Shown: piece by piece, positions 1 to 64,000 of the stretch
Numbering within the stretch: position 1 is the stretch's first letter
Layout of the letters: the number at the start of each line of letters is the position of its first letter
Source: Ischnura elegans
Taxonomy: Eukaryota; Arthropoda; Insecta; Odonata; Coenagrionidae
Length of the DNA stretch: 64,000 nt
Reading direction: 5' to 3'
Assembly (NCBI RefSeq): GCF_921293095.1
Contig: NC_060246.1
Location: 14,340,001-14,404,000 of the forward strand
Notes under the pieces: model-generated
Databases searched by the model: none
Told to the model about the DNA's origin: nothing
Seen by the model: only the letters and a program-made list of their open reading frames with translations
Program-made: the position numbers and the translations under genes

Positions 1-179
1 AACACTTGGGTTTTCATTTTTTATGGTATTTTTTTAATTAAGCACTTAAATATCTACGTTATTGCGACTAGAAATGCTTCCTTATAAATTGTTAACTATT
101 ATTATTCTTGAAAAATCACAAGGAATTTTTTAACAACTTTTTGAATTATTTCCACCAGCATTACGTTTATTGGTTTTTC

Positions 180-412
180 CAATTTAGTGACGTGAGGTCT
201 CACAGACCGCTACTAAAATTCAGTTGTGGATTTTCAGAAATAAATAATGAGAACGCTAAATTTTAAGAGTGCTTTGTCCTTATTATAAAAAATTATGACG
301 CTCACGAGGATAATAGATATTTCGATATAGCAATTTTGAAAATATTCATAATTTTAGAAACGCAGTGATCTCTCAGACCGCACGTCACCGGTTAAGGGTT
401 AAGATGCTGGCG
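180..412. repeat. Imperfect inverted-repeat element (putative MITE)
   Basis: GTGACGTGAGGTCTCACAGA near 188 is matched in reverse complement near 363-389 (GTGACGTGCGGTCTGAGAGA on the minus strand). The right side ends in CCGGTTAAGGGTTAA, so on the minus strand it begins TTAACCCTTA, like the piggyBac end at 13582. A clean left TTAA end is not visible, so the class is open. Confidence 0.3.
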
Positions 413-718
413 ACAACTCCTGACCCGCCCGGTGTGAGATTCGTTCCTTGATTCTGTTTTTGTACGCAAGGAGCATGAAGCGGAAAGAAAGTCTTCGTCT
501 ATTTCATGCATTTTAGCATGAAAATGCTAAGAGTGATGGAATTAAGAGAAAATGGGAAAACTTCTCAATGAAGGAAAGGAAAGACTAAGGAATGGATGCC
601 CTCGGTAAGTGGTCGGCCTAAGGTTGTCATCTGTGACGATCTCAGAAGGAATGTCTTTGAAAACATTCGTTAGGACAGGAGTTTCCAGATGTCAAAGTTT
701 ACTGCCAATATTGCTTAA

Positions 719-1323
719 CACAAACATGCCCGACCAATCCTTACACCATATTATGCCCGAGTGGATATATTTGGCCCAATATGACCATGTTTGCATATGT
801 TACTCAAAATACTTAATTCCTTCCCTGTTTATTTATTAATATTGTTTGTAAAGCATTTGGGAGGGTAGTAGAAAATTTAATTAGACGAAAAATATTAAAA
901 TTGTAATTGTTCAACAATTTCTATGGTGTTATGGGAAACTAGCTTACACAAATTTGTGAATACTTATCACTTTTCTTCTGATGTATTTGGGAGGTACAAT
1001 GAATTTCAATGGTATCAGGTTTAAAAAAATTACAATAATATTTTAACAAAAAACCACACCGTTGTATTGAATACAATGGAAAAGTAGAAAGGCTTCAAAT
1101 GGATTTAAAAGTCTGGGTCAAAAGGAGCCATCCGGGCATGGCAGGTATAAGTGATGAGAAAGAATAGAAAAAATAATATCAGGCCTAACTTTTGCACAGT
1201 GGTAAACCAAAACTAAAAGAATTGAGAGTAATGAAATGTGAGTCTAAAATATTTCTTCCTTTTAAAATAATCAACATAAATATTGTCTTTTGGGTCAAAT
1301 TGACCCAGCCGGGCATTCTAGTG
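719..1323. mobile_element. piggyBac-type non-autonomous element (605 bp)
   Basis: TTAA at 715-718 and 1324-1327 flank terminal inverted repeats: the left end reads CACAAACATGCCCGACC and the right end, on the minus strand, CACTAGAATGCCCGGCTGG. The tetranucleotide TTAA target duplication and CAC start are piggyBac hallmarks. No transposase fragment is inside, so it was presumably mobilised in trans. Confidence 0.6.
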
Positions 1324-1327
1324 TTAA

Positions 1328-1999
1328 ATTTTTGACTAGCACCTCCAATTTTTCGCAAATGAGCTCATAATGACTTCGACGATGCGAAACACTTCGATCA
1401 GTGATGGCCGTCGTCTTATGAGGTCTCGCTGCTCGTGGAAGGACTCTCGATAAGTTTGTTGATTGCTGCGGTATCTCAATAAAACTGATAGCCGTGTAAG
1501 TAGCAGCACTTTAAGATATGTTATTTCATGTACCGAAATAATTCCTAACTTAATAAATTATCTTAATTGTGGTTTCCAAAACGGGGCAAACTCTGGATAC
1601 GCCTCGAATGACAATAATAAATTTATACCTACTCCAAAATGTCTCAAATTTATAACTTGGTATCAAAAAATGAAGGAGCTCTTTAGGTAGCTTCAAAGGT
1701 TAACACCAGTGCAGATGCTACCCTCCCGAAATTTAAATGCAATGCAATTTTTTTTTATAAATTAAAATAAATGTCATTCACTATGGTTCTTGACAAAATA
1801 TATAAAATGCGATTACAATAAGAGGAACAAAATAAGAGCATACAGGAAAATGTAAAAATCATAGCATTTTTAGAACAAAAATATTACTTTTTTCGCACAA
1901 AAAATGCAATAGAAAAATTCATAAATGTATCCGCATTCTTTCGCATTTCAAGTTCCGTTTCAAGTTGTAATTGAGTGCGCCAACCACTTTCGTGTTCAG
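1328..1999. other. AT-rich sequence, nothing recognised
   Basis: No coding similarity, RNA gene or repeat boundary was recognised. A 75-codon frame around 1463-1690 has no recognisable motif. Confidence 0.5.
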
Positions 2000-2525
2000 C
2001 GCACCATTCATTCACGCGGCAAGTGCGAGAAAAAGAGAAAGAAGCGTGTGCGGAGTGTGCATCGTTGGAGCGGGAGAGTGCAGCCTGGGGTAGGGCGTGT
2101 GTGTGGGAGGGGGTGTCAGGGAAGGAGGGTAAGGGGCAGGGGTGGGGAGGCCGCCCTCACTTTGGTGAGGGTGCGCCAAATAAAAAAAAATAAAATAAAA
2201 TAAAACAGAGGGAGAGAGAGAGATCGTGGTGGCATAAATGGGGGAATATTTTTCTTTTATTGCGACTAACCCGCCGCTGCCCCCGAACATAAAAACCCCT
2301 TTCCTCTCCACCACCCGACGTACACGCCTCGCACCGCTCGCCACCGCACCCCCAAAACCCATGGCGACCCCGAGAGAGAGAGAGAGAGTAGTATATCCCG
2401 CATGGTCCACGCACAGCCACCCCTTTGGCGATGAGAGGCGCCGGACCGATGGGATATTGAAACGGAGAGGGAAGCGAGGGATGGACGAGCAGAACCAAGA
2501 CAACACGAGCACACTCTCCTGACAC
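2000..2525. other. GC-rich low-complexity island with GA microsatellites
   Basis: GC-rich, strand-biased sequence with GA runs near 2205-2222 and 2373-2388 and a G-rich run at 2090-2150. Overlapping frames on both strands are open here only because of composition; none shows a protein motif. It could be a promoter or a non-coding exon, but nothing decides this. Confidence 0.35.
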
Positions 2526-2565
2526 GATTTTTAAATCTATTCCAGAGAGAGAGTCCAGGCCGAAG

Positions 2566-2645
2566 ATGATGATAATAATAATATTAAAATGCCTTTATTC
2601 GGGCGAGGTTGAGACTAAGAAGTCCTCTCTTCCACCTAACCCCTC
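2566..2645 (-). mobile_element. LINE 3' terminus fragment
   Basis: On the minus strand the sequence carries AATAAAGGCATT followed by an (ATT)n then (ATC)n tail ending at about 2566. A polyadenylation-like signal running into a simple trinucleotide tail is typical of non-LTR retrotransposon 3' ends in arthropods. No ORF is attached. Confidence 0.4.
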
Positions 2646-2700
2646 GATGGCGTCAATGCAACATATTAAAAATGGTAGACAAACGTTTACAATACAAAGG

Positions 2701-2932
2701 ATATACAATATACACTATTTGTGAAATGTCAAAGATATAAAAAATACTATATGTGAAAATTGTGTGTAAAAAAATATTTCTGTTTGTGGGGAAAAAAACA
2801 TGAGGATAAGGGTAATAATGAGAATATACAATATACACTATTTTTGAAATGTCAAAAAAATAAACAACTATGTGTGAAAATTGTGTGTAAAAAAGATTTA
2901 TGTTTGTGGGAAAAAAACATGAGGATAAGGGT
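2701..2932 (+). repeat. Tandem duplication of a ~120-bp unit
   Basis: 2701-2813 and 2824-2932 are near-identical copies. Both contain ATATACAATATACACTATTT, TGTGTGTAAAAAA and CATGAGGATAAGGGT in the same order, separated by about 10 bp. The few differences are small indels in A runs. The unit is AT-rich and non-coding. Confidence 0.8.
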
Positions 2933-3149
2933 GTTGCAACCTTAAGCGAAAAAATCCACTGCAGGAAAACGCCCACACAAGAAGGGGGGCGTGAAAAACC
3001 TGCGAAAACCTACTGAGTGAAAGCTTAAGTCGTGTTATTTGTAAAATACAACATAGTTAATGAGGTACAAAGTATACACAAATATTACACATGTAATTAA
3101 GATGCAAAATATAACATGTATATATACAAGCATTCAGTGATACATGTCA

Positions 3150-3450
3150 CTTCGTCGTAGGCGCTGCTCAGTGTCATGTATATTTACCAGCAAGTAGTGA
3201 AGTGAAAAGTGCTTTGTGTAGCCTCCTCTTAAAAGATGCCAATGATGATGAGTTTCTAGTTGAAAGGTTAAGATTATTCCATTGCCCACATGAAGTAACG
3301 GTAAATGATTTGTTGTAAATGACAGTTCGGTGATGAGGTATAACAAGAAGATTATGAGGGGTTCCACCTAGAAGGATGTCATTTACGAGAATGTGTCGAA
3401 ATTCTGGAGGTAACAAGTACTCAAAACAAAAGCACATCAAAACACTTTGC
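3150..3450 (-). pseudogene. C-terminal fragment of a LINE reverse-transcriptase ORF
   Basis: The 88-codon minus-strand frame at 3174-3440 has the C-terminal signature of jockey/CR1/R1-type LINE proteins: a PHHRTVIYNKSF block, then CGQWNNL, then SLASFKRRLHKAL. This fits the family pattern R-T...F..S....WN.LP...S...FK..L. No RT catalytic part is present, so this is a 3' remnant. The clade is not determined. Confidence 0.55.
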
Positions 3451-3540
3451 GATAGACAAAGGTTTTCGCGCCGCCAAAGACTTTTTTATGCATTATTGCT
3501 GTGAAGAAAACATAAAATAAGGAAATTGAAAGCATAAAAG

Positions 3541-3700
3541 ATATTGCGCTTGATCGAGGGGTCTCGGGTTCCAAGCCTGAGTGAAGCCCTCAACTCAAAA
3601 GTCATGAGGTGTTAGTAGGCATACGGAAGGTTTGGTATCACAAACCTATGTGGCTCATGTTAGTCAGGCTTGATCTCTACCCTCACCTACCCAAACCAAC
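3541..3700 (+). mobile_element. Possible tRNA-derived SINE fragment
   Basis: A B-box-like GGTTCCAAGCC lies at about 3569-3579 and is followed by a unique body. The A box is poor and no tail or target duplication is visible. It could be chance. Confidence 0.22.
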
Positions 3701-4386
3701 TTTACGGAAGTTTTATTATAAGAGTGCGTGGGAGTTAAAATTTTCATTTTTCATATACTCTACCGGTGATTCTCATCTTTGAGTAAAATTATAAAGGTCT
3801 AAAATAAAATATAAATTTAATTAGGCCAGAAACTGCCACTAGGTACCCCAAGCAAACGAATTTTCAGATATAAATAAATACCAGTTGCTTAACTAAGCAA
3901 ATTTCGGAATAATAAGCCAATCAATGCTGTAACTGGGATAAAATACGTCATTTAAAATTGTTCCATAGTCGATGCAAACTGCAGGAATACGTTCAAGTTA
4001 GAAATGAGTCACCATCCAATAATCTGCATCACAAGAATTTTACATGTTGATGATACAAGATTTGCATGTTGGCACCGAAGGACGTCATAATTGAAAACGG
4101 TATTTTCAAAATAATATTTACGAGATGTACATGTAAGTACAGGAAAAGAAGGGAAACTATGGAGCGCCATATGCCAGAGAATGACTCACAGGTGCATTGA
4201 TGTCATAGAACATAGCAATTAAGGGAGGAATTTTCCGAGGAAATTTCCGAGGGAAAAACTGAAGGGGAATAATTCCCACGGCGAAGGAAGTACCTCGGGA
4301 AAGGGAGTATTGTACAGTATTCCAATCTTACGATTATAGAATCAGATATTTTTGCAATCTCATAGGCATAGGCGTAATCTGGTTAT

Positions 4387-6811
4387 CAGAGCGGCGCACA
4401 GTGAGCGAAATGCCCAAAAAGGTGGCCAAAATAGGAAAATATGAACTTAGTATATAAGGTTGTTGAAACTTTGTATTGGCTAAAGGAAGAATGGAAGCGT
4501 CCAAAAATACAATTGTTAAGGCTTGTGAATATGTTTACGCGTTGATAAACCGCTGTGAAAGTGATCTCCACGTGAGTAAGAACGGCCACTGAGCAGCGCA
4601 AGAATAAGTACTTGTACTTCATAATAACGCTACAGCTGGTGTAATTGGGCGATTTTCGTTCTGTAAAATGGATTTAGCCAAGCAATATAAGTGCAATCTA
4701 AATACATTTTTAAAAAATTGCTATAGGTTAATAAATTGGCAGTAATAAAGTTTTTTTTTACTAAAATTAATACAATATTATTCGAAAAATTATTTAAAAA
4801 TTAAGTCATAAGTTTAGCATTCTGTCATATTCAGCGTACTAACAAACATATCATCATTCTTATACATTTAATAGTTGTTATGAAACAAAAATTTGCTGCC
4901 CCAAACTGCCCCTCGTGAAGTTTAAGCCATTTATTTAAGATAATCACATGGCCACGCGCCGGGTTCCAGAGTCGGTACTCTACATGCTCATTATGTTTCC
5001 GTTAAAAACATGAATATTTTTATGCGAATGTGTTTAGTTATGAAATTCAACTAAGAGCATTTATTTTCAAGTTTCAAAAATTGTTAATACGTTTTGTTAT
5101 CAACTATTAAAATTTTCAATGAGCCATCGAAAGACGTTATAAATTTCACTTGTGATTTCAATACTCTCGATTCATATATTTCGACGATTCCGATAATCAT
5201 TCGGTGAAAAGTACAATTTGTGGTTTCATATTTTTTAGGAGGAATATGGGCTTGGTTTGGAGACGATTGGGGGAAGAGTCTAATTGGTTTTCAGCGCGGT
5301 GAATCGGCTGTTTGGTTTACGGGGAAGGAGTCGGTTGATGGTGTGCTGGGACGGGGAGGGTGCACCATGCATGCACCCTTCTCCCAACTTGTTTGTGGGC
5401 TCATGTCCGTGATTTACAATGTTTCTTCCTTCACGGTACAAATGACACATTGTATCTTTCTATTGTATTTAATGCTGTCAACCGTGAGGCGGATCGGGGG
5501 ATATATGAAAATGCCATATTACTAGTACGTATAGTAGGATTCGATGCTTTGAATGTTTCATACATCTATCCAACAGACTGCACATAAAAAGTTGGCAAGT
5601 CCGAGAGCCTGGTTTAAAGCCAGCAAATGGAGATTAGGAAGAAATATTTTCAGGAGGGATTCAGGTCTCACATATGCCTCATTGTTGACAGGCCAAAGCA
5701 AAGTTTTGGGAGTAGCAATGACGGAAACACAGCTCGTCGTTTCTTTGAAAATAGCTGCGTTTCTGCGTCCATTACTGGCTTGGACTTAAATTTGATTAAA
5801 CGTATGCATACCATTTTGCAAGTCATATCCTGCGGCCATCAAATAGATGCAGACATATTTGAGGAGTATGCAATTGAAACTGCCCGTTTATTCGTGCGCT
5901 TATATCCCTGGTTCAACATGCCAACAAAGGTGCATAAACTACTTGTACATGGAAAGGAATTAATTATAAAATCCTTATTGCCCATTGGGCAGATGTCAGA
6001 AGAAGCCCAAGAGGCGTGCAATAAATATTTTAAGACGTTTCATGAAGATTTTGCACGGTAATGTTCACGCCGAAAAAATATGCAAGATGTTTTTTCCAGG
6101 CTGTTGGTTTTTTCAGATCCGTTAATAAGCAGCCAAAGGCCATTGCCAAAAAAGAAATTGCAATGCTTAAGCAACGAGGCGTTGCTTCTGACAGTTCCAC
6201 CGAGTGTTACAATGTCTGAAGCTTCATGCTCATCCTCATCGACCTCTCCTTGAGTATATTCCTATAACTCTTCAGACGCCTGTGACTGATTTCCACCTAA
6301 ACTCATTGCTTACAAAGATGATGTCAGTGCAATAATTAACATTTGTTTGTATCATGAATTTAATTGCTACGCATTTAACTACCCTTTCATCTTTATTCAT
6401 AAAACACTGCCAGATAAATTTTTTGTTCATCTATGTAATTCCATTATTCATTCATATTTTTGCAAACTTAAAACTACTTACTTTGTCTATATTTCATAGT
6501 TTATGTCTTATTTATTTTGAACTTTAATTAATTTATTTATATAATTCATCTTTTGTTAACTTCTTCAATTTTATAACGTAATTAATATGCCACATTATTT
6601 AACCTTTATTCTTACAATGAACGAGTCAAGATCCGCTCACTTGAATTATTAAGTCCACCATTTTGGATCAGTTATTGCTTTTTTTTAATTGTGACTTCAG
6701 AATCGCACTCAGCAACCTCAAAAACATATAAAACGTCATCTTTTAGGCCATATAGCAATGATTTTTAGTTTTGACCACCTTTTGGGGCATTTCACCCACT
6801 GTGCGGCGGTG
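4387..6811 (+). mobile_element. 2.4-kb TIR DNA transposon, superfamily unresolved
   Basis: The left end (4387-4430) reads GCGCACAGTGAGCGAAATGC then CCAAAAAGGTGGCCAAAA. The right end (about 6768-6811) is its reverse complement with few differences, so inverted repeats of about 40 bp bound the segment. A broken protein gene (5627-6253) lies inside, as expected for a once autonomous transposon. I could not define a target duplication, so the exact ends and superfamily remain open. Confidence 0.65.
5627..6253 (+). pseudogene. Broken transposon-encoded protein
   Basis: A 209-codon frame with one in-frame TAA at 6059-6061. Before the stop, LIVDRPKQSFGSSNDGNTAR (about residues 19-38), then FVRLYPWFNMPTKVHKLL and LPIGQMSEEAQEACNK match, from memory, a widespread arthropod family of uncharacterised transposon proteins. 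After the stop the same frame continues with CSRRKNMQDVFSRLL and FSDPLIS, again family-like, so the stop is a later point change rather than the true end. A serine-rich tail ends at 6253. It lies inside the 4387-6811 TIR element, which supports a transposon origin. No catalytic residues are assigned and the upstream part is missing or in unrecognised exons. Confidence 0.62.
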
Positions 6812-8245
6812 CGCGGGTGGCACCGGCCATTGCCTCGGCGAGTTTACGAGGAAAAAGAAGAAGTGAGGATCGCTGTAAATCGTCTTCATGGTCTCGGCGT
6901 CGAAAGTGGCGCCTCAGAAGCGAATGGGGGCCTCATGACGAACCAAATTTGCTCCTTCCTCTATTTCCCAACTGAGAGGCATTTTAGTTCCTAATCTACG
7001 CGATTGCACTGTTAGCTACATAAAAAATATCCTATAAGCCTTTGATTTTCATAGACCATAGGCTCATTTTACTGCGTTCTCGGATATAAAAATATTTCAT
7101 CACTTCTCTAAAAGTTGGTAACACCGATTTGTTTAACGCCGACTAAGCGCTAAATAAGAGACAAGTTGTCTCACTACGCTTCTTTTATTACCTTCTACCA
7201 TCTTCCGATTTATATTATAAAAGATAAACGCACTCCTACAGCAGCAGCACACGCGGGATGAATTTTGCTGTATTCGAGGCGTGGGAGGGGGAGAAGCGAG
7301 CGGGGAGGGGACGGGATCGGCCTGCCGTTCTTGTATCCGCGACGCTGCTTTTGCGTTGGAATATTTTTTTTGCGGACGCGTACTCAAATTAGGCATTTTG
7401 TGGCTAAACGGTGTCAGATACGTCAAAATGCACGAAATTTTTGCCCCTTAAGAATAGTAACTCGGCAATACCTGTAGGGAATGACCATAAAATATTATAT
7501 TTTTCGAATTTCGACCCTCCCCTCCTAAATTGCATTTGAGCGAGGGTCAGCGGTTCACCTAGGGGTTCCAATTTTCAGGCCTTATTTTTGTTCGGTCCCA
7601 AAACTTATCTTCATTGGGCCAGATGGATTTTTTAAATCGATTTTTCCGATCCGCCCTACTGTACGTGTTTCGACTTTACGCGTCTATTTCAAATTCCTAA
7701 TTGGATATAAGACATACCAAGAAGATATTGAGAAGGTTTAAAACATTTTCCATTATTTGAGGCCGAATTTACACAAAACAAGAAAATGCTTACCCTTAAA
7801 AAGAGTTAAAATAATTTAAACATATGTTCCAGTGGAACACAATGTTAACTATTTAACTGTCTCATTTAATATTTGAGCGCACAATGAAATTAAAACTCTA
7901 TTTCAAGAAAATCCATAATAAAGTTTTCAAAATCTTTCAGAGTAAATTTGTTCGATTTTAACCAATACACGGCAATATACGGGCAGAAATGCATCATTTA
8001 TACCAGGGGGTAAGGAGGGCAAATAGTTCACCTTCAAATGGTATGTTTCAATGGAATGAGAAAAATGTAATAAATACAAACAGTTTGTATGGGTAAGATA
8101 TTGTAGGTTATTGATTTTATAAATGATGCTCTTCTAAGTTGTTCAATGCAAATATAATGATATTATTACCAGCAAAAATTGGAGAGCAAAATCTGAAGAG
8201 ATCGATTTCTTGTAATTGTTACGGATTAATTTTCATCTGATATAT
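6812..8245. other. No recognised gene; one GC-rich patch
   Basis: Mostly AT-rich sequence. A G-rich patch at 7255-7400 opens frames on both strands without any motif. The rest holds nothing I can name. Confidence 0.45.
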
Positions 8246-8438
8246 ATTCGCCATAAAGAAAAAAGCGAAGAAGTGTGAAGATTTTAGGGCCACGAGTTTA
8301 ACGAAAAGTGCGTCGAAGTTATAAACAAGTGTCGTACACAAGAGAATAGAACGGAAAGCACAGGCGTTTCTGGATGAAGGCCAATTCGGATTTGGACTCG
8401 TGGAAGGCAACATGAGAAGTAACATTGGCCTTAAGAAT

Positions 8439-8683
8439 CATGGGCGTACCCAGTGAGGGGCGGGAAGGGGCAGCTGCCCCCCCCCCCCCCCCCCCCCACT
8501 AGAAGCAAAAATTGCAATGCCGGAAAATAATATTTTTTCAAGCAAATAATTTTAAACAATTAAGATTTGTTACAGTTTCTTTAAAATGTTGGTTTCATTC
8601 ACATTTTCCATTTTTAAATCTTACCTACAACTTGAACAACCATGGATTGCCTCCCCCTTGTTTTGATCCTGCGTACGCCCTTT
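8439..8683. mobile_element. hAT MITE inserted in the RT pseudogene (245 bp)
   Basis: Perfect 8-bp target duplication TTAAGAAT at 8431-8438 and 8684-8691. Ends read CATGGGCGTACCC on the left and, in reverse complement, AAAGGGCGTACGC on the right. It contains a long poly-C tract (8471-8497). The same family recurs at 58305-58597 and, truncated, at 48478-48560. Confidence 0.85.
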
Positions 8684-9253
8684 TTAAGAATGGAGGTAGA
8701 GAAAAGAATGGAGAAGGACAAACCGGCATTCATCGCTTTAGTTGACTTAGAGAACGGAATGGAACTTTGCAATAAGGATTGGAGTTCCATGCTTGCTACC
8801 CCTGAGAGAAATTTGAGTATTCTACAATGGCCCGATAACTATCCACAAATTATACAAAAACCAAGTAGAAGTGATAAAAACTGGGAACTACGATTATGTA
8901 AGAATAAGGTAAGGAGTGAGACAAGGGTGTGCTCTGTACCCTATTATGTTCAATATTTCATTGAGAAATCGATCAAAGAGGAAACGGCAGGAATGAAAAT
9001 CTACGGCGAAAACAATATCATGCTGCGATCTGCCTATGTATACAATGAACATGAATAAACATAAACGTTGGCAGAGACTGAAAGGGATCCGAGGAAAATT
9101 CTAATCAGTATGCAAAGGACAAATGCTAGGTATAGTCTAAATTCAATGCGAAGAAATCGAGGGCATTGGTTTTCGGTTGAATGAAGGAAGTTAAGATAGC
9201 TTAAACAGGGTGACAACATAGTAGGTGATTGAGCGATCTACGGCTGGTGAACA

Positions 9254-9787
9254 GTTGAAATAAAATAAATTCCCCAAGGCCCAAGACCCTTTGCTGGGCA
9301 AAGGTGGGGGGTGGGAGAGAAACGCCAGGTGTCAGGACATATTTCTTGGGCACTTACAACCCTTCTACGCATCCCTAACTCCCTTGTGTTTGACGGTCAC
9401 TGTCGTAAGCGAGAGCTTCATAAACCTGTGTGAGTGAGTGCGTGTGTCCCACGCGGAAATTTGTTCCTTGGAGCAAATCCGCGACGTGCGTGAGCGAGAG
9501 CGTGATTTTCTTAATTTTATATTTTTGTCTGTTTCTTGCGTGTGAGTGGGTCACTGGCGTAAGCGAAAGCTTCGCAAACCTGAATGTTTGTGTGATTGAT
9601 ACCTACGCGGTAATTTGTTCCTTAGATCATATCTACTAGGTGAGTGAGTGAGCTGCGCGATTGTTTTGTTTCGTAGTGTTTTAGCTTGCTTTCCGTGTAT
9701 TACTCCCTGTCAGCCTTGTAACTTCCCACCCCCACCCAACCCAGCCCAACAAAGAGTACGGCCTTGGGGAATTTATTTTCTTTCAAC
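9254..9787. mobile_element. TIR element with internal ~150-bp tandem repeat
   Basis: Inverted ends: GTTGAAATAAAATAAATTCC then CCAAGGCC on the left, matched in reverse complement at 9747-9787. The identity extends for about 35 bp through TTTGYTGGGC. Internally GTCACTG..CGTAAGCGA.AGCTTC and ACGCGG.AATTTGTTCCTT occur twice (about 9400-9500 and 9550-9635). The LINE frame resumes just after the right end, so this is an insertion. Target duplication is not clear. Confidence 0.68.
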
Positions 9788-10299
9788 AGGAAACAATAAC
9801 TTTGAGGAGGTGAAGAAGTTCTGCTTTTGGTAGCCGAGTCACCAGCGTTGGACGAAGAAAGAGTAGTCACTAGAAAAGCCCATGCGGAGAGGGCATTCCT
9901 CTAAAAAGGAGTTTACAAACAGCTGAGAATGTAAGCGTGGAAGTAAGGAAGCGACTAGTTAGGACATTTGGAGCACACTTCTTTCTCCATGGCAGTGATG
10001 CATGGAAGATGACAGCAGCAGAAAACGATTCGCCAATCATCCAACGAAGGAACACCAATAAACATGATCGCTAAAATACGCTATCGCTGGCCTCAGATTA
10101 GATATATAGAACAGTTGATGAATAATGTAATTCGGAAGGATCGCGTGAAGTTTTAAAGCGAAGCAGGTGATGTGAGCATTGAGTGGAGGACAATGAACAT
10201 TAAACTAATCTTCGGATTTCTGACTGATAAACTAGCGACAATTTTTCCGTATTTATCGCATAACAGAACAACAAATTAGTATATTATTACTTTTCCTCT

Positions 10300-10720
10300 T
10301 CTATTCTTGACCTTGTTCAATTAACTTTTTATGATGTTTCATGGAGTTTAGGTCAATTGAAACCAAGTTATAGCCAACGTTTCGATTTATGTAAAATCAT
10401 CCTCAGGGCTATGAAAGTGAAAACATGAACACTATAAAATACAAAGATAACAACGATATACAATAGTTTTACATAAAAATGTTACGATCGCGTTTTTTTA
10501 CAGTAATAAAATTTAAAGTATACACACATATATATAAGAACAGAATAGAATACACACAAAAATTTGACATACCTCTTAACTTTGTACTCATATTTATTGA
10601 TGTTATATTACTAAGGTATTGCCACACCTAGTTACCATTAATTTTGAACAACAAATTGAGATAAACTTTTGGAATTCGTAAAATAAATTGAAGGGAGAGG
10701 GTCCGAAATAATTTTCAATG
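10300..10720 (-). mobile_element. Penelope-like element terminal remnant
   Basis: On the minus strand this contains a hammerhead-type motif (10412 to 10370). Its upstream part (about 10560-10690) resembles the sequence at 23330-23450: both share TTTGACWTACC and a TTACCATNAATTT block, spaced similarly. Penelope-like elements carry such motifs in their terminal repeats. No coding sequence is attached, so assignment rests on the motif and the paired similarity. Confidence 0.45.
10370..10412 (-). ncRNA. Hammerhead-type ribozyme motif
   Basis: Read on the minus strand: ATAGCC, CTGAGGA, T, GATTT-TACAT-AAATC, GAAAC, GTT, GGCTAT. Helix I is a perfect 6 bp (ATAGCC/GGCTAT), helix II a perfect 5 bp (GATTT/AAATC), the core is CUGANGA...GAAA, and the short helix III sequence ACGU is self-complementary, as in dimer-forming hammerheads. 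One extra base sits between the core and helix II. Self-cleavage is predicted, not shown. Confidence 0.6.
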
Positions 10721-11442
10721 ATTAAATTATATCGACAAAACATTATCCTTTCGGTAGTTTGCATTATTTTCTTGTCTTTTCTCCTTATTTACTTCCATTT
10801 ATCTTTGACTCATACTCTATCGCTCTTCGACACATTCCACTTTGATTACATGATCTTTCACATAAGGAGCAAATTTATATTGGTTTGACAACGTGTCTCA
10901 TAGTGGACCGATTTACAACAAAGTGCATACGGTGTATCTCCCATTTTAACTTCTGAATGATTTACGAATCGATTTACATGTCATTGCCATAAAAGAGATA
11001 ACATATTTTCACATATCAAGGGGAGAGTGATTAAGTTCAAAAGCTAACCCCCATTCAGATTCAGGATCACAATCAACCAATCATTATATGGGATTCACAA
11101 AGTATTAAAAAGAGTGCATTTGCCAAACAAAAATTGAACTTAGCTCACATTCCATCTATTATCCGCCTCTGTTCAGGCATTTCCATACGTTTATCAGCAA
11201 CATTTCGCATACTTTTAAGAAAAGAAGGCATAAAGACGATAGATGTATTTAAACCTTCTCTTAAGAATGATATTTTAACCATTCTCGAATTTAAAGGAAG
11301 CATAGGAACTTCAACAGTTAAGAAACAATGCATAATCTGGTTTGACCTGAATACGTAGTGCCCAAGAAATATTAGGTGAAACAAATTTATCTATATTTAA
11401 CTGTATCAGAGAAAGGAGAAAGGTGGATACTACACGATTATC
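10721..11442. other. AT-rich sequence, nothing recognised
   Basis: Frames near 11134-11384 are open on both strands but carry no motif I know. Confidence 0.4.
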
Positions 11443-12147
11443 TAATAGGGAAGTACACTGATGTTTCAAATGCACCAAACACATTTTTTAAATTAGATTT
11501 CAGAATAACATAATGTCGTAAAACCACAGTTTAAATCCTAATACTTGATTCGAGATAACCGTCCGAAATATGGAAAAATTTAAAGGCCGCTAAAACGGGT
11601 GTCCATGTTGAATATTGGCCGTGACGTCACAACGCAGTAGAAGGAAGCTTCTACGCCGTTACGTTCTACTACTATTCTTGCATGGAAAAATTACTGAATT
11701 TGAGGATATTCGTTTTTTGCTGTCATAAAATATCTTCAGAATATACATGTGGCTGCTTGCCTTTGGAGCTTGTCTTCATCATTGCGAAATATATTAATAG
11801 TCATTTACGTGTCAACTTCAAGTTTGGAAAGAGTAGTGCGAATAGCACATTGAATATTTAATAAATAGATGATGGTATTTATTTTTCGCTAGGTATACTT
11901 TGGCACAATGCCGTTTATCATGCCATAACATTTTTTTGTAAGAACTGAGTCAAACTAATAGACCTATTTCAGACGTTTGCTGCAAGACTTAATCGTTGCG
12001 TATGTATTCACGCCGGCCGGAACGCTCGCCCTTCGCAAATAGAATCATAGGATGTTAACCTTATTTCCGTGCTGGCTGGTTGGTGCAGTGGTTCGCTATC
12101 CAGGATGGACTCAAGAAAAGTTAATTTTGGTTGGGAGAAGGAAGGAA

Positions 12148-12424
12148 AATTCCAACGATTTACCAAATATTGACACTATATTTATGGTCACTAAATTTTT
12201 GAAAAAGGAGGACAGGTTCAACGCTCCTGAAATTCGAGGCGTTAAGGCTAAGTAGTGAGTGGTTTTGTATCCACACCTTATCCTGTGTAATTTCGTAGAT
12301 ATTTCCGCAATATTAAGTTATTGCGGACTTATTATTAATATAACCCACTCTTATGTATGTTTACTGCAATGCCAGGGAGTCTTACGGAGATAATGCCATT
12401 GGTTACGCACAAATCCGAAGGGAC
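12148..12424 (+). pseudogene. SWIM/YqaJ-associated transposon protein, N-terminal exons
   Basis: Exon-like block 1 (12148-12252) reads LPNIDT..MVTKFLKKEDRF then NAPEIRGVKAK. Block 2 starts after a CCAG acceptor at 12375 and reads ESYGDNAIGYAQIRRD. From memory, this order (PxID..F....F, EIRGVK, RESYGDxAIGYVQ) is the N-terminus of an uncharacterised arthropod protein family that continues into a CxC...HxxA SWIM-like zinc finger and a YqaJ-type exonuclease domain. The downstream domains are absent here. The start Met seems lost (Asn-Asp where Met-Asp is usual), and one residue is inserted after the ID-T. Non-functional relic inside the 11443-13368 element. Confidence 0.5.
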
Positions 12425-12519
12425 ATTTTCGATAACATTTTCCTCGAGGATCAGGTCCTTTATCACCATTTTTCTGTGGCGTTCTCTATGGACGACTTTG
12501 GTTGGAGTTTCCTAGTTCT

Positions 12520-13097
12520 CTACCTGTCACTTTGGCAGTCAAATATCCTGGGTATTGTTCCAACTTTGACCCTGAGCTTAATATTACCTCCCATCAATTT
12601 GTGTTGCATAAAATTTTCGAAGTCTTCTTCCAACTGACGAAAACGAATTGGTTAATTTGAAAGACAATGGATTTTGGAATTAACTTTTTTTGTACAAATA
12701 CGTAAGAAAATTCAAGAGGGGCATAACTATTTAACCAAACTACTTTCAGTTTACACATTACATAGGTCTACGCGGAAGATGCTATATTTTGACTCAACAA
12801 ACTTTCTGATATGAATGTGGTACCTATTAAGTAAATTATTATAATAAAATATCAATTAGATCTTCCAATACCAATACCAATAGATAGACCAATACCTTAA
12901 AATGATCTTCAAAACAGAATATCATCGATTGGTAAGAGTCAGGAGCAGCCTTGAACCATTTATTCCGTATGGCTTGTGCTTTAAGCACGGGAATGAATAT
13001 CTTCTCCAGGCTTTCGTTTCGACGTCGAGATGCAATTTGAAACAAAAAATCATTTATAATTCTTTTTTTAATTCATGTTTTCCGTACTAGACGACAT
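12520..13097 (-). pseudogene. THAP-domain gene relic, two exons
   Basis: On the minus strand ATG at 13097 opens the first exon. After a frameshift near the first zinc ligands it reads IFIPVLKAQAIRNKWFKAAP, then FCFEDHFK, the middle and C-x-H-F part of a THAP DNA-binding domain. A donor AAG/GTATTG at 12896 and an acceptor CGTCAG at 12634 join it in phase to LEEDFENFMQ...LRVKVGTIPRIFD, matching the terminal L..G.vP..F signature. The first exon has an early stop (MN then TAA) and a C-x3-H in place of C-x2-H, so the domain is dead. The frame ends at 12520, so no transposase core follows. The intron fits the spacing and supports the gene model. Confidence 0.6.
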
Positions 13098-13581
13098 TTT
13101 TAGGAAGCAAACTCCACCGATTCCCGGAAACTCTCGCCACGCTAAGGAAGGAGACGAAATACAGCGATACTCCACTGCGTGCACTGCCTTGTGACGCTAC
13201 ATCTCAATCAAGATGGAGGCACTGTGTTTCAGCGCAACATGAAATTTTCCGACTTTCAAAACGTTTTAAAGTGCATACCCCAGATGCAGGAAATAAAAGC
13301 GACTATGCTATTTTTTTAGGCTAAACTTTCAAATTCGGCAATAAAAAAATTAGTGCACTTCCCTATTAATGAGAAAGTGGATTGCTGGCGACTAACCCCA
13401 AACGATATTTACTACAGCCAAAACAAAATCGACCCGTACTCGTCCCGGGATATGCACATAACTTTTATGATTTTCATTTGCCATCTGGATGATCTTGGCC
13501 TGATAATTTATCTGTACACACTGTTACAATGAATTCGATTTTTTTGTAAAATTTTAAATATTATCCACATTTTAAATTTAA

Positions 13582-16118
13582 CCCTTAGGTGCACGCGCCT
13601 GCAAGTATAGCGCCAGTGCACGCTAGCGGGGTTTTTGCCTCACTTTTACATTTTTGATTTTCAAGTATAAATTCAAATTTGAGGGTATTTTAACGTATTT
13701 GGGTAACCTCTAATAAATAAAAGCACTTAAAATATTTTTCCCATTCATTTATAAACTAAAATATCACATAATTATATGCAAATTACTTGAAAAATACTTC
13801 GACTAATTTTTCTAAAGGAATTGCAGACGGCAATCTAGACAAAAGGAAATCTGGAATAAAGTCAAAAAAACACACACAAAAAAGGAAATTTATATGCTAA
13901 ATCGTTAATGCAATGATTAAAATTTTAAAAATAACAAACTTTACAAGCAAAATTTATTTTTCAATTTTTTCATCCTTATTGGCCATCACTGCCTCTGAAA
14001 TGACATTTGTGACATTTTTTGACGCAGATGGAATGATTATTGCATATTATTAGAAAACATTCGTATATTTACCGTATTATAATTTTTATATTTTCCACGT
14101 GTAAAACAATGACCAGCCCTATATTGACGTTCATATGCAGAAGCAGATAATTCAGGAATTTTCCCCAAGTCTCATCGCTAGAAAAGCCTATGTGTCTGCT
14201 AGAAGATTACCTTTTTTCACCCTGGACTTAAAATTTTTATCTGCAAGGCTAAATGCGAGAGCTTCCATGAACTCCATTCTTGATCTTCGATGGATTTTTT
14301 TTTCAAAATTCTTAGCTACAGAAATCACGTGGCCGCTAAGAGTAGCTATATAAATAAACCGGAGAAATTGTGATAGAGGCCACCTTCGTGTTCATCTTGA
14401 AGGGGAGTAATTTACACACTTCCGGTTCACAGAATCGACACCTCCCTTGGTTGAGTTGTAGTTCAGGATCATTTCAGGTTTTTGCAGTTCGTTTCGATGT
14501 CCTCTTTGCAGGGCAACGTAGAAAGCACTTCAAAAGAATTTCACATTTGTTTCGTTTAGTGCAGTATGAAACAAGAGTGCAGGTATCCCGGAAACCAAGA
14601 AATGAAGTTGCAGCCTATCGAATTTTTCAGGGTAGAAACTCTCTGTGGGTTTAAGGATTTTTTCACGGTACCTAACAAAGTTTGACCATTTTCTAGCAAA
14701 TAAATGGCTAAATCAAGACTTGAATAGTAATGCTTTGCTGTTATTTTCCCATTTCCAATTCATGAATTCCCGTTGTTATCCCGAACGCTGTTCTGTAAAT
14801 CATCAGGCCTGTTCCATCTGTTTTAAAAGCTCTTCTAGCATCTCCCTTTCATCTTTTATTTACAGAGAGAGTGCATTTAATTCCAAATAAAGATATTATT
14901 TCTATACGAGAAGTAGTGATGCAATCTCTGATTCTCGAGTACACATTAGATAACAGTTTTCTTTCAATATACAGGTTGGTATTTTCGACATTTTTTTTCG
15001 ATCACGTTCAGTAAAATCGTTTTCGGCAACAATTCGAGTTCAGCTGCGGCATTCTTAGGAAATGATGTCGGCCCTGGTGAAATACGAACAATGTATTTAG
15101 CTTTTGTTTGGCTGTTTGCAGATTGTATCTAAGAGTTCAGCCAAAAAGTTTCACCGTTTTCCGTTGATCTAGACAAACGTTGAAATTATATGGGCGGCTA
15201 ATAATATTACTATCATCAGACTGCTAACTCTCGCTGAAATGTAATGCGTCTTCAAAAAAAATTCTTCCTCCCCTTCACTTTCATGTGAGAAATCAAAAAA
15301 AAATATTTTCCATATCGTGGTTTACCTACCCTTCCCTCCAATCTTCATTATCAAGCTTTTAAAGCACTCGTTAGAACTCAACAGGGTGATAAATACGTAC
15401 TGACTTTGGAATATCATATACTCTACATTAGTCATCACCGGCTCGATTTGTTCACAATTCTATAAATTCATAATACAATTTATGTCCATAAGGAGGTTAC
15501 GATTCCTGAATCTTGATATAATGCCTTTCCCGCATTATGTTCTTTTCCCGCAGGTAGATACAAAAAGTGCCGACCCTTGGTCTTCATGCTCTAATGCATA
15601 ATATATTATAATAAACGTGCTTCACTTATTTTTCTGTCACTAGTTAAGTGTATGAAGTGCATTTTTACATAAATGTAATGCATATTTGAGTATGAACACG
15701 AAATTTTTAAATTACATGTGGTTTGAGGTTGACATAAATTATACAAATAATAATAGTAAAGAAATGATAATGCAAATGCTTACAAAAATATAATAAATAC
15801 GAGACAACATATTAACATAGTATTGCAAAAAGGATTATGCTTCCAAGTTTCCACGGTAACGACAGATTATCAGTAGTTCCTTAGTATCGTGTGAACGCCA
15901 TCTAGCGGCAAATCACCCGAAGTTGTCGTCGTTCTCACTTTGTAAGATTGTAACGTAATAGTTGGTGGTCACATTGACGCAAACATATGTTCTTCGTGGA
16001 GGGAAAAGTACAGAAATAGAATAACAAAGTATGCCACAAGTGATCCATTCACAGTAAACGCGCTATTTCGAATTTTTGAAAAATGCGGCAAAATCCTCGC
16101 TTAGCGTGCACCTAAGAG
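13582..16118 (-). mobile_element. Full-length dead piggyBac transposon (2.54 kb)
   Basis: TTAA duplications at 13578-13581 and 16119-16122. Terminal repeats: left CCCTTAGGTGCACGC, right in reverse complement CTCTTAGGTGCACGC. Both ends also have a nearby GCACGCTA.GCG.GG..TTTTGCC block. The size (about 2.5 kb), the TTAA target and a minus-strand transposase relic inside agree with piggyBac. Confidence 0.82.
14130..14660 (-). pseudogene. piggyBac transposase relic (C-terminal half)
   Basis: The minus strand reads KPEMILNYNSTKGGVDSVN (about 14415-14475), the strongly conserved piggyBac block that contains the last catalytic Asp (in GGVD). It is followed by NYSPSR, TRRWPL and a hydrophobic FLRFIYIATLSGHVI segment. 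Just before it, in another frame, is CKEDIETNCK, so a frameshift precedes the block. Downstream MEFMEALAFSLADKNFKSR continues in a plausible C-terminal region before an in-frame stop. Several stops and frameshifts rule out function. No cysteine-rich C-terminal finger was recognised. Confidence 0.72.
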
Positions 16119-16463
16119 TTAAAGTCAGAATTACGATAAGATACTTGGGCCCACTTCAATATTTTCACGTACAAAAAATATATTTAAATCAGTAAATTTG
16201 AATCAATGCGATGCTAAATATTTTCCATATCACTTTTTGGGTTTCGGACTCTGTGTTACATGATTTTCAGATGTAGCAATTATTCAGGAATTCCTTTGTG
16301 ATTTTTTTTTAGTTGGGCAAGTGATGCCACCTAATGGTAACAGGAATCATTATGACAATATGTTGACTGAAAAAACCGTTTGATAATATTAAATATATCA
16401 CTAGAGTGTGGGGGCCAAAGTTGCACTCTGATGGGCCATAGCAATAGATCTTAGATAGACCTA

Positions 16464-16913
16464 CCCACGTAGCAACGAACCTCTCACTATGGTCTCGAAT
16501 ATCGCATATGTCTCGTTGATGTCTCAGAGATGTAATCTTGAGACGTTCAGGAATTTTTTTTGAACGTATTTAAACGCCATCAATGCCTTCCATATATTTT
16601 TCGGTGCAATTCTGCAGTTTTGATAATTAAAGTCACGACATTCAATATGGGTTTCTTATTTTCAAAAGGCCATCCATCAAAAATTTGTCGCTAAAAATGA
16701 TCGAGAAAAGTAGGCCATAACTGTAAAATTAGCATTTAATTATTTTTTTGCCTAAATTTAAAGCATGCCATAGTACAAAGTCTCATGAGACATTTCGGAG
16801 ACCATTTTTTTGGACAGTGACATCTCAGAGAAGTCTCAGAATGTATCTGAGACGTAACATGTGATATTCGAGACGTCTCAGAGACGTATCCGAGACGTAT
16901 TTCTGCTAAGTGG
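16464..16913. mobile_element. TA-flanked MITE rich in GTCTC/GAGAC palindromes (450 bp)
   Basis: TA at 16462-16463 and 16914-16915. Ends: CCCACGTAGCAACGAACCTC on the left, CCCACTTAGCAGAAATACGT in reverse complement on the right, both followed by GTCTCGAATATC.CAT. The GTCTC/GAGAC pentamer recurs many times in both subterminal regions. No coding sequence. The TA target fits Tc1/mariner-type or similar transposases. Confidence 0.62.
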
Positions 16914-16959
16914 GTAGAAAAACCATAGATACGCCATCTCAGGGTATCTCCAAATTTCT

Positions 16960-17400
16960 CTTCAATCCAACTTCGTAATCGCCCTTCTTTCCACCCCCTT
17001 CGATCCACACTCCCTCCCACTTTCCCACCCCACCCCAGCTCTACGGGCCACCCACCACTTTCTCCAAATATCCGCCGCATTCTTCCTCGAGAAATCAGCA
17101 TAAAATATCAACACCAGATGCGATTCCCGGAATGCGGAGAAGATCTTGCTTCCCCAGTGGCTGTGGCAGAGGGGGCGTGCATTGAGCATTATTGTTACCA
17201 ACGGGGGCGTTAGCTGCTGCTGCTGGTGGTGGTCCAGAGGAGGAGGAGGGGGGATGGAACGGTCTGCGGATACACTCCATTTCGGAGGCATCGCGATCCA
17301 CGATAATGGCTGCGGGAAAAGAGCGCCGGAAGTTTTTTAAGAGAAGGCTCGATTCAAGCGAAGGGGGTCGTAAGAACATTGCTTAGACAATGGAGGGATT
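16960..17400. other. GC-rich patch with unrecognised frames
   Basis: A 94-codon minus-strand frame (17095-17379) contains Pro-, Ala- and Asn-rich stretches (PPAAAANAPVGNNNAQC). Overlapping frames on the other strand have Gly/Trp-rich composition. No domain is recognised; the composition suggests a promoter-proximal or untranslated exon rather than a defined protein. Confidence 0.25.
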
Positions 17401-17680
17401 TTGAGTTTCCTTCGACGCGAGAAACCATTCAAAGCCATTCGCCCGATCAACGCGAAATGTGGAAATCCGCATAAAATAAATGAGCAACTCCCCTGGTCAA
17501 TACTTTGGTCCGAAGGAAAGATTGCAATCGGGAACAAAATGTTGTGTTTCCTCCTGCTCCGCGAGGCATCCTCATTCATTGAGATTCCCCCGGTAGCTTT
17601 TTTTCATGAATTCGAAGGCAAAATGATGAAAGCCATGTAAACTAAGAAATATCTACTCTTCATTTCTTTGCGCATGCTAC

Positions 17681-17983
17681 CAGGGGCGCAGCCAGGAATT
17701 AAGGCTGAGGGGGGGGGTTTAGGTGCAACTAATACCAGGGTGTGTGGGGGTTTGGATTACCCACCAGGATAAGCGGTAGGTGCGAGATTAATAAATTGCG
17801 GAATTTTAAGATAAATGGTTCAAAATAGTGAGTTTTACGGCTTTCTGAGGGATATTTTATTAATCCTTACACTATTCTATTAGAAATATCAATCAAATTA
17901 AGTAAACTTGATTAAACTTAAGCATTTCTCTGAGCTCTGGGGGGGTTTTAGCCCCCAAAACCTCCCCCCTCGCTGCGCCACTG
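17681..17983 (+). mobile_element. hAT MITE, CAGGGGCGCAGCC family (303 bp)
   Basis: Perfect 8-bp duplication CATGCTAC at 17673-17680 and 17984-17991. Starts CAGGGGCGCAGCCAGGAATT and ends in CTCGCTGCGCCACTG, so the terminal repeats are CAGNGGCGCAGC. No ORF. Same family at 27348, 36664, 54666 (reverse) and 57709. Confidence 0.92.
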
Positions 17984-17991
17984 CATGCTAC

Positions 17992-19999
17992 TACTGTGAT
18001 CCTAATGCTTGTACCTACTGCATCCAAATCTCACTTGTTTTAATCTTCACGTCCTATCGCCACAGAAACGTTCGACGTAATTTCACTCAAAGATCCACAT
18101 AAAAAATGAGTTTGAGCTTAAGTGACTCTTCATTAAAACCAAATATTTTCGATTTTCTGACAAATTCAAATCCGCGTCATAAACTGCTAAACTTTTTTAG
18201 AAAATGACCATTAATACACCTAACCATATTCTAGGTAGGTGTATTTTTTGGTGACTTTGAGAGATTCTAGTTAGAATGCAGGCGAAGGCAAATTCGTTTT
18301 CTCCTGAAGAATTCACTAGCTCTAAAAAGTAGACTGATATTAACCGCACTCTGAAAAAAGTCACAATCAGGCCAACTCAACATAAATAAACTGTAACGTA
18401 GCCTTATAAGTTGATACAAAGCACTTATAGATTGTATAGCAGAAACATTAAATTTAAATCATCGATATTCATTATTCTTAGCAACAAATATATCCAATGA
18501 AATAAAATTAATCGAAATGAACCCAAAAACAGAGGCTCCGTTCTAGACTCCACAACGTTTGTCCCCCTCTTAATACTGCATAGTACACAGAAATATGTAA
18601 TTTAGCCACTCTCGAAAGAAAAAGAAATGATTTATATATATTTAGAAATACTTTTGATGCTCGCGATAAGCCTTTTCGGCGATGAGGCCAACAAATAAAT
18701 ATTTGGGCACAGCCTCTAAATACAATGAACTCTCACTGCTAAAATTATAAAAAATACAGCACCGGCGAAGCGGTAGTAATAGCCGACTTCAGATAGGAAG
18801 AAGCGAGTCGGAATACCCAGCAAACTGTCGAAAGGAGGATTACTCAATGCAAGAGTCATTCCGACAGCGACCTGATGAAAAATCCTCAAAGGCTAAAGCG
18901 AAGGACAAAAAGGTGCATGCAGTACATGTCCAAGTTCGCGTAAGGTTCCGTGTTTTGGCAGAAAGAGAAATATACGTTGTTTTTCTGACAAAAAAATTGT
19001 CTCATGTCTATGCTTGCTGCAATTAAAATTAATGAAAAACTTGATGCCATATGATCACAAAGAAGCGAGGAAAATATAATTCCATGACGAATCCCCGATT
19101 CCTGGACCCCTGGGTGGGAGTCATATACGCTACCACCACCTCACCTGACCAGTCTAGTAAAGCGTGCGATATTTTGAAATTATATACGGCTTGTGAATAG
19201 TACCGCATGAAAATTAATTAGTTACAGCCATACTAAGGCCCATTAAACGGAACCACTAATAATTCAGAGATGTGTTCAACATTCTGAGGGCCATAAAAAA
19301 TACGACATTGAAAAAGGCGGAGTAAGGTACGTGGTCTCCCCTTGTGAGTAAGACCAAGTCGTCGGGGCTGGTAGGTAGGGGGAGGTTTCTCCCGGGGAGT
19401 AAAGGACAGCTTTTTGGGAAGTTGAGGAAGAGGGAAGACGGCGAAGAGCGGTTTTACTGTTAACATTCAATCGAGAAACCCATCGGTTTGATTCTAATCC
19501 GAAAGGAGTTTAGAAGCCCAGCCGATATTACTGCCTAAATACATAATCCTTACGGTCAAATAATTTCACAAATTTTTCGCTGAAAATGCTGGCTGAAACT
19601 TTTTAAGCATCGTGTAATGAGCAATATTTCTCAAAAAGGCGTGAGTATAGAAATTCTCTTAAAATATGGAAAAACTCGTTAAAAAAATTAAGGCACTTTT
19701 TAATACCATAACTATTTCTAAATAAACAACATATTTCTATATAAACAACAACTACAGGTGCCAGATATCCTAAAGGGTTTCATCAACCTCAAAAAAAGAC
19801 ACAATAAAATTATTAGTTAACAAGATGGACATTAGGTGGTATTATCATCACATGATGCCTAAATGGTCTATTGACTACCAGCAAGGCATCTTTTGCAATC
19901 TCAATTTATAAATGCACCTTAAAATTTTGAGTGTAAGCTCCATCGAAGTGAAATTAATACACGCAAACGCTAAATTCACCCGAAAATCATGATCAATCA
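17992..19999. other. No recognised feature
   Basis: AT-rich sequence. A tRNA-like B-box resemblance on the minus strand near 19090-19150 is too weak to call. No coding motif seen. Confidence 0.4.
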
Positions 20000-20900
20000 T
20001 GCTCAGATCATCTTTATTACCGTGGCGTGCTCCCGAAATGTCGCCTAGGAGGGGTGCTCTTGATGAGCGCTGGTCAAATTCTCTTCAAACTTAGAGCTTT
20101 TACAGAAGGAGTTGGCGCGAGCGAGAGATTAAGATATTGGCGAAATGAGCAAACGATAATTATCGTCAACAATGGCGGCAAACAGGGCGTCGTCTCCATG
20201 CCTTCAAAGCCACATTGTTGTCATTTGGGCCAGACCCTCCCCTCAGTCACGCCATCACTCGGAAACCACCCCCACTTTCTCTTCCAAACGAGCCAGACAC
20301 AATTTTCTTTTTTCTTCACACCTCGAAGCGCCAACGAGAGGAAGCATAATCTCTACACCCGCCCCTCCGACGCAAAACAATCCTCCCCCACCCCCAGCCC
20401 ACTCAGTCCAAGCACCAACACATCCAGAAAACGAAAACTTTTGCCTCGGAGATGAACCGAGGTCCAAGAGAAGACTTCCTTCCTACCCCTCCCTCGTGAA
20501 CTTCCCCCTTTCATCCCCCTTGGGTGGTGTAACTTGCCAGTGACCATCCCACCCCCTCCTCCTCCTCCTTTCCCCCACTCGCCGTTCCTAGGAAACGCAG
20601 GGAGGGGGTGGGGGATCATCTTCAGCCCCTCCCTCCACATATCTCTAACCCACCCCCCCTGGACCCCTTCTGCAAGTCCGAATCGCCTCAGCAGCCTCCC
20701 CAAGGAGGACTACTGACCAGGCAGGAGAAAATGCTTCACGGGCCGAAAATGGCCCCAATTCATCCACGCACCACACCACCCAAACAGTGCAAGAAAACCA
20801 ACTCTAGCGCCCCAGCTCCAAAAAAAAGAGCGCGACAAAATGCCAAGAGGGTCGAAAATAGAGGTGTTCCTCCTTTAGTGAACCAGTTAAAGCAGTAAAT
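20000..20900. other. Pyrimidine-rich GC island, unrecognised frames
   Basis: A C/T-rich plus strand (runs of CCCC and CTCCTCCTCC near 20550-20580) keeps several overlapping frames open on both strands. The 142-codon plus frame at 20027-20455 starts in ordinary sequence and drifts into Ser/Pro-rich low complexity. No domain recognised. It could be part of a 5' exon or regulatory island. Confidence 0.25.
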
Positions 20901-21392
20901 GCAATAACCCATACGAAAAAAAGTAATATATTTTTTTTAGATCACGAGATGTGGGTCAATTGTAAATATTATTTATTTTTTTTTTTTTTTTAAAGTAATA
21001 CCAAAACTAAAATAGCGATAATAATATAAAAATTAACAATGGCAGTAACACCATGAGTAGTTTCTGTTAAACAGTATTAGCAGCAAGGATTCAACCTGGT
21101 ATTAAAATTTTACGCAATACAGCATTTATTAGCGAAAACTTCTATATTTCCCAACATTAGGTCGGCGGTTACTTACGTTCAAATCCGATGAAAATAACAA
21201 TAATGATAGATCACACGTAAACATTACAGTTCCATTCCGCAAAATTCTATGCATTCTATTCTATGTATTCCGCAAAAACTGAAATATGATATTGAAGAAC
21301 CTGGCTGGTACAACAACGATATTAGGAGAGACTTTAGGAAAAAGAAAAAAACTGTGCAACTTGCTCAAAAAGTCCGTTACGTTGGGTGAAAA

Positions 21393-21674
21393 ATGGAAGG
21401 AGCAAGAAGCAAAAGAAAGTTACTCCGCGGGACGCTGAGCAACAAAGAAGCTGCACTGCAATATTTCAATAAAAAGTACTCTGTGAATTACTCGAATAAA
21501 ATCCTAAATCTTTGTAGTCGCGTGCGTCAGAGCTTCAGGGAATATTTTCAACCGTGGATTCGTTATTTAATAAAACAGAGGGAAACTTGTCACCGAAAAT
21601 ATTGTCTCACTCCCCAATCGGTAACAATATTTTTTGAAATCCATGTGTTTGGGCAGCCCGTTGACTGGGTTTGA
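21393..21674 (+). other. Unrecognised 93-codon frame
   Basis: Starts MEGARSKRKLLRGTLSNKEA, basic at the N-terminus, with no domain I know. No neighbouring exon or clear splice site supports it. Probably not a gene. Confidence 0.15.
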
Positions 21675-21739
21675 GATTATATTTGTTGGTAGTAAGAAAC
21701 TATCGTTTTTAATAGTGCGTAGAGACCCAGGAGCCCCTC

Positions 21740-21985
21740 TTAACTGATGGTGTCTGGTTGGTGAAAACTTGGAAGATTGGCACATAAAGCAACCTGCTTC
21801 TTTTTTACCTTCACGCACCATGAGCCGACGAGGATTGACGATTGAGCAGCCCAAGCTTGAGTCAAACTCCAGGAGAAAAAGCCCAATCGGAATTTATACA
21901 TATTAACGGATGGAAAGATGTGGAAACACACTTCCACGCTCACGTTGGGACCTCGGAGTGTTTTCTTTCGGGCTCCGTGGCGAGG
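21740..21985 (+). repeat. Dispersed repeat, copy 1 (pair with 43735-43990)
   Basis: GAAAACTTGGAAGATTGGCA is followed by GCACCATGAGCCGACGA, GCCCAATCGGAATT, CACGTTGGG and CGGGCTCCGTGGCGAGGTTT. The same blocks occur in the same order at 43735-43990 with moderate divergence. Element class unknown. Confidence 0.6.
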
Positions 21986-22065
21986 TTTTTCCTTCTTTGG
22001 AGTGAGATTTTGCAATATTTCATTCCATCGTAAGAAACATTACATATTCAACACTTTAAATGAAT

Positions 22066-22440
22066 TCAACTCGGTGAGCGGTGAAGTATCAAAAAATCTG
22101 AAACGGAGCAAGAGAGGAAGAAGGTATTTAAAAGCCAGTGCTGGCGCAAAAGCTCCGTCAGAATCGTCGGTGTGCGCCCGTTCGAAGATAAGGAGGTGAG
22201 GGCGGATAGCGGCCGCCTAACTGACCCGATAAGGATTAGAGATTTGACGCTCGGATGCTGTGTGGGCCAAGTGAAGGACGAGAAGAAGAACAGCTCATCA
22301 TCATCCATTCACATTCGAAGTTATTTTTGTCGCCAATCAGCGAGCGAAAGTGCAGACGCGTCGCCACCAGAGGTCTCCAGTAGCGCCATCGAATATTAAT
22401 CCCGGTCAGCGACCGCCTTTGATTCGTTCTCCTACAACTT
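22066..22440. other. GC-balanced unique stretch, unrecognised
   Basis: Contains frames on both strands with no recognisable motif. Composition differs from the flanking AT-rich DNA, so it may be regulatory or exonic. Confidence 0.2.
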
Positions 22441-22577
22441 ACTAGACTTTTTGTCATCGCCTCAATTCATAGTAATTAGATTAGTCTTGGAGTATAGGTC
22501 AGGGAAATAAAATGCAAGAATGATGAAAAATTTCTCGGGATTCCCACCGGGTGTGGTATTGGGTTAATTCTCCCAAC

Positions 22578-22610
22578 GTTTCAATGGCTGAGTCTGCCAT
22601 CGTCTTCAGG
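22578..22610 (-). ncRNA. Hammerhead-type motif in the Penelope-like 3' region
   Basis: On the minus strand: CTGAAGA, one extra C, GATGGC-AGACTCA-GCCATT, then GAAACGTT. Helix II pairs ATGGC with GCCAT plus a G-U. The sequence AACGTT is self-complementary at the helix III position. Helix I is weak (CC with GG, then imperfect). It lies 85 bp after the GIY-YIG stop codon. Activity is untested. Confidence 0.5.
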
Positions 22611-22694
22611 GATTTACTCTTAATGGTACTTTTTTACGGTACTTATTTATTTATTTATTCATATCCCTGGTTGCCGTTATTGTTGTGTGCGGAT

Positions 22695-23150
22695 TTAACG
22701 ATTAATTATGGCATTCCAGGCACTGCTCAGTTGGAAGCCTTTATCTTTGTTTAAGCTCTTCTCCTCAAGGCTAATAGCAATTGACTCCTTTACAATTCTA
22801 TCCCAATAGTTATTAGTGCGGCACAATAACTTCGTATTTTTGAAGTCCAACCTATGACCGAGGTCCAAGCAATGCCTTGCTACCGCCGACTTTAGCGGAT
22901 AAAACAGGCGTATGCATCTTTCATGCTTCGTCAGACGTTTTTCGATTGTGCGGCCAGTTTCTCCAATGTAAACGTGACCGCACTCACACGGGACGCTGTG
23001 CACTCCCGAGGTTTTGAGGCCCAAGTCATCTTTCGGTGTCCCGACGCAGGTTTTAATCTTGGTGGAAGGTATGTGGATTGTATCTATATTATGTCTTCGA
23101 AATCCCGAGAAGTTTTTCATCAAGTATACGCCAGGAAAACCTAAAATTTT
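22695..23150 (-). pseudogene. Penelope-like GIY-YIG endonuclease C-terminus
   Basis: The frame is open up to 23180, but its first ten codons lie in target sequence. The element-derived part reads FRRHNIDTIHIPSTKIKTC, then GVHSVPCECGHVYIGETGRT, with the family's C-x-C knuckle, the YIG half of GIY-YIG intact and GIY changed to GVH, then KRLTKHE. KSAVARHCLDLGHRLDF and a later IVKESIAI carrying the conserved Glu region follow. The stop is at 22695. The reverse-transcriptase half is missing because of 5' truncation. In the intact family this endonuclease nicks target DNA for primed reverse transcription. It cannot act alone here. Confidence 0.8.
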
Positions 23151-23169
23151 AAAATGCAAGAATGTTTTC

Positions 23170-23450
23170 CGACATTTCAATATTCTCTTATATCTTTATC
23201 AGGGATATGAATGATGGTTGAATTAAGTTAATACATAAAGAGGTGAACGATTTTTACAATGTTCTTTGCAATAATAAAATAAAAATATAAAATTAATTCT
23301 ATTGTACATAGATGAAAAAGAGAAACAAGAATTTTGACTTACCTTATTTGCACTTTATCCATCGATTTGCTTAACTCGGCAAGTCAAATGTCATGGTTAC
23401 CATCAATTTGGGTTTATCAAATGAAAATAAATTTTAATGAGATTTTTAAT
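23170..23450 (-). mobile_element. Older Penelope-like terminal remnant
   Basis: On the minus strand CCCTGATAAAGATAT...AATATTGAAATGTCGG is a decayed version of the hammerhead core (CTGATAA, GAAAT), and upstream sequence resembles 10560-10690. The 22523-23150 element is inserted right beside it. Assignment rests on the motif remains, so it is tentative. Confidence 0.35.
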
Positions 23451-24420
23451 TCCTGATCTGTTATTGGATTTATTTTTATTTTTAGATACACGAATCACTT
23501 CATTAAATAATGTTTTTTCCAAACTATTTTCATAATCTAAAGTTTTAGCATTATCAAAATGAATCAGGAATCAGAAACTTCGGCAAACATTTTTGTATTC
23601 CATTTCCCAGACCAAGACTATATTCATTACAACTTACTCAGATTTACTTGGGAGTAGCTCACGCTATGAGCGTCTTGTAATGCAAAGATCAATTGAATAA
23701 ACACGAGTGACTTATGGATACATAAATGAGAACACTGCCATTCCAATATTTTTTACGGCACGATGTGGGTTTCACCACGGTGATCTCATATCTACCTCCA
23801 TTATAGATAAATTCCACCATATAACGAATAATATTCTGACGTTTATGGGTGATTTATGCAGGAAGAAGTTATTAAACTTAGACAGTTATCGTAATGTATC
23901 ATTGTGGTTGGCATGTGAATGTTTAAATGCAGGCATATTTTGGTTTCAGTAAATAAAATATAAGGTTGATTGTTGTTCCGTTTTACACATTGAAATAAGG
24001 TGTCTTTATTTTCTCTCGCATAATAAAAACCATAAATAACTAAGAATTCAACAATTTATCATTATTTTTATTGTAAATCTGATTACGCCGAACTAATTTC
24101 AGCAAGCTGGGCAAATCAAGTGCTTCACAATTATATAAGAATTGAACGAGGGCGAGGAAACAGAAATTGTCTACGTTAATTGATTAACAAGTATTGAAAA
24201 TTTCGGACATCATATTAGACCCCCACTTCATTTCCAGGTCCGACAGAAGCGATAATTTAAGAGAGATATTATGTCGAAGGGATAGAAAATGGGAATTCAT
24301 TTTCCCTCCAATTACAATTAGGACTTGAATAAATATCCTTAGGCGTAATTCCTTTCGAGCATTTTTTTATTTACGGCTGGTGTTGCCCTGACAACCGCCG
24401 CCACACGAGGGAGGATGCAT
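23451..24420. other. No recognised feature
   Basis: AT-rich; an 81-codon frame at 23707-23952 has no motif. Confidence 0.4.
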
Positions 24421-24428
24421 TCCCTAAA

Positions 24429-24520
24429 GGCCTGGTTACACGGTACATGAGAATGTACAAGAAAATGTGAGAATGTCTGAATATCAGAATGAACGCGAAA
24501 ATTCACCGTGTAACCACGCA
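24429..24520. repeat. Short inverted repeat, possible MITE remnant
   Basis: GGTTACACGGT at about 24434-24444 faces ACCGTGTAACC at about 24508-24518. The left flank AAAGGCCTGGTTACACGG resembles Harbinger-type MITE ends such as that at 27244. No full right terminus found. Confidence 0.3.
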
Positions 24521-24599
24521 AAAATGTAAAAATGTATGAATTTCTGAACGCCTGTTCTAATTTCGTTCAGACAATCGTACAAGTTGGACTCATAACAGA

Positions 24600-26050
24600 G
24601 TCACCTGGTGGCAGACAACGAAAACAACACATACAGTTCATTTGGCTTGTATTTGCGACTTATTTGTTTACGTACGGCTCCGATAGTTATTTTGATTTTG
24701 ACGCCTTGCTTGTCTTGGATTTTTCACTGATTGGATATGGGTAGCTTAAGGATGGAACAGAAGAAAAGGGGATGGGTAAAAGGAAGGATCAGATGGAAAG
24801 GCGCTGAAAGTATGAAGCGCGATTATCGTTCAAGATTGAGATACAATTGAACGTTGAAAGGTAATAAAAAAGCATTTCATCGACAAAGAAATAAGTTTCA
24901 AGTACTATTTACGCTGTGTTTACTCGAATTCCTCTTTTTGAACCGAGACCGACTGCAAAAACGAGTCGAAATTTTAGGTTTTGCTTTGACATGCAGCGAT
25001 CGTTATGGGTATCGCAGTAATAAATATTGAATTTACCTTGCCAAGAGCCTCATATTTCTCGTATATTCCAGTAGCGTGCGCCGATTCACAGGAGAAGGAT
25101 GGAGAGAAATCACGACACACTCGCTTTCAGGTCTAAAACTCAACTGCCTTTATTATGTCCTGTTCATTATGTCACAAGGCTTAAGGGCACGAAAATTTTT
25201 GAAACTGTGCTTTTATTATGGAACACTGCTATCCAACCAAATTTGAAGGATATTGGCGAAAGACACTTCGTGAATGTTCCTTGTTAGGGGCTCCTTGCGA
25301 CGAGAGGCCGGGCGCCCGTTACATTCCTTATTTTTCCCCGTGGTTTAATCGTAATCAGTATCTATTCTTGTAAACCGCCACTTTCCTTATAATTTGATCC
25401 CATAATAGACAGAATAATAGGCACATTTATAGGGTTGCTTACAAAGTGAAATAAGTGATACATCCTGAATTTGGTGGTCATTTCATCAACCACTTATTCT
25501 TCTTATTTTTGTCCTTGGAACAAAAGAAAAAACCTCTGGCGAGTAAATAGAGGTACTAGACAACGGGGCACTTTATATAGTTTTATGAGATAAACGATTT
25601 ATTTGGTTTTCGCACGTTTTTTCTATTGAAGATCCATGCTGCAATACACAGACTGTATTAAGCAAACGATGTAGGTGGGTAATGTTTATCACAATCTGCA
25701 ATCAACTTATATTAATTTAATCTTTCCAAATCTCCCCAAACAATCCCCTTTATTTATTCATTTCAACAACGCCTTGGCAACCCTATATATTTACAATCAG
25801 AAGTTTGACGTTAAAACAGCAATTATATTCGCCAAATTTGCGTTTGAGCCCCTACATAGACAGTTTTTCCATCCATCTTCCTTTGTATTGCGGGTGTTTA
25901 CCATTCCTCCCAATAACTGCCACAGATATACGTTATACTCAGCGCAGAAGAAATTATATGAACCATGAGCAATGAGAAATGAGTACTTTTGGATCTGATG
26001 AGCCTATTGTTAGAGGCTTCGTTAAAAACTTTGATGGAAGGAATATCGGT
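24600..26050. other. No recognised feature
   Basis: AT-rich; the 97-codon frame at 25675-25968 is not recognisable and has AT-rich, leader-like composition. Confidence 0.35.
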
Positions 26051-26084
26051 AGTAGAAAGTATACGATACCGGGATCGTCCCGTC

Positions 26085-26316
26085 CAATACATAGATCCCC
26101 CCAAAGCCTCAAATAAAAAAAGTTATTTAAAATTGCTTAGTTTTGAACTAAAATAACTGCATCGGCTTAAATTTAAATTTTTAGTGCAAAATGATGAAAT
26201 TCTATATCAAGGCATGTCAATTTTCAAATATTTTCACGAAAAAGTTGCCTGTTGAGGGGGGGGGGGTCGCCATCACAGGCCATATTCCCCAAAGCATATT
26301 CCTAGTAACGCCACTG
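26085..26316 (-). mobile_element. hAT MITE, CAGTGGCGTTAC family (minus)
   Basis: The minus strand begins CAGTGGCGTTACTAGGAATA at 26316 and continues through GACCCCCCCCCCTCAACAGG to a GAGGCTTTGGGGGGATC block near 26095. The same order occurs in the 40957-41224 copy. A target duplication could not be paired at the other end, which may be altered. Confidence 0.65.
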
Positions 26317-26507
26317 CCCACGAATAAAATAAGAACATATCTATGACAACAATTATGCAGTCCCAAGATTTCTACAACCGCACAATAACGTACAACAGTG
26401 AAACTCAAACATAAGTAAATACGAAACGTTGCGTGGACGCGCCGTAGGATTTCTATGCCTGAAAACCATACCAACAAGCGGAATCAATTCACCTTCTACA
26501 AATCGTG

Positions 26508-26897
26508 CATCATCTCTTAATAATCACCTATTAAAACTGCCTATGGTCGGAAAGTTTCCTTCTTCTGATAAGGCATTAATAATCCTTATTTAAGCCAAGC
26601 GCTACCTGCTAGCAGAGAACTCTGCTACCTGCTAGCATCTTGCATCTCAGCGGCGCACACATCGTCGCCCCAAGGTCACCTCAAACGGCAAAAGCGGGAT
26701 CCAGAATGACGTCACACGGGCTTTTCCCAGCATTCATAATTAGCCGTCGCGTTCTCGCGCGCTTGAAATTTTTCACTTTTCATTTAATCGCAAAAAATAG
26801 ATATCGTAATTCAAAAAATATAAAAGTGTGAAATTCGTACTCCAGGAGTAATAATCTTTCGATATATCTATAAAAAATAATGGGAAACCACCCTATT
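26508..26897 (+). mobile_element. AATAGGGTGGTTTCC-TIR family, 5'-truncated copy
   Basis: Shares ATCTCTTAATAATCACCTAT, GCGCTACCTGCTAGCAG, AGAATGACGTCAC and TACTCCAGGAGTAATAATCT with the fuller copies at 37257-37917 and 42155-42822. It ends GGAAACCACCCTATT like them but lacks their other end. Non-coding. Confidence 0.7.
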
Positions 26898-27243
26898 GCA
26901 TAGGTGAGCTTGGGAATGCCTTACGCAGAATAAAAGGAGATATCATAATACCCACAGGCTCTACTCGGCTCGCACGGAATACTCGGGAAATCTGTGAGCA
27001 ATAGTATTCCAACAGCAATCACACACATCTGCCCGGCACACAAACAGACCTGACGACAGCCATATAACGGAACGGGAAAATCATTTTCTTGGCACAGGAC
27101 CGATTAATATAGGGCCGAGTCCTTTCAGGATCCCTTGATGAGAATGGCTGAGTGTCGTTGGGAAGAGGAGATTCAAGGCGAAGGGGTCAGGGGCGGCGTA
27201 ACAGAAGAGGGCATTGCGTTGGATGAAGCGAGGCCCTGAGTTA

Positions 27244-27786
27244 AGGCCGTTTCACACGGGGCAGGTACTTGCACAATCTGACGTGTGTACGAAGGCGCAG
27301 TAAAAATTGCGTCGTGTAAAGCGGTGAATTGCTAGAACACATGCGAGCAGGGGCGCAGCCAGGAATTAAGGCGGGGGGGGGGGTTTAGATGCAACTAATA
27401 CTGAGGTGTTTGGGGGTGTGGAATACCCACCAGGATAAGCAGTAGGTGCGAGATTAATAAATTGCGGAATTTTAAGATAAATGGTTCAAAATGGTGAGTT
27501 TACCGCTTTCTGAGGGATATTTCATTAATCCTTACACTATTCTATTAGAAATATGAATTCAATTAAATAAAATGGATTAAACTTAAGCATTTCTCTGAGC
27601 TCTGGGGGGGGGTTTAACCCCCAAAACCCCCCCTCGCTGCGCCATTGCATGCGAGAATGCGTAGGCATGAGATGGCAAAATAGCCCCCGTTCTAATTCCG
27701 TTCATGCATTCGAATAATTCCACGCCATTTTTAGAAATTAATGCAGCTCTAACCTGCGCAATTCCGTGCCCCGTGTAAAACGACCT
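27244..27786. mobile_element. Harbinger-type MITE carrying a nested hAT MITE
   Basis: TTA at 27241-27243 and 27787-27789. Ends AGGCCGTTTCACACGGGGCA (left) and AGGTCGTTTTACACGGGGCA (right, reverse complement). The 3-bp TTA/TAA target is typical of PIF/Harbinger. Without the nested 300-bp hAT copy (27348-27647) and its duplicated 8 bp it would be about 235 bp. Confidence 0.68.
27348..27647 (+). mobile_element. hAT MITE, CAGGGGCGCAGCC family, nested (300 bp)
   Basis: Perfect 8-bp duplication CATGCGAG at 27340-27347 and 27648-27655. It begins CAGGGGCGCAGCCAGGAATT, ends GCTGCGCCATTG, and is closely similar to the 17681 copy throughout. It lies inside the Harbinger-type MITE, so it is the younger insertion. 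Confidence 0.92.
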
Positions 27787-27789
27787 TTA

Positions 27790-28350
27790 CTGCCAGCTGA
27801 TGATGAGGAGAGCAAGGAAAAGTCTGTTTGAAGGAGGGAGGAGGAGGGGGAGGGATAGTGATTAGGGACGGGGAGACCGCATGCACAACGAGGGGTGAGA
27901 CAAAAGGGGGAGGGGAGGGGGAAATCCCTTTCATCTCCGACTTTGAATGCTCATTGCGAACCCAACGGGGAGGTCAGCCCACCCCCACACCCACGGTCCA
28001 TTCCGAAAGACATGCGAAATCCACGGACCACCACCCACTGCCCCTTTCATGTCCATACAACCCCTGCCATTCCCCTCCCCGCCATCCCTTTCTTCTTCGC
28101 TCTGCATTCCTCACGCGTAGGGCAGGGGCGATTTTCCCACGAGACGACCAAGACGGCAGGCGGACATCGGAGTTCGCGGAGGAAGGGGGAGGGGAGGAGG
28201 GTAGGGGAGGCTCTGCGAGAAAGGGGGGGTGTGAGCGTGTACATTGGTCGAGACGAAAGGAGAGAGAGATGGAAAACACAAACATGTATAGATACTGGAT
28301 AGATCATCGTCGAAGGAGTGCGAACGACTCCACAACCCCAGTATAAGAAT
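27790..28350. other. GC-rich purine/pyrimidine-skewed island, frames not credible
   Basis: G-rich runs (GGAGGAGGGGGAGG near 27840) and CCACCC runs keep frames of up to 172 codons open on both strands at once, which points to composition rather than coding. Possibly a regulatory island. Confidence 0.3.
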
Positions 28351-28391
28351 ATGACATTGGGGCCAAAAATAAAGTAATTTTACGTCAAATG

Positions 28392-28667
28392 TTAGGCCCC
28401 TTACACATACAACCCGATTTTGGACGGCCGGTAAAATATTGGCCGACATTTTTCCGGCGAAGCGATGCTTGCACACACGCCGGATTTTTTCCGGTCAAAC
28501 GATAGGTTGCTAAGTATGTTTTTGAGCTGGCGCCGGTGATCCACAGTGACAATTGCCGGCAGCCAACCGGCATTTTGCCGGTTCCGGCGCGTGATAAGTG
28601 TGTGTGCAAGCTCTCATGCCCTCTCATTGTTCACTAGTGTAATGTGGACGGCCGATATTTTACCGGT
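28392..28667. mobile_element. Palindromic MITE-like block
   Basis: GGCCGGTAAAATATTGGCCG near 28425 is matched in inverted orientation by CGGCCGATATTTTACCGGTC near 28650. CCGGC/GCCGG motifs recur between them. The left edge TTAGGCCCCTTACACATACA resembles Harbinger-type ends; the right terminus is missing at the junction with the next element. Confidence 0.42.
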
Positions 28668-28863
28668 CAAAAATGTTTCAGCCTTGTCGATTTTCCCCCG
28701 AGAGTCCAGATATCGAGATTCGAATTATCAGCGTTATAGTATTGACCATATGACTCTTCTAAAATGATTTTAAAAACTTAAAACTCACAGCTAATAAAAT
28801 TTCCCGGGGCAAGATCCCCGGTTTGGGCCCCCCTTCAATATTTTTTGTGAGTCGAAATCCCTG
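28668..28863 (+). mobile_element. hAT MITE, CAGGGATG family, 5'-truncated
   Basis: Matches the minus-strand copies at 50303-50563 and 52630-52889: TTGTCGATTTTCCC, CCAGATATCGAGATTCGA, GACTCTTCTAAAAT and GCAAGATCCCCGGTTTGGGC. It ends AATCCCTG at 28863, the family's CAGGGATN terminus. The first ~65 bp of the family are absent. Confidence 0.7.
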
Positions 28864-28889
28864 ATTGGGGCCAAAAATAAAGTAATTTT

Positions 28890-29100
28890 ACGTCAAGTGT
28901 TATGTTTTGGTACTTGGAGAAGGCGAGCGACACCTATGGTCCATGAGGGAAGGACGGGTGAAGAGAAACCCGGCGTCGGCATTAGCCCGCTCTTGATGAA
29001 AGGCGCCGAGGGGACACAACAGCTTAGCGTCCCATCCGACGGACGGAATGCTGTACTTGAAATTCCCTCCTCAAGCAGGACCTTAGACAAGAGACCCTGA
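28890..29100 (-). mobile_element. SINE body fragment, copy 1
   Basis: On the minus strand CCGTCCGTCGGATGGGACGC, GCGCCTTTCATCAAGAGC and GCCGACGCCGGGTT match the body of the tRNA-headed SINE at 43440-43710. The tRNA-like head is not recognisable here. Confidence 0.55.
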
Positions 29101-29187
29101 AAATTTTTTAATGTTTTCCAAACACTAGCATTTCAAGTGTATTAAAACTAAGCAATGTTAAAACAAAGAGTTACATTTAATATATAA

Positions 29188-29414
29188 AGTGGCGTAGCCT
29201 GGAATTTCGTTCGGGGGTGGTCCAATCCGGGGGGGAAAAAAACGGTGTACTAAATAATGGGTTTTAAACTAATTTCAACACTTTCCATAGTCGAAAATAT
29301 TCATTTGTTAAAGAAATATTTTATAAATTCATGATTTTTCATTGTTTTCTTTTATGAAGGAAAATAATTGTTTTTATATTTCGGGGGGGGGGGTCCTGAC
29401 TCCCCGGACCCCTG
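29188..29414 (+). mobile_element. hAT MITE, CAGTGGCGTAGCC family, 3'-truncated
   Basis: Begins AGTGGCGTAGCCTGGAATTT and shares GGTGTACTAAATA, TTTTAAACTAATTTCAACAC and TCATGATTTTTCA with the complete copy at 55588-55855. The right terminal GGCTACGCCACTG is absent. Confidence 0.7.
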
Positions 29415-29859
29415 AATATATATATTTATTAATAGTACTAAATTTAACCTTCAATATATCGACTGATAATATCTCATGTTTTGTTGCGGAGACACTGTCT
29501 TACCCTCTCACCTGGTGTGGTCACCTGCCAGGACATCATCCCTAATAAAACGGTCTCATAATGCCACGCGACCTATTCTTTGATCGATTCTGCCGCTGTG
29601 TATGAGGGTTAGGAATACAGGTAGAAAATGAAATGAAAGGGAATATATTTTTCCTCTTTGCGGCGGCCGGCATACATCAGGAATGCAAAAAGTCTCCCCA
29701 TTTCGGGGTATCTGTCAAAAGGGTCTCAATGCCAAAAGGAACAATTCGATTCCCAAAGATTTAATGGAAAAAAACATAGGAACGCGGTGAAAAATGTGGG
29801 CGCGCCATTACATTTGACCTGAGGGCCGAATCCGTTCTTGTGAAAGTGCGTGCTATCAA

Positions 29860-30460
29860 TGGATGCGACCGAAGATGATGATTATGATAGGCGCACACGC
29901 GTAAAAAAATGAACTCGCCTCGCCTCCTCGCAGAATCTCGCGGTTTAAGTAGCAGTCTCGCGAGTGGCATTGCTGTGAGCCGCCAATTAGCGCCACAAGA
30001 GGGGTTGCCCTTGTTACGTATTACGCGAGGGTGGGAGGGGGTGGGGTTGTTGTTTGAGAGAGGGTGGGGGGGGGGGAAGAGCACTTGTGTGGAGGATCGG
30101 GAGAAGAGCACTCTGGGAAAACAAAAGAGAAGCGAAGAGCCCCGCGCGAAAAGAAGCGAATCGATGCGCAGAGTAGCAGATTACTACTACTTGTTGCCTC
30201 GCAACGCGGACGTGGATCAAAATCAACAGCTCAAACAAAGCGGCGGCGAAGGCGAGCTAAGCGTAGAAATGCTGGAAGATCAACTAGGACAATTTAATGA
30301 ACTAAAATACTTCGAAGGTAGAATGAACTATTTACGACCACGCTACATCCTCATACAGCGATTTCAGGAGAAGATGATAACTAGAAGCAGCAATAAAATG
30401 GAGAGTGAGGATAACAATCAAAGTTGTATAACAGCAGTAGTTGCCAGATCATAAATTAAC
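29860..30460 (+). other. GC-rich island with an unrecognised 181-codon frame
   Basis: The frame at 29909-30454 begins MNSPRLLAESRGLSSSLASG. Its second half (from MRRVADYYYLLPRNADV, through GGEGELSVEMLEDQLGQFNE, to NYLRPRYILIQRFQEKM) is less biased than the G-rich middle and could be real coding sequence, but I recognise no family. A possible donor (GAAG/GTAGAA) occurs near 30317. It may equally be an untranslated exon. Confidence 0.25.
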
Positions 30461-32290
30461 GCAGACGCTTTCAACACAGAATCCTCGGGCACTAATAAAA
30501 TGAAGAAACGATACTTCGACTCATTGACTTCGTCCTCGTCCACATGTCTTCTTACCGTCAACATTATTTAAAGTTGTACGGGTTCGGAAAATCCTGAAGT
30601 ACCAGTGTACCTCATTTTTGTGGCATATCTTAATGATGGGAACGTGTAACATGACCTTCGCAATATTATTTTATTCACAGCCTTTAACTTCGGGCAATAC
30701 GCGCATTCCAATTTTATGCTGAAACTTCGACTCCTTCACCCAATAATTACATGCATTAACGAAAACAAGGAAGGAAATATTCCATCTTCATACTGAGCAA
30801 TTCTCAAAGTTTGGTCATACACATTTTAACGAATTCGGTTGTTTATCCACGCAATAAAAAGAAACAAATCTCGATATGGAATGTTTGGATTGTACCAAAA
30901 GATGAATGAAAAAAGAGACACAACAACATATTACACATCGCGCCAAAAAATATTCTTGGATCTAAACAAATGACGGCAGGCAAAATCATCACATAAAATC
31001 GTTCGTATCCAACAACGCAAGAAAAATAAAGGGTCACATGCCGATGACAAGCGTAAGCTAAAAATACATTTTTCCCCCCAAAGCCAATAAATTTCCCTGG
31101 CCACTGAAATCCTTTTCCAGTGGATATTTATGACGACTGTCCCATTCAAAATATTGAAAAGGATTAAATAAGATAGACGATACCCTTGGACTGCCCACCT
31201 TTGAAGAATTGGATGTGCCAATGGTAGATGCACTACAAATGGATAATTATCGTTTATAAAAACAAACTCATAAAACGTGCACCATAGACCACACAGCTCT
31301 AAATAGGTACTCTCAGATTTATCAGTAGACAAAGGCTGAGAAGCTGATAAGAGAACATAGATATCGTCCGAATCGTTATTTAAATTAATTAGTCCGTTTC
31401 AACGGTTTCCAAGTGAACAACAGTGTGCAACCCCTTCAACAGATGATAAAGCAATGTGCTAGCCTTAAAATGTGCACGATTTGATTAATTAACACTAAAT
31501 CCCTGGTTTCTTGGAAATACAAGATCAACTATTTTAGTCACCTTCGTTCTAATAATCTTGAATATATTTAGCGATTTATGGCAGAGAAAATGTCAGCCAC
31601 CGTTTTGACTATCAAATTACAAGTTGGTAGGTATTAATTCGGCTGGACGTAAATTCAATATAATATTGCGAGAAAAAAATCCCAATCATTCTCGTGTACA
31701 CAGCAACTGAACAAAAATACGCAAAGACACACTGACAATGACACTATAGAAAAATGATGATTTAAAAAACTCGAACTGACGGAGCCTCAAAACCGTATTC
31801 TCCTGAAAACAGTTTTCTCTCCGGAGAAAATGAACTATCTAGGGCAAAAGAAAAATGGATAAATATAACCAAATAACTTGTCGCGAGCATCTTTTAAATA
31901 GTTATTTTAAATTATAACTAACACTCCCATGCCAAAAATAACTTGTATTCTAATTACTAAGCAAATATGTCCACCAATACATTTATCAAACGAATACATG
32001 AAAACGGCAAGAAATTATTCTAAGGCAATACTCCAAATTTATTGCTACCCATGATTTGAATCATGTTGGTACTACGTAAAAAAAATGTGCAGCCTTCTTC
32101 ACAACAAAATTACCTGAAAAGCCGGATACTACCAAAAGGCAAGTTCTGGCCGAATAATCCCTGTTCTGCCACTTAGATCAGTCGAAAGCATCCCAATCTA
32201 TTCCAAAATGTTGACAAGGACATAGCGCATTTGGCTATAAACACTTTGCCGACCCCACTTGACTTGAACAACGAGGTGTCAACAATGAGG
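30461..32290. other. No recognised feature
   Basis: AT-rich intergenic or intronic sequence. The 133-codon minus-strand frame at 30931-31332 has hydrophobic, AT-driven composition and no motif. Confidence 0.4.
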
Positions 32291-32371
32291 ATTGAGTTTT
32301 AAAAGGTCTCGTGACCAACGAAACGTATTCGCAACTGCATCGGACCGGCATTTATGGAGATGTCAACTCAC

Positions 32372-32411
32372 TTTTGAGAGCCCTCGGCTTGGCCTGCTTT
32401 CTCCGGGACAT
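32372..32411 (-). CDS. Candidate first coding exon, RRKQ-motif zinc-finger transcription factor
   Basis: On the minus strand ATG at 32411 opens MSRRKQAKPRALK and the exon ends at a near-consensus donor (AAAA/GTGAGT, intron from 32371). The N-terminal MSRRKQxxP motif is the short NuRD-binding repressor motif of SALL, FOG/ZFPM and BCL11-class C2H2 zinc-finger regulators, which usually sits alone in a tiny first coding exon. An upstream in-frame ATG at 32633 would give a longer Ala/Gly-rich leader, but the motif favours the start at 32411. The GC-rich leader and CpG island directly upstream fit a developmental promoter. No zinc-finger exon was seen downstream within the window, so later exons would lie beyond its left edge. 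Which family member it is cannot be decided from 13 residues. Confidence 0.55.
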
Positions 32412-33500
32412 GATGACTGCGCTACCCGAATAACTCGGCACCCGGCGATACTCTCCTTCGGCGCCGGCGCCCGCCGACTCCGCCGCGCCGCACCCAGCTC
32501 CTTCGCTCGTCGGAGCGCGGCAACCACTCTCCTCCGCACCCGGCACAGTCAGAGCTCCGGTCGACAGCAAAGCGGCACTCAACGCGGCGAAAGATCGCTC
32601 GGAAAACCAAACGAGACAGCGAATGGGGAACACAGAACCAACACAAGGCGACGGGAATACTTGACCACGGCTAACTAACGGATGAACGGACGAGAAGGTC
32701 CGAAGAAATATTGCACAAAAGTAACTCGTACGTCACTATATTCTGTCCACATCACTTAACATCATAGAGGGCAATGCAGTGGAACGCAATCAAAATTCGA
32801 TGCGTATAAGTGTATCAATGCGGCTGATGTGATAGCGGGAGGGAAGGGTGATAAGTACGAAATTCAGCGACGAAAGCACAAGAACCCACGTGGTGCTCGG
32901 AGGTCCACACCCCTCTCCTGTCTACGGCGACCGCCACCAGAGGGTGGGGGTGAAGAGGGAGGGGGAAGGGGGTTGGTTCGATTCACGACACACGCGGGGG
33001 AGATTGTCACGTGGTCGGGTGAGGGGGTAAAGGGGGGGGGGGGGAGAGGGGGTAGTCGCGAGAGAAGGGAAGGCGAACGATCAGGATAAGAAGAGGATGA
33101 TCCACCACCAACGGCGGAGCGATGCATAAAAAACAGTGACCCGGGCGACGGGACGCGAGCTGACCCCCGCCGAAGTAGACACGAGAGGGCGCCGCGCGCG
33201 CGTGTGTGTCGCACCCTCGCCGGCCCCGACTGCTCGACCGCGGTGACCCCGCAACACTGCTTCTCCGCCCGCCGCGGTGAGCCCCCCCGCCCCTCCCCTC
33301 CCATTCCACCCCCTTCACTCAACCCCCTCTTCGGAGGCGCGCGCGCCGTCCGCCCAATCGGCTCGTCCCGAAGACGCTCACGTGGTCCCCCAACCCCTCA
33401 CACTCCCCCGCCCCTCTCCCCGCAACGCACACCCCCGCCGTCTGTGTATACGCACTCCCCGCGCGGTGTAAACAAATGCTCCAATCCACACCCACCTCAC
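32412..33500. promoter_or_regulatory. CpG-rich island, probable promoter and 5' leader
   Basis: By far the most CpG-dense stretch of the window (for example 32455-32530 and 33190-33360, with GCGCCGCGCGCGCG at 33189-33202). It starts next to the candidate ATG exon. Frames of 80-150 codons on both strands reflect composition. No TATA box or start site is identified; the symmetric composition would allow divergent transcription. Confidence 0.5.
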
Positions 33501-33937
33501 CTCACTCACTCGAGGGCCCGTTGCGGAATACATATTTTGAATGGAAACCTCTGCCTATATAGCTTCCAGACACGACACGCCCCCACGGATTGGGCTTCTC
33601 TGCCCATAATGAGTCATTGGAACTGAACCAACTTTTAATTAAAGATGACTCTGTCCTTTGACACGCAAAAAATGGGAATGAAAATTTCCCTAAAATATTT
33701 TAATAAACAAAAAACTTAAACCACGCATTAATTGATGCACCAGTTCACCGCAACCAGCCAGTTGACATTGGAATGATTTTGTGCGCAATTGTTTATGTTG
33801 TGTGGTAGCGTTCTGTTTGTGTGAGCAGAAACTTATAACTAACAATTGAGTAAACTTGATTGTTTCTGGCTTTACTTTGTGAAAATCCATTCTTAATAAT
33901 AAAACGTTATTGTACTTTTCCACGCGATTTAATTAAT

Positions 33938-33974
33938 ACGACCGGTTTCGTCGCAGAGGCGACATCATCAGGTA
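33938..33974 (-). ncRNA. Hammerhead-type motif, left arm
   Basis: Minus strand: TAC, CTGATGA, T, GTCGC-CTCT-GCGAC, GAAACCGGTC, GTA. Helix II is a perfect 5 bp. ACCGGT at the helix III position is self-complementary and is followed by C, giving a GUC cleavage triplet. Helix I is 3 bp here. Confidence 0.6.
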
Positions 33975-33990
33975 ATGGATAACGGATTCT

Positions 33991-34030
33991 GTACCTGATG
34001 ATGTCGCCTCTGCGACGAAACCGGTCGTAT
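33991..34030 (+). ncRNA. Hammerhead-type motif, right arm
   Basis: Plus strand: GTAC, CTGATGA, T, GTCGC-CTCT-GCGAC, GAAACCGGTC, GTAT. Helix I is GTAC/GTAT (three pairs plus G-U), helix II a perfect 5 bp, and the cleavage triplet GUC. One extra U lies between the core and helix II, as in the other copies in this window. Confidence 0.62.
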
Positions 34031-34355
34031 TAATTAAATCGTGTGGAAAAGTACAATAACGTTTTATTATTAACAATTGAGTAAGTTAACAATATTTCGG
34101 ATTTATTACATTAAATAATAAATTTGGGTACATATAATAATAGGTATGTGTTACATTGAAATATGTGTTAAATTTACATTTTTACTATAATTTTATATCT
34201 CTTTTGTATTATTCATTTCTTTGAATAATAGTTTCTAATCAAATATTTATATATTTTTATTGTTATTAAGTATTATATATTTGTTATTGATACATTTTTA
34301 TTGTTATTTTTTTATTGTTTTAATTATTTTTTCATTTTTTCTACGAAACGGCTAA

Positions 34356-35873
34356 ACATGTCGCCGGGATGCGGCCGAACCCCTCCATCGTTCACCAGGC
34401 CCTGATGGCCTCAGTCCTATCTTTATACGTAACTGCGCCTCCTCCCTCGCGATTCCTATGAGTCTTCTGTTAAATCGCTGCTTCACGCTCGGTGTCTTTC
34501 CGCATCAGTGGAAAATGGCGAACATTATTCCAATCCATAAAACTGGTCCTAAATGTGAAGTCGCTAATTACCGCCCGAATACCTTACTTCCTAACCTATC
34601 CTCTGTCGCTGAGAGGATTATACTCAACAGATTACATTACTTTACATCCCCTAACCTCTCGAAAAATCAGCATGGTTCCCTTCCTAATCGTTCCTGTCTT
34701 ACTAACCTATCTGTATTCCATCACCATGCCGTCAACTCAATAGCAAAAAATTCTCAACTCGACGCCATATTCCTTGATTTCTCCAGAGCCTTCGATTCAC
34801 GTGACCATACCCTCCTCTTTCACAAGCTTAGTCAACGATTCAACGTGCATGGAACCTTTCTCAATCTCGTCAAATCCTTCCTTACTAATAGATTCCAAAG
34901 AGTTATATTTTCTGGCACCTCGTCCTACTGGTCCCCGGTAACATCAGGTGTTCCTCAAGGTAGTGTCCTGGGGCCATATTTATTTAGCCTATTCATTGAT
35001 GACCTAGCCACACTTTTGCCTCCATCCCAGACACGTACTCTTTTTTACGCGGACGATTGTAAGCTATTTAAGCAAATTCAAACTCCCTCGGACTGCAAAG
35101 TCCTTCAAAATTCTTTAAACCTGACTGCAAAATGGTGCAATACTTGGAACCTAAATTTAAATTTCAGTAAATGCAACTCCCTTTCGATTTCTCTTAAAAA
35201 AGCCCCCATTATTTTTCAATATTCAATTAATTCCGAGCCTCTTCCGCGTGTTTCGGCTGTGAAGGATTTAGGCGTCATTACTGACACCAAACTTAACTTC
35301 TCGGAACACATTCATTCAATCAAGAGCAAAGCCATGTCACTTTTAGGTCTCCTCTACCGCTACACAGAAATAGCCGATCCCACAGCTTTAAAATCATATT
35401 TCTCGGCATTTATCCTTCCAATCACCGGATATTGCTCTCCCATATGGTCCATCGCAGCCCCCTCTAACCTCACCTCTCTTGACAGTATAACAAGCTTCTT
35501 CGCCAGAACCGTAAGACGCAGAGTTCCCCACTTACGTGACATGTCCACCAGCTCACTCTTATCTTCCCTATTAATGACTGACCTCTCCCAACAAAGGATT
35601 AAAACAGACTTAAAACTTATTCACAATATTCTAAATTCACACATTGATTGTCCTGATTTGCTTTCATCCATTAATTTCAGAGTGCCTTGCCGACCCACTC
35701 GTACACATTCCTTACTCCATACGCCTATCCCTAGACTATCCCTCGTTAAGCGATCCCTCCAACACCGCCTTTGCTCCTTGCTCAATTCATTACCAGACAA
35801 TATTGACCCGTTTTTTCTGCCCTTAAACTCATTTATCAAACTTGCCATGTCCCATTCCTCAGCTAATAAATAA
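34356..35873 (+). CDS. 5'-truncated LINE reverse-transcriptase ORF, long open frame
   Basis: The frame is open from 34356; the first ATG is at 34458, but family similarity starts upstream with SPGPDGLSPIFIRNCASSLA, so the ATG is not the true start. Then MANIIPIHKTG, NYRPNTLL, AIFLDFSRAFDS (motif A; the usual catalytic Asp is present), GVPQGSVLGPYLFSLFIDDL, FYADD at about 35043-35057 (catalytic pair intact), and LGVITDTKLNF follow. The C-terminus ends in HRLCSLLNSLPDN and a TAA at 35871. This is the complete RT palm/thumb region of a jockey/CR1-type non-LTR retrotransposon. The endonuclease and the first ORF are missing through 5' truncation. There are no stops in 505 codons, so the insertion is fairly recent, but it lacks a promoter and endonuclease. 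Confidence 0.85.
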   Translation, partial: TCRRDAAEPLHRSPGPDGLSPIFIRNCASSLAIPMSLLLNRCFTLGVFPHQWKMANIIPIHKTGPKCEVANYRPNTLLPNLSSVAERIILNRLHYFTSPNLSKNQHGSLPNRSCLTNLSVFHHHAVNSIAKNSQLDAIFLDFSRAFDSRDHTLLFHKLSQRFNVHGTFLNLVKSFLTNRFQRVIFSGTSSYWSPVTSGVPQGSVLGPYLFSLFIDDLATLLPPSQTRTLFYADDCKLFKQIQTPSDCKVLQNSLNLTAKWCNTWNLNLNFSKCNSLSISLKKAPIIFQYSINSEPLPRVSAVKDLGVITDTKLNFSEHIHSIKSKAMSLLGLLYRYTEIADPTALKSYFSAFILPITGYCSPIWSIAAPSNLTSLDSITSFFARTVRRRVPHLRDMSTSSLLSSLLMTDLSQQRIKTDLKLIHNILNSHIDCPDLLSSINFRVPCRPTRTHSLLHTPIPRLSLVKRSLQHRLCSLLNSLPDNIDPFFLPLNSFIKLAMSHSSANK

Positions 35874-36060
35874 ACCTCCCTCTGCACCTCCCTTTCCTCG
35901 TGCCTTCTATTTTGTTCTTTACTATCTTATGCCACTGCTCTCTGTTCAAATATTTTATGTTAAAATTTTATGTTTGTTACTGCGTCACTATAAATTGGCA
36001 GAAATGCTGTATAGGAGCAACTCCTTAAATAAATAAAAAATAAATAAATAAAAATAAATA
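35874..36060 (+). mobile_element. LINE 3' untranslated region and (TAAA)n tail
   Basis: Directly follows the RT stop codon. It ends in repeated TAAATAAAAAATAAATAAAT up to about 36060, a simple TAAA-type tail rather than a pure poly-A. The SINE at 60350 has a very similar tail. Confidence 0.7.
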
Positions 36061-36663
36061 ACGATCCGCAGGATATGAAATAATCTAAAGTAGAACAAAC
36101 AAAATCAACACAGAGGCCCAACTCCACGCTGGTGTACATCGTCAATATGACGATGAATAAAATAAGGTGGCTTTCACAAATCTCGTGATAAGTTTAATTT
36201 TGGGAAGATTTTCCCTCCCTCTTTCTTGCGGTGAAATTTGAACCAACATCCTAATGCCTCCACGGGTGCTATTTCGCGTCAATATTTCGGGAACTTTGGA
36301 GACGGAATTCCTCCGCGCGCGGGTGAAATACATTTCTCCACCCACTCAAGGCTCCAATTTTATCGCATTAGGTGGGGATGGAACAAAATCTCTCATGCTA
36401 AATACGTATTCTATTGGTAAATAATCTAATATCAGAATTCTTCATTTTTGAGAAACGGAATAAAAAAGCAGACAATGTGATCAAAGATGATAATACACAG
36501 AATTCGCCAGGATAATCAAGGATAACGGCGAAGCAGAGCCACCAAAAATACAGAATTGATCAGTGGAATTAATATCGTGATATCACTTCAATATTAAACA
36601 CATATTAGGTATTCATTTGGCGGAACACTGAGTTCTAAGTTTCATTAACATGGACACATGGAT

Positions 36664-36974
36664 CAGGGTCGCAGCTAGGAATTAAGGTTAGAGGGGGTTT
36701 TAGGCAGAACAAATAGTGGGGAGTTTGGGGGTGTGGAATAGCCACCAGGGGAAGCGGGAGGTGCGGTGTCGGCCTCCCCTTGATGTGTTCAAATTGTTTC
36801 AAAAAATGTTTCAAAATAATAAGTTTTACGACCTTCTGAGGGATATTTTTATAATCCTTTCATTATTCTATAAGTAATATTAATCCAATCAAGTAAAATG
36901 GATTAAATTTAAAAATTTCTATGAGCTCTGGGGCGGTGTTTTATTCCCCAAAACCCCCCCTCGCTGCGCCACTG
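36664..36974 (+). mobile_element. hAT MITE, CAGGGGCGCAGCC family (311 bp)
   Basis: Perfect 8-bp duplication ACATGGAT at 36656-36663 and 36975-36982. Begins CAGGGTCGCAGCTAGGAATT and ends CTCGCTGCGCCACTG. It is more diverged in its middle than the 17681 and 27348 copies. Confidence 0.9.
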
Positions 36975-37256
36975 ACATGGATTGCATAATGTCAACAACA
37001 TTAGTTAACCGCATCATCCAAGGGAAGGGTGCACTAATTTCTTACATTCTCAGCGTGTTATCACGACTCAAAAAATTAGACAATATCACCGAGGTGCCTT
37101 CGATTGTTACCAGCACTTCGAAAGACGTATGAAGCCATTGACTATGAGAAAACGTAATAATCGAAATAACTCGTTAATATATTTGTCCAAGCCCCTGAGG
37201 GTACGGCCGATACCAACTCCGAATGTGACTTCATCGAAACCAGCCCCAGTGCAGAG

Positions 37257-37917
37257 AATATAGTAGTTTCCTTCATCAAAGAAGACGAAAGGCATTGATT
37301 GCGATTCGTTACCCACTATTAGTGCATCCATAATAAAAAAATTATTTAGTTTTAGAAATCCCAGTTTAGACGATGGACAATTTTAACCGCACTTGAAAAA
37401 GGCCAGATTTGCGCCCATGCGATGCCACTCCACGTGACGTCACGGAGACCTAGTTTCTATACGAGGAGATAGGAGTTTTACATCCTCTGAGATTACCAAT
37501 GCATGCATGAAGCACAGACTTCAAGGTAACATCTCTTAATAATCACCTATTAAAACTGCCTAAGGTCGGACAGTTTCCTTCGTTTGATAAGGTATTAATA
37601 ATCCTTATTTAAGCCACGCGCTACCTGCTAGCAGGGTACTCTGCTACCTGCTAGCATCCTGCGTCGTATCAGCGCTCAAAGCCTCGCCCCAAGGTCATCT
37701 TCCACGGCGACAGCGGGAATCAGAACGACGTCATATGGGGTTGTCCCAGCATCCATACTTCGCCGTCGCGTTTTCGCGCGCTTGAAATTTTTCACTTTTC
37801 ATTTAATCGCGAAAAAAAGATATCTCCATTAAAAAATCTAAAAGCGTGAAATTCGTATTCCAGGAGTACTTATCTTTCTATTTAGGCAATAAAAAAATAA
37901 TAGGAAACCACCCTTTT
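37257..37917 (+). mobile_element. AATAGGGTGGTTTCC-TIR family, near-complete copy (~661 bp)
   Basis: Left end AATATAGTAGTTTCC; right end GGAAACCACCCTTTT, the inverted form. It contains CCACGTGACGTCACGG, ATCTCTTAATAATCACC, GCGCTACCTGCTAGCAG twice and a CCAGGAGTA block shared with the copies at 26508, 42155 and 61779. Non-coding. No target duplication found. Confidence 0.72.
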
Positions 37918-38229
37918 GACAGCGGTGACGAGAGGCTATCAGGACTGTTTGGATACTTCAGAAATATACACCAAAATTTAGTTGGGCGATTTAATCGGTC
38001 ATTCGAGTTAGCCTCCCTAAATCTTTCCAAATTCTATCAAGGAGCTAGATCTAAAGTGAGGGGCTTTGCGGCGCGGAAACGTGGCCACTGAGAATGGAGA
38101 ACGATAAACGGTTAAGAGGTCTTTAGAGTGTGGAAATGGAGGATATGAGTTGGAGGCAGAAGATGGGAAGATCAGTCTCTAATGCATGTCTTGGTTACGT
38201 GCATGGCAAGAATATTAGTCATCGCGCCT

Positions 38230-38805
38230 CTATCAATTTCTCATCATCATCTTGTGGTGTTCTGTCCGTCGGCAGGTCCCCCGCGACAATGATGTCTCCA
38301 TTCCCTCCTGTTTCCGGCCATCTCCTTCAAGTCTCCGTATCCTACAATGTTTATGTTGTCGATGAACTTCAGCCTTCTCCTTCTTCTGACCCCTTCCACC
38401 GTTCCCTACAAAGCTACTTTCAAAATTCCATTCCCTCTCATCAAATGTCCCAGCCAATCACCCTTCCTTTGATTTATTTCTCGACTATATTTATTATAAA
38501 TCGATCCGTCCACCGTATTCCTCCAAACCCACATCTCAAACGCCCCAATCCTGTCTGTCTCTCTTCCCCATCGTCCAAGTCTCAATTCCATACATAAACA
38601 CACTCCACACATAGCATTTCACCAATTTCTTCCTCAATTTTAATTCCAGTGGCTTGTTACACAAGGCTCTTTTCTTTTTCTTGAAAACTTCTTTCGCCAC
38701 TCCTATCCTTCTTTTTACTTCTCCTATACTTTTCCAGTCTTCAGTTATCAAAGTCCCCAAGAAGCTGTAAGTAACATTTATAAGATTTAATATTTCTAAC
38801 ATGGC
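38230..38805 (-). pseudogene. LINE post-RT region fragment
   Basis: On the minus strand TYSFLGTLITEDWKSIGEVK, RRIGVAKEVFKKKK, LRKKLVKCYVWSVFMYGIE and TWTMGK are followed, after a frame change near 38600, by GAFEMWVWRN, KGDWLGHLMRGNGIL and, in a third frame, LKFIDNINIVGYGDLKEMAG. This is the linear order of the post-RT region in arthropod endonuclease-reverse transcriptases (LGxxI..DG, YGxETWT, EMWxWRR, GHxLR). At least two frameshifts. The same type occurs at 8250-10145 and 46395-47650. Confidence 0.75.
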
Positions 38806-39067
38806 TGGAGGGGAAACTTATTGCGGAAATTCAACTTCTGGATGGAGTATGTGGAAGGGGATGTTGGAAACGGCGTTACAGAGAATGCTGCGAGGAGGGG
38901 TCGGAAGATAATGGGATTTACAGATTGAATGAGCGATCTTGTGAATTCTTGGGAATATTTCACATTAGAAGGGAGACATTTGGAGAATGGTTCATTTGGC
39001 CAGCTGCATCCGGAAGAATACCTTTAATACTTAGATACGTAATTGCTGCAGGTATTTAAAGTCTAAA

Positions 39068-39580
39068 TTAAAATGTAAAATCTGACTCCAAATTTTGTGA
39101 AGGAAGATGTTCAGCATAATAACTTCTTACATGTGCAGTTATCTCCCAATCAGCTGGATCACTTGAATAACAGTATTCTTTGTCATGCAGCTCATGCATC
39201 AAACTAGCATCTCCTACTGACCCTAATATACAGTCTGAGTCTATAGGCAAATCAAACACAGCAGCTTCAGCATGACCCATAACAGAATTCGCAGATACCT
39301 TTCCCTTTCTAACACTTGTTTCAGTTGTTTCACTTTTTTCAGCACAGTCCGGCAACATTATATCTGGTATTACGGGATTTTTGGTGCCCATTGTGACCGA
39401 AGAAGTAAATGAAATGTCATTATCACTAGGATTACTAGTTTTACCAGAGATGCAATCAGTGTTTCTGCTCATAAATTGCAGCAACGAACCCCGAATTTTT
39501 TTCAATGCTTTTTCTTTCTCCTCCTTTTTCTTCCGCTTCTCAAATCAACTCTCGTGTCTCCTCTTGTATCCATCAGACAT
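39068..39580 (-). pseudogene. hAT transposase N-terminal relic (ZMYM1-like type)
   Basis: ATG at 39580 gives MSDGYKRRHES, then an in-frame TGA (39545-39547), then FEKRKKKEEKEKALKKIRGS and LLQFMSRNTD. The end reads CYSSDPADWEITAHVRSYYA with a stop at 39068. A basic KRK..KKEKE start and a later SDPADW block with a polar linker are, from memory, the N-terminal pattern of hAT-type transposases annotated as zinc finger MYM-type 1-like. The zinc finger and catalytic parts are missing. Broken by the early stop. Confidence 0.5.
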
Positions 39581-40956
39581 GGTTATTTAAAAGTACTTTC
39601 GTTACTTTTTCAAAAATTTTAAGAAAAAAAGAAGCACGCGATTAACGATAAACAACGAATGCGAAGCGCATGATGTAACTCAGGAATTAAGTAATAAACA
39701 ATGATCATAAGCAATGACTCAAACATTGTTCAAAGCCATATTGAAAGCTTTAAAATTCATCTTAGATTCACAGAGTTTGAAGATGTTTGAAGTCATTACA
39801 CCTAGCAGATTGACATGGGAGTAATTCCGTCACAGGCATACTTTAGACAAATTTAGAAGATATTTGATGATTAATTTCTTTTCCCTGTATGATCATCATC
39901 TTCATAAAAGACTTTTGACTATGCACAGTGAGAAAGGTTTCAATATTTTATTATTTTACAATTTTATCGAAATATCCTATTGCACAATTCTCTCTAAAGG
40001 TAATTCCGTCACGCATGGAATTGTCCTACTACATCATCACTGCATAGAATAATTAACGATGCAAAAAGTTCGTTTAGATTTCAAATCGCAAAGAAGAGCG
40101 GGTGTATTCTTGAAAAATATTAAAAATGAAGTCGGGGAGGGCCCACGACTTTAAAAGTGCCTAGGGCCCACGATGACCTTAAAACGGCCCTGGGTACTTC
40201 AATCTATCATTATTCTTGGTTTTCGATAGAAGCACCATTTTAGAAAGTACTACCGAAATTACTGCAGTCAGGAGATCAAGTTTAAAATTTTTCAATGTGT
40301 AGTAAACGTCAAACATGTGTAAAATGTACTATAAAAACAAATTTACAGCCTAACGTGGCATTTTAGATAACCATATGCGAAAGGAATGCATATATTAATG
40401 CATATTTTTAAGTGATGCCGAAACCTCCATTTTTTTCTAAATACGAGGACGAAATAAGTGAACAAAAACGATTGTTTTACTTGCTATCCACCTCGTAATA
40501 AAATCGGAAATTTTCTCTCATCATTACCACAAAAAATTGTCATGAGCTGATGCTCTCTGGAGGCGTAATGCCGATTGATTTTTTTTCGTTGCCATGATGA
40601 AAATCTAGCGACAGCATACCATCAGGCAGATTGAGCAAGGAACTCGTTTCTTATATTCCCCCAAAAAGGGGTGAAAAGCGATCTCGGCGAGTTATTTTGG
40701 AGACAGGGACAATCTGAGGCATTCCAACGAGTTCCATGCACGTGAGATGACCGACTCTTCGGCAAAACAAAACACGGTTCGGAGTGGTATGATCATTATC
40801 TGGCGCATTTCTCGATTACGTGCATGGTACCATAATTAGCCATCGTACCTACATCAATTTCCAGCATTTAATCCTTTTTTTCGATTTCGGAGGTTATAAT
40901 TTTGCCTAAAAATACTATAACTACAACTGACACTCGAAAAACAGGATTTTTAAAAG
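39581..40956. other. Mostly unrecognised; one hAT-like end
   Basis: A GGGCCCACGACTTTAAAAGT / CCTAGGGCCCACGATGACC block at 40133-40195 looks like a hAT terminus (minus strand CAGGGCCGTTTTAAGG) without a partner. The rest is AT-rich and unrecognised. Confidence 0.35.
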
Positions 40957-41224
40957 CGATGGCGTAACCAGGAATAAGCTTTGGGAGGGTCTGAGAGGGG
41001 TTGGTGGGGGCTATCACCCCAGGAAACTTTCCAAGGGGAGTTCAGGAAAAAATTTTGAAAATTAACATACCTGAAAATGCATTTGACGTCATTTTGGCAC
41101 TTAAAATTTAACTTCAAGCAGATGCAGTTATTATTTATCAAATCCAGACAATATTTTTAAATATATTTTTGATTTCTCTGAGGCTTTGGGGGGGGGGGGG
41201 TACATCCTCTAATCCCCCCCACTG
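40957..41224 (+). mobile_element. hAT MITE, CAGTGGCGTTAC family (268 bp)
   Basis: 8-bp duplication TTTAAAAG (40949-40956) / TTTAAAAT (41225-41232), 7 of 8 matching. Starts CGATGGCGTAACCAGGAATA and ends in AATCCCCCCCACTG. Related to 26085-26316 on the other strand. Confidence 0.78.
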
Positions 41225-41232
41225 TTTAAAAT

Positions 41233-42154
41233 TATTCTCATGAGTAAAATGCCAATCATTGATAAAAATGGAAAGCAATACGTTTTACTGTGTTGCGAGT
41301 GTCGTCGTCAAGGGGAATGCTTATGCATAGCAGAAGTCCCTCCCATTGAAGGTTGATTTTTGTGAACTCTTTAGGAGCATTTTAATCAGATTTCAAAATT
41401 TCCAACATGCCCGTTGAGGAAAACAATCCATTTACTCACAATATTTAACACATAAAAGATAAATAATCGTGAGAGACAGCACTGAAAAGTTGTGAACTTG
41501 ATAGACCTTGAATTATCATCTTTCACAGTACCATTCATATGTAGCTCATGTAAATCTGAAAAAATCGGATCGGTTTTGCCGTCAGCGACGCGAGTGGCGA
41601 CTTTCTTCAACTCATTCACATGAGCGGTGGTTGACAACGCATTCGGAATCAGGCTGCTGGAGAATCCTCTATTGTTTTAATATTCGTGGTCCTAGTAAGT
41701 GTTTGGAAATAACTTCACGCTTTTAAGTTGTTCAAGTTCTAGTCCTCGGTTGTCGAGATGTCTTCGTCAAGTGATGATGAAGTTTTTTTTTATTAGAAAA
41801 CGCCGCGTTTAAGCTAAACAGCAAGAAATCTGGTTTGCATGATATTAATTAACTAAATTAATAACGAATTAAATAACGAAAGAATTGAAATTGATAGAAA
41901 TGTGGATGTTCTTTGTCTTTGATTTGTATGTTCTTGTCTTTCAATTTGAATGAATATTTAGGAGCAGTGCACAGTCTTTTTTGAAGCCTGATCACAATAT
42001 TCACTCACAAGTACAGAATCATCCTATCCTTCGCTATCCTCTACTGCACACGAGTTGTGAGCCAATTTCTTACCAATAGAACACTTGACCCAGCCTTCAA
42101 CTGATTTTCAATGAAAACCGCCGCAGTATAAACATATTTTTCTCTTCATCCCAT
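41233..42154. other. No recognised feature
   Basis: AT-rich sequence with an 83-codon minus-strand frame (41386-41637) lacking any motif. Confidence 0.35.
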
Positions 42155-42822
42155 AATAGGGTGGTTTCCTTCTTTTTTTATTGCCTAAATCGAAAGATTA
42201 TTACTCCTATAGTACGTATTTCACGATTTTAAATTTTTAAATGACAATGTCTATTTTTCGCGATTAATTCGAAATTGAAAATTTTCAAGAGCGCGAAAAC
42301 GCCACGGCTAAATATGAATGCTGGAAAAAGCCCGTGTGACGTCATTCTGGTTCCGGCTGCCGCCGTGTGAGGCCACCTTGATTCGAGGCTATGAGCGCCC
42401 TGAATGCAGGCTCCTAGCAGGCACAAGAGTATCCTGCTAGCAGGTAGCGCTTGGTTTGAATAAGGATTACTTATTATTACCCTATCAAACAAAGGAAACT
42501 CTCCGACCAAAGGCAATTTTAATGGGTGATTATTAAGAGATTTTTCCCTGAGCTCTGTGCCTCATGCAAACATTGGTAATCTCAGATGATGTAAAACTCC
42601 TACCTACTCGTTTAGAAACTAGGTTCCTGTGACGTCACGTGGAGTGGCATGGCATGGGCGCCAATCTGGCCTTTTTCAAATGAGGATAAAATTGACCATT
42701 AACATTCGTCTAAACTGGGATTCATAAAACCAAATAATTTGTACATTATGAATACACTAATTGTGGGTAACGAGTCGCATTCAATGTCTTTCGTTTTATT
42801 TGAGGAAGGAAACTACCATATT
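42155..42822 (-). mobile_element. AATAGGGTGGTTTCC-TIR family, complete copy (668 bp)
   Basis: Left end AATAGGGTGGTTTCC; right end in reverse complement AATATGGTAGTTTCC, so a 15-bp inverted terminus with two differences. Internal blocks match 37257-37917 in reverse order, including GTGACGTCACGTGGAGTGG. No target duplication was identified and no ORF is present. DNA transposon of unresolved superfamily. Confidence 0.78.
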
Positions 42823-43439
42823 CTTTTTTCCATTTTTTCTTACGTCCCCATTCCGCAACACCAATTCTGCCCCAAGAACACGTGTACGCTTACCTAGGAA
42901 CTGACGCCGACTGACTAACAGAAAATTACATTTATTCAGACGTTTAGTTATACGAAACTAACGATAAATTCAAACACATACCAAGAATTACTATCATATA
43001 ATCGCTTGAATATGACATACCATCGATACAAAATCTTCCGAAGTTAGAAAACAACGGCTAAAATTCACACAACTCTAGTTCACATGTTAACGCTCAGTCA
43101 ACTAAACTGACATGGCTGCAGAGGATGAGCATAACAGGTTATAACAGGTTTATCTATTTTGAATACTCTATGATAGTGGACAGAACTTCCTAGTCGTAAG
43201 AAAAACCCAAACCCCCTTCTGCCCCGGCCCCCGTTCTACCCTGTGTTCCACTATTATTTTAAAATACTTGGCGGTACTTTTTCCAAATGATTGAACTCGC
43301 TCAACGTCCACCTCTTCTGATAAATTGGATTCACCCAAAAAGGCCTTTTCTCACAATCTTACGTCTTATGAGGTAAGTACTGCCAAACAGGTATGATTCC
43401 TCGAAATCCATATTCACTGATAACGTTGTTTTTCAAACA
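42823..43439. other. No recognised feature
   Basis: AT-rich, no repeat boundary or coding motif seen. Confidence 0.35.
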
Positions 43440-43710
43440 TTAATGATGAAGGAAGAGTATGGAAGGAACGGTGGAGAATAACCCAGCGTCGGCGTTAGCG
43501 TGCTCTTAACGAAAGGCGTCAAGAGGATCACGGCTAAACGTCCCATCCGACGGACGTAGTGTTGCCCTTGAAATGTCCTTCACGCAACACACGAGTAGGA
43601 TTACTCGAGGAGTAAAATTCTTTAACACCACCAGCATTTGAACCCGAGCCCATGCTGGGAAGCCAACACTCTAGCCTCCACACGAACACGATCCCCCTTC
43701 GCCACAGTTA
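43440..43710 (-). mobile_element. tRNA-derived SINE (minus strand)
   Basis: On the minus strand a tRNA-like head near 43700-43630 has an A-box-like GGAGGCTAGAGTGTTGG and a B-box GGGTTCAAATGC. The body contains CCGTCGGATGGGACG and GCCTTTCGTTAAGAGC, shared with 28890-29100. The head cannot fold as a functional tRNA, so it is a SINE promoter. Confidence 0.6.
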
Positions 43711-43734
43711 AGTCTGTACTTTCGTTTTTAGCAG

Positions 43735-43990
43735 TATGCGAAAACTTGGAAGATTGGCACATTAAGCGACTTGCATCCTTTGCCCTCACGGCACCAAGAG
43801 CCGACGAAGACTATCGCGGACGCGACTGAGCACTCGCAGTTGTAGTCAAACTTTTGGAACATAAGCCCAATCGGAATTAAAATTTGCTAATAGAATGAAC
43901 TGAGGAAACTCACGTCCAAATACACGTTGGGCATTCGGTGTGTTTTCCCTCGGGCTCCATGACGAGGTTTTTTCCGTCTGTAGATTCGTA
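43735..43990 (+). repeat. Dispersed repeat, copy 2 (pair with 21740-21985)
   Basis: GAAAACTTGGAAGATTGGCA, AGCCGACGA, GCCCAATCGGAATT, CACGTTGGG and CGGGCTCCATGACGAGGTTT follow in the same order as in copy 1. It directly adjoins the SINE, so the two may form one longer composite family. Confidence 0.6.
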
Positions 43991-44279
43991 TTTGGACACA
44001 CGGTTTATATTTTTAAAAATACGTGGCTCCTCAGCCGAGCATGTCTATGCGCGGTATTTGCGGTGAACATCTAGGAGGCTTCGAGTCCGAAGTTATCTCA
44101 CTCTCTATCATTTTTAAACGAGATATTCTTGCTCTCAATATTATCTTTGCAGATAAGCCAAGAAAAAGTTAACATTGAATTTTTAAAAAGACTAAAATCG
44201 TTAAAATGATGTCTCTATCTACACAATTACTTCTGAACAGATCCATCGACGGAGAAAAAATAAGGAGGTTAGCCTAGCC

Positions 44280-46395
44280 TTTGGAATAACGAAGCACCTC
44301 ATTTCGGAAAACCAAAATAGCGCCTTTCGGGATACGCAGAAGTCCCAATCGCAATAATGTAATAGCGTCTTAGGAATATCGAAATACGGTCTTCGAAAAG
44401 CCGTAATGGCGTGTACGGAAACTCGAAAGGGCGTTTAGTGAATTCCGAAATAAGGCCTTTCTGAATTCGTACGGAACTCGGGTATTATGGAAAATGGCGT
44501 CTTCCGAAACTCCAAAAAAGCGTCTTTCGGCATTCCGGAATCCCGAAATGACATAATTAAGAGTACTGGTATTCAGAAAAATAGGGTGTTTCGGATTTCC
44601 AAAACATCGTCTGAGGGCGTCTTTCGGAATGGCGGAATCCCAAAACAAGGTTGTCCAGAATTCTGGAATTCAGAAGTATATTCTTGTTCGTTATACCAAA
44701 CCAGCGTCTACCATAATTCAGGTATGCAAAAGATAGCGTCTTTCGGAGTAAAAATTTGTCTTTCGAAAATACAGAATCACGAAACAGCGTCATTCAGAAT
44801 CATTATGGATTTCCGGTATTTAAAAAAGCGTCTTTAGAAATTAAAATAGCGTCATTTGAAACTAAATAGCGTCTTTTGCAATTCTGGAATTTCAAAATAG
44901 CGTTTTTTTTGCGATAAAAAGAGCGTCTTTCGGAATACAAATTAGTGTCTTAGAAGAAAAATAAAGCCTTTTGAATTTCTGTAATCCCGTCTTTTGGAAT
45001 AAAAATAGCATCTTTCGGAATAAAATAGCGTCTTTTGGAATTCTGGATTTCCAAATAACCGTAAAAATAGCGTCATTAGGAATAAAATAGCGTCTTTCGG
45101 AATACACAAGGCGTCTTTTGGAATTATGTAATTACAAAACCGTAAAAATAGCGCCTTTCGGAATAAAATAGCATCTTTCGGAATAAAATAGCGTCTTTTG
45201 GAATAAAAATAGCGTCATTCGGAATAAAATAACGTCTTTTGGAATTCTTGAATTACAAAATAGGGTCTTTTGCGATAAAAATAGCGTCTATCGGAATAAA
45301 AATAGCGTCGTTTGGAATAAAATAGCGTCTTTTGGAATTCTAGAATTACAATATAGCGTCTTTTGGGATAAAAATAGCTTCTTTTTGGATTAAAAAAATA
45401 GCGTCATTCGGAATACAAATAGCGTCATTCGGAATGAAATAGCGTCTTTTGGAATTCTGTAATTACATAATACCGTAAAAATAGCGTCTTTCAGAATAAC
45501 ATAGCGTCTTTCGGAATAAAAATAGCGTCGTTCGTAATAGAATAGCGTCTTTTGGAATTCTAGAATTACAATATAGCGTCTTTTGGGATAAAAATAGCTT
45601 CTTTTTGGATTAAAAAAATAGCGTCATTCGGAATACAAATAGCGTCATTCGGAATGAAATAGCGTCTTTTGGAATTCTGTAATTACATAATACCGTAAAA
45701 ATAGCGTCTTTCAGAATAACATAGCGTCTTTCGGAATAAAAATAGCGTCGTTCGTAATAGAATAGCGTCTTTTGGAATTCTGGAATTACAAAATAGCGTC
45801 TTTTGCGATAAAAATAGCGTCTTTTGGGATAAAATAGCGTCTTTCAGAATAAAATAGCGTCTATCGGAATAAAAATAGCGTCATTCGGAGTAGAATAGCG
45901 TCTTTTGGAATTCTGGAATTACAAAATAGCGTCTTTGCGATATAAATAGTGTCTTTCGGAATAAAAATAGCGTCTTTCGGAATTAAATAGCGTCTATCTG
46001 AATAAAAATAGCGTCATTCGGAGTAGAATAGCGTCTTTTGGAATTCTAGAATTACATAATACCGTAAAAATAGCGCCTTTCGGAATAAAATAGCGTCTTT
46101 CGGAATGAATAGCGTTTTTTGGAATAAAATAGCGCCTTTTGGAATAAAAATAGCGTCACTCGGAATAAAATAGCGTCTTTTGGAATTCTGTTATTGCAAA
46201 ATACCTTTAAAATGGCGCCTTTCGGTATAAAATAGCATCTTTCGGAATAAAAATAGCGTTCTTCGGATTAGAATAGCGCATTTTGGTATAAAATAGCGTA
46301 TTTAGGAATGAATAGCTTCTTTAGGAAAAAATTGCGCCAATCGGAATACAACAGCGTATTTTGGAATTCTGGGATTACAAAATAGCGTGCCTTAG
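44280..46395 (+). repeat. 2.1-kb minisatellite, ~20-bp unit AAAATAGCGTCTTTCGGAAT
   Basis: The unit (A)nTAGCGTC(T/A)TT(C/T)GGAATA repeats roughly a hundred times. The left part (44280-44850) is highly diverged; from about 44850 the units are regular. A longer higher-order form inserts TTCTGGAATTACA after some units, so units alternate in blocks. Frames read through it on both strands are not genes. There is no spacer variability as in CRISPR: unit and spacer do not separate. Confidence 0.92.
45321..45760 (+). repeat. Perfect 220-bp tandem duplication inside the minisatellite
   Basis: 45321-45540 and 45541-45760 are identical at all 220 positions by eye, including private variants such as TTTTTGGATTAAAAAAATAG and TTCGTAATAG. 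The next unit departs at its 22nd base (TGGAATT for TAGAATT). Recent unequal exchange or an assembly duplication are both possible. Confidence 0.9.
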
Positions 46396-46509
46396 TCCTC
46401 TGGGGACTTTTCCACCTATTGTTCCTTCCATCATGTTTCTCATTCAAGTGCTGTCCCACTACGTGGCCACTTTACCGCGTTCTTCTTTGGCGTACAGCGA
46501 TCTGTAGTG

Positions 46510-46557
<48 letters not shown>

Positions 46558-46800
46558 TTCTTTCTCTCCCTATCCATCCATTTTATCTTCTGAGTCCTCC
46601 TCCAGCACTGTTGCCTCCATGGCCTCTATTCTGTCCTGATCTCATTTTCCAATTGTCCAAGCTTCTAAACCATAAAGTGCCTGCCACTGCTGAAACAAAT
46701 GCTTTCACGCCCTTTTTCTTGGCCTCCAGCCTTATGCTCTTCGAGTTTATTAGTGGTATCTTTGCCAAGATCACCGCCTAAGTAAAGATGTGCTTTAATG
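46395..46800 (-). pseudogene. LINE post-RT fragment split by a CTTT microsatellite
   Basis: On the minus strand WQALYGLEAWTIGK, then DQDRIEAMEATVLEE (about 46690-46600), matches the YGxEAWT..K...E.. region of arthropod RTs. Beyond the microsatellite MMEGTIGGKVPRGLRHAI (about 46430-46385) matches the terminal EG.i.GKR.RGRPR block. Stops interrupt the frame. The 47400-47650 fragment is the upstream part of the same ORF type. Confidence 0.6.
46511..46565. repeat. (CTTT)n microsatellite
   Basis: About 13 uninterrupted CTTT units followed by a TTTTC break. It lies within the LINE relic. Confidence 0.95.
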
Positions 46801-47399
46801 AACGGAATAGTCTTTTCGGAGCTAGTTCGCGAGCGGAACAACTTGAGAGAAGTAGTTGTTCCGATTGTTAATGGAGCGACCAGCAAGCTGAGGAATTGTG
46901 CGCCATAACACGAGTCCAGCAGCTCCATAGATTCCGACTATGACGACTGTCCCTGGTTAAGACTTGCGTTATCAAAAATACAACAAATAGATTTTTGGAC
47001 TCAAACTTCCATATAATGAGATTATTAAATAAAGACCTGCATTTTTCCTGTCTGACTGCTGTTTTCATCTTAATTTTCAATAAAAATTTTATTACATTAT
47101 AGTTTTTATCATTCAATGCAGTAAATATTATCTTATGTTTTGTTAATGTAAATCTTTAATAATAACAAATTTCTCAAAGTGTTTACATTTGTTTTTTATA
47201 TCCACGAAGCAAATAATAATTTCAAGGAATGCACTGGATTGTTGGAGTCTTATCAGCAACCTTAACATGAGTGGAGTAGCGTGGGAGGATGAACATTGTA
47301 TACAGCCCCGAATCGGTTCAGCTTAGATTCCTAAAAGAGTCTGACGAGTGGCCGGAACAACTGTTCCGATGTAACAATCCTCTGACACTGTTCACGGTT
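46801..47399. other. Intervening sequence, probably inserted element
   Basis: It separates two LINE fragments that are consecutive in the protein. GTTGTTCCG and CGGAACAAC motifs near 46830-46860 and TGTTCCGGCC/GGAACAGTTG-like sequence near 47350-47400 suggest inverted ends, but no clean terminus or target duplication was found. Confidence 0.3.
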
Positions 47400-47650
47400 C
47401 CGCCAGACTCCCTGTTCTGGCACATCTCTACGCCTTAGCTTGGGCTATTCGGCAGTAGATATCTGCTGTGCTTCTGCCATCCCAGGTAATGGTTCTCCCA
47501 AGGTATGTGAATGACTCCACTAGCTCCGATCTCTCTCATTTTAGGCTAGTGTGTCGGTTACAGTTTTCTCTTGTCCGAATACTAGTATATTGGTTTTTTC
47601 CTATTTATTTCCGTTCTATATTCTTACAACGCTTTTTAAATTTTGGTGAT
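47400..47650 (-). pseudogene. LINE post-RT fragment, upstream part
   Basis: On the minus strand VIHIPWENHYLGWQKHS in one frame and ESFTYLGRTITWDGRSTADI with YCRIAQAKA in another. The second is the fLGs.It.DG....eI..RIa.Ak motif that precedes the YGxETWT block in these proteins. It ends where the 46801-47399 segment begins. Confidence 0.6.
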
Positions 47651-47679
47651 TGAGTACCGATTTAGCCTTGGCTAAGTAA

Positions 47680-48139
47680 AGCCTGAATCACACGATCATT
47701 TTATCCGTCATTTCCTAGTGATCACTAATCACTTTCGCGATCACTAGAGTGATCACTCGCAAATGATCGTAGCCGGCAATTGTTTTTCGCGATCGCGATG
47801 AGGATTCCCATCGCTATTTTTCATCACTCGTCCGGTCGCTTTTTCCGTCGCTAAAACCCCATATCAGCCAATCGGAACGCATGCCCGTATGGAGCGATTG
47901 CAGCGCAACGTCTGACAATCGTGGGAACGACATGGATAAACAAACACGCTGTATATTTTCGTTATGCGGGTCCCATGACAACGAGCTGTGATATTGAAAG
48001 TGATGCGAAAGCCGACGGCGGGAGGGACCGTGCGATTCAGAAAAATGATCACTCGAGCAATCACTTTTCCTGTCGCGAATAGCGATCGCCCTAGTGATCA
48101 CTTTTCGCGACGAAAGAAAATGATCGTGTGATTCAGGCT
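47680..48139. mobile_element. Harbinger-type MITE with 23-bp perfect TIRs (460 bp)
   Basis: TAA at 47677-47679 and 48140-48142. Both ends read AGCCTGAATCACACGATCAT then TTT inward, identical for 23 bp, followed by repeated GATCACT/AGTGATC and TCGCGA motifs. TAA target sites fit PIF/Harbinger. No coding sequence. Confidence 0.82.
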
Positions 48140-48477
48140 TAAGTGACGCTGCTGTCATCCCCCGCAATCCCGAATCAACGCCTTTCCTAGTACCTCTTCA
48201 TATGAATTTATATGCATAAGAATTCTGTTCTAGAAAGCTTCCGTTTTATCCTCGTGATCCTAGCACTCCCGGCTGTTCACTCCTCGCGGCCCCGTAATGG
48301 AGAGGGCGCGGCCCGCAAATCCACTCCTCGGGAGTGTTACCTGATGGGGCGCGCTTTTATTTTACAGGATAGAGAAGAATTGTGCCACGAAATTTTACCC
48401 CTGGATAATTGATGCCAGTAGAAACCAAAATAACCAATGATTCTTTGGGTCGAAAACGAATTTTGAAACTGCAGAAA

Positions 48478-48560
48478 CAAGGGCGTAACAAGGATCAAAA
48501 CTAGGGGGAGTGGGGGACAAGCCATGGTTGTTCAAGGTGTAGGTAAGGTTTCAGCATAAC
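48478..48560 (+). mobile_element. hAT MITE, CATGGGCGTACCC family, truncated
   Basis: CAAGGGCGTAACAAGGATCA followed by AAGCCATGGTTGTTCAAGGT matches the minus strand of the 8439-8683 copy from its right end inward. The rest of the element is missing. Confidence 0.6.
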
Positions 48561-50294
48561 AGGAAGACAACATCCAAGCTGACCATGATATCCGTCCTCT
48601 CCATGTAAGTTTTTCCACGATACCTATAAATTCCGATTACTTTTAAATGTGGCGTTCACAAACAAGCGCAGACAATATTCCGGTAAGATTTTTGGCCAAG
48701 TTACACAATGGGAGATCCAATGGCACTCACGATTAGTCGGAGAGGAACACATGCCTTGTGTATTTTAGATACTTAGTCCATACAACCAATGAGGCGCCGG
48801 AGCATGAGGATAGATAATTTTGGTCACTTCTTCCGAAACGCCAGAGCTTTTAAGGGGAGGAAGCGACTACCTGGTCAGTCCCAAGCCGAAAAAAAACTCC
48901 GTACGGGGAGAAAAAGAAAATCTCAAACCTTTCGTAGAGCCAAAAGCAACTTCCCGCGAAGGAGCTCGGCGCGAAAAGGTTAAGAATACAGGGTGGTCGG
49001 CAGTCGCCGAGGGCCCCGAGGACCTTAGGGGCCCCCCACTACGCTCGCGTCTATTGAGAAACATATATGAAAGGCGTAATTTAAAAAAAGACTCGGATTA
49101 CGTGAACTTAAGTTTTTTTGCAATAATAAAATTCTACGTTTTCATTGGTTGCCTCGTTTAGAGGACTCTCATTGTAATAATATTGTACACAAAATAAGCC
49201 AAAAAACGCCATTATTAACGACGCTTGCGCCATGAAGTTGCTATTGAATACCTTTTTTATACGCAACCAAGATTCTCGATACGTAGTGAAGATAATCTTG
49301 TCGCATTTCAAAACGGACCCAAAAATACGATTTAAGCAACAAGGAAGATAGAATAATTTTTAAACTCATTCGAGTGAATATTTGGGAGTTTCGTTTCTAA
49401 TAATTGACTTGCGATTATTTCTTAAACCACTAATGCATTTTTATTGCATATATTAAAGAATTTTCGTTTTCTCGGCCAAAGGAATCAGACTGAACCTGGC
49501 CATGGTATGTTGGCGCGTAAAAGACAGTTCCAAAATAAATGATGATGTCTATAAATGACATGGATTCGTTCACAAAGAATTGCAAACGTATAGAAAGCAG
49601 TTACACATGAATCTTCTCCGTACACAGCAGTTAAAATACGAATAATAACGTCTGGAAATTCTATTGAATCGTTCAAAATGAGTTCCAAATGTGTAGAAAG
49701 CAGTTCCACACGAACACACTGTAGAAAGGAGTTCGAAAGGGGATTACAAATGAGTTACAAACGTCTTCATATTTCCAACTTTTGGTACAAATGAGTAGAA
49801 ATGAGTTCCACAGCAGTTCCATGACAGATTTTGGTGTTTCAAAACAGTTTCAAAGCAGTTGGAAAGCAAAAATGTTTCCCTGAGATGCATCTGAATAGTG
49901 GCGTTTCCCTTGTCCGCAGGTAAAACCGCAACCAACTTGTTTTCGCGCAAGGTTTTCAAGCGCGGATTGCTCTTCTCTCGCGATGATTGGTTTAGGATTG
50001 ACAGCCTTCTTCTGAAAAATCAAAACTGCGCCACTGCAACACGCACCCACTAAATATTTAGGAAGTTCCGAACAGCTTGCTCCACTCCACCAATGAATTC
50101 CACAAACCGGAATGGATCAAGGTGTTGGCGTGTACTTAAGACCTTTGGACAGAATCGAAAAATTGAGTTCATCGAAGGACCCTCCAGTTAAACTGATAAC
50201 CACACGTTTGCGATCCAACGGAGCGACGGAATATTTCTAATTTAAAAGTCAATTGAACTTACTCTTTGTTTTTCGGTTTCATTCCAGAGTAGTC
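48561..50294. other. Mostly unrecognised
   Basis: 49530-49860 has loosely repeated GAGTTCCA / GCAGTTCCA / AAATGAGT words suggesting old short tandem repetition. A GGGCCCCGAGGACC...GGGGCCCC block at 49010-49036 resembles a hAT subterminal fragment. No coding motif. Confidence 0.3.
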
Positions 50295-50302
50295 TCTCTA
50301 CC

Positions 50303-50563
50303 TAAGGTTACCGACTTACAAAAAATATTGGGGGGACCCAAACCGGGGATCTTGCCCCGGGAAATTTTATAAGTAGTGAGTTTTAAATTTGTGAAGCATT
50401 TTAGAAGAGTCATATGATCAACATTCGAACCTTGATAACTCGAATCTCGATATCTGGACACTCCGGGGAAAATCGACCACTGACAAATTTTTTCCTCACA
50501 CCCATAACGAATTTTTTTGAGGGGGCTCGGGCCCCATCAGGCCCCATGGAGTCGGCGCCACTA
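50303..50563 (-). mobile_element. hAT MITE, CAGGGATG family (261 bp)
   Basis: Perfect 8-bp duplication TCTCTACC at 50295-50302 and 50564-50571. The minus strand begins TAGTGGCGCCGACTCCATGG. Closely similar to 52630-52889, although the outermost bases have drifted (TAAGGTTACC for CAGGGATGAC). Confidence 0.85.
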
Positions 50564-50571
50564 TCTCTACC

Positions 50572-52629
50572 ATGGTCTCACACGGTGCCCATGGCAGATG
50601 TCATGCAGTCAAAGGAACTGCTAATCCTGAGGAACCCGAAATGTCGGCTGCCTACATTTTTCTGACCCGCGCGCAAAAAAACCCGAGAGAACTTTGTTGA
50701 CTCTATTCGCCGGGAAAGGATTAAAATCATACAAAACTAGACCTCTTTGTATAGCATTTGCTTCGATATTCAATTTTTGAAATCACTTCTCTTCGATAAA
50801 AAATTTCGATTTCTCCTAATAATGTATACATTTCGTAAAAAAATCACTAGTGCTTTCAGCGTAATAAAATTACTTTCAGTCGAGTTTAACGTGTTTGAAT
50901 GATACGAATTTCTTCACTTTTCGGCTTCCGCGTCGGTTTCTATGGTGATTACAACAGCCATCGTTGGCACCTCAGGTGGAATAAGACACTGTTGTCATCA
51001 CCACGGTAACCGACGCTGTTGTGGCCGGAAGGAGATCTTTGGAGAGCAGTCGCACAACTCCGCAAAAATCTTCATTCTCACTTCGAACTTGAACGTTTTT
51101 TAATTTTAACAATAAAAATTCTATACATATTCACCCCTTTTTGTGATTATTTAAAAAAATTATGTCACAGTAGAGCTTAATGTCTTACAATTAAACAGAA
51201 GAGGTATTTCCAGCAGTTGCAAGAAACTCAAAGTTCAAAGGAAGCTACAATGAAGCCCCTCATCAACAGAAACAAAAGCAGTTTAAGTTCCATATTGGCA
51301 AAAGCCACATAGGTTTACAAGTCAGCACTCAAAGGTTTAGTCAGATACAGGCAAGTAGGTAGCCAAAACTTGAGTGTGGTTTAGGGGTGTAAACAGGGCT
51401 GTCAGCTCCGAAAGGGGCCAATTAGCAGCTGGAACATTATGAATACATTCCTTACCTTTTCAGATAATGGTACTTTTCTCACATCCATCGTTCCTGAATC
51501 CAACCACTGGAGAAGACGTACAAATGCTCGCATACAATAGTACACTTTTTCTCCATCTCACTAGAGAGGAGGTACAAATACCTTCCTGATTGCCTTGTTA
51601 TAAAGCCGTAAATTTGCTTGGTCCCCAAAAAGACGTTCTAGGCACGCGTATATATCAGATTTAGAATATCAACAGTTGACCACATACTTATGGAATAAAC
51701 TGTTCATTCAACAGTTCAGTTCAAATTTCAAAATACTTAGCAAATCGAATGTAATATGAATAAGTAATTCAATGGATCAAAAGTAATCACCTCACGGTGA
51801 AAAATTCCAATGGGGCTGAGGCCCCATATAAGCCACCGCTACTAGGTGTGGGTAATAATGATAGCAATATGTATTCATTCTCCATGAGCAAGGTTAGGTC
51901 CAGAGTATCTAGTGCTTCTGCTCTCTAGTTGGGGATATGAAATTGGATTAATGTACAGCACATAAATATTAGTGTCAATTGACATCATTAGGTGGGAGAG
52001 AAATATGAAAAAGAGGATTTGAGATGCTCTCGCCACAATCACAAAAATCTGGGATAGGTACAAAGAACAAATGCCTCCATTTCTCACTACCTTACGCAAG
52101 TGCATACTTGTATTTACCGATGGTTCTTCCTCCCTATATCCTTATTCACTTGCCTCAACTATGTCTCAGTCTTCCCCGAGGGACACTCAATAATTGGGCC
52201 ACACACAAACAAACCCAAAATCGTGATTGGTTAGAAGAATTCAGTAGAAGGAAGGGATGGGCGAGTTAAGACAAAAAATTAAATCTCCTTCACTCAGCCA
52301 TTGTCATGACAGAAAAAACTAAGAAACAAAAAAGTGATCGCCCACTTTCCATGAGTAGGTGATTTCTCTTATGCTCTGGTTCATTTACGCATCCTAGTGT
52401 GAACTACCAAATAAAGGAAAAGAATCGCAAAGAGTTTAAACAACAACGGACCATGCAAGACTTTTATGTCCAAGAGGTGAAAAGGAACTGTGATGTGACA
52501 ATGTGGAAGTAATCAAATCACTATTAGCAATTACATCTTATAGTTAATTTATAGTTTCAATTGATACATTTTTTTAATGATTATAACTTGTAATATACTA
52601 TAAAGCTTGTGTGAGTAATCATTGCATTC
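50572..52629. other. No recognised feature
   Basis: AT-rich intronic or intergenic sequence without a repeat boundary or coding motif that I can support. Confidence 0.35.
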
Positions 52630-52889
52630 CAGGGATGACGACTTGCAAAAAATATTGGGGGGCCCAAACCGAGGATCTTGTCCCAGGAATTTTTTAAGTA
52701 GTGAGTTTTAAGTTTTTTAAGCATGTTAGAAGAGTCACATGATCAACATTAAAACCCTGATAACTTGAATCTCGATATCTGGACACGCCAGGGAAAATGG
52801 ACAAGTCTAACACATTTTTTTCCTCACACCCGTAACGAATTTTTGAGGGGGCTTGGGCACTCTCAGGCCCCATGGAGTTGGTTCCACTG
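52630..52889 (-). mobile_element. hAT MITE, CAGGGATG family (260 bp)
   Basis: Perfect 8-bp duplication TTGCATTC at 52622-52629 and 52890-52897. Plus-strand start CAGGGATGACGACTTGCAAA; minus-strand start CAGTGGAACCAACTCCATGG. The best-preserved copy of this family here; relatives at 28668, 50303 and 60686. Confidence 0.92.
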
Positions 52890-53017
52890 TTGCATTCTAC
52901 TAATCAAGAGTGAAAATTCTTAATTCCGCACTCACTGATTGAAAGGCAGTTTCGACTACATTAACCTCATTCACAGGAGTAAATGTTTGATAGAACATAT
53001 AATTATAAATTGTGAAT

Positions 53018-53145
53018 AAAAAGAATACAACTTTGTAAGGTTCACTTGTGTATTTAAGTAATCACCTGAAGATGTCACTACATTACGAAACCCGGGTCTT
53101 GCCCATTTAAATACACAAGTGAACCTCACAAAGTTTTATTCTTTT
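53018..53145 (+). mobile_element. Long hairpin with a hammerhead-type core (Penelope-like terminus)
   Basis: 53018-53057 and 53106-53145 are about 40-bp inverted repeats (GGTTCACTTGTGTATTTAA versus TTAAATACACAAGTGAACC at their core). The loop carries the ribozyme-like core, so the arms would form a very long helix I. No coding sequence is attached. Confidence 0.6.
53060..53110 (+). ncRNA. Hammerhead-type motif in the hairpin loop
   Basis: CTGAAGA at 53066-53072, extra T, a weak helix II (GT...AC, imperfect inside), GAAA at 53087-53090, then ACCCGGGT (self-complementary helix III) and C, giving a GUC triplet at 53096-53098. Helix II is poorer than in the other copies. Confidence 0.45.
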
Positions 53146-53765
53146 CATTTCCAATACAGAGAGGTTTCACAAAGTCAAGCCTGAAGTTATCAGTGATGCC
53201 TAAATTGCCTTAATCAAACATTTAAAATACTAGATCACATGTTTATACTCCCTGTTAGAGAAAATATCGACAGCTAATGAATTGTGTGCAGGAGCAAAAT
53301 TCAAAGTAATTGTAATCGTACCGATTACTTTTTCAGAGTAATTTGTAAATGTTACAACATTGAGTGTAATTCTAAATGAGCCAGATTTAATTTTTTCAAC
53401 AGGTACTCTTCCCACAACTGGAAAGGAATAGCCCAGAAGTAGAGGCCCACTCAGCATGAACGTAACATCAGCAACTTATCTGCGAAATGATCCAAGCCAT
53501 AGGCAGAATTAGGGTGGGAGGGCACGGGGGCACATGCCCCCTCAGACGCTTATAAAAAAAGACAAGATTTTCAATATATGGTTATCATTACGTTCGTTTT
53601 GTATTGTGTATTACGGAAGCTCAATCATATAATTTAATATTAAAATAAGGAGAATTTTTTGTACAGTAATTTCTGCATGTTGTTTTTAATCTTCAAATAT
53701 GGCAACACTGTTTGCCTCAAATAGCTAGAGAAGCCAACTGATTTAACAATGACAAAATTGCAGTA

Positions 53766-54459
53766 CAGTAAAACTTCTACGAAGTGAACCTCTTTACATC
53801 ATAAACCTCCTTACTTCATACCACACCTACGGTCCCGTCAGATTTACATGTAAATTTATAGGCAAACCTCTTTGTAGTGAACCTCTTTATATCGTAAAAC
53901 CTCCATTTATCTAACCAAGGAGATACCCCCAAGACTGCCTAACTACCTTCACAAATCGTACCGAGACAACTAGAGACCATTAATGCAGCCGCACTTACAT
54001 ATATGGAATGACATTTTCAGCGAAAAATGTTTCACGCTTATTTTTTTTTTCTTATACACCTTTAATATGCTGTAATTTTCATGTTGATCATTTGTAGAGG
54101 CTATTTTGTCCCACATGAGAGCATACCTAACAGAAATAAGAAAAAAGATATCCAACTATCCTAATCATTTTAAGTGACGGTTGAATTAAGAGAGATCACA
54201 TCGTTTTCTCTTTAATCATGGCAAAAATCATGCGATGGCGCTTACTTTAAGTTATCATTAAATAATAAATATATCTTCACTAATGCATGCATGTTTATGT
54301 AAACGCTTAAATATAATGGTTTCAAGGACAGTGGTGCCTTTCATTTCCAAAGGATATAAAAAATGGTGCGTATCACTAAAACCACACTATTGTGAACCTC
54401 CATACATCAAATTGCCCAAATTTCGGTCCCCTCCATTACAATGTAAAGAGGTTTTACTG
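53766..54459. mobile_element. pogo/Tigger-type MITE (694 bp)
   Basis: TA at 53764-53765 and 54460-54461. Ends: CAGTAAAACTTCTACGAAGT on the left; CAGTAAAACCTCTTTACATT in reverse complement on the right. Subterminal GTGAACCTC/GAGGTT motifs recur. CAGTANAACCTC termini with a TA target are typical of pogo-type elements. No transposase remains. Confidence 0.78.
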
Positions 54460-54665
54460 TATCTTCTTTCCCTTACTCAAATCACAATATTAAAAAAATG
54501 ACACATGAGCGAATGCTTCCTTCCACTATGTTTTCTATGCCAATAAGATAAATGCCTATAGTGACTGCTGATCCATCATTTCCACCTTAGGCTCTTTCAT
54601 ATATTATTATTCTCGAGTGCGCATACCTCCTTGTTTGTCACACTATCATTCGACTAGACATCCAG

Positions 54666-54955
54666 CAGTGGTGCAGCAAGCCACTGCTGGAGGGGGTTAA
54701 ACTCCCCCTGGAGCTCAGATAAACTTTTGATTTTAATCCATTTTATTTCATTTGATTAATATACTTACAGAAGAGTCTAAGGATTAATTTAAAAAATCCC
54801 ACAGAAAGCCATAAAACTCAACATTTTGAACCATTTATCTTAAAAAACTTCTGGGGGAGGGCCCCCACACCTGCTTATCCTGGCGGGTACACTACACACC
54901 CCAGGTCAAGTTGCGCCTAAAACCCCCATAGCCTTAATTCCTAGCTGCGCCCCTT
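54666..54955 (-). mobile_element. hAT MITE, CAGGGGCGCAGCC family (minus)
   Basis: Starts CAGTGGTGCAGCAAGCC and ends CTTAATTCCTAGCTGCGCCC, the reverse complement of the family's CAGGGGCGCAGCTAGGAATT end. Internal sequence matches the other copies in reverse. The flanks give only a partial duplication. Confidence 0.78.
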
Positions 54956-55053
54956 ACCCCCAGTACCATGTCTTCAAGGCTTTATAACTTTCTTCTAAAT
55001 TTTCTGTTGGTGCATGATCATGAACCATTTATTTCTACTGTTATAATTATGAT

Positions 55054-55272
55054 TTGTATATGATATGTATTCATTTCCAGATGTACAGCATGGAGGATCT
55101 TATGGATAGTTCAAGGATTTTGTTAAAGGAAATACAACCCATTAGAGGCCCTGACACTGCCCACCAACCCGATGGTCAAGGAAAGGAGAGTTCTGTGTGT
55201 TTGTACATTCAGGCCTCGAACTACTTAGGGTTTGGGAGCCTCAAATTTCAGTCAGGGGGCTGCAAAATTTGA
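55054..55272 (+). other. Unrecognised frame after a good splice acceptor
   Basis: TATTCATTTCCAG at about 55068-55080 precedes MYSMEDLMDSSRILLKEIQP, then IRGPDTAHQPDGQGKES. The part after the acceptor looks less random than its surroundings, but I recognise no family and see no clear donor before the stop at 55270. It could be an exon of an unrecognised gene. Confidence 0.22.
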
Positions 55273-55587
55273 AAAGTTATTTATTTTTTTAATTAAATTA
55301 TTTCATAATTATTATTAATTTTTAAATTATTAAACAATAATATTAATAAAACTTCTCCATAACAAATCTTACTGTGTATAATTTCAACTAGACCTCATCT
55401 CAAAAAAGTAGCTCACGGATGTATTATATTTATTTATTTAGGAGTGGGGGAGGGGGGATTGGAGAAGGGAACAGGGGAGAGGGTGGGGAACAAACTGATC
55501 TTTGTTCCCCCCCCCCCCTCAACAAAACTCTTAGTTCTGGCACAACTCTAATGGAATTCTGTTAGGTTTCTATTCTGTGTTTCTGGC

Positions 55588-55855
55588 CAGTGGCGTAGCC
55601 AGGAATTTCGTTTGGGGGGGGGTGGGGGGGGGTCGAAATCAGGGGGGAAAATTTTTTAAAAACAGGGTACTAAGTAGAGGGTTTTAAACTAATTTTAACA
55701 CTTTTCACAATAAAAAAAAACTTCATTTCTTAAAAAAATATTTTGTAAATTCATGATTTTTCAATATTTAGTTATCTTTCACGGAGAAAATTAATTGTGC
55801 TTTTATATTTCAGGGGGGTCCGGACCCCCCGGCCACCCCCCTGGCTACGCCACTG
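55588..55855 (+). mobile_element. hAT MITE, CAGTGGCGTAGCC family (268 bp)
   Basis: 8-bp duplication TTTCTGGC (55580-55587) / GTTCTGGC (55856-55863), 7 of 8. Ends CAGTGGCGTAGCCAGGAATT and GGCTACGCCACTG are exact inverted repeats over the first 13 bp. Reference copy for 29188-29414 and for the host element at 61166. Confidence 0.88.
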
Positions 55856-56439
55856 GTTCTGGCCCTGGGTACACTGAACAGCCAGAAGTCGTAGACAGCG
55901 CTTACACCCAGTTCAAAATATCTGTGTGGCCGAGTAGATTCGGTTGAAGCAATTGGGGAAGAGTGGTCTTCATGCAAGCCTGACCACCATCGGCGGAGGA
56001 TTTTGCTGATGGGGAATAGGGAGAGGGGGGGGGGGGCATTAAATTAATGTTGCCAAATGTATATAGCTTACAGCTTTCGCTTGTCAAAGAAAATGCATGA
56101 ATCATGGGTGGCCACAGGTATTTTAAGCCTGCTGCTGTGACAGTATCATTTCTCGTTTGGAGGATAATCCCTTCACACAGGCCCAGGAAATAGTCATTAA
56201 CCCGCTGAATCTGAGTAGTAGAGTCGGTGAAAGGTACTTATTTTCAAGCATCTGAACAAGAAACATGAAACTTTCTTTCATGAACTAGGATTGGAAGGGA
56301 ATCCAGACAGAAGTAAAGAGCACCCAAGGGAAAGACTAAGGTATTCACTGAGATGCTCATTGTATTTAATGCTCTGGAGCAATAAGCTCCACGCAACAAT
56401 TTATGGTGTCGGCGATTTTAGTTGCTCTGAAACTGTCAA

Positions 56440-57640
56440 GAAAATCAAAATGCGATGCACTGGTGCTGTTCAGACAACAATTTATGGAGTCAGCTATTTA
56501 AACTAGCAAAAATATATGGAACCCAATATACTAAATGTGGTCACATCAACCAAGCTATGGTCCATGGTCCATACTAATGACATATTTCTATGGTCTCAAA
56601 CAATCTGGGATGGAATGGTGCTCAAAGATCAGACAAATACTCATTGCTATGCCAATAAAATCATTGCATGCAGATCCATGTTTAGTAATTAAGAAAGAAT
56701 GATTTATGTGGGATTAAATGTGGTTGACCTGGCAATTTGGGTGGAGAAAGAGGATAATCTCAAAAAGTTTAAAGAGGAAAATTTCAACAACAAGGTTGAG
56801 ATTAAAGAGATTGGAGGGATCTCAAACTTCCTGCGACTGCACATACCGACATTTGGTGAACATAACATGAACATTAACCAACGTGCTGACATTGAAATTT
56901 ATCCTGGATGAGCTTGGGCTGACTGACTCAAAAGGAACTACTTGTCCATTTTGCAGAGGCTTGTTTAATGATAAAAGAGGAGAAGATTGTGATGATCATC
57001 AAGACAAATATAGCAGCTAGCCGTTATTATGCTGCATTGCATGGCAAATGCATGCAGACTATGCCCCAATGGGTGTCACTGCCCAAGAGTGTCTGTGGCT
57101 GAAGAATGCTCTACATAATGTTGGGGCCAGTGACAAGTGTGCCCAGGCCAATGGCGGATGCAGATAGGGGTGCAGGGGGCACACGCCCCCCCCACCCCCT
57201 CGTGGGGCCGCCCTTATTGCCAAACATTGCAGAACCACAATTGTAACTTTTTTATATCATAAGATGGCATTGTCTTGTATTTTTACATAATCACTTCAAT
57301 TAAAACCTTCTTAAACTTTGCATGTTACTCGATTATTTTTCATTGCGATAAAAGTAAAGGTAACTCAAGGTATCTTTAGTGCCCCCCTTGAGTTTTTTCT
57401 GTATCTGCTACTGGCCCAGGCTTGCGCATTCGCTGACTACATCTGTGCCCAATCCATGGCTGAAAAGGATGAGGTCGATGAGAGTCCAAGGCATTGGACA
57501 TTAAGTAAGTACCACTTCATCAAGGACTGCATCAAGAGAGGCCTGATAAAGATGCAGTATGTCATGTCCCACCACAACATAGCCAACCTATTTAGGAAAT
57601 CCCCGATTGACAGGAAGTCTCAAGAATTATCAATTTGATT
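56440..57640 (+). pseudogene. Ty1/copia-type retroelement relic, RT and RNase H regions
   Basis: In order and in changing frames: GAFLNNNLWSQLFKLAKIYG-like sequence near 56465-56530; SGMEWCSKIRQILIA and KSLHADPCLVIKK (56604-56697); MIYVGLNVVDLAIWVEKEDN (56699-56758, the YVDDL catalytic box changed to LNVVDL); KVEIKEIGGISNFLRLHI. Then TAQECLWLKNALHNVG (about 57076-57123) and, after a hAT insertion, ADYICAQSMAEKDEVDESPR with KYHFIKDCIKRGLIKMQYV and SHHNIANLFRKS from the RNase H end. This is the standard copia order. Stops, frameshifts and the lost catalytic Asp make it dead. No LTR was recognised. Confidence 0.75.
57149..57413. mobile_element. hAT MITE inserted in the copia relic (265 bp)
   Basis: Perfect 8-bp duplication GCCCAGGC at 57141-57148 and 57414-57421. 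Ends CAATGGCGGATGCAGATAGG and, in reverse complement, CAGTAGCAGATACAGAAAAA. Removing it and one duplicate rejoins the RNase H reading frame. A related end occurs near 53500. Confidence 0.9.
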
Positions 57641-57708
57641 AGCATTAATGGATTGGGTTAACTTTTCCTTAAGTACGGGGATTTCTTTGATTTGAGGATA
57701 TCCATGGT

Positions 57709-58025
57709 CAGGGGCGCAGCTAGGAATTGAGGCTGGGGGGGGGGGGGGGGGGGGTTAGGTGCAACTAATACCGGGGTGTGCGGAGGTATGGAATACCCAC
57801 CAGGATAAGCGGTAGGTGCGAGATTAATAAATTGCGCAAAATTTAAGATAAATGGTTCAAAATGGTGAGTTTTACGGCTTTCTGAGGGATATTTTATTAA
57901 TCCTTACACTATTCTATTAGTAATATCAATCCAATTAAGTAAAATGGATTAAACTAAAAAATTTCTCTGAGCCCTGGGGGGGGGGTGGTTTTAACCCCCA
58001 AAACCTCCCCCTCGCTGTGCCACTG
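57709..58025 (+). mobile_element. hAT MITE, CAGGGGCGCAGCC family (317 bp)
   Basis: Flanks TCCATGGT (57701-57708) and GTCATGGT (58026-58033) match at 6 of 8. Begins CAGGGGCGCAGCTAGGAATT, has an 18-G run, and ends CTCGCTGTGCCACTG. Confidence 0.85.
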
Positions 58026-58304
58026 GTCATGGTACTACATCATTTTTGTTTGTGTAGCTTAACATTTGCTAAATGGGGTCTATGAACGTTAGCGTTGAAT
58101 ATGTGTTTAATTTTCTTCCATCTGTATTCAAGTGTAATAATGTTTTTTTTGCATCATGATGTCATGTGATTATTTTCTAATGCTCTGCACCACAAGAAAT
58201 TAGTTAAGATGTAAGAATTGATTATGAATTGCAACACCTGTTTATCCTGACAGAAATACATAAAAATTCCATCTTCAGGACGACAGCTGCTCACAACAAC
58301 AATG

Positions 58305-58597
58305 CAAGGGCGTACCCTGGATCAAAACCAGAGAGGGGGTAAGCCGTGGTCATTCAAGTCATGACACAGAAAAGGTTATGAAACCAAAATTTCATGAAAA
58401 TTAAATAACAGCGTGTTTATAGAATTTTTAATTATTTTCTCAGAAAAATATTTTTATTTTGATTACATATTTAATACTAATATCACTTTTCCTGGATTTA
58501 AAGAAAGTTTGTTCAAAAATTTCATTTTGAAATAAATTTACTTTTGCTTCCTGGGAGGTCAACTGCCCCTTTCGGCTCCCCACTGAGTACGCCCATG
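58305..58597 (+). mobile_element. hAT MITE, CATGGGCGTACCC family (293 bp)
   Basis: Flanks CAACAATG (58297-58304) and CAGCCATG (58598-58605) match at 6 of 8. Ends CAAGGGCGTACCCTGGATCA and, in reverse complement, CATGGGCGTACTCAGTGGGG. Same family as 8439-8683. Confidence 0.75.
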
Positions 58598-58605
58598 CAG
58601 CCATG

Positions 58606-59835
58606 GGTCCTTCGGCAATTTTCATAGAGAAAATACCTATTTTCTGTTAATTCGTTAACTAGCTTTCAACACAATAGGGAATTAAATAGCATATTAACAC
58701 CATCATCAATGGTGTCCCATCATGTCGACATGAAGTTGGGAAATTTGGTTTGTCAGTGTAACTGACAAACTGGCCTAGGCCGTAATATCAGGCTACGTAT
58801 TAAGAAGGAAATCCAAAAAGGACACCAGGCAGCAATAAGCAATTTTGACCAAATTGGCGGAGTAATTCTGCTAATATTAATACAAGTTAATCAGATCCGA
58901 GGATAATCCCCCTCGAGAACTTCTAACTAAATTAGGCCATGGCTACATTAGACAATATATACATTATATCAATATACCTACAAACAAAATATACGAATAG
59001 ATTAACAGTGATCAGTTTACGATAGTACCAAACACAATAAAGTAACTGTCACCTTGGCTTGGAAGGATTTTCAGAATCATTACTGCACTGAAAATATTTA
59101 AGCAACCAAAACAAGAGCTACGAACTCGGAAGAAAATTGGAAACTCTGAGATCAATGCCAAAGCAACACTTCTACGGTAGGTGTTAAAGGATATATAACG
59201 GCAGCAATTCGAGGAAAGCTTCACTCATGACCGATGAAAAATGACAGATACATCGGGTGAGTTGAGTACCACACAAAACTAACTTAAACAGAAATGTTCA
59301 CCAATTTCCATCGAAATACAGCCTCAACGTTGCATAACCGAACAACAGCCAAATCCACCATGAAAGCCGCGTTTCCACGATGCAGTTACACGTACATGGG
59401 GGGACAGTCTTGAGACAAATTACCCGTTTTACAAAAACAACAGGTGAGTTAGCAGAAGTAAGAGAACTTTCCTTCTCTCCACTGCCTCACACCATGGTTC
59501 CACAGTAATAATAACCAAGATCAATTACTACATCTCTAATGATGGCCTGTATCATTTGTCGTACGTATCAATACATTAATAACCCTCTGCGAGTGCATCC
59601 TTCAACCTGATGAACTAACCTCACCAACCGCCAGAACAACGAAAAGACAATCATACGAACCCTTGAGATGTCTTACGCACCGGAAACAGAACTGAATATA
59701 TATGATCCATCATGAAAATATCTATAAATATGAAAACTTATTTTTAATTCAAAAGAAGTAATACAATAAGAAATAAATTAAAATAACGGGAAGCAAATGA
59801 TTTAAATTGCACTATTTTTGACCTCCCTTACAACT
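58606..59835. other. No recognised feature upstream of the tRNA gene
   Basis: AT-rich, non-repetitive by eye and without coding motifs. Confidence 0.4.
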
Positions 59836-59926
59836 CCTTCGGTAGCTCAGTTGGTAGAGCGGTGGACTGTAGAAGGAATCGAATATAGATATCCATAGGT
59901 CGCTGGTTCAAATCCGGCCCGAAGGA
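59836..59926 (+). tRNA. tRNA-Tyr(GTA) with 18-nt intron
   Basis: Acceptor stem CCTTCGG/CCGAAGG is a perfect 7 bp with discriminator A. The D arm is GCTC-AGTTGGTA-GAGC; the anticodon arm GTGGA-CTGTAGA-TCCAT has anticodon GTA at 59869-59871. The T arm GCTGG-TTCAAAT-CCGGC is perfect. The intron (59873-59890) lies after position 37, the canonical place; eukaryotic nuclear tRNA-Tyr genes nearly always have one. A box TAGCTCAGTTGG and B box GGTTCAAATCC are intact. It should be transcribed by RNA polymerase III. All helices are intact, so this is probably a functional gene. Confidence 0.95.
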
Positions 59927-59929
59927 AAC

Positions 59930-59935
59930 TTTTTT
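59930..59935 (+). terminator. T6 RNA polymerase III terminator
   Basis: Six T residues start 4 bp after the tRNA-Tyr discriminator base, the usual polymerase III stop. Confidence 0.85.
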
Positions 59936-60349
59936 GTCGCCTAAAATTTCCTTTTTTTCATTCTAATTTATACTTATTTTCAAATCAAGTCTTCAATAGA
60001 TCGATGAGTTTATTCCCACAGAGATTATTTATTTTCCCTAATTAGGTGGCTCAACTTCACCTTAATTTTTTAACTTCCTACAGAATTCATACATTCAATG
60101 TATCTGTTATGAGATGGTTTAGAGGTTTTTTTTTAACCATGCATCTTTAAAAAAAAATGTAAATAGCAGAGCCATAACAATTGTAATATTTCTACCAAAT
60201 ACTCATGACATTTTCCACATATTTCAAATCTTCAGTTAACTCAAACGTATAGAGCTATAAGGCAAAAAACTTTAATGGATCACAAGTTTATCAATGATGT
60301 GTAAAAAAGAAATACATACATACTTCAATTTCAGTCGTCTCAGCAGAAT
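59936..60349. other. No recognised feature
   Basis: AT-rich spacer between the tRNA gene and the SINE. Confidence 0.4.
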
Positions 60350-60540
60350 GCCGGCCTCGGTGGCGGTGGGGTAAAGTCCTCGCCTGCCAAACCGTAGGTC
60401 GTGGGTTCGAATCCCGCCTGGGTAGGTGATCCCTATCCAGGGCATGGATGTTTGTGTTGCGCTTTGTTAATATTGGAAACCCTCGTTGTAAAAGGCTGTT
60501 ATGAGCTGTTTACGGGGGATGTGATAAATAAATAAATAAA
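60350..60540 (+). mobile_element. tRNA-derived SINE with (AAAT)n tail
   Basis: The head has an A-box-like GGTGGCGGTGGGGTAAAGTC and a perfect B box GGTTCGAATCC at 60405-60415. The body contains TGATCCCTATCCAGGGCATG and ends in ATAAATAAATAAATAAAT. The head does not fold as a tRNA. The tail resembles the (TAAA)n end of the LINE at 36060, which could have supplied the reverse transcriptase. No target duplication is clear. Confidence 0.75.
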
Positions 60541-60685
60541 TGATCATCCAAACTAGTTAATACCAAATTCTGTCTTCTCATACATAAATACTTGACTGAA
60601 TACACACTTTGCCATAGCATAAACATGTTGTAATGATGAATGAAGTACCTTCATTAAAATTGTCATGTAAAATTACATCAAAAAA

Positions 60686-60874
60686 TGTCAGGCTTGTCGA
60701 TTTTCCCCAAAGTCTCCAGATATCAGATTCGAGTTATTAGGGTTCTAATGTTGATCATATAACTCTTCTACAACGCTTAAAAAACTTAAAATTCACTATG
60801 TGCTTATAAAATTTCCCTGGGCAAGATTTCCGGTCTGCCCCCCCCAACCCCCGACATTTTTTTTAAGTCAGCAT
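60686..60874 (+). mobile_element. hAT MITE, CAGGGATG family, 5'-truncated
   Basis: GGCTTGTCGATTTTCCCC, CCAGATATC.AGATTCGAGTT and GGGCAAGATTTCCGGTCTG match the copies at 28668, 50303 and 52630. It ends AGTCAGCATCCCTA. The first ~65 bp of the family are missing, at almost the same point as in the 28668 copy. Confidence 0.7.
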
Positions 60875-60879
60875 CCCTA

Positions 60880-61157
60880 TATCTAATGCAATAAAAAAAC
60901 CTACAAATCATATTATCATAAATAGAGAAGTAAATTGGACAAGAAAACCCATCTTCAACTACTAAATTACAGATGTGAGAACTGAAGTATTGACAATACA
61001 CCTCAGTCTCTCATTCTACCAAACAATAAATCCTGCTCACTCCACATGTTTCACCCAGACTGATGTCATTCATCTCATCAAAGGATTTAGAGGACTCATG
61101 ACCCACTCATTGGGTTTTGTTAGTGCAACACGCAATCATTCAGAGGCACAATGCAGG
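60880..61157. other. No recognised feature
   Basis: AT-rich with short open frames lacking motifs. Confidence 0.35.
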
Positions 61158-61179
61158 GTGGAGAGCAGTGTGTAGCCAG

Positions 61180-61685
61180 CAAGGCCGTAGCCAGGGGGGG
61201 GGGGATCAAGGGGGATTGAACCCCCCCCCCAAAATGAAAAGAATTAAATAGATACTTTATGCACGCTTGGTATTCACACGACGATATTATATAGCGGCGC
61301 AGGGACATCTAGTAGTCCAATGAGACTTAAGTCAATAATTATCTAAGCGAATTTGTAGGTGCAGTGTGTGTAGTTGTAGTGCAATGTGTGAAATAATAGT
61401 GCTGTGAATTAGTAGAGGTGAGTGACTTATGAGCCTCCTGAGGGACCGCAGAATTGACTTCGACACCGAGGAGTTAATTCATTTGTTCGCTGAAAAGAAA
61501 GCTAGAAGGCTAAATTCAATTTTATAATAATATTTTTATATTTTCCTTCAAGGGTTAATAATAAATATGTATATTTAACCGTATACACTATTTTATTTAT
61601 CTTATAAAATAATTTTATGTTTGTCTACTATTCCATGAACCCCCCCCCCCCCCCCCCCCCAAAATATTTTCTGGCTACGGCTTTG
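61180..61685 (+). mobile_element. Nested hAT element with small internal frame (506 bp)
   Basis: Perfect 8-bp duplication GTAGCCAG (61172-61179 and 61686-61693), created inside the host's own terminal repeat. Ends CAAGGCCGTAGCCAGGGGG and, in reverse complement, CAAAGCCGTAGCCAGAAAAT. Unlike the other MITEs it has a non-repetitive middle with a 32-codon frame at 61429-61527 (MSLLRDRRIDFDTEELIHLF, then AEKKARRLNSIL). This could be a leftover first exon from an autonomous parent; no domain is recognised. Confidence 0.85.
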
Positions 61686-61778
61686 GTAGCCAGGAATTTT
61701 GTTCGGGGGGGGGAATGAAATTTTTGAAAAACAAGAGTACTAAGGAGAGGGTTTGGTTCCAATTTTGATGCATTTCCA

Positions 61779-61974
61779 TGCGGGAACCAGAATGACGTCA
61801 CACAGGGTTTTCTCAGCATTCCTACTAAGCCATCGCATTTTCGTGCACTTGAAAATTTTCATTAAATCGTGAAAAATAGATATCATTTAAAAATTTAAAA
61901 GCATGAAATACGTACTCCAGGAGTGATTATCTTTCAATTTAGGCAATAAAAAATAGTAGGAAACCACCGTATTG
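61779..61974 (+). mobile_element. AATAGGGTGGTTTCC-TIR family fragment, nested
   Basis: CGGGAACCAGAATGACGTCA, TACTCCAGGAGTGATTATCT and GTAGGAAACCACCGTATTG match the 3' third of the 37257 and 26508 copies. It interrupts the host hAT MITE, whose sequence resumes directly after it. Confidence 0.75.
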
Positions 61975-62263
61975 TTTTTATATTTTGGGGGAGAGAACCA
62001 TCCCCCGCAACTGGTAGAGAGACCATCATTACGAAAATCTCGTCAGACTATCCATGTTTCCTCATTGCAGTCATTAGCAAGGATTACTGGGGGTAAATGC
62101 ATATGAAGTAATCTGATGTCACAGCATGCTCCTCAAAAGTAGCCTGATTGGCTGGCTATATCATCCACATCCAGTGAACACAGTCCCAACACTGCACAAT
62201 TGTGGAGGATCCAGAGGGCTTGCTCACCAACTTTTTACTGTTGACTGCGATAGAAGTTAAAAA

Positions 62264-62794
62264 GTGAATGACATTTTTCTCCATTTACATACCCATCAAG
62301 CTGTTCTTGGCAAAAAATTTAACTGCCTAAACCATTTTACAGATATACAGACAGTTGCGTGTAAATCTGTTGAGGGTGGGTACGATATGTTTGAGCGGCG
62401 AGCAACAGTGAGCGCCGCTGATGGTTCCAAGTCCAGACCGATTTCTTTTCCACTTCTTCCTTCAGTGCAGTTGAAAATGTCAGCGGAGAAACATCAAAGT
62501 AGTGAGAATACGGCCAAACAAAGGAAGACTGAAGTTAGAAAAGGTGAGAAACCTGAGTGGTTAGAAAATTGCCGCTCGTATTGTAGCCACCGCTGCTGCT
62601 CACATCGTACCGGAGGCCTAATAGTTTTACCTCCAGAGACCAAAGTAATAAAAACCAATTTACCTGAAATTACATTAATTGTAGGGATGGTCGGATCAGA
62701 TACCTCGGATCCAAATATCCGCGGATATTGCCCTTCAACGGATACATCAGAATCAAAGTCACGGAAGACATCAGATCTGGATCCGAAATTTTAA
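62264..62794 (+). other. Unrecognised 176-codon frame overlapping a hAT MITE
   Basis: Begins MNDIFLHLHTHQAVLGKKFN. A His/Cys cluster (CRSYCSHRCCSHR) is present, but its spacing fits no zinc finger I know. The last ~38 codons are read from the hAT MITE that starts at 62682, so at least the C-terminus is not original. Coding status is doubtful. Confidence 0.2.
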
Positions 62795-63143
62795 ATAATA
62801 GCTTCAGTAAATGCAATGCCCCATAAGGGTGGAAAGAGTTCCGATTCTATATTCGAATGCGCCGTCGCATGCGATTCTTGTCCTACTCTTGAACCGTTTT
62901 GTTTGAAAGCTCTCGCTAAGGTTACGTAGGAGAATTTCAGCCGTTCAGCTGTGGAAAATAAAAAAGGCAAAATACGACTGGCACATACTGTGACTCTTCC
63001 CAAGAGATTGAACAATCATCGGGGGAATCTCAGCGTCAGGAATTTGAAAATGCATTTGGATCCGAAAATATCCGAACCGAAAGGTCCAGCTCCGAAAATC
63101 AAGGATCCGATCCGAAAAAAAATCCTGGATCCATCCATCCCTA
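62682..63143. mobile_element. hAT-type MITE, TAGGGATGG family (462 bp)
   Basis: Ends TAGGGATGGTCGGATCAGAT and, in reverse complement, TAGGGATGGATGGATCCAGG. Flanks ATTAATTG (62674-62681) and ATTATTAG (63144-63151) match at 6 of 8. GGATCCGA-type words recur in both subterminal regions. Confidence 0.75.
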
Positions 63144-63151
63144 ATTATTAG

Positions 63152-64000
63152 CATTCAATTTTTCAAATATTAACACTGGAAATTATATGTGCGGCCCATG
63201 AAGTTATGGTACATTTCCAAATTGGCCCACAACATCATTTTATTTAGCCAGCTAACTCAAATTATAGATAATTATATCCATCATTTTAGTCAAAATTCAC
63301 CTCAAATTTGAGAAGAACACTGAAAGCTAAGAGAATTGTTTCCTTTGGCCAAATGCACACCAATTTGATGGCTGTGACCCTCCCTCCCCAAAAATTGATA
63401 TTAAAAAAAACTTAAATGCAAAACACAAGATTACTAAGAGAATTTCAAGCAAGAACATCATCTTAATAGCATTTCAAGATTAATATTTTTCAAATTCCAT
63501 AGACAGTCTCATTTTAAATGGGGATATGACATTCCCCCATTGGAAATTACAGCAATACAACCCCACACTCTACCGGTGGCCACTCCCATTCAGGCACATT
63601 CTCAATACATCTATCCCTGAACTGTCTCATGGTTATCGAAAATAAATCTTGGCTTCAGAATATAAGACAAGGGCGGCATCAACTCGATTTCTTTTAATGT
63701 CTTCATGATTTTCCAGAAACTTGCATGATAAAAAGTTATCAAATGGAAAACAGCATTACTACATCTCACATTACCATAGTGGAAAACAGTGTGTGTGCCG
63801 CGGAAATTTCCCGACCATAAATTTAGAATTGAAAAAGGCAGTAGCTCACTGCATTCCAATGCAGGACGTTTCTTCACAAAACCAATAAACAATTTACTGA
63901 TTGTGTCAATAAAAAAGGTACCACTCATAATCAAAACACATCACTTTGCTTTTATTTGCTTTAAGATCACCGATGGAACTGACGAGCAGATGAGCAAATA
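63152..64000. other. No recognised feature; one unassigned frame
   Basis: A 107-codon minus-strand frame (63611-63934; MIMSGTFFIDTISKLFIGFV, later FRGTHTVFHYGNVRCSNAVF) has no domain I know and no clear splice context. The rest is AT-rich. Confidence 0.3.

Follow-up and report, generated by a model that had tools for sequence, protein, structure and literature searches.

We propose that the 218-bp palindrome at 33854-34071 of the window (the whole 64-kb stretch of DNA analysed here, C1:14340001-14404000 of a 1.72-Gb host genome in 110 contigs) is a stub insertion of a Penelope-like element, very probably made by two-sided target-primed reverse transcription in which each DNA end would use one RNA start site of its own and the two cDNAs would then be joined. 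Judged from its sequence, it combines the 5' pLTR of a Penelope-like element with the start of that element's ORF, and an autonomous copy of the element is present in the same genome. Young copies with intact target-site duplications (TSDs), sharp ends and individual junctions are a record of single integration events, and they bear on how Penelope-like elements integrate and on why they have inverted pLTRs and a one-sided tail. The evidence points to an ordered two-sided RT start, and we know of no other retrotransposon that uses one RNA start site per DNA end as a rule.

The insert is a near-perfect inverted repeat with one hammerhead motif per arm. It is bounded on both sides by AACAATTGAGTAA (13 bp, 14 with a shared T), confirming the palindrome with two opposed hammerhead cores and a 13-bp flanking duplication that a sequence-only reading of this DNA had described. 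The left TSD lies at 33841-33853 (14 bp counting the preceding shared T) and its sequence repeat, the right TSD, at 34072-34084. The palindrome arms (33886-33974 and 33992-34080) are 89 nt long, 97% complementary and 17 nt apart; inside the element they differ at one base (CGCG versus CGTG), and are thus as near-identical as had been claimed. The element is asymmetric, with about 43 bp at the left (33851-33893) outside the palindrome, and the order from left to right is 43-bp stretch, antisense arm, 17-nt centre and sense arm. The 43-bp stretch is the Penelope "tail" on the minus strand and corresponds to the first 13 codons of the autonomous ORF. It reads AGA, then ATG-GAT-TTT-CAC-AAA-GTA-AAG-CCA-GAA-ACA-ATC-AAG-TTT; its three outermost bases overlap the TSD, and RT start site 2 is at its outer end. 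The 831-aa ORF of the autonomous copy, L087, begins with the same 13 residues, MDFHKVKPETIKF. The pLTR part of the left arm (33894-33974, minus strand, antisense) starts at site 1 and stops 3 nt upstream of the hammerhead, and that of the right arm (33992-34073, plus strand, sense) ends tail-less at RT start site 1, its final 2-3 bases overlapping the TSD. Between them, the copy-specific arm junction (33975-33991) is composed of 4 nt of filler and the further-reaching part of the right arm, which begins at about 33979.

The hammerhead core, CTGATGA-T-GTCGC-CTCT-GCGAC-GAAACCGGTC, is found in the left arm on the minus strand (33971 down to 33940), with the predicted cut between 33940 and 33939, and in the right arm on the plus strand (33995-34026), with the predicted cut after 34026; each arm has CTGATGA, a 5-bp helix II with the loop CTCT, and GAAACCGGTC. 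At zero mismatches these two sites are the only ones within the 64 kb, and at up to one mismatch there are 3 matches versus 0.45 expected. The core would be a minimal type I hammerhead whose helix III would be a self-complementary, loop-less ACCGGU, and both core and ACCGGU are present in the two window arms and in L087. Minimal hammerheads of Penelope-like elements are described in excerpts of PMC6155905 as a type I core without a proper helix III, and against that description the window motif is of the same type, with nothing distinctive beyond its sequence. Rfam returned no hammerhead match in the window at the gathering score and still no hammerhead model at E<=10, where the 11 matches (miRNA, cis-regulatory and sRNA models, all below their gathering scores) are taken as hairpin artefacts. 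Folding of single arms did not favour the hammerhead fold (z 0.19 and -0.98), and co-folding of the two arms gave differing structures across the three versions tried. For a transcript of the palindrome the predicted fold is a hairpin of -148.6 kcal/mol, in line with the one long hairpin suggested earlier. In the window copy the hammerhead is passenger sequence. Both window arms extend past the predicted cut, so their templates would have been uncut there, and all measured arms in both copy sets pass it as well.

The autonomous partner was reached with a 148-base natural probe from copy L037, in which the upstream part, hammerhead, arm and tail are contiguous. Among 1400 candidates, 40 were scored, namely the query at 100% and 39 others at 99% over 148 bases. 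Eighteen of the 40 places were fetched and all 18 carry the tail; in 17 it is followed by unrelated (non-ORF) flank, and in L081 the reading frame continues. The 8 kb around L081 on contig C7 (L087) contain the intact 831-aa ORF, which matches RVT_1 in Pfam (1.8e-12, aa 347-538) and, below the cutoff of 22.6 bits, GIY-YIG (PF01541, E 0.0045, 17.7 bits, aa 707-746); GIY...YIGQTGRSF is visible in the translation. Six PDB matches (8e-4 to 6e-3) are reverse transcriptases including telomerase (E 0.002). Two sense pLTRs bearing the same hammerhead flank the ORF; at the left lies an antisense arm beginning with the tail, at the right the tail-less end of the sense arm, and the TSD is 12 bp, AGGGTCTACTCT. 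Over 2442 bp the antisense arm is 100% identical to the inverted sense part, ORF bases at about 4098-4232 are confined to the sense arm, and of the two arms just the antisense one ends in the tail. The window copy matches L087 at 99.2% over tail and left arm (124 bp) and at 100% over the right arm (95 bp), and this match together with the same layout identifies the window feature as the L087 architecture at stub length. Its assignment to the Penelope-like elements is based on the telomerase-like RT of the partner, the pLTRs and tail in tandem/inverted layout, the variable TSD and the minimal hammerhead. Of the other 17 fetched places, four were read upstream: L089, L090 and L091 are likewise head-to-head with a tail-less arm ending at site 1, and L088 consists of one 5'-truncated arm and has a 12-bp TSD. 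Head-to-head joins are also present in L079, L083 and L075.

Within the window itself, an ORF at 34458-35870 (+; open frame 34356-35870) lies about 370 bp to the right of the palindrome and encodes 471 aa with an RVT_1 match (3.2e-29). Judged by eye to be LINE-type, it was rejected as the partner because the pLTR in L087 is joined to a different ORF; nor was an obvious partner seen, again by eye, among the ORFs in 200 kb of window flanks. Several other repeats occur in this region. At 44988-46367, units of ~20 bp (AAAATAGCGTCTTTCGGAAT) are repeated in tandem and form higher-order periods of up to 220 bp. Dispersed repeats of ~300 bp, ~77-91% alike and in both orientations, are located at 17673-17988, 27340-27652, 36804-36980, 54704-54844 and 57745-58038, and members of this family also lie near copies L004 and L005. 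A ~660-bp repeat family is represented at 37255-37917 and 42155-42824 of the window and at L007:1729-2397, the L007 palindrome sitting at the edge of such a repeat. Beside the young copy in L073, a 72%-identical inverted relic (L073:384-482) looks like an older pLTR family. At 59836-59926 (+) Rfam matches a tRNA at 61.2 bits, with extra sequence inserted near the anticodon; ARAGORN, with the settings used, found no tRNA.

The unit is multi-copy. A 246-base window probe searched against its own genome gave 1120 first-look candidates, of which 40 dispersed places were scored and fetched; since 40 were scored per search (of 1120, 1400 and 702 first-look candidates), the copies counted here are a minimum. 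All 40 retain the whole left tail or the greater part of it, and 39 likewise the right arm end; in L044 the right end is gone, and a TSD was not detected. A flanking duplication (score of at least 9) was detected in 36 of the 40 copies versus 1 of 400 swapped-flank controls, with lengths of 10-17 bp, mostly 12-14 and most commonly 12. The 12 short pairs fetched with a tail-free probe (see below) are each flanked by a perfect TSD of 10-15 bp, and in 8 of the pairs it is exactly 12 bp. Two sister copies, L034 and L035, are inserted in other repeats, and paralogues of these repeats that lack the insert have a single copy of the target; spanning paralogues also match L033 and L018, less cleanly. 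The sequence-only reading had taken the unit for a tiny, recently inserted sequence with hammerheads, and this, with the flanking duplication as a true TSD, is supported. In the 36 first-set copies (G/C)TT is frequent just past the cut on each strand, which is what cutting of the two strands by one active site should give; the cut position was set by the longest possible duplication, and the preference is a descriptive count. Perfect inverted repeats can arise from hairpin reads, and L087 does have a 2442-bp, 100% inverted copy. An assembly fold-back artefact is nonetheless scarcely credible given copy-specific TSDs in 36 of 40 and 12 of 12 copies, asymmetric ends, filler at the junctions and paralogous empty sites.

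Since the earlier probes contained the tail, the genome was searched again with 81 tail-free bases of the arm. Forty of 702 candidates were scored, giving 53 matches, all on C1 and C2, that group into 36 loci: 17 inverted pairs and 19 single arms. The 17 pairs are copies with a 100%-identical arm on C1 and C2 and thus represent the youngest copies. All 17 are head-to-head, and no direct neighbours lie within 5 kb among the 36 loci, in agreement with the view that the unit is inverted rather than tandem. That the inverted form is the rule held in part: it is common, with 17 of the 36 loci paired, but 19 of 36 show a single arm within 5 kb. Exactly one end is tailed and one tail-less in 17 of 17 pairs (13 newly fetched and 4 fetched previously), including the pair L104/L105, which is 3.0 kb apart and was scored from its two ends. 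If each end were chosen independently, the chance of 17 out of 17 would be about 2e-6 to 8e-6. The 19 single arms comprise 12 tailed ends (including L086) and 7 tail-less ones, the tailed count being 11 if L114 and L117, which share the same flank, are one duplicated locus, as they probably are. In L088 and L086 one arm stands by itself between flanking repeats. Either one-sided insertion also occurs, or in the single arms the partner has been lost or is without the probe region. Inverted pLTRs, tail and hammerheads are already on record for Penelope-like elements in the excerpted literature (PMC3846280, PMC6155905); what is new, and open to test, is the strict rule of one tail per pair.

The junctions, measured as the reach of each arm past the hammerhead, are distinct in 40 of 40 copies and in 12 of 12 copies of the second set, where L096 is without one value and so partly measured. 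Because all 40 differ, the palindrome must be made anew at each insertion and not inherited. Counted from the first core base, inner arm ends lie between +22 and -44 (40 copies; a spread of ~65 nt), outer ends agree to a few bases in most copies, and some junctions have 1-15 nt of overlap while others contain up to 34 nt of filler. This pattern fits two reverse transcripts that begin at set points, the outer ends, and finish unevenly in the centre; a transcription start, an RT stop or a preference in joining may set where the inner ends fall. As an alternative, a non-autonomous element of the retrozyme, SINE or MITE kind that propagates itself, being transcribed and moved already in palindromic form, would account for many similar-sized copies with TSDs and for hammerheads like those of retrozymes. 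It is very unlikely in view of the junctions, by which no scored copy descends from another as a palindrome, of the missing direct neighbours among the 36 loci, and of arms that match the pLTR of the autonomous element at 99-100% with an outer end that is the ORF start. The earlier likening to retrozymes is thus not upheld: the unit derives from a Penelope-like pLTR and ORF start, and there are no tandem direct repeats at the 36 loci.

Of the 40 copies, 32 have the tail-less arm extending deeper into the centre and 8 the tailed arm, L021 being ambiguous in this count as its overlap exceeds the arm-length difference; among 11 measured copies of the second set, the tail-less arm is longer in 7, the tailed arm in 3, and one is equal. 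In the 32 and the 7 copies each arm holds sequence that the other lacks, so that neither is a simple snap-back copy of the other. Snap-back or self-priming, in which one cDNA (or antisense RNA) folds back and copies its own arm, had been suggested by the sequence-only reading and is proposed for head-to-head Penelope palindromes of Adineta vaga in excerpts of PMC3846280. Many junctions with overlap or filler would suit such a process, as would source variants common to both arms, and the copies with a longer tailed arm (8/40 and 3/11) are what a tailed strand folding back should yield. The simple version fails for the 32 copies with private sequence in each arm and is compatible with the other 8. 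It is also at odds with the one-sided tail of 17/17 pairs, with L087, where the ORF bases at about 4098-4232 are exclusive to the sense arm and the tailed end to the antisense arm, and with a second arm that stops at a fixed internal site and not at the end of the supposed template. We consider snap-back quite unlikely, and two-sided priming remains the preferred reading.

The source variants were followed across the arms. Subfamily substitutions (L036, L040, L041, L043, L045 and L047) are on both arms, and most single-copy changes are on one. There are 36 mirrored cells, 37 left-only and 39 right-only, versus a permutation mean of 5.4 and maximum of 22 (1000 permutations). In the other 34 copies, 2 mirrored cells versus 0.26 expected (permutation maximum 3) are only suggestive. 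At the subfamily base, L021 has CGGTTTCTG (T) in the left arm and CGGATTCTG (A) in the right, a mismatch that two templates or one later mutation may explain equally well.

The architecture, the partner element, the end usage, the independent junctions and the TSDs are direct observations, and on them we base the following scheme. The element protein would cut both target strands about 12 bp apart, and each exposed DNA 3' end would prime reverse transcription on element RNA at either of two adjacent internal sites: site 1 immediately ahead of the start codon of the ORF, or site 2 a further 43 nt on, at codon 13-14. The two antisense cDNAs would run past the hammerhead cut, mostly to slightly upstream of the hammerhead, and be joined end to end, with gap filling producing the ~12-bp target duplication. 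The outcome would be a head-to-head palindrome with the tail at exactly one end, and a longer template RNA could give, by the same reaction, long copies including the full element L087. We infer the order of these steps and the template molecules used, and the cuts would be made by the weakly matched GIY-YIG domain. That copying starts inside the beginning of the ORF suggests an origin for the ORF-less stubs, as an RNA with no further pLTR downstream could give rise to no more than an insert of pLTR size.

A loop-less helix III is usually read as forcing minimal hammerheads to act as dimers. On this basis we offer, as a speculative and rather unlikely extension, that the self-complementary helix III pairs two element RNAs and that a dimeric Penelope protein carries them as two templates, one used at site 1 and the other at site 2. 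If true, this would account for exactly one tailed end per scored pair, and the hammerhead would serve to pair templates, either in place of cleaving or in addition to it. L021 would then be a two-template insertion, a later mutation fitting equally.

In LINE-1 twin priming, both DNA ends prime on the element RNA to give an inverted insert. That form is occasional and has ill-defined positions, whereas the present form is common and has two fixed start sites. Metazoan retrozymes with type I hammerheads are tandem, have canonical hammerheads and form circular RNA, according to excerpts of PMC7229834. Like them, the present family consists of short hammerhead-bearing repeats, and some retrozyme TSDs exceed 4 bp (PMC7229834, same excerpts); unlike them, its arms are head-to-head and derive from a protein-coding element.

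Further parallels are found among Penelope-like elements. PAc, the Poseidon element of Anolis carolinensis, has an RT/endonuclease protein and a pLTR hammerhead; the protein cuts and extends both strands, two adjacent RNA start sites bound the tail, and the main template is uncut RNA (Frangieh et al., PMC11167929, in excerpt). The present family resembles PAc in its pLTR hammerhead and in two adjacent internal start sites defining the tail, and from predicted hammerhead cut to site 2 it measures ~90 nt versus the 85-92 nt computed from the excerpts for PAc. The PAc ORF starts inside the hammerhead, whereas the present family has its start codon 51 nt downstream of the predicted cut, and PAc is known from in vitro work, the present family from sequence. 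In the PAc assay the two strands do not differ in start site (PMC11167929), so the one-of-each rule is not predicted by it; the strict pairing may need conditions absent there, or may be particular to the present family. The excerpts of PMC11167929 contain no inverted end pairs or one-tail-per-pair rule for PAc, and those of PMC12910113, also from the open-access literature, nothing on inverted Penelope ends.

The elements of A. vaga are a second parallel. Excerpts of Arkhipova (PMC3846280) describe Pen2a_Av and others with direct and inverted pLTRs, 8-10-bp TSDs and head-to-head junctions, a 31-bp tail in the ORF start that is optionally on one inverted pLTR, and a few inserts of foreign sequence between solo pLTRs. 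The two families are alike in direct and inverted pLTRs, in a one-sided tail within the ORF start and in head-to-head joins. They differ in tail length (43 versus 31 bp) and TSD length (mostly 12-14 versus 8-10 bp), and in the hammerhead that the present family has in addition. Mainly ORF-bearing copies are described there from A. vaga, to which the present family adds many ORF-less short palindromes. For the inverted pLTRs that paper favours self-priming, whereas the counts in the present family favour two-sided priming.
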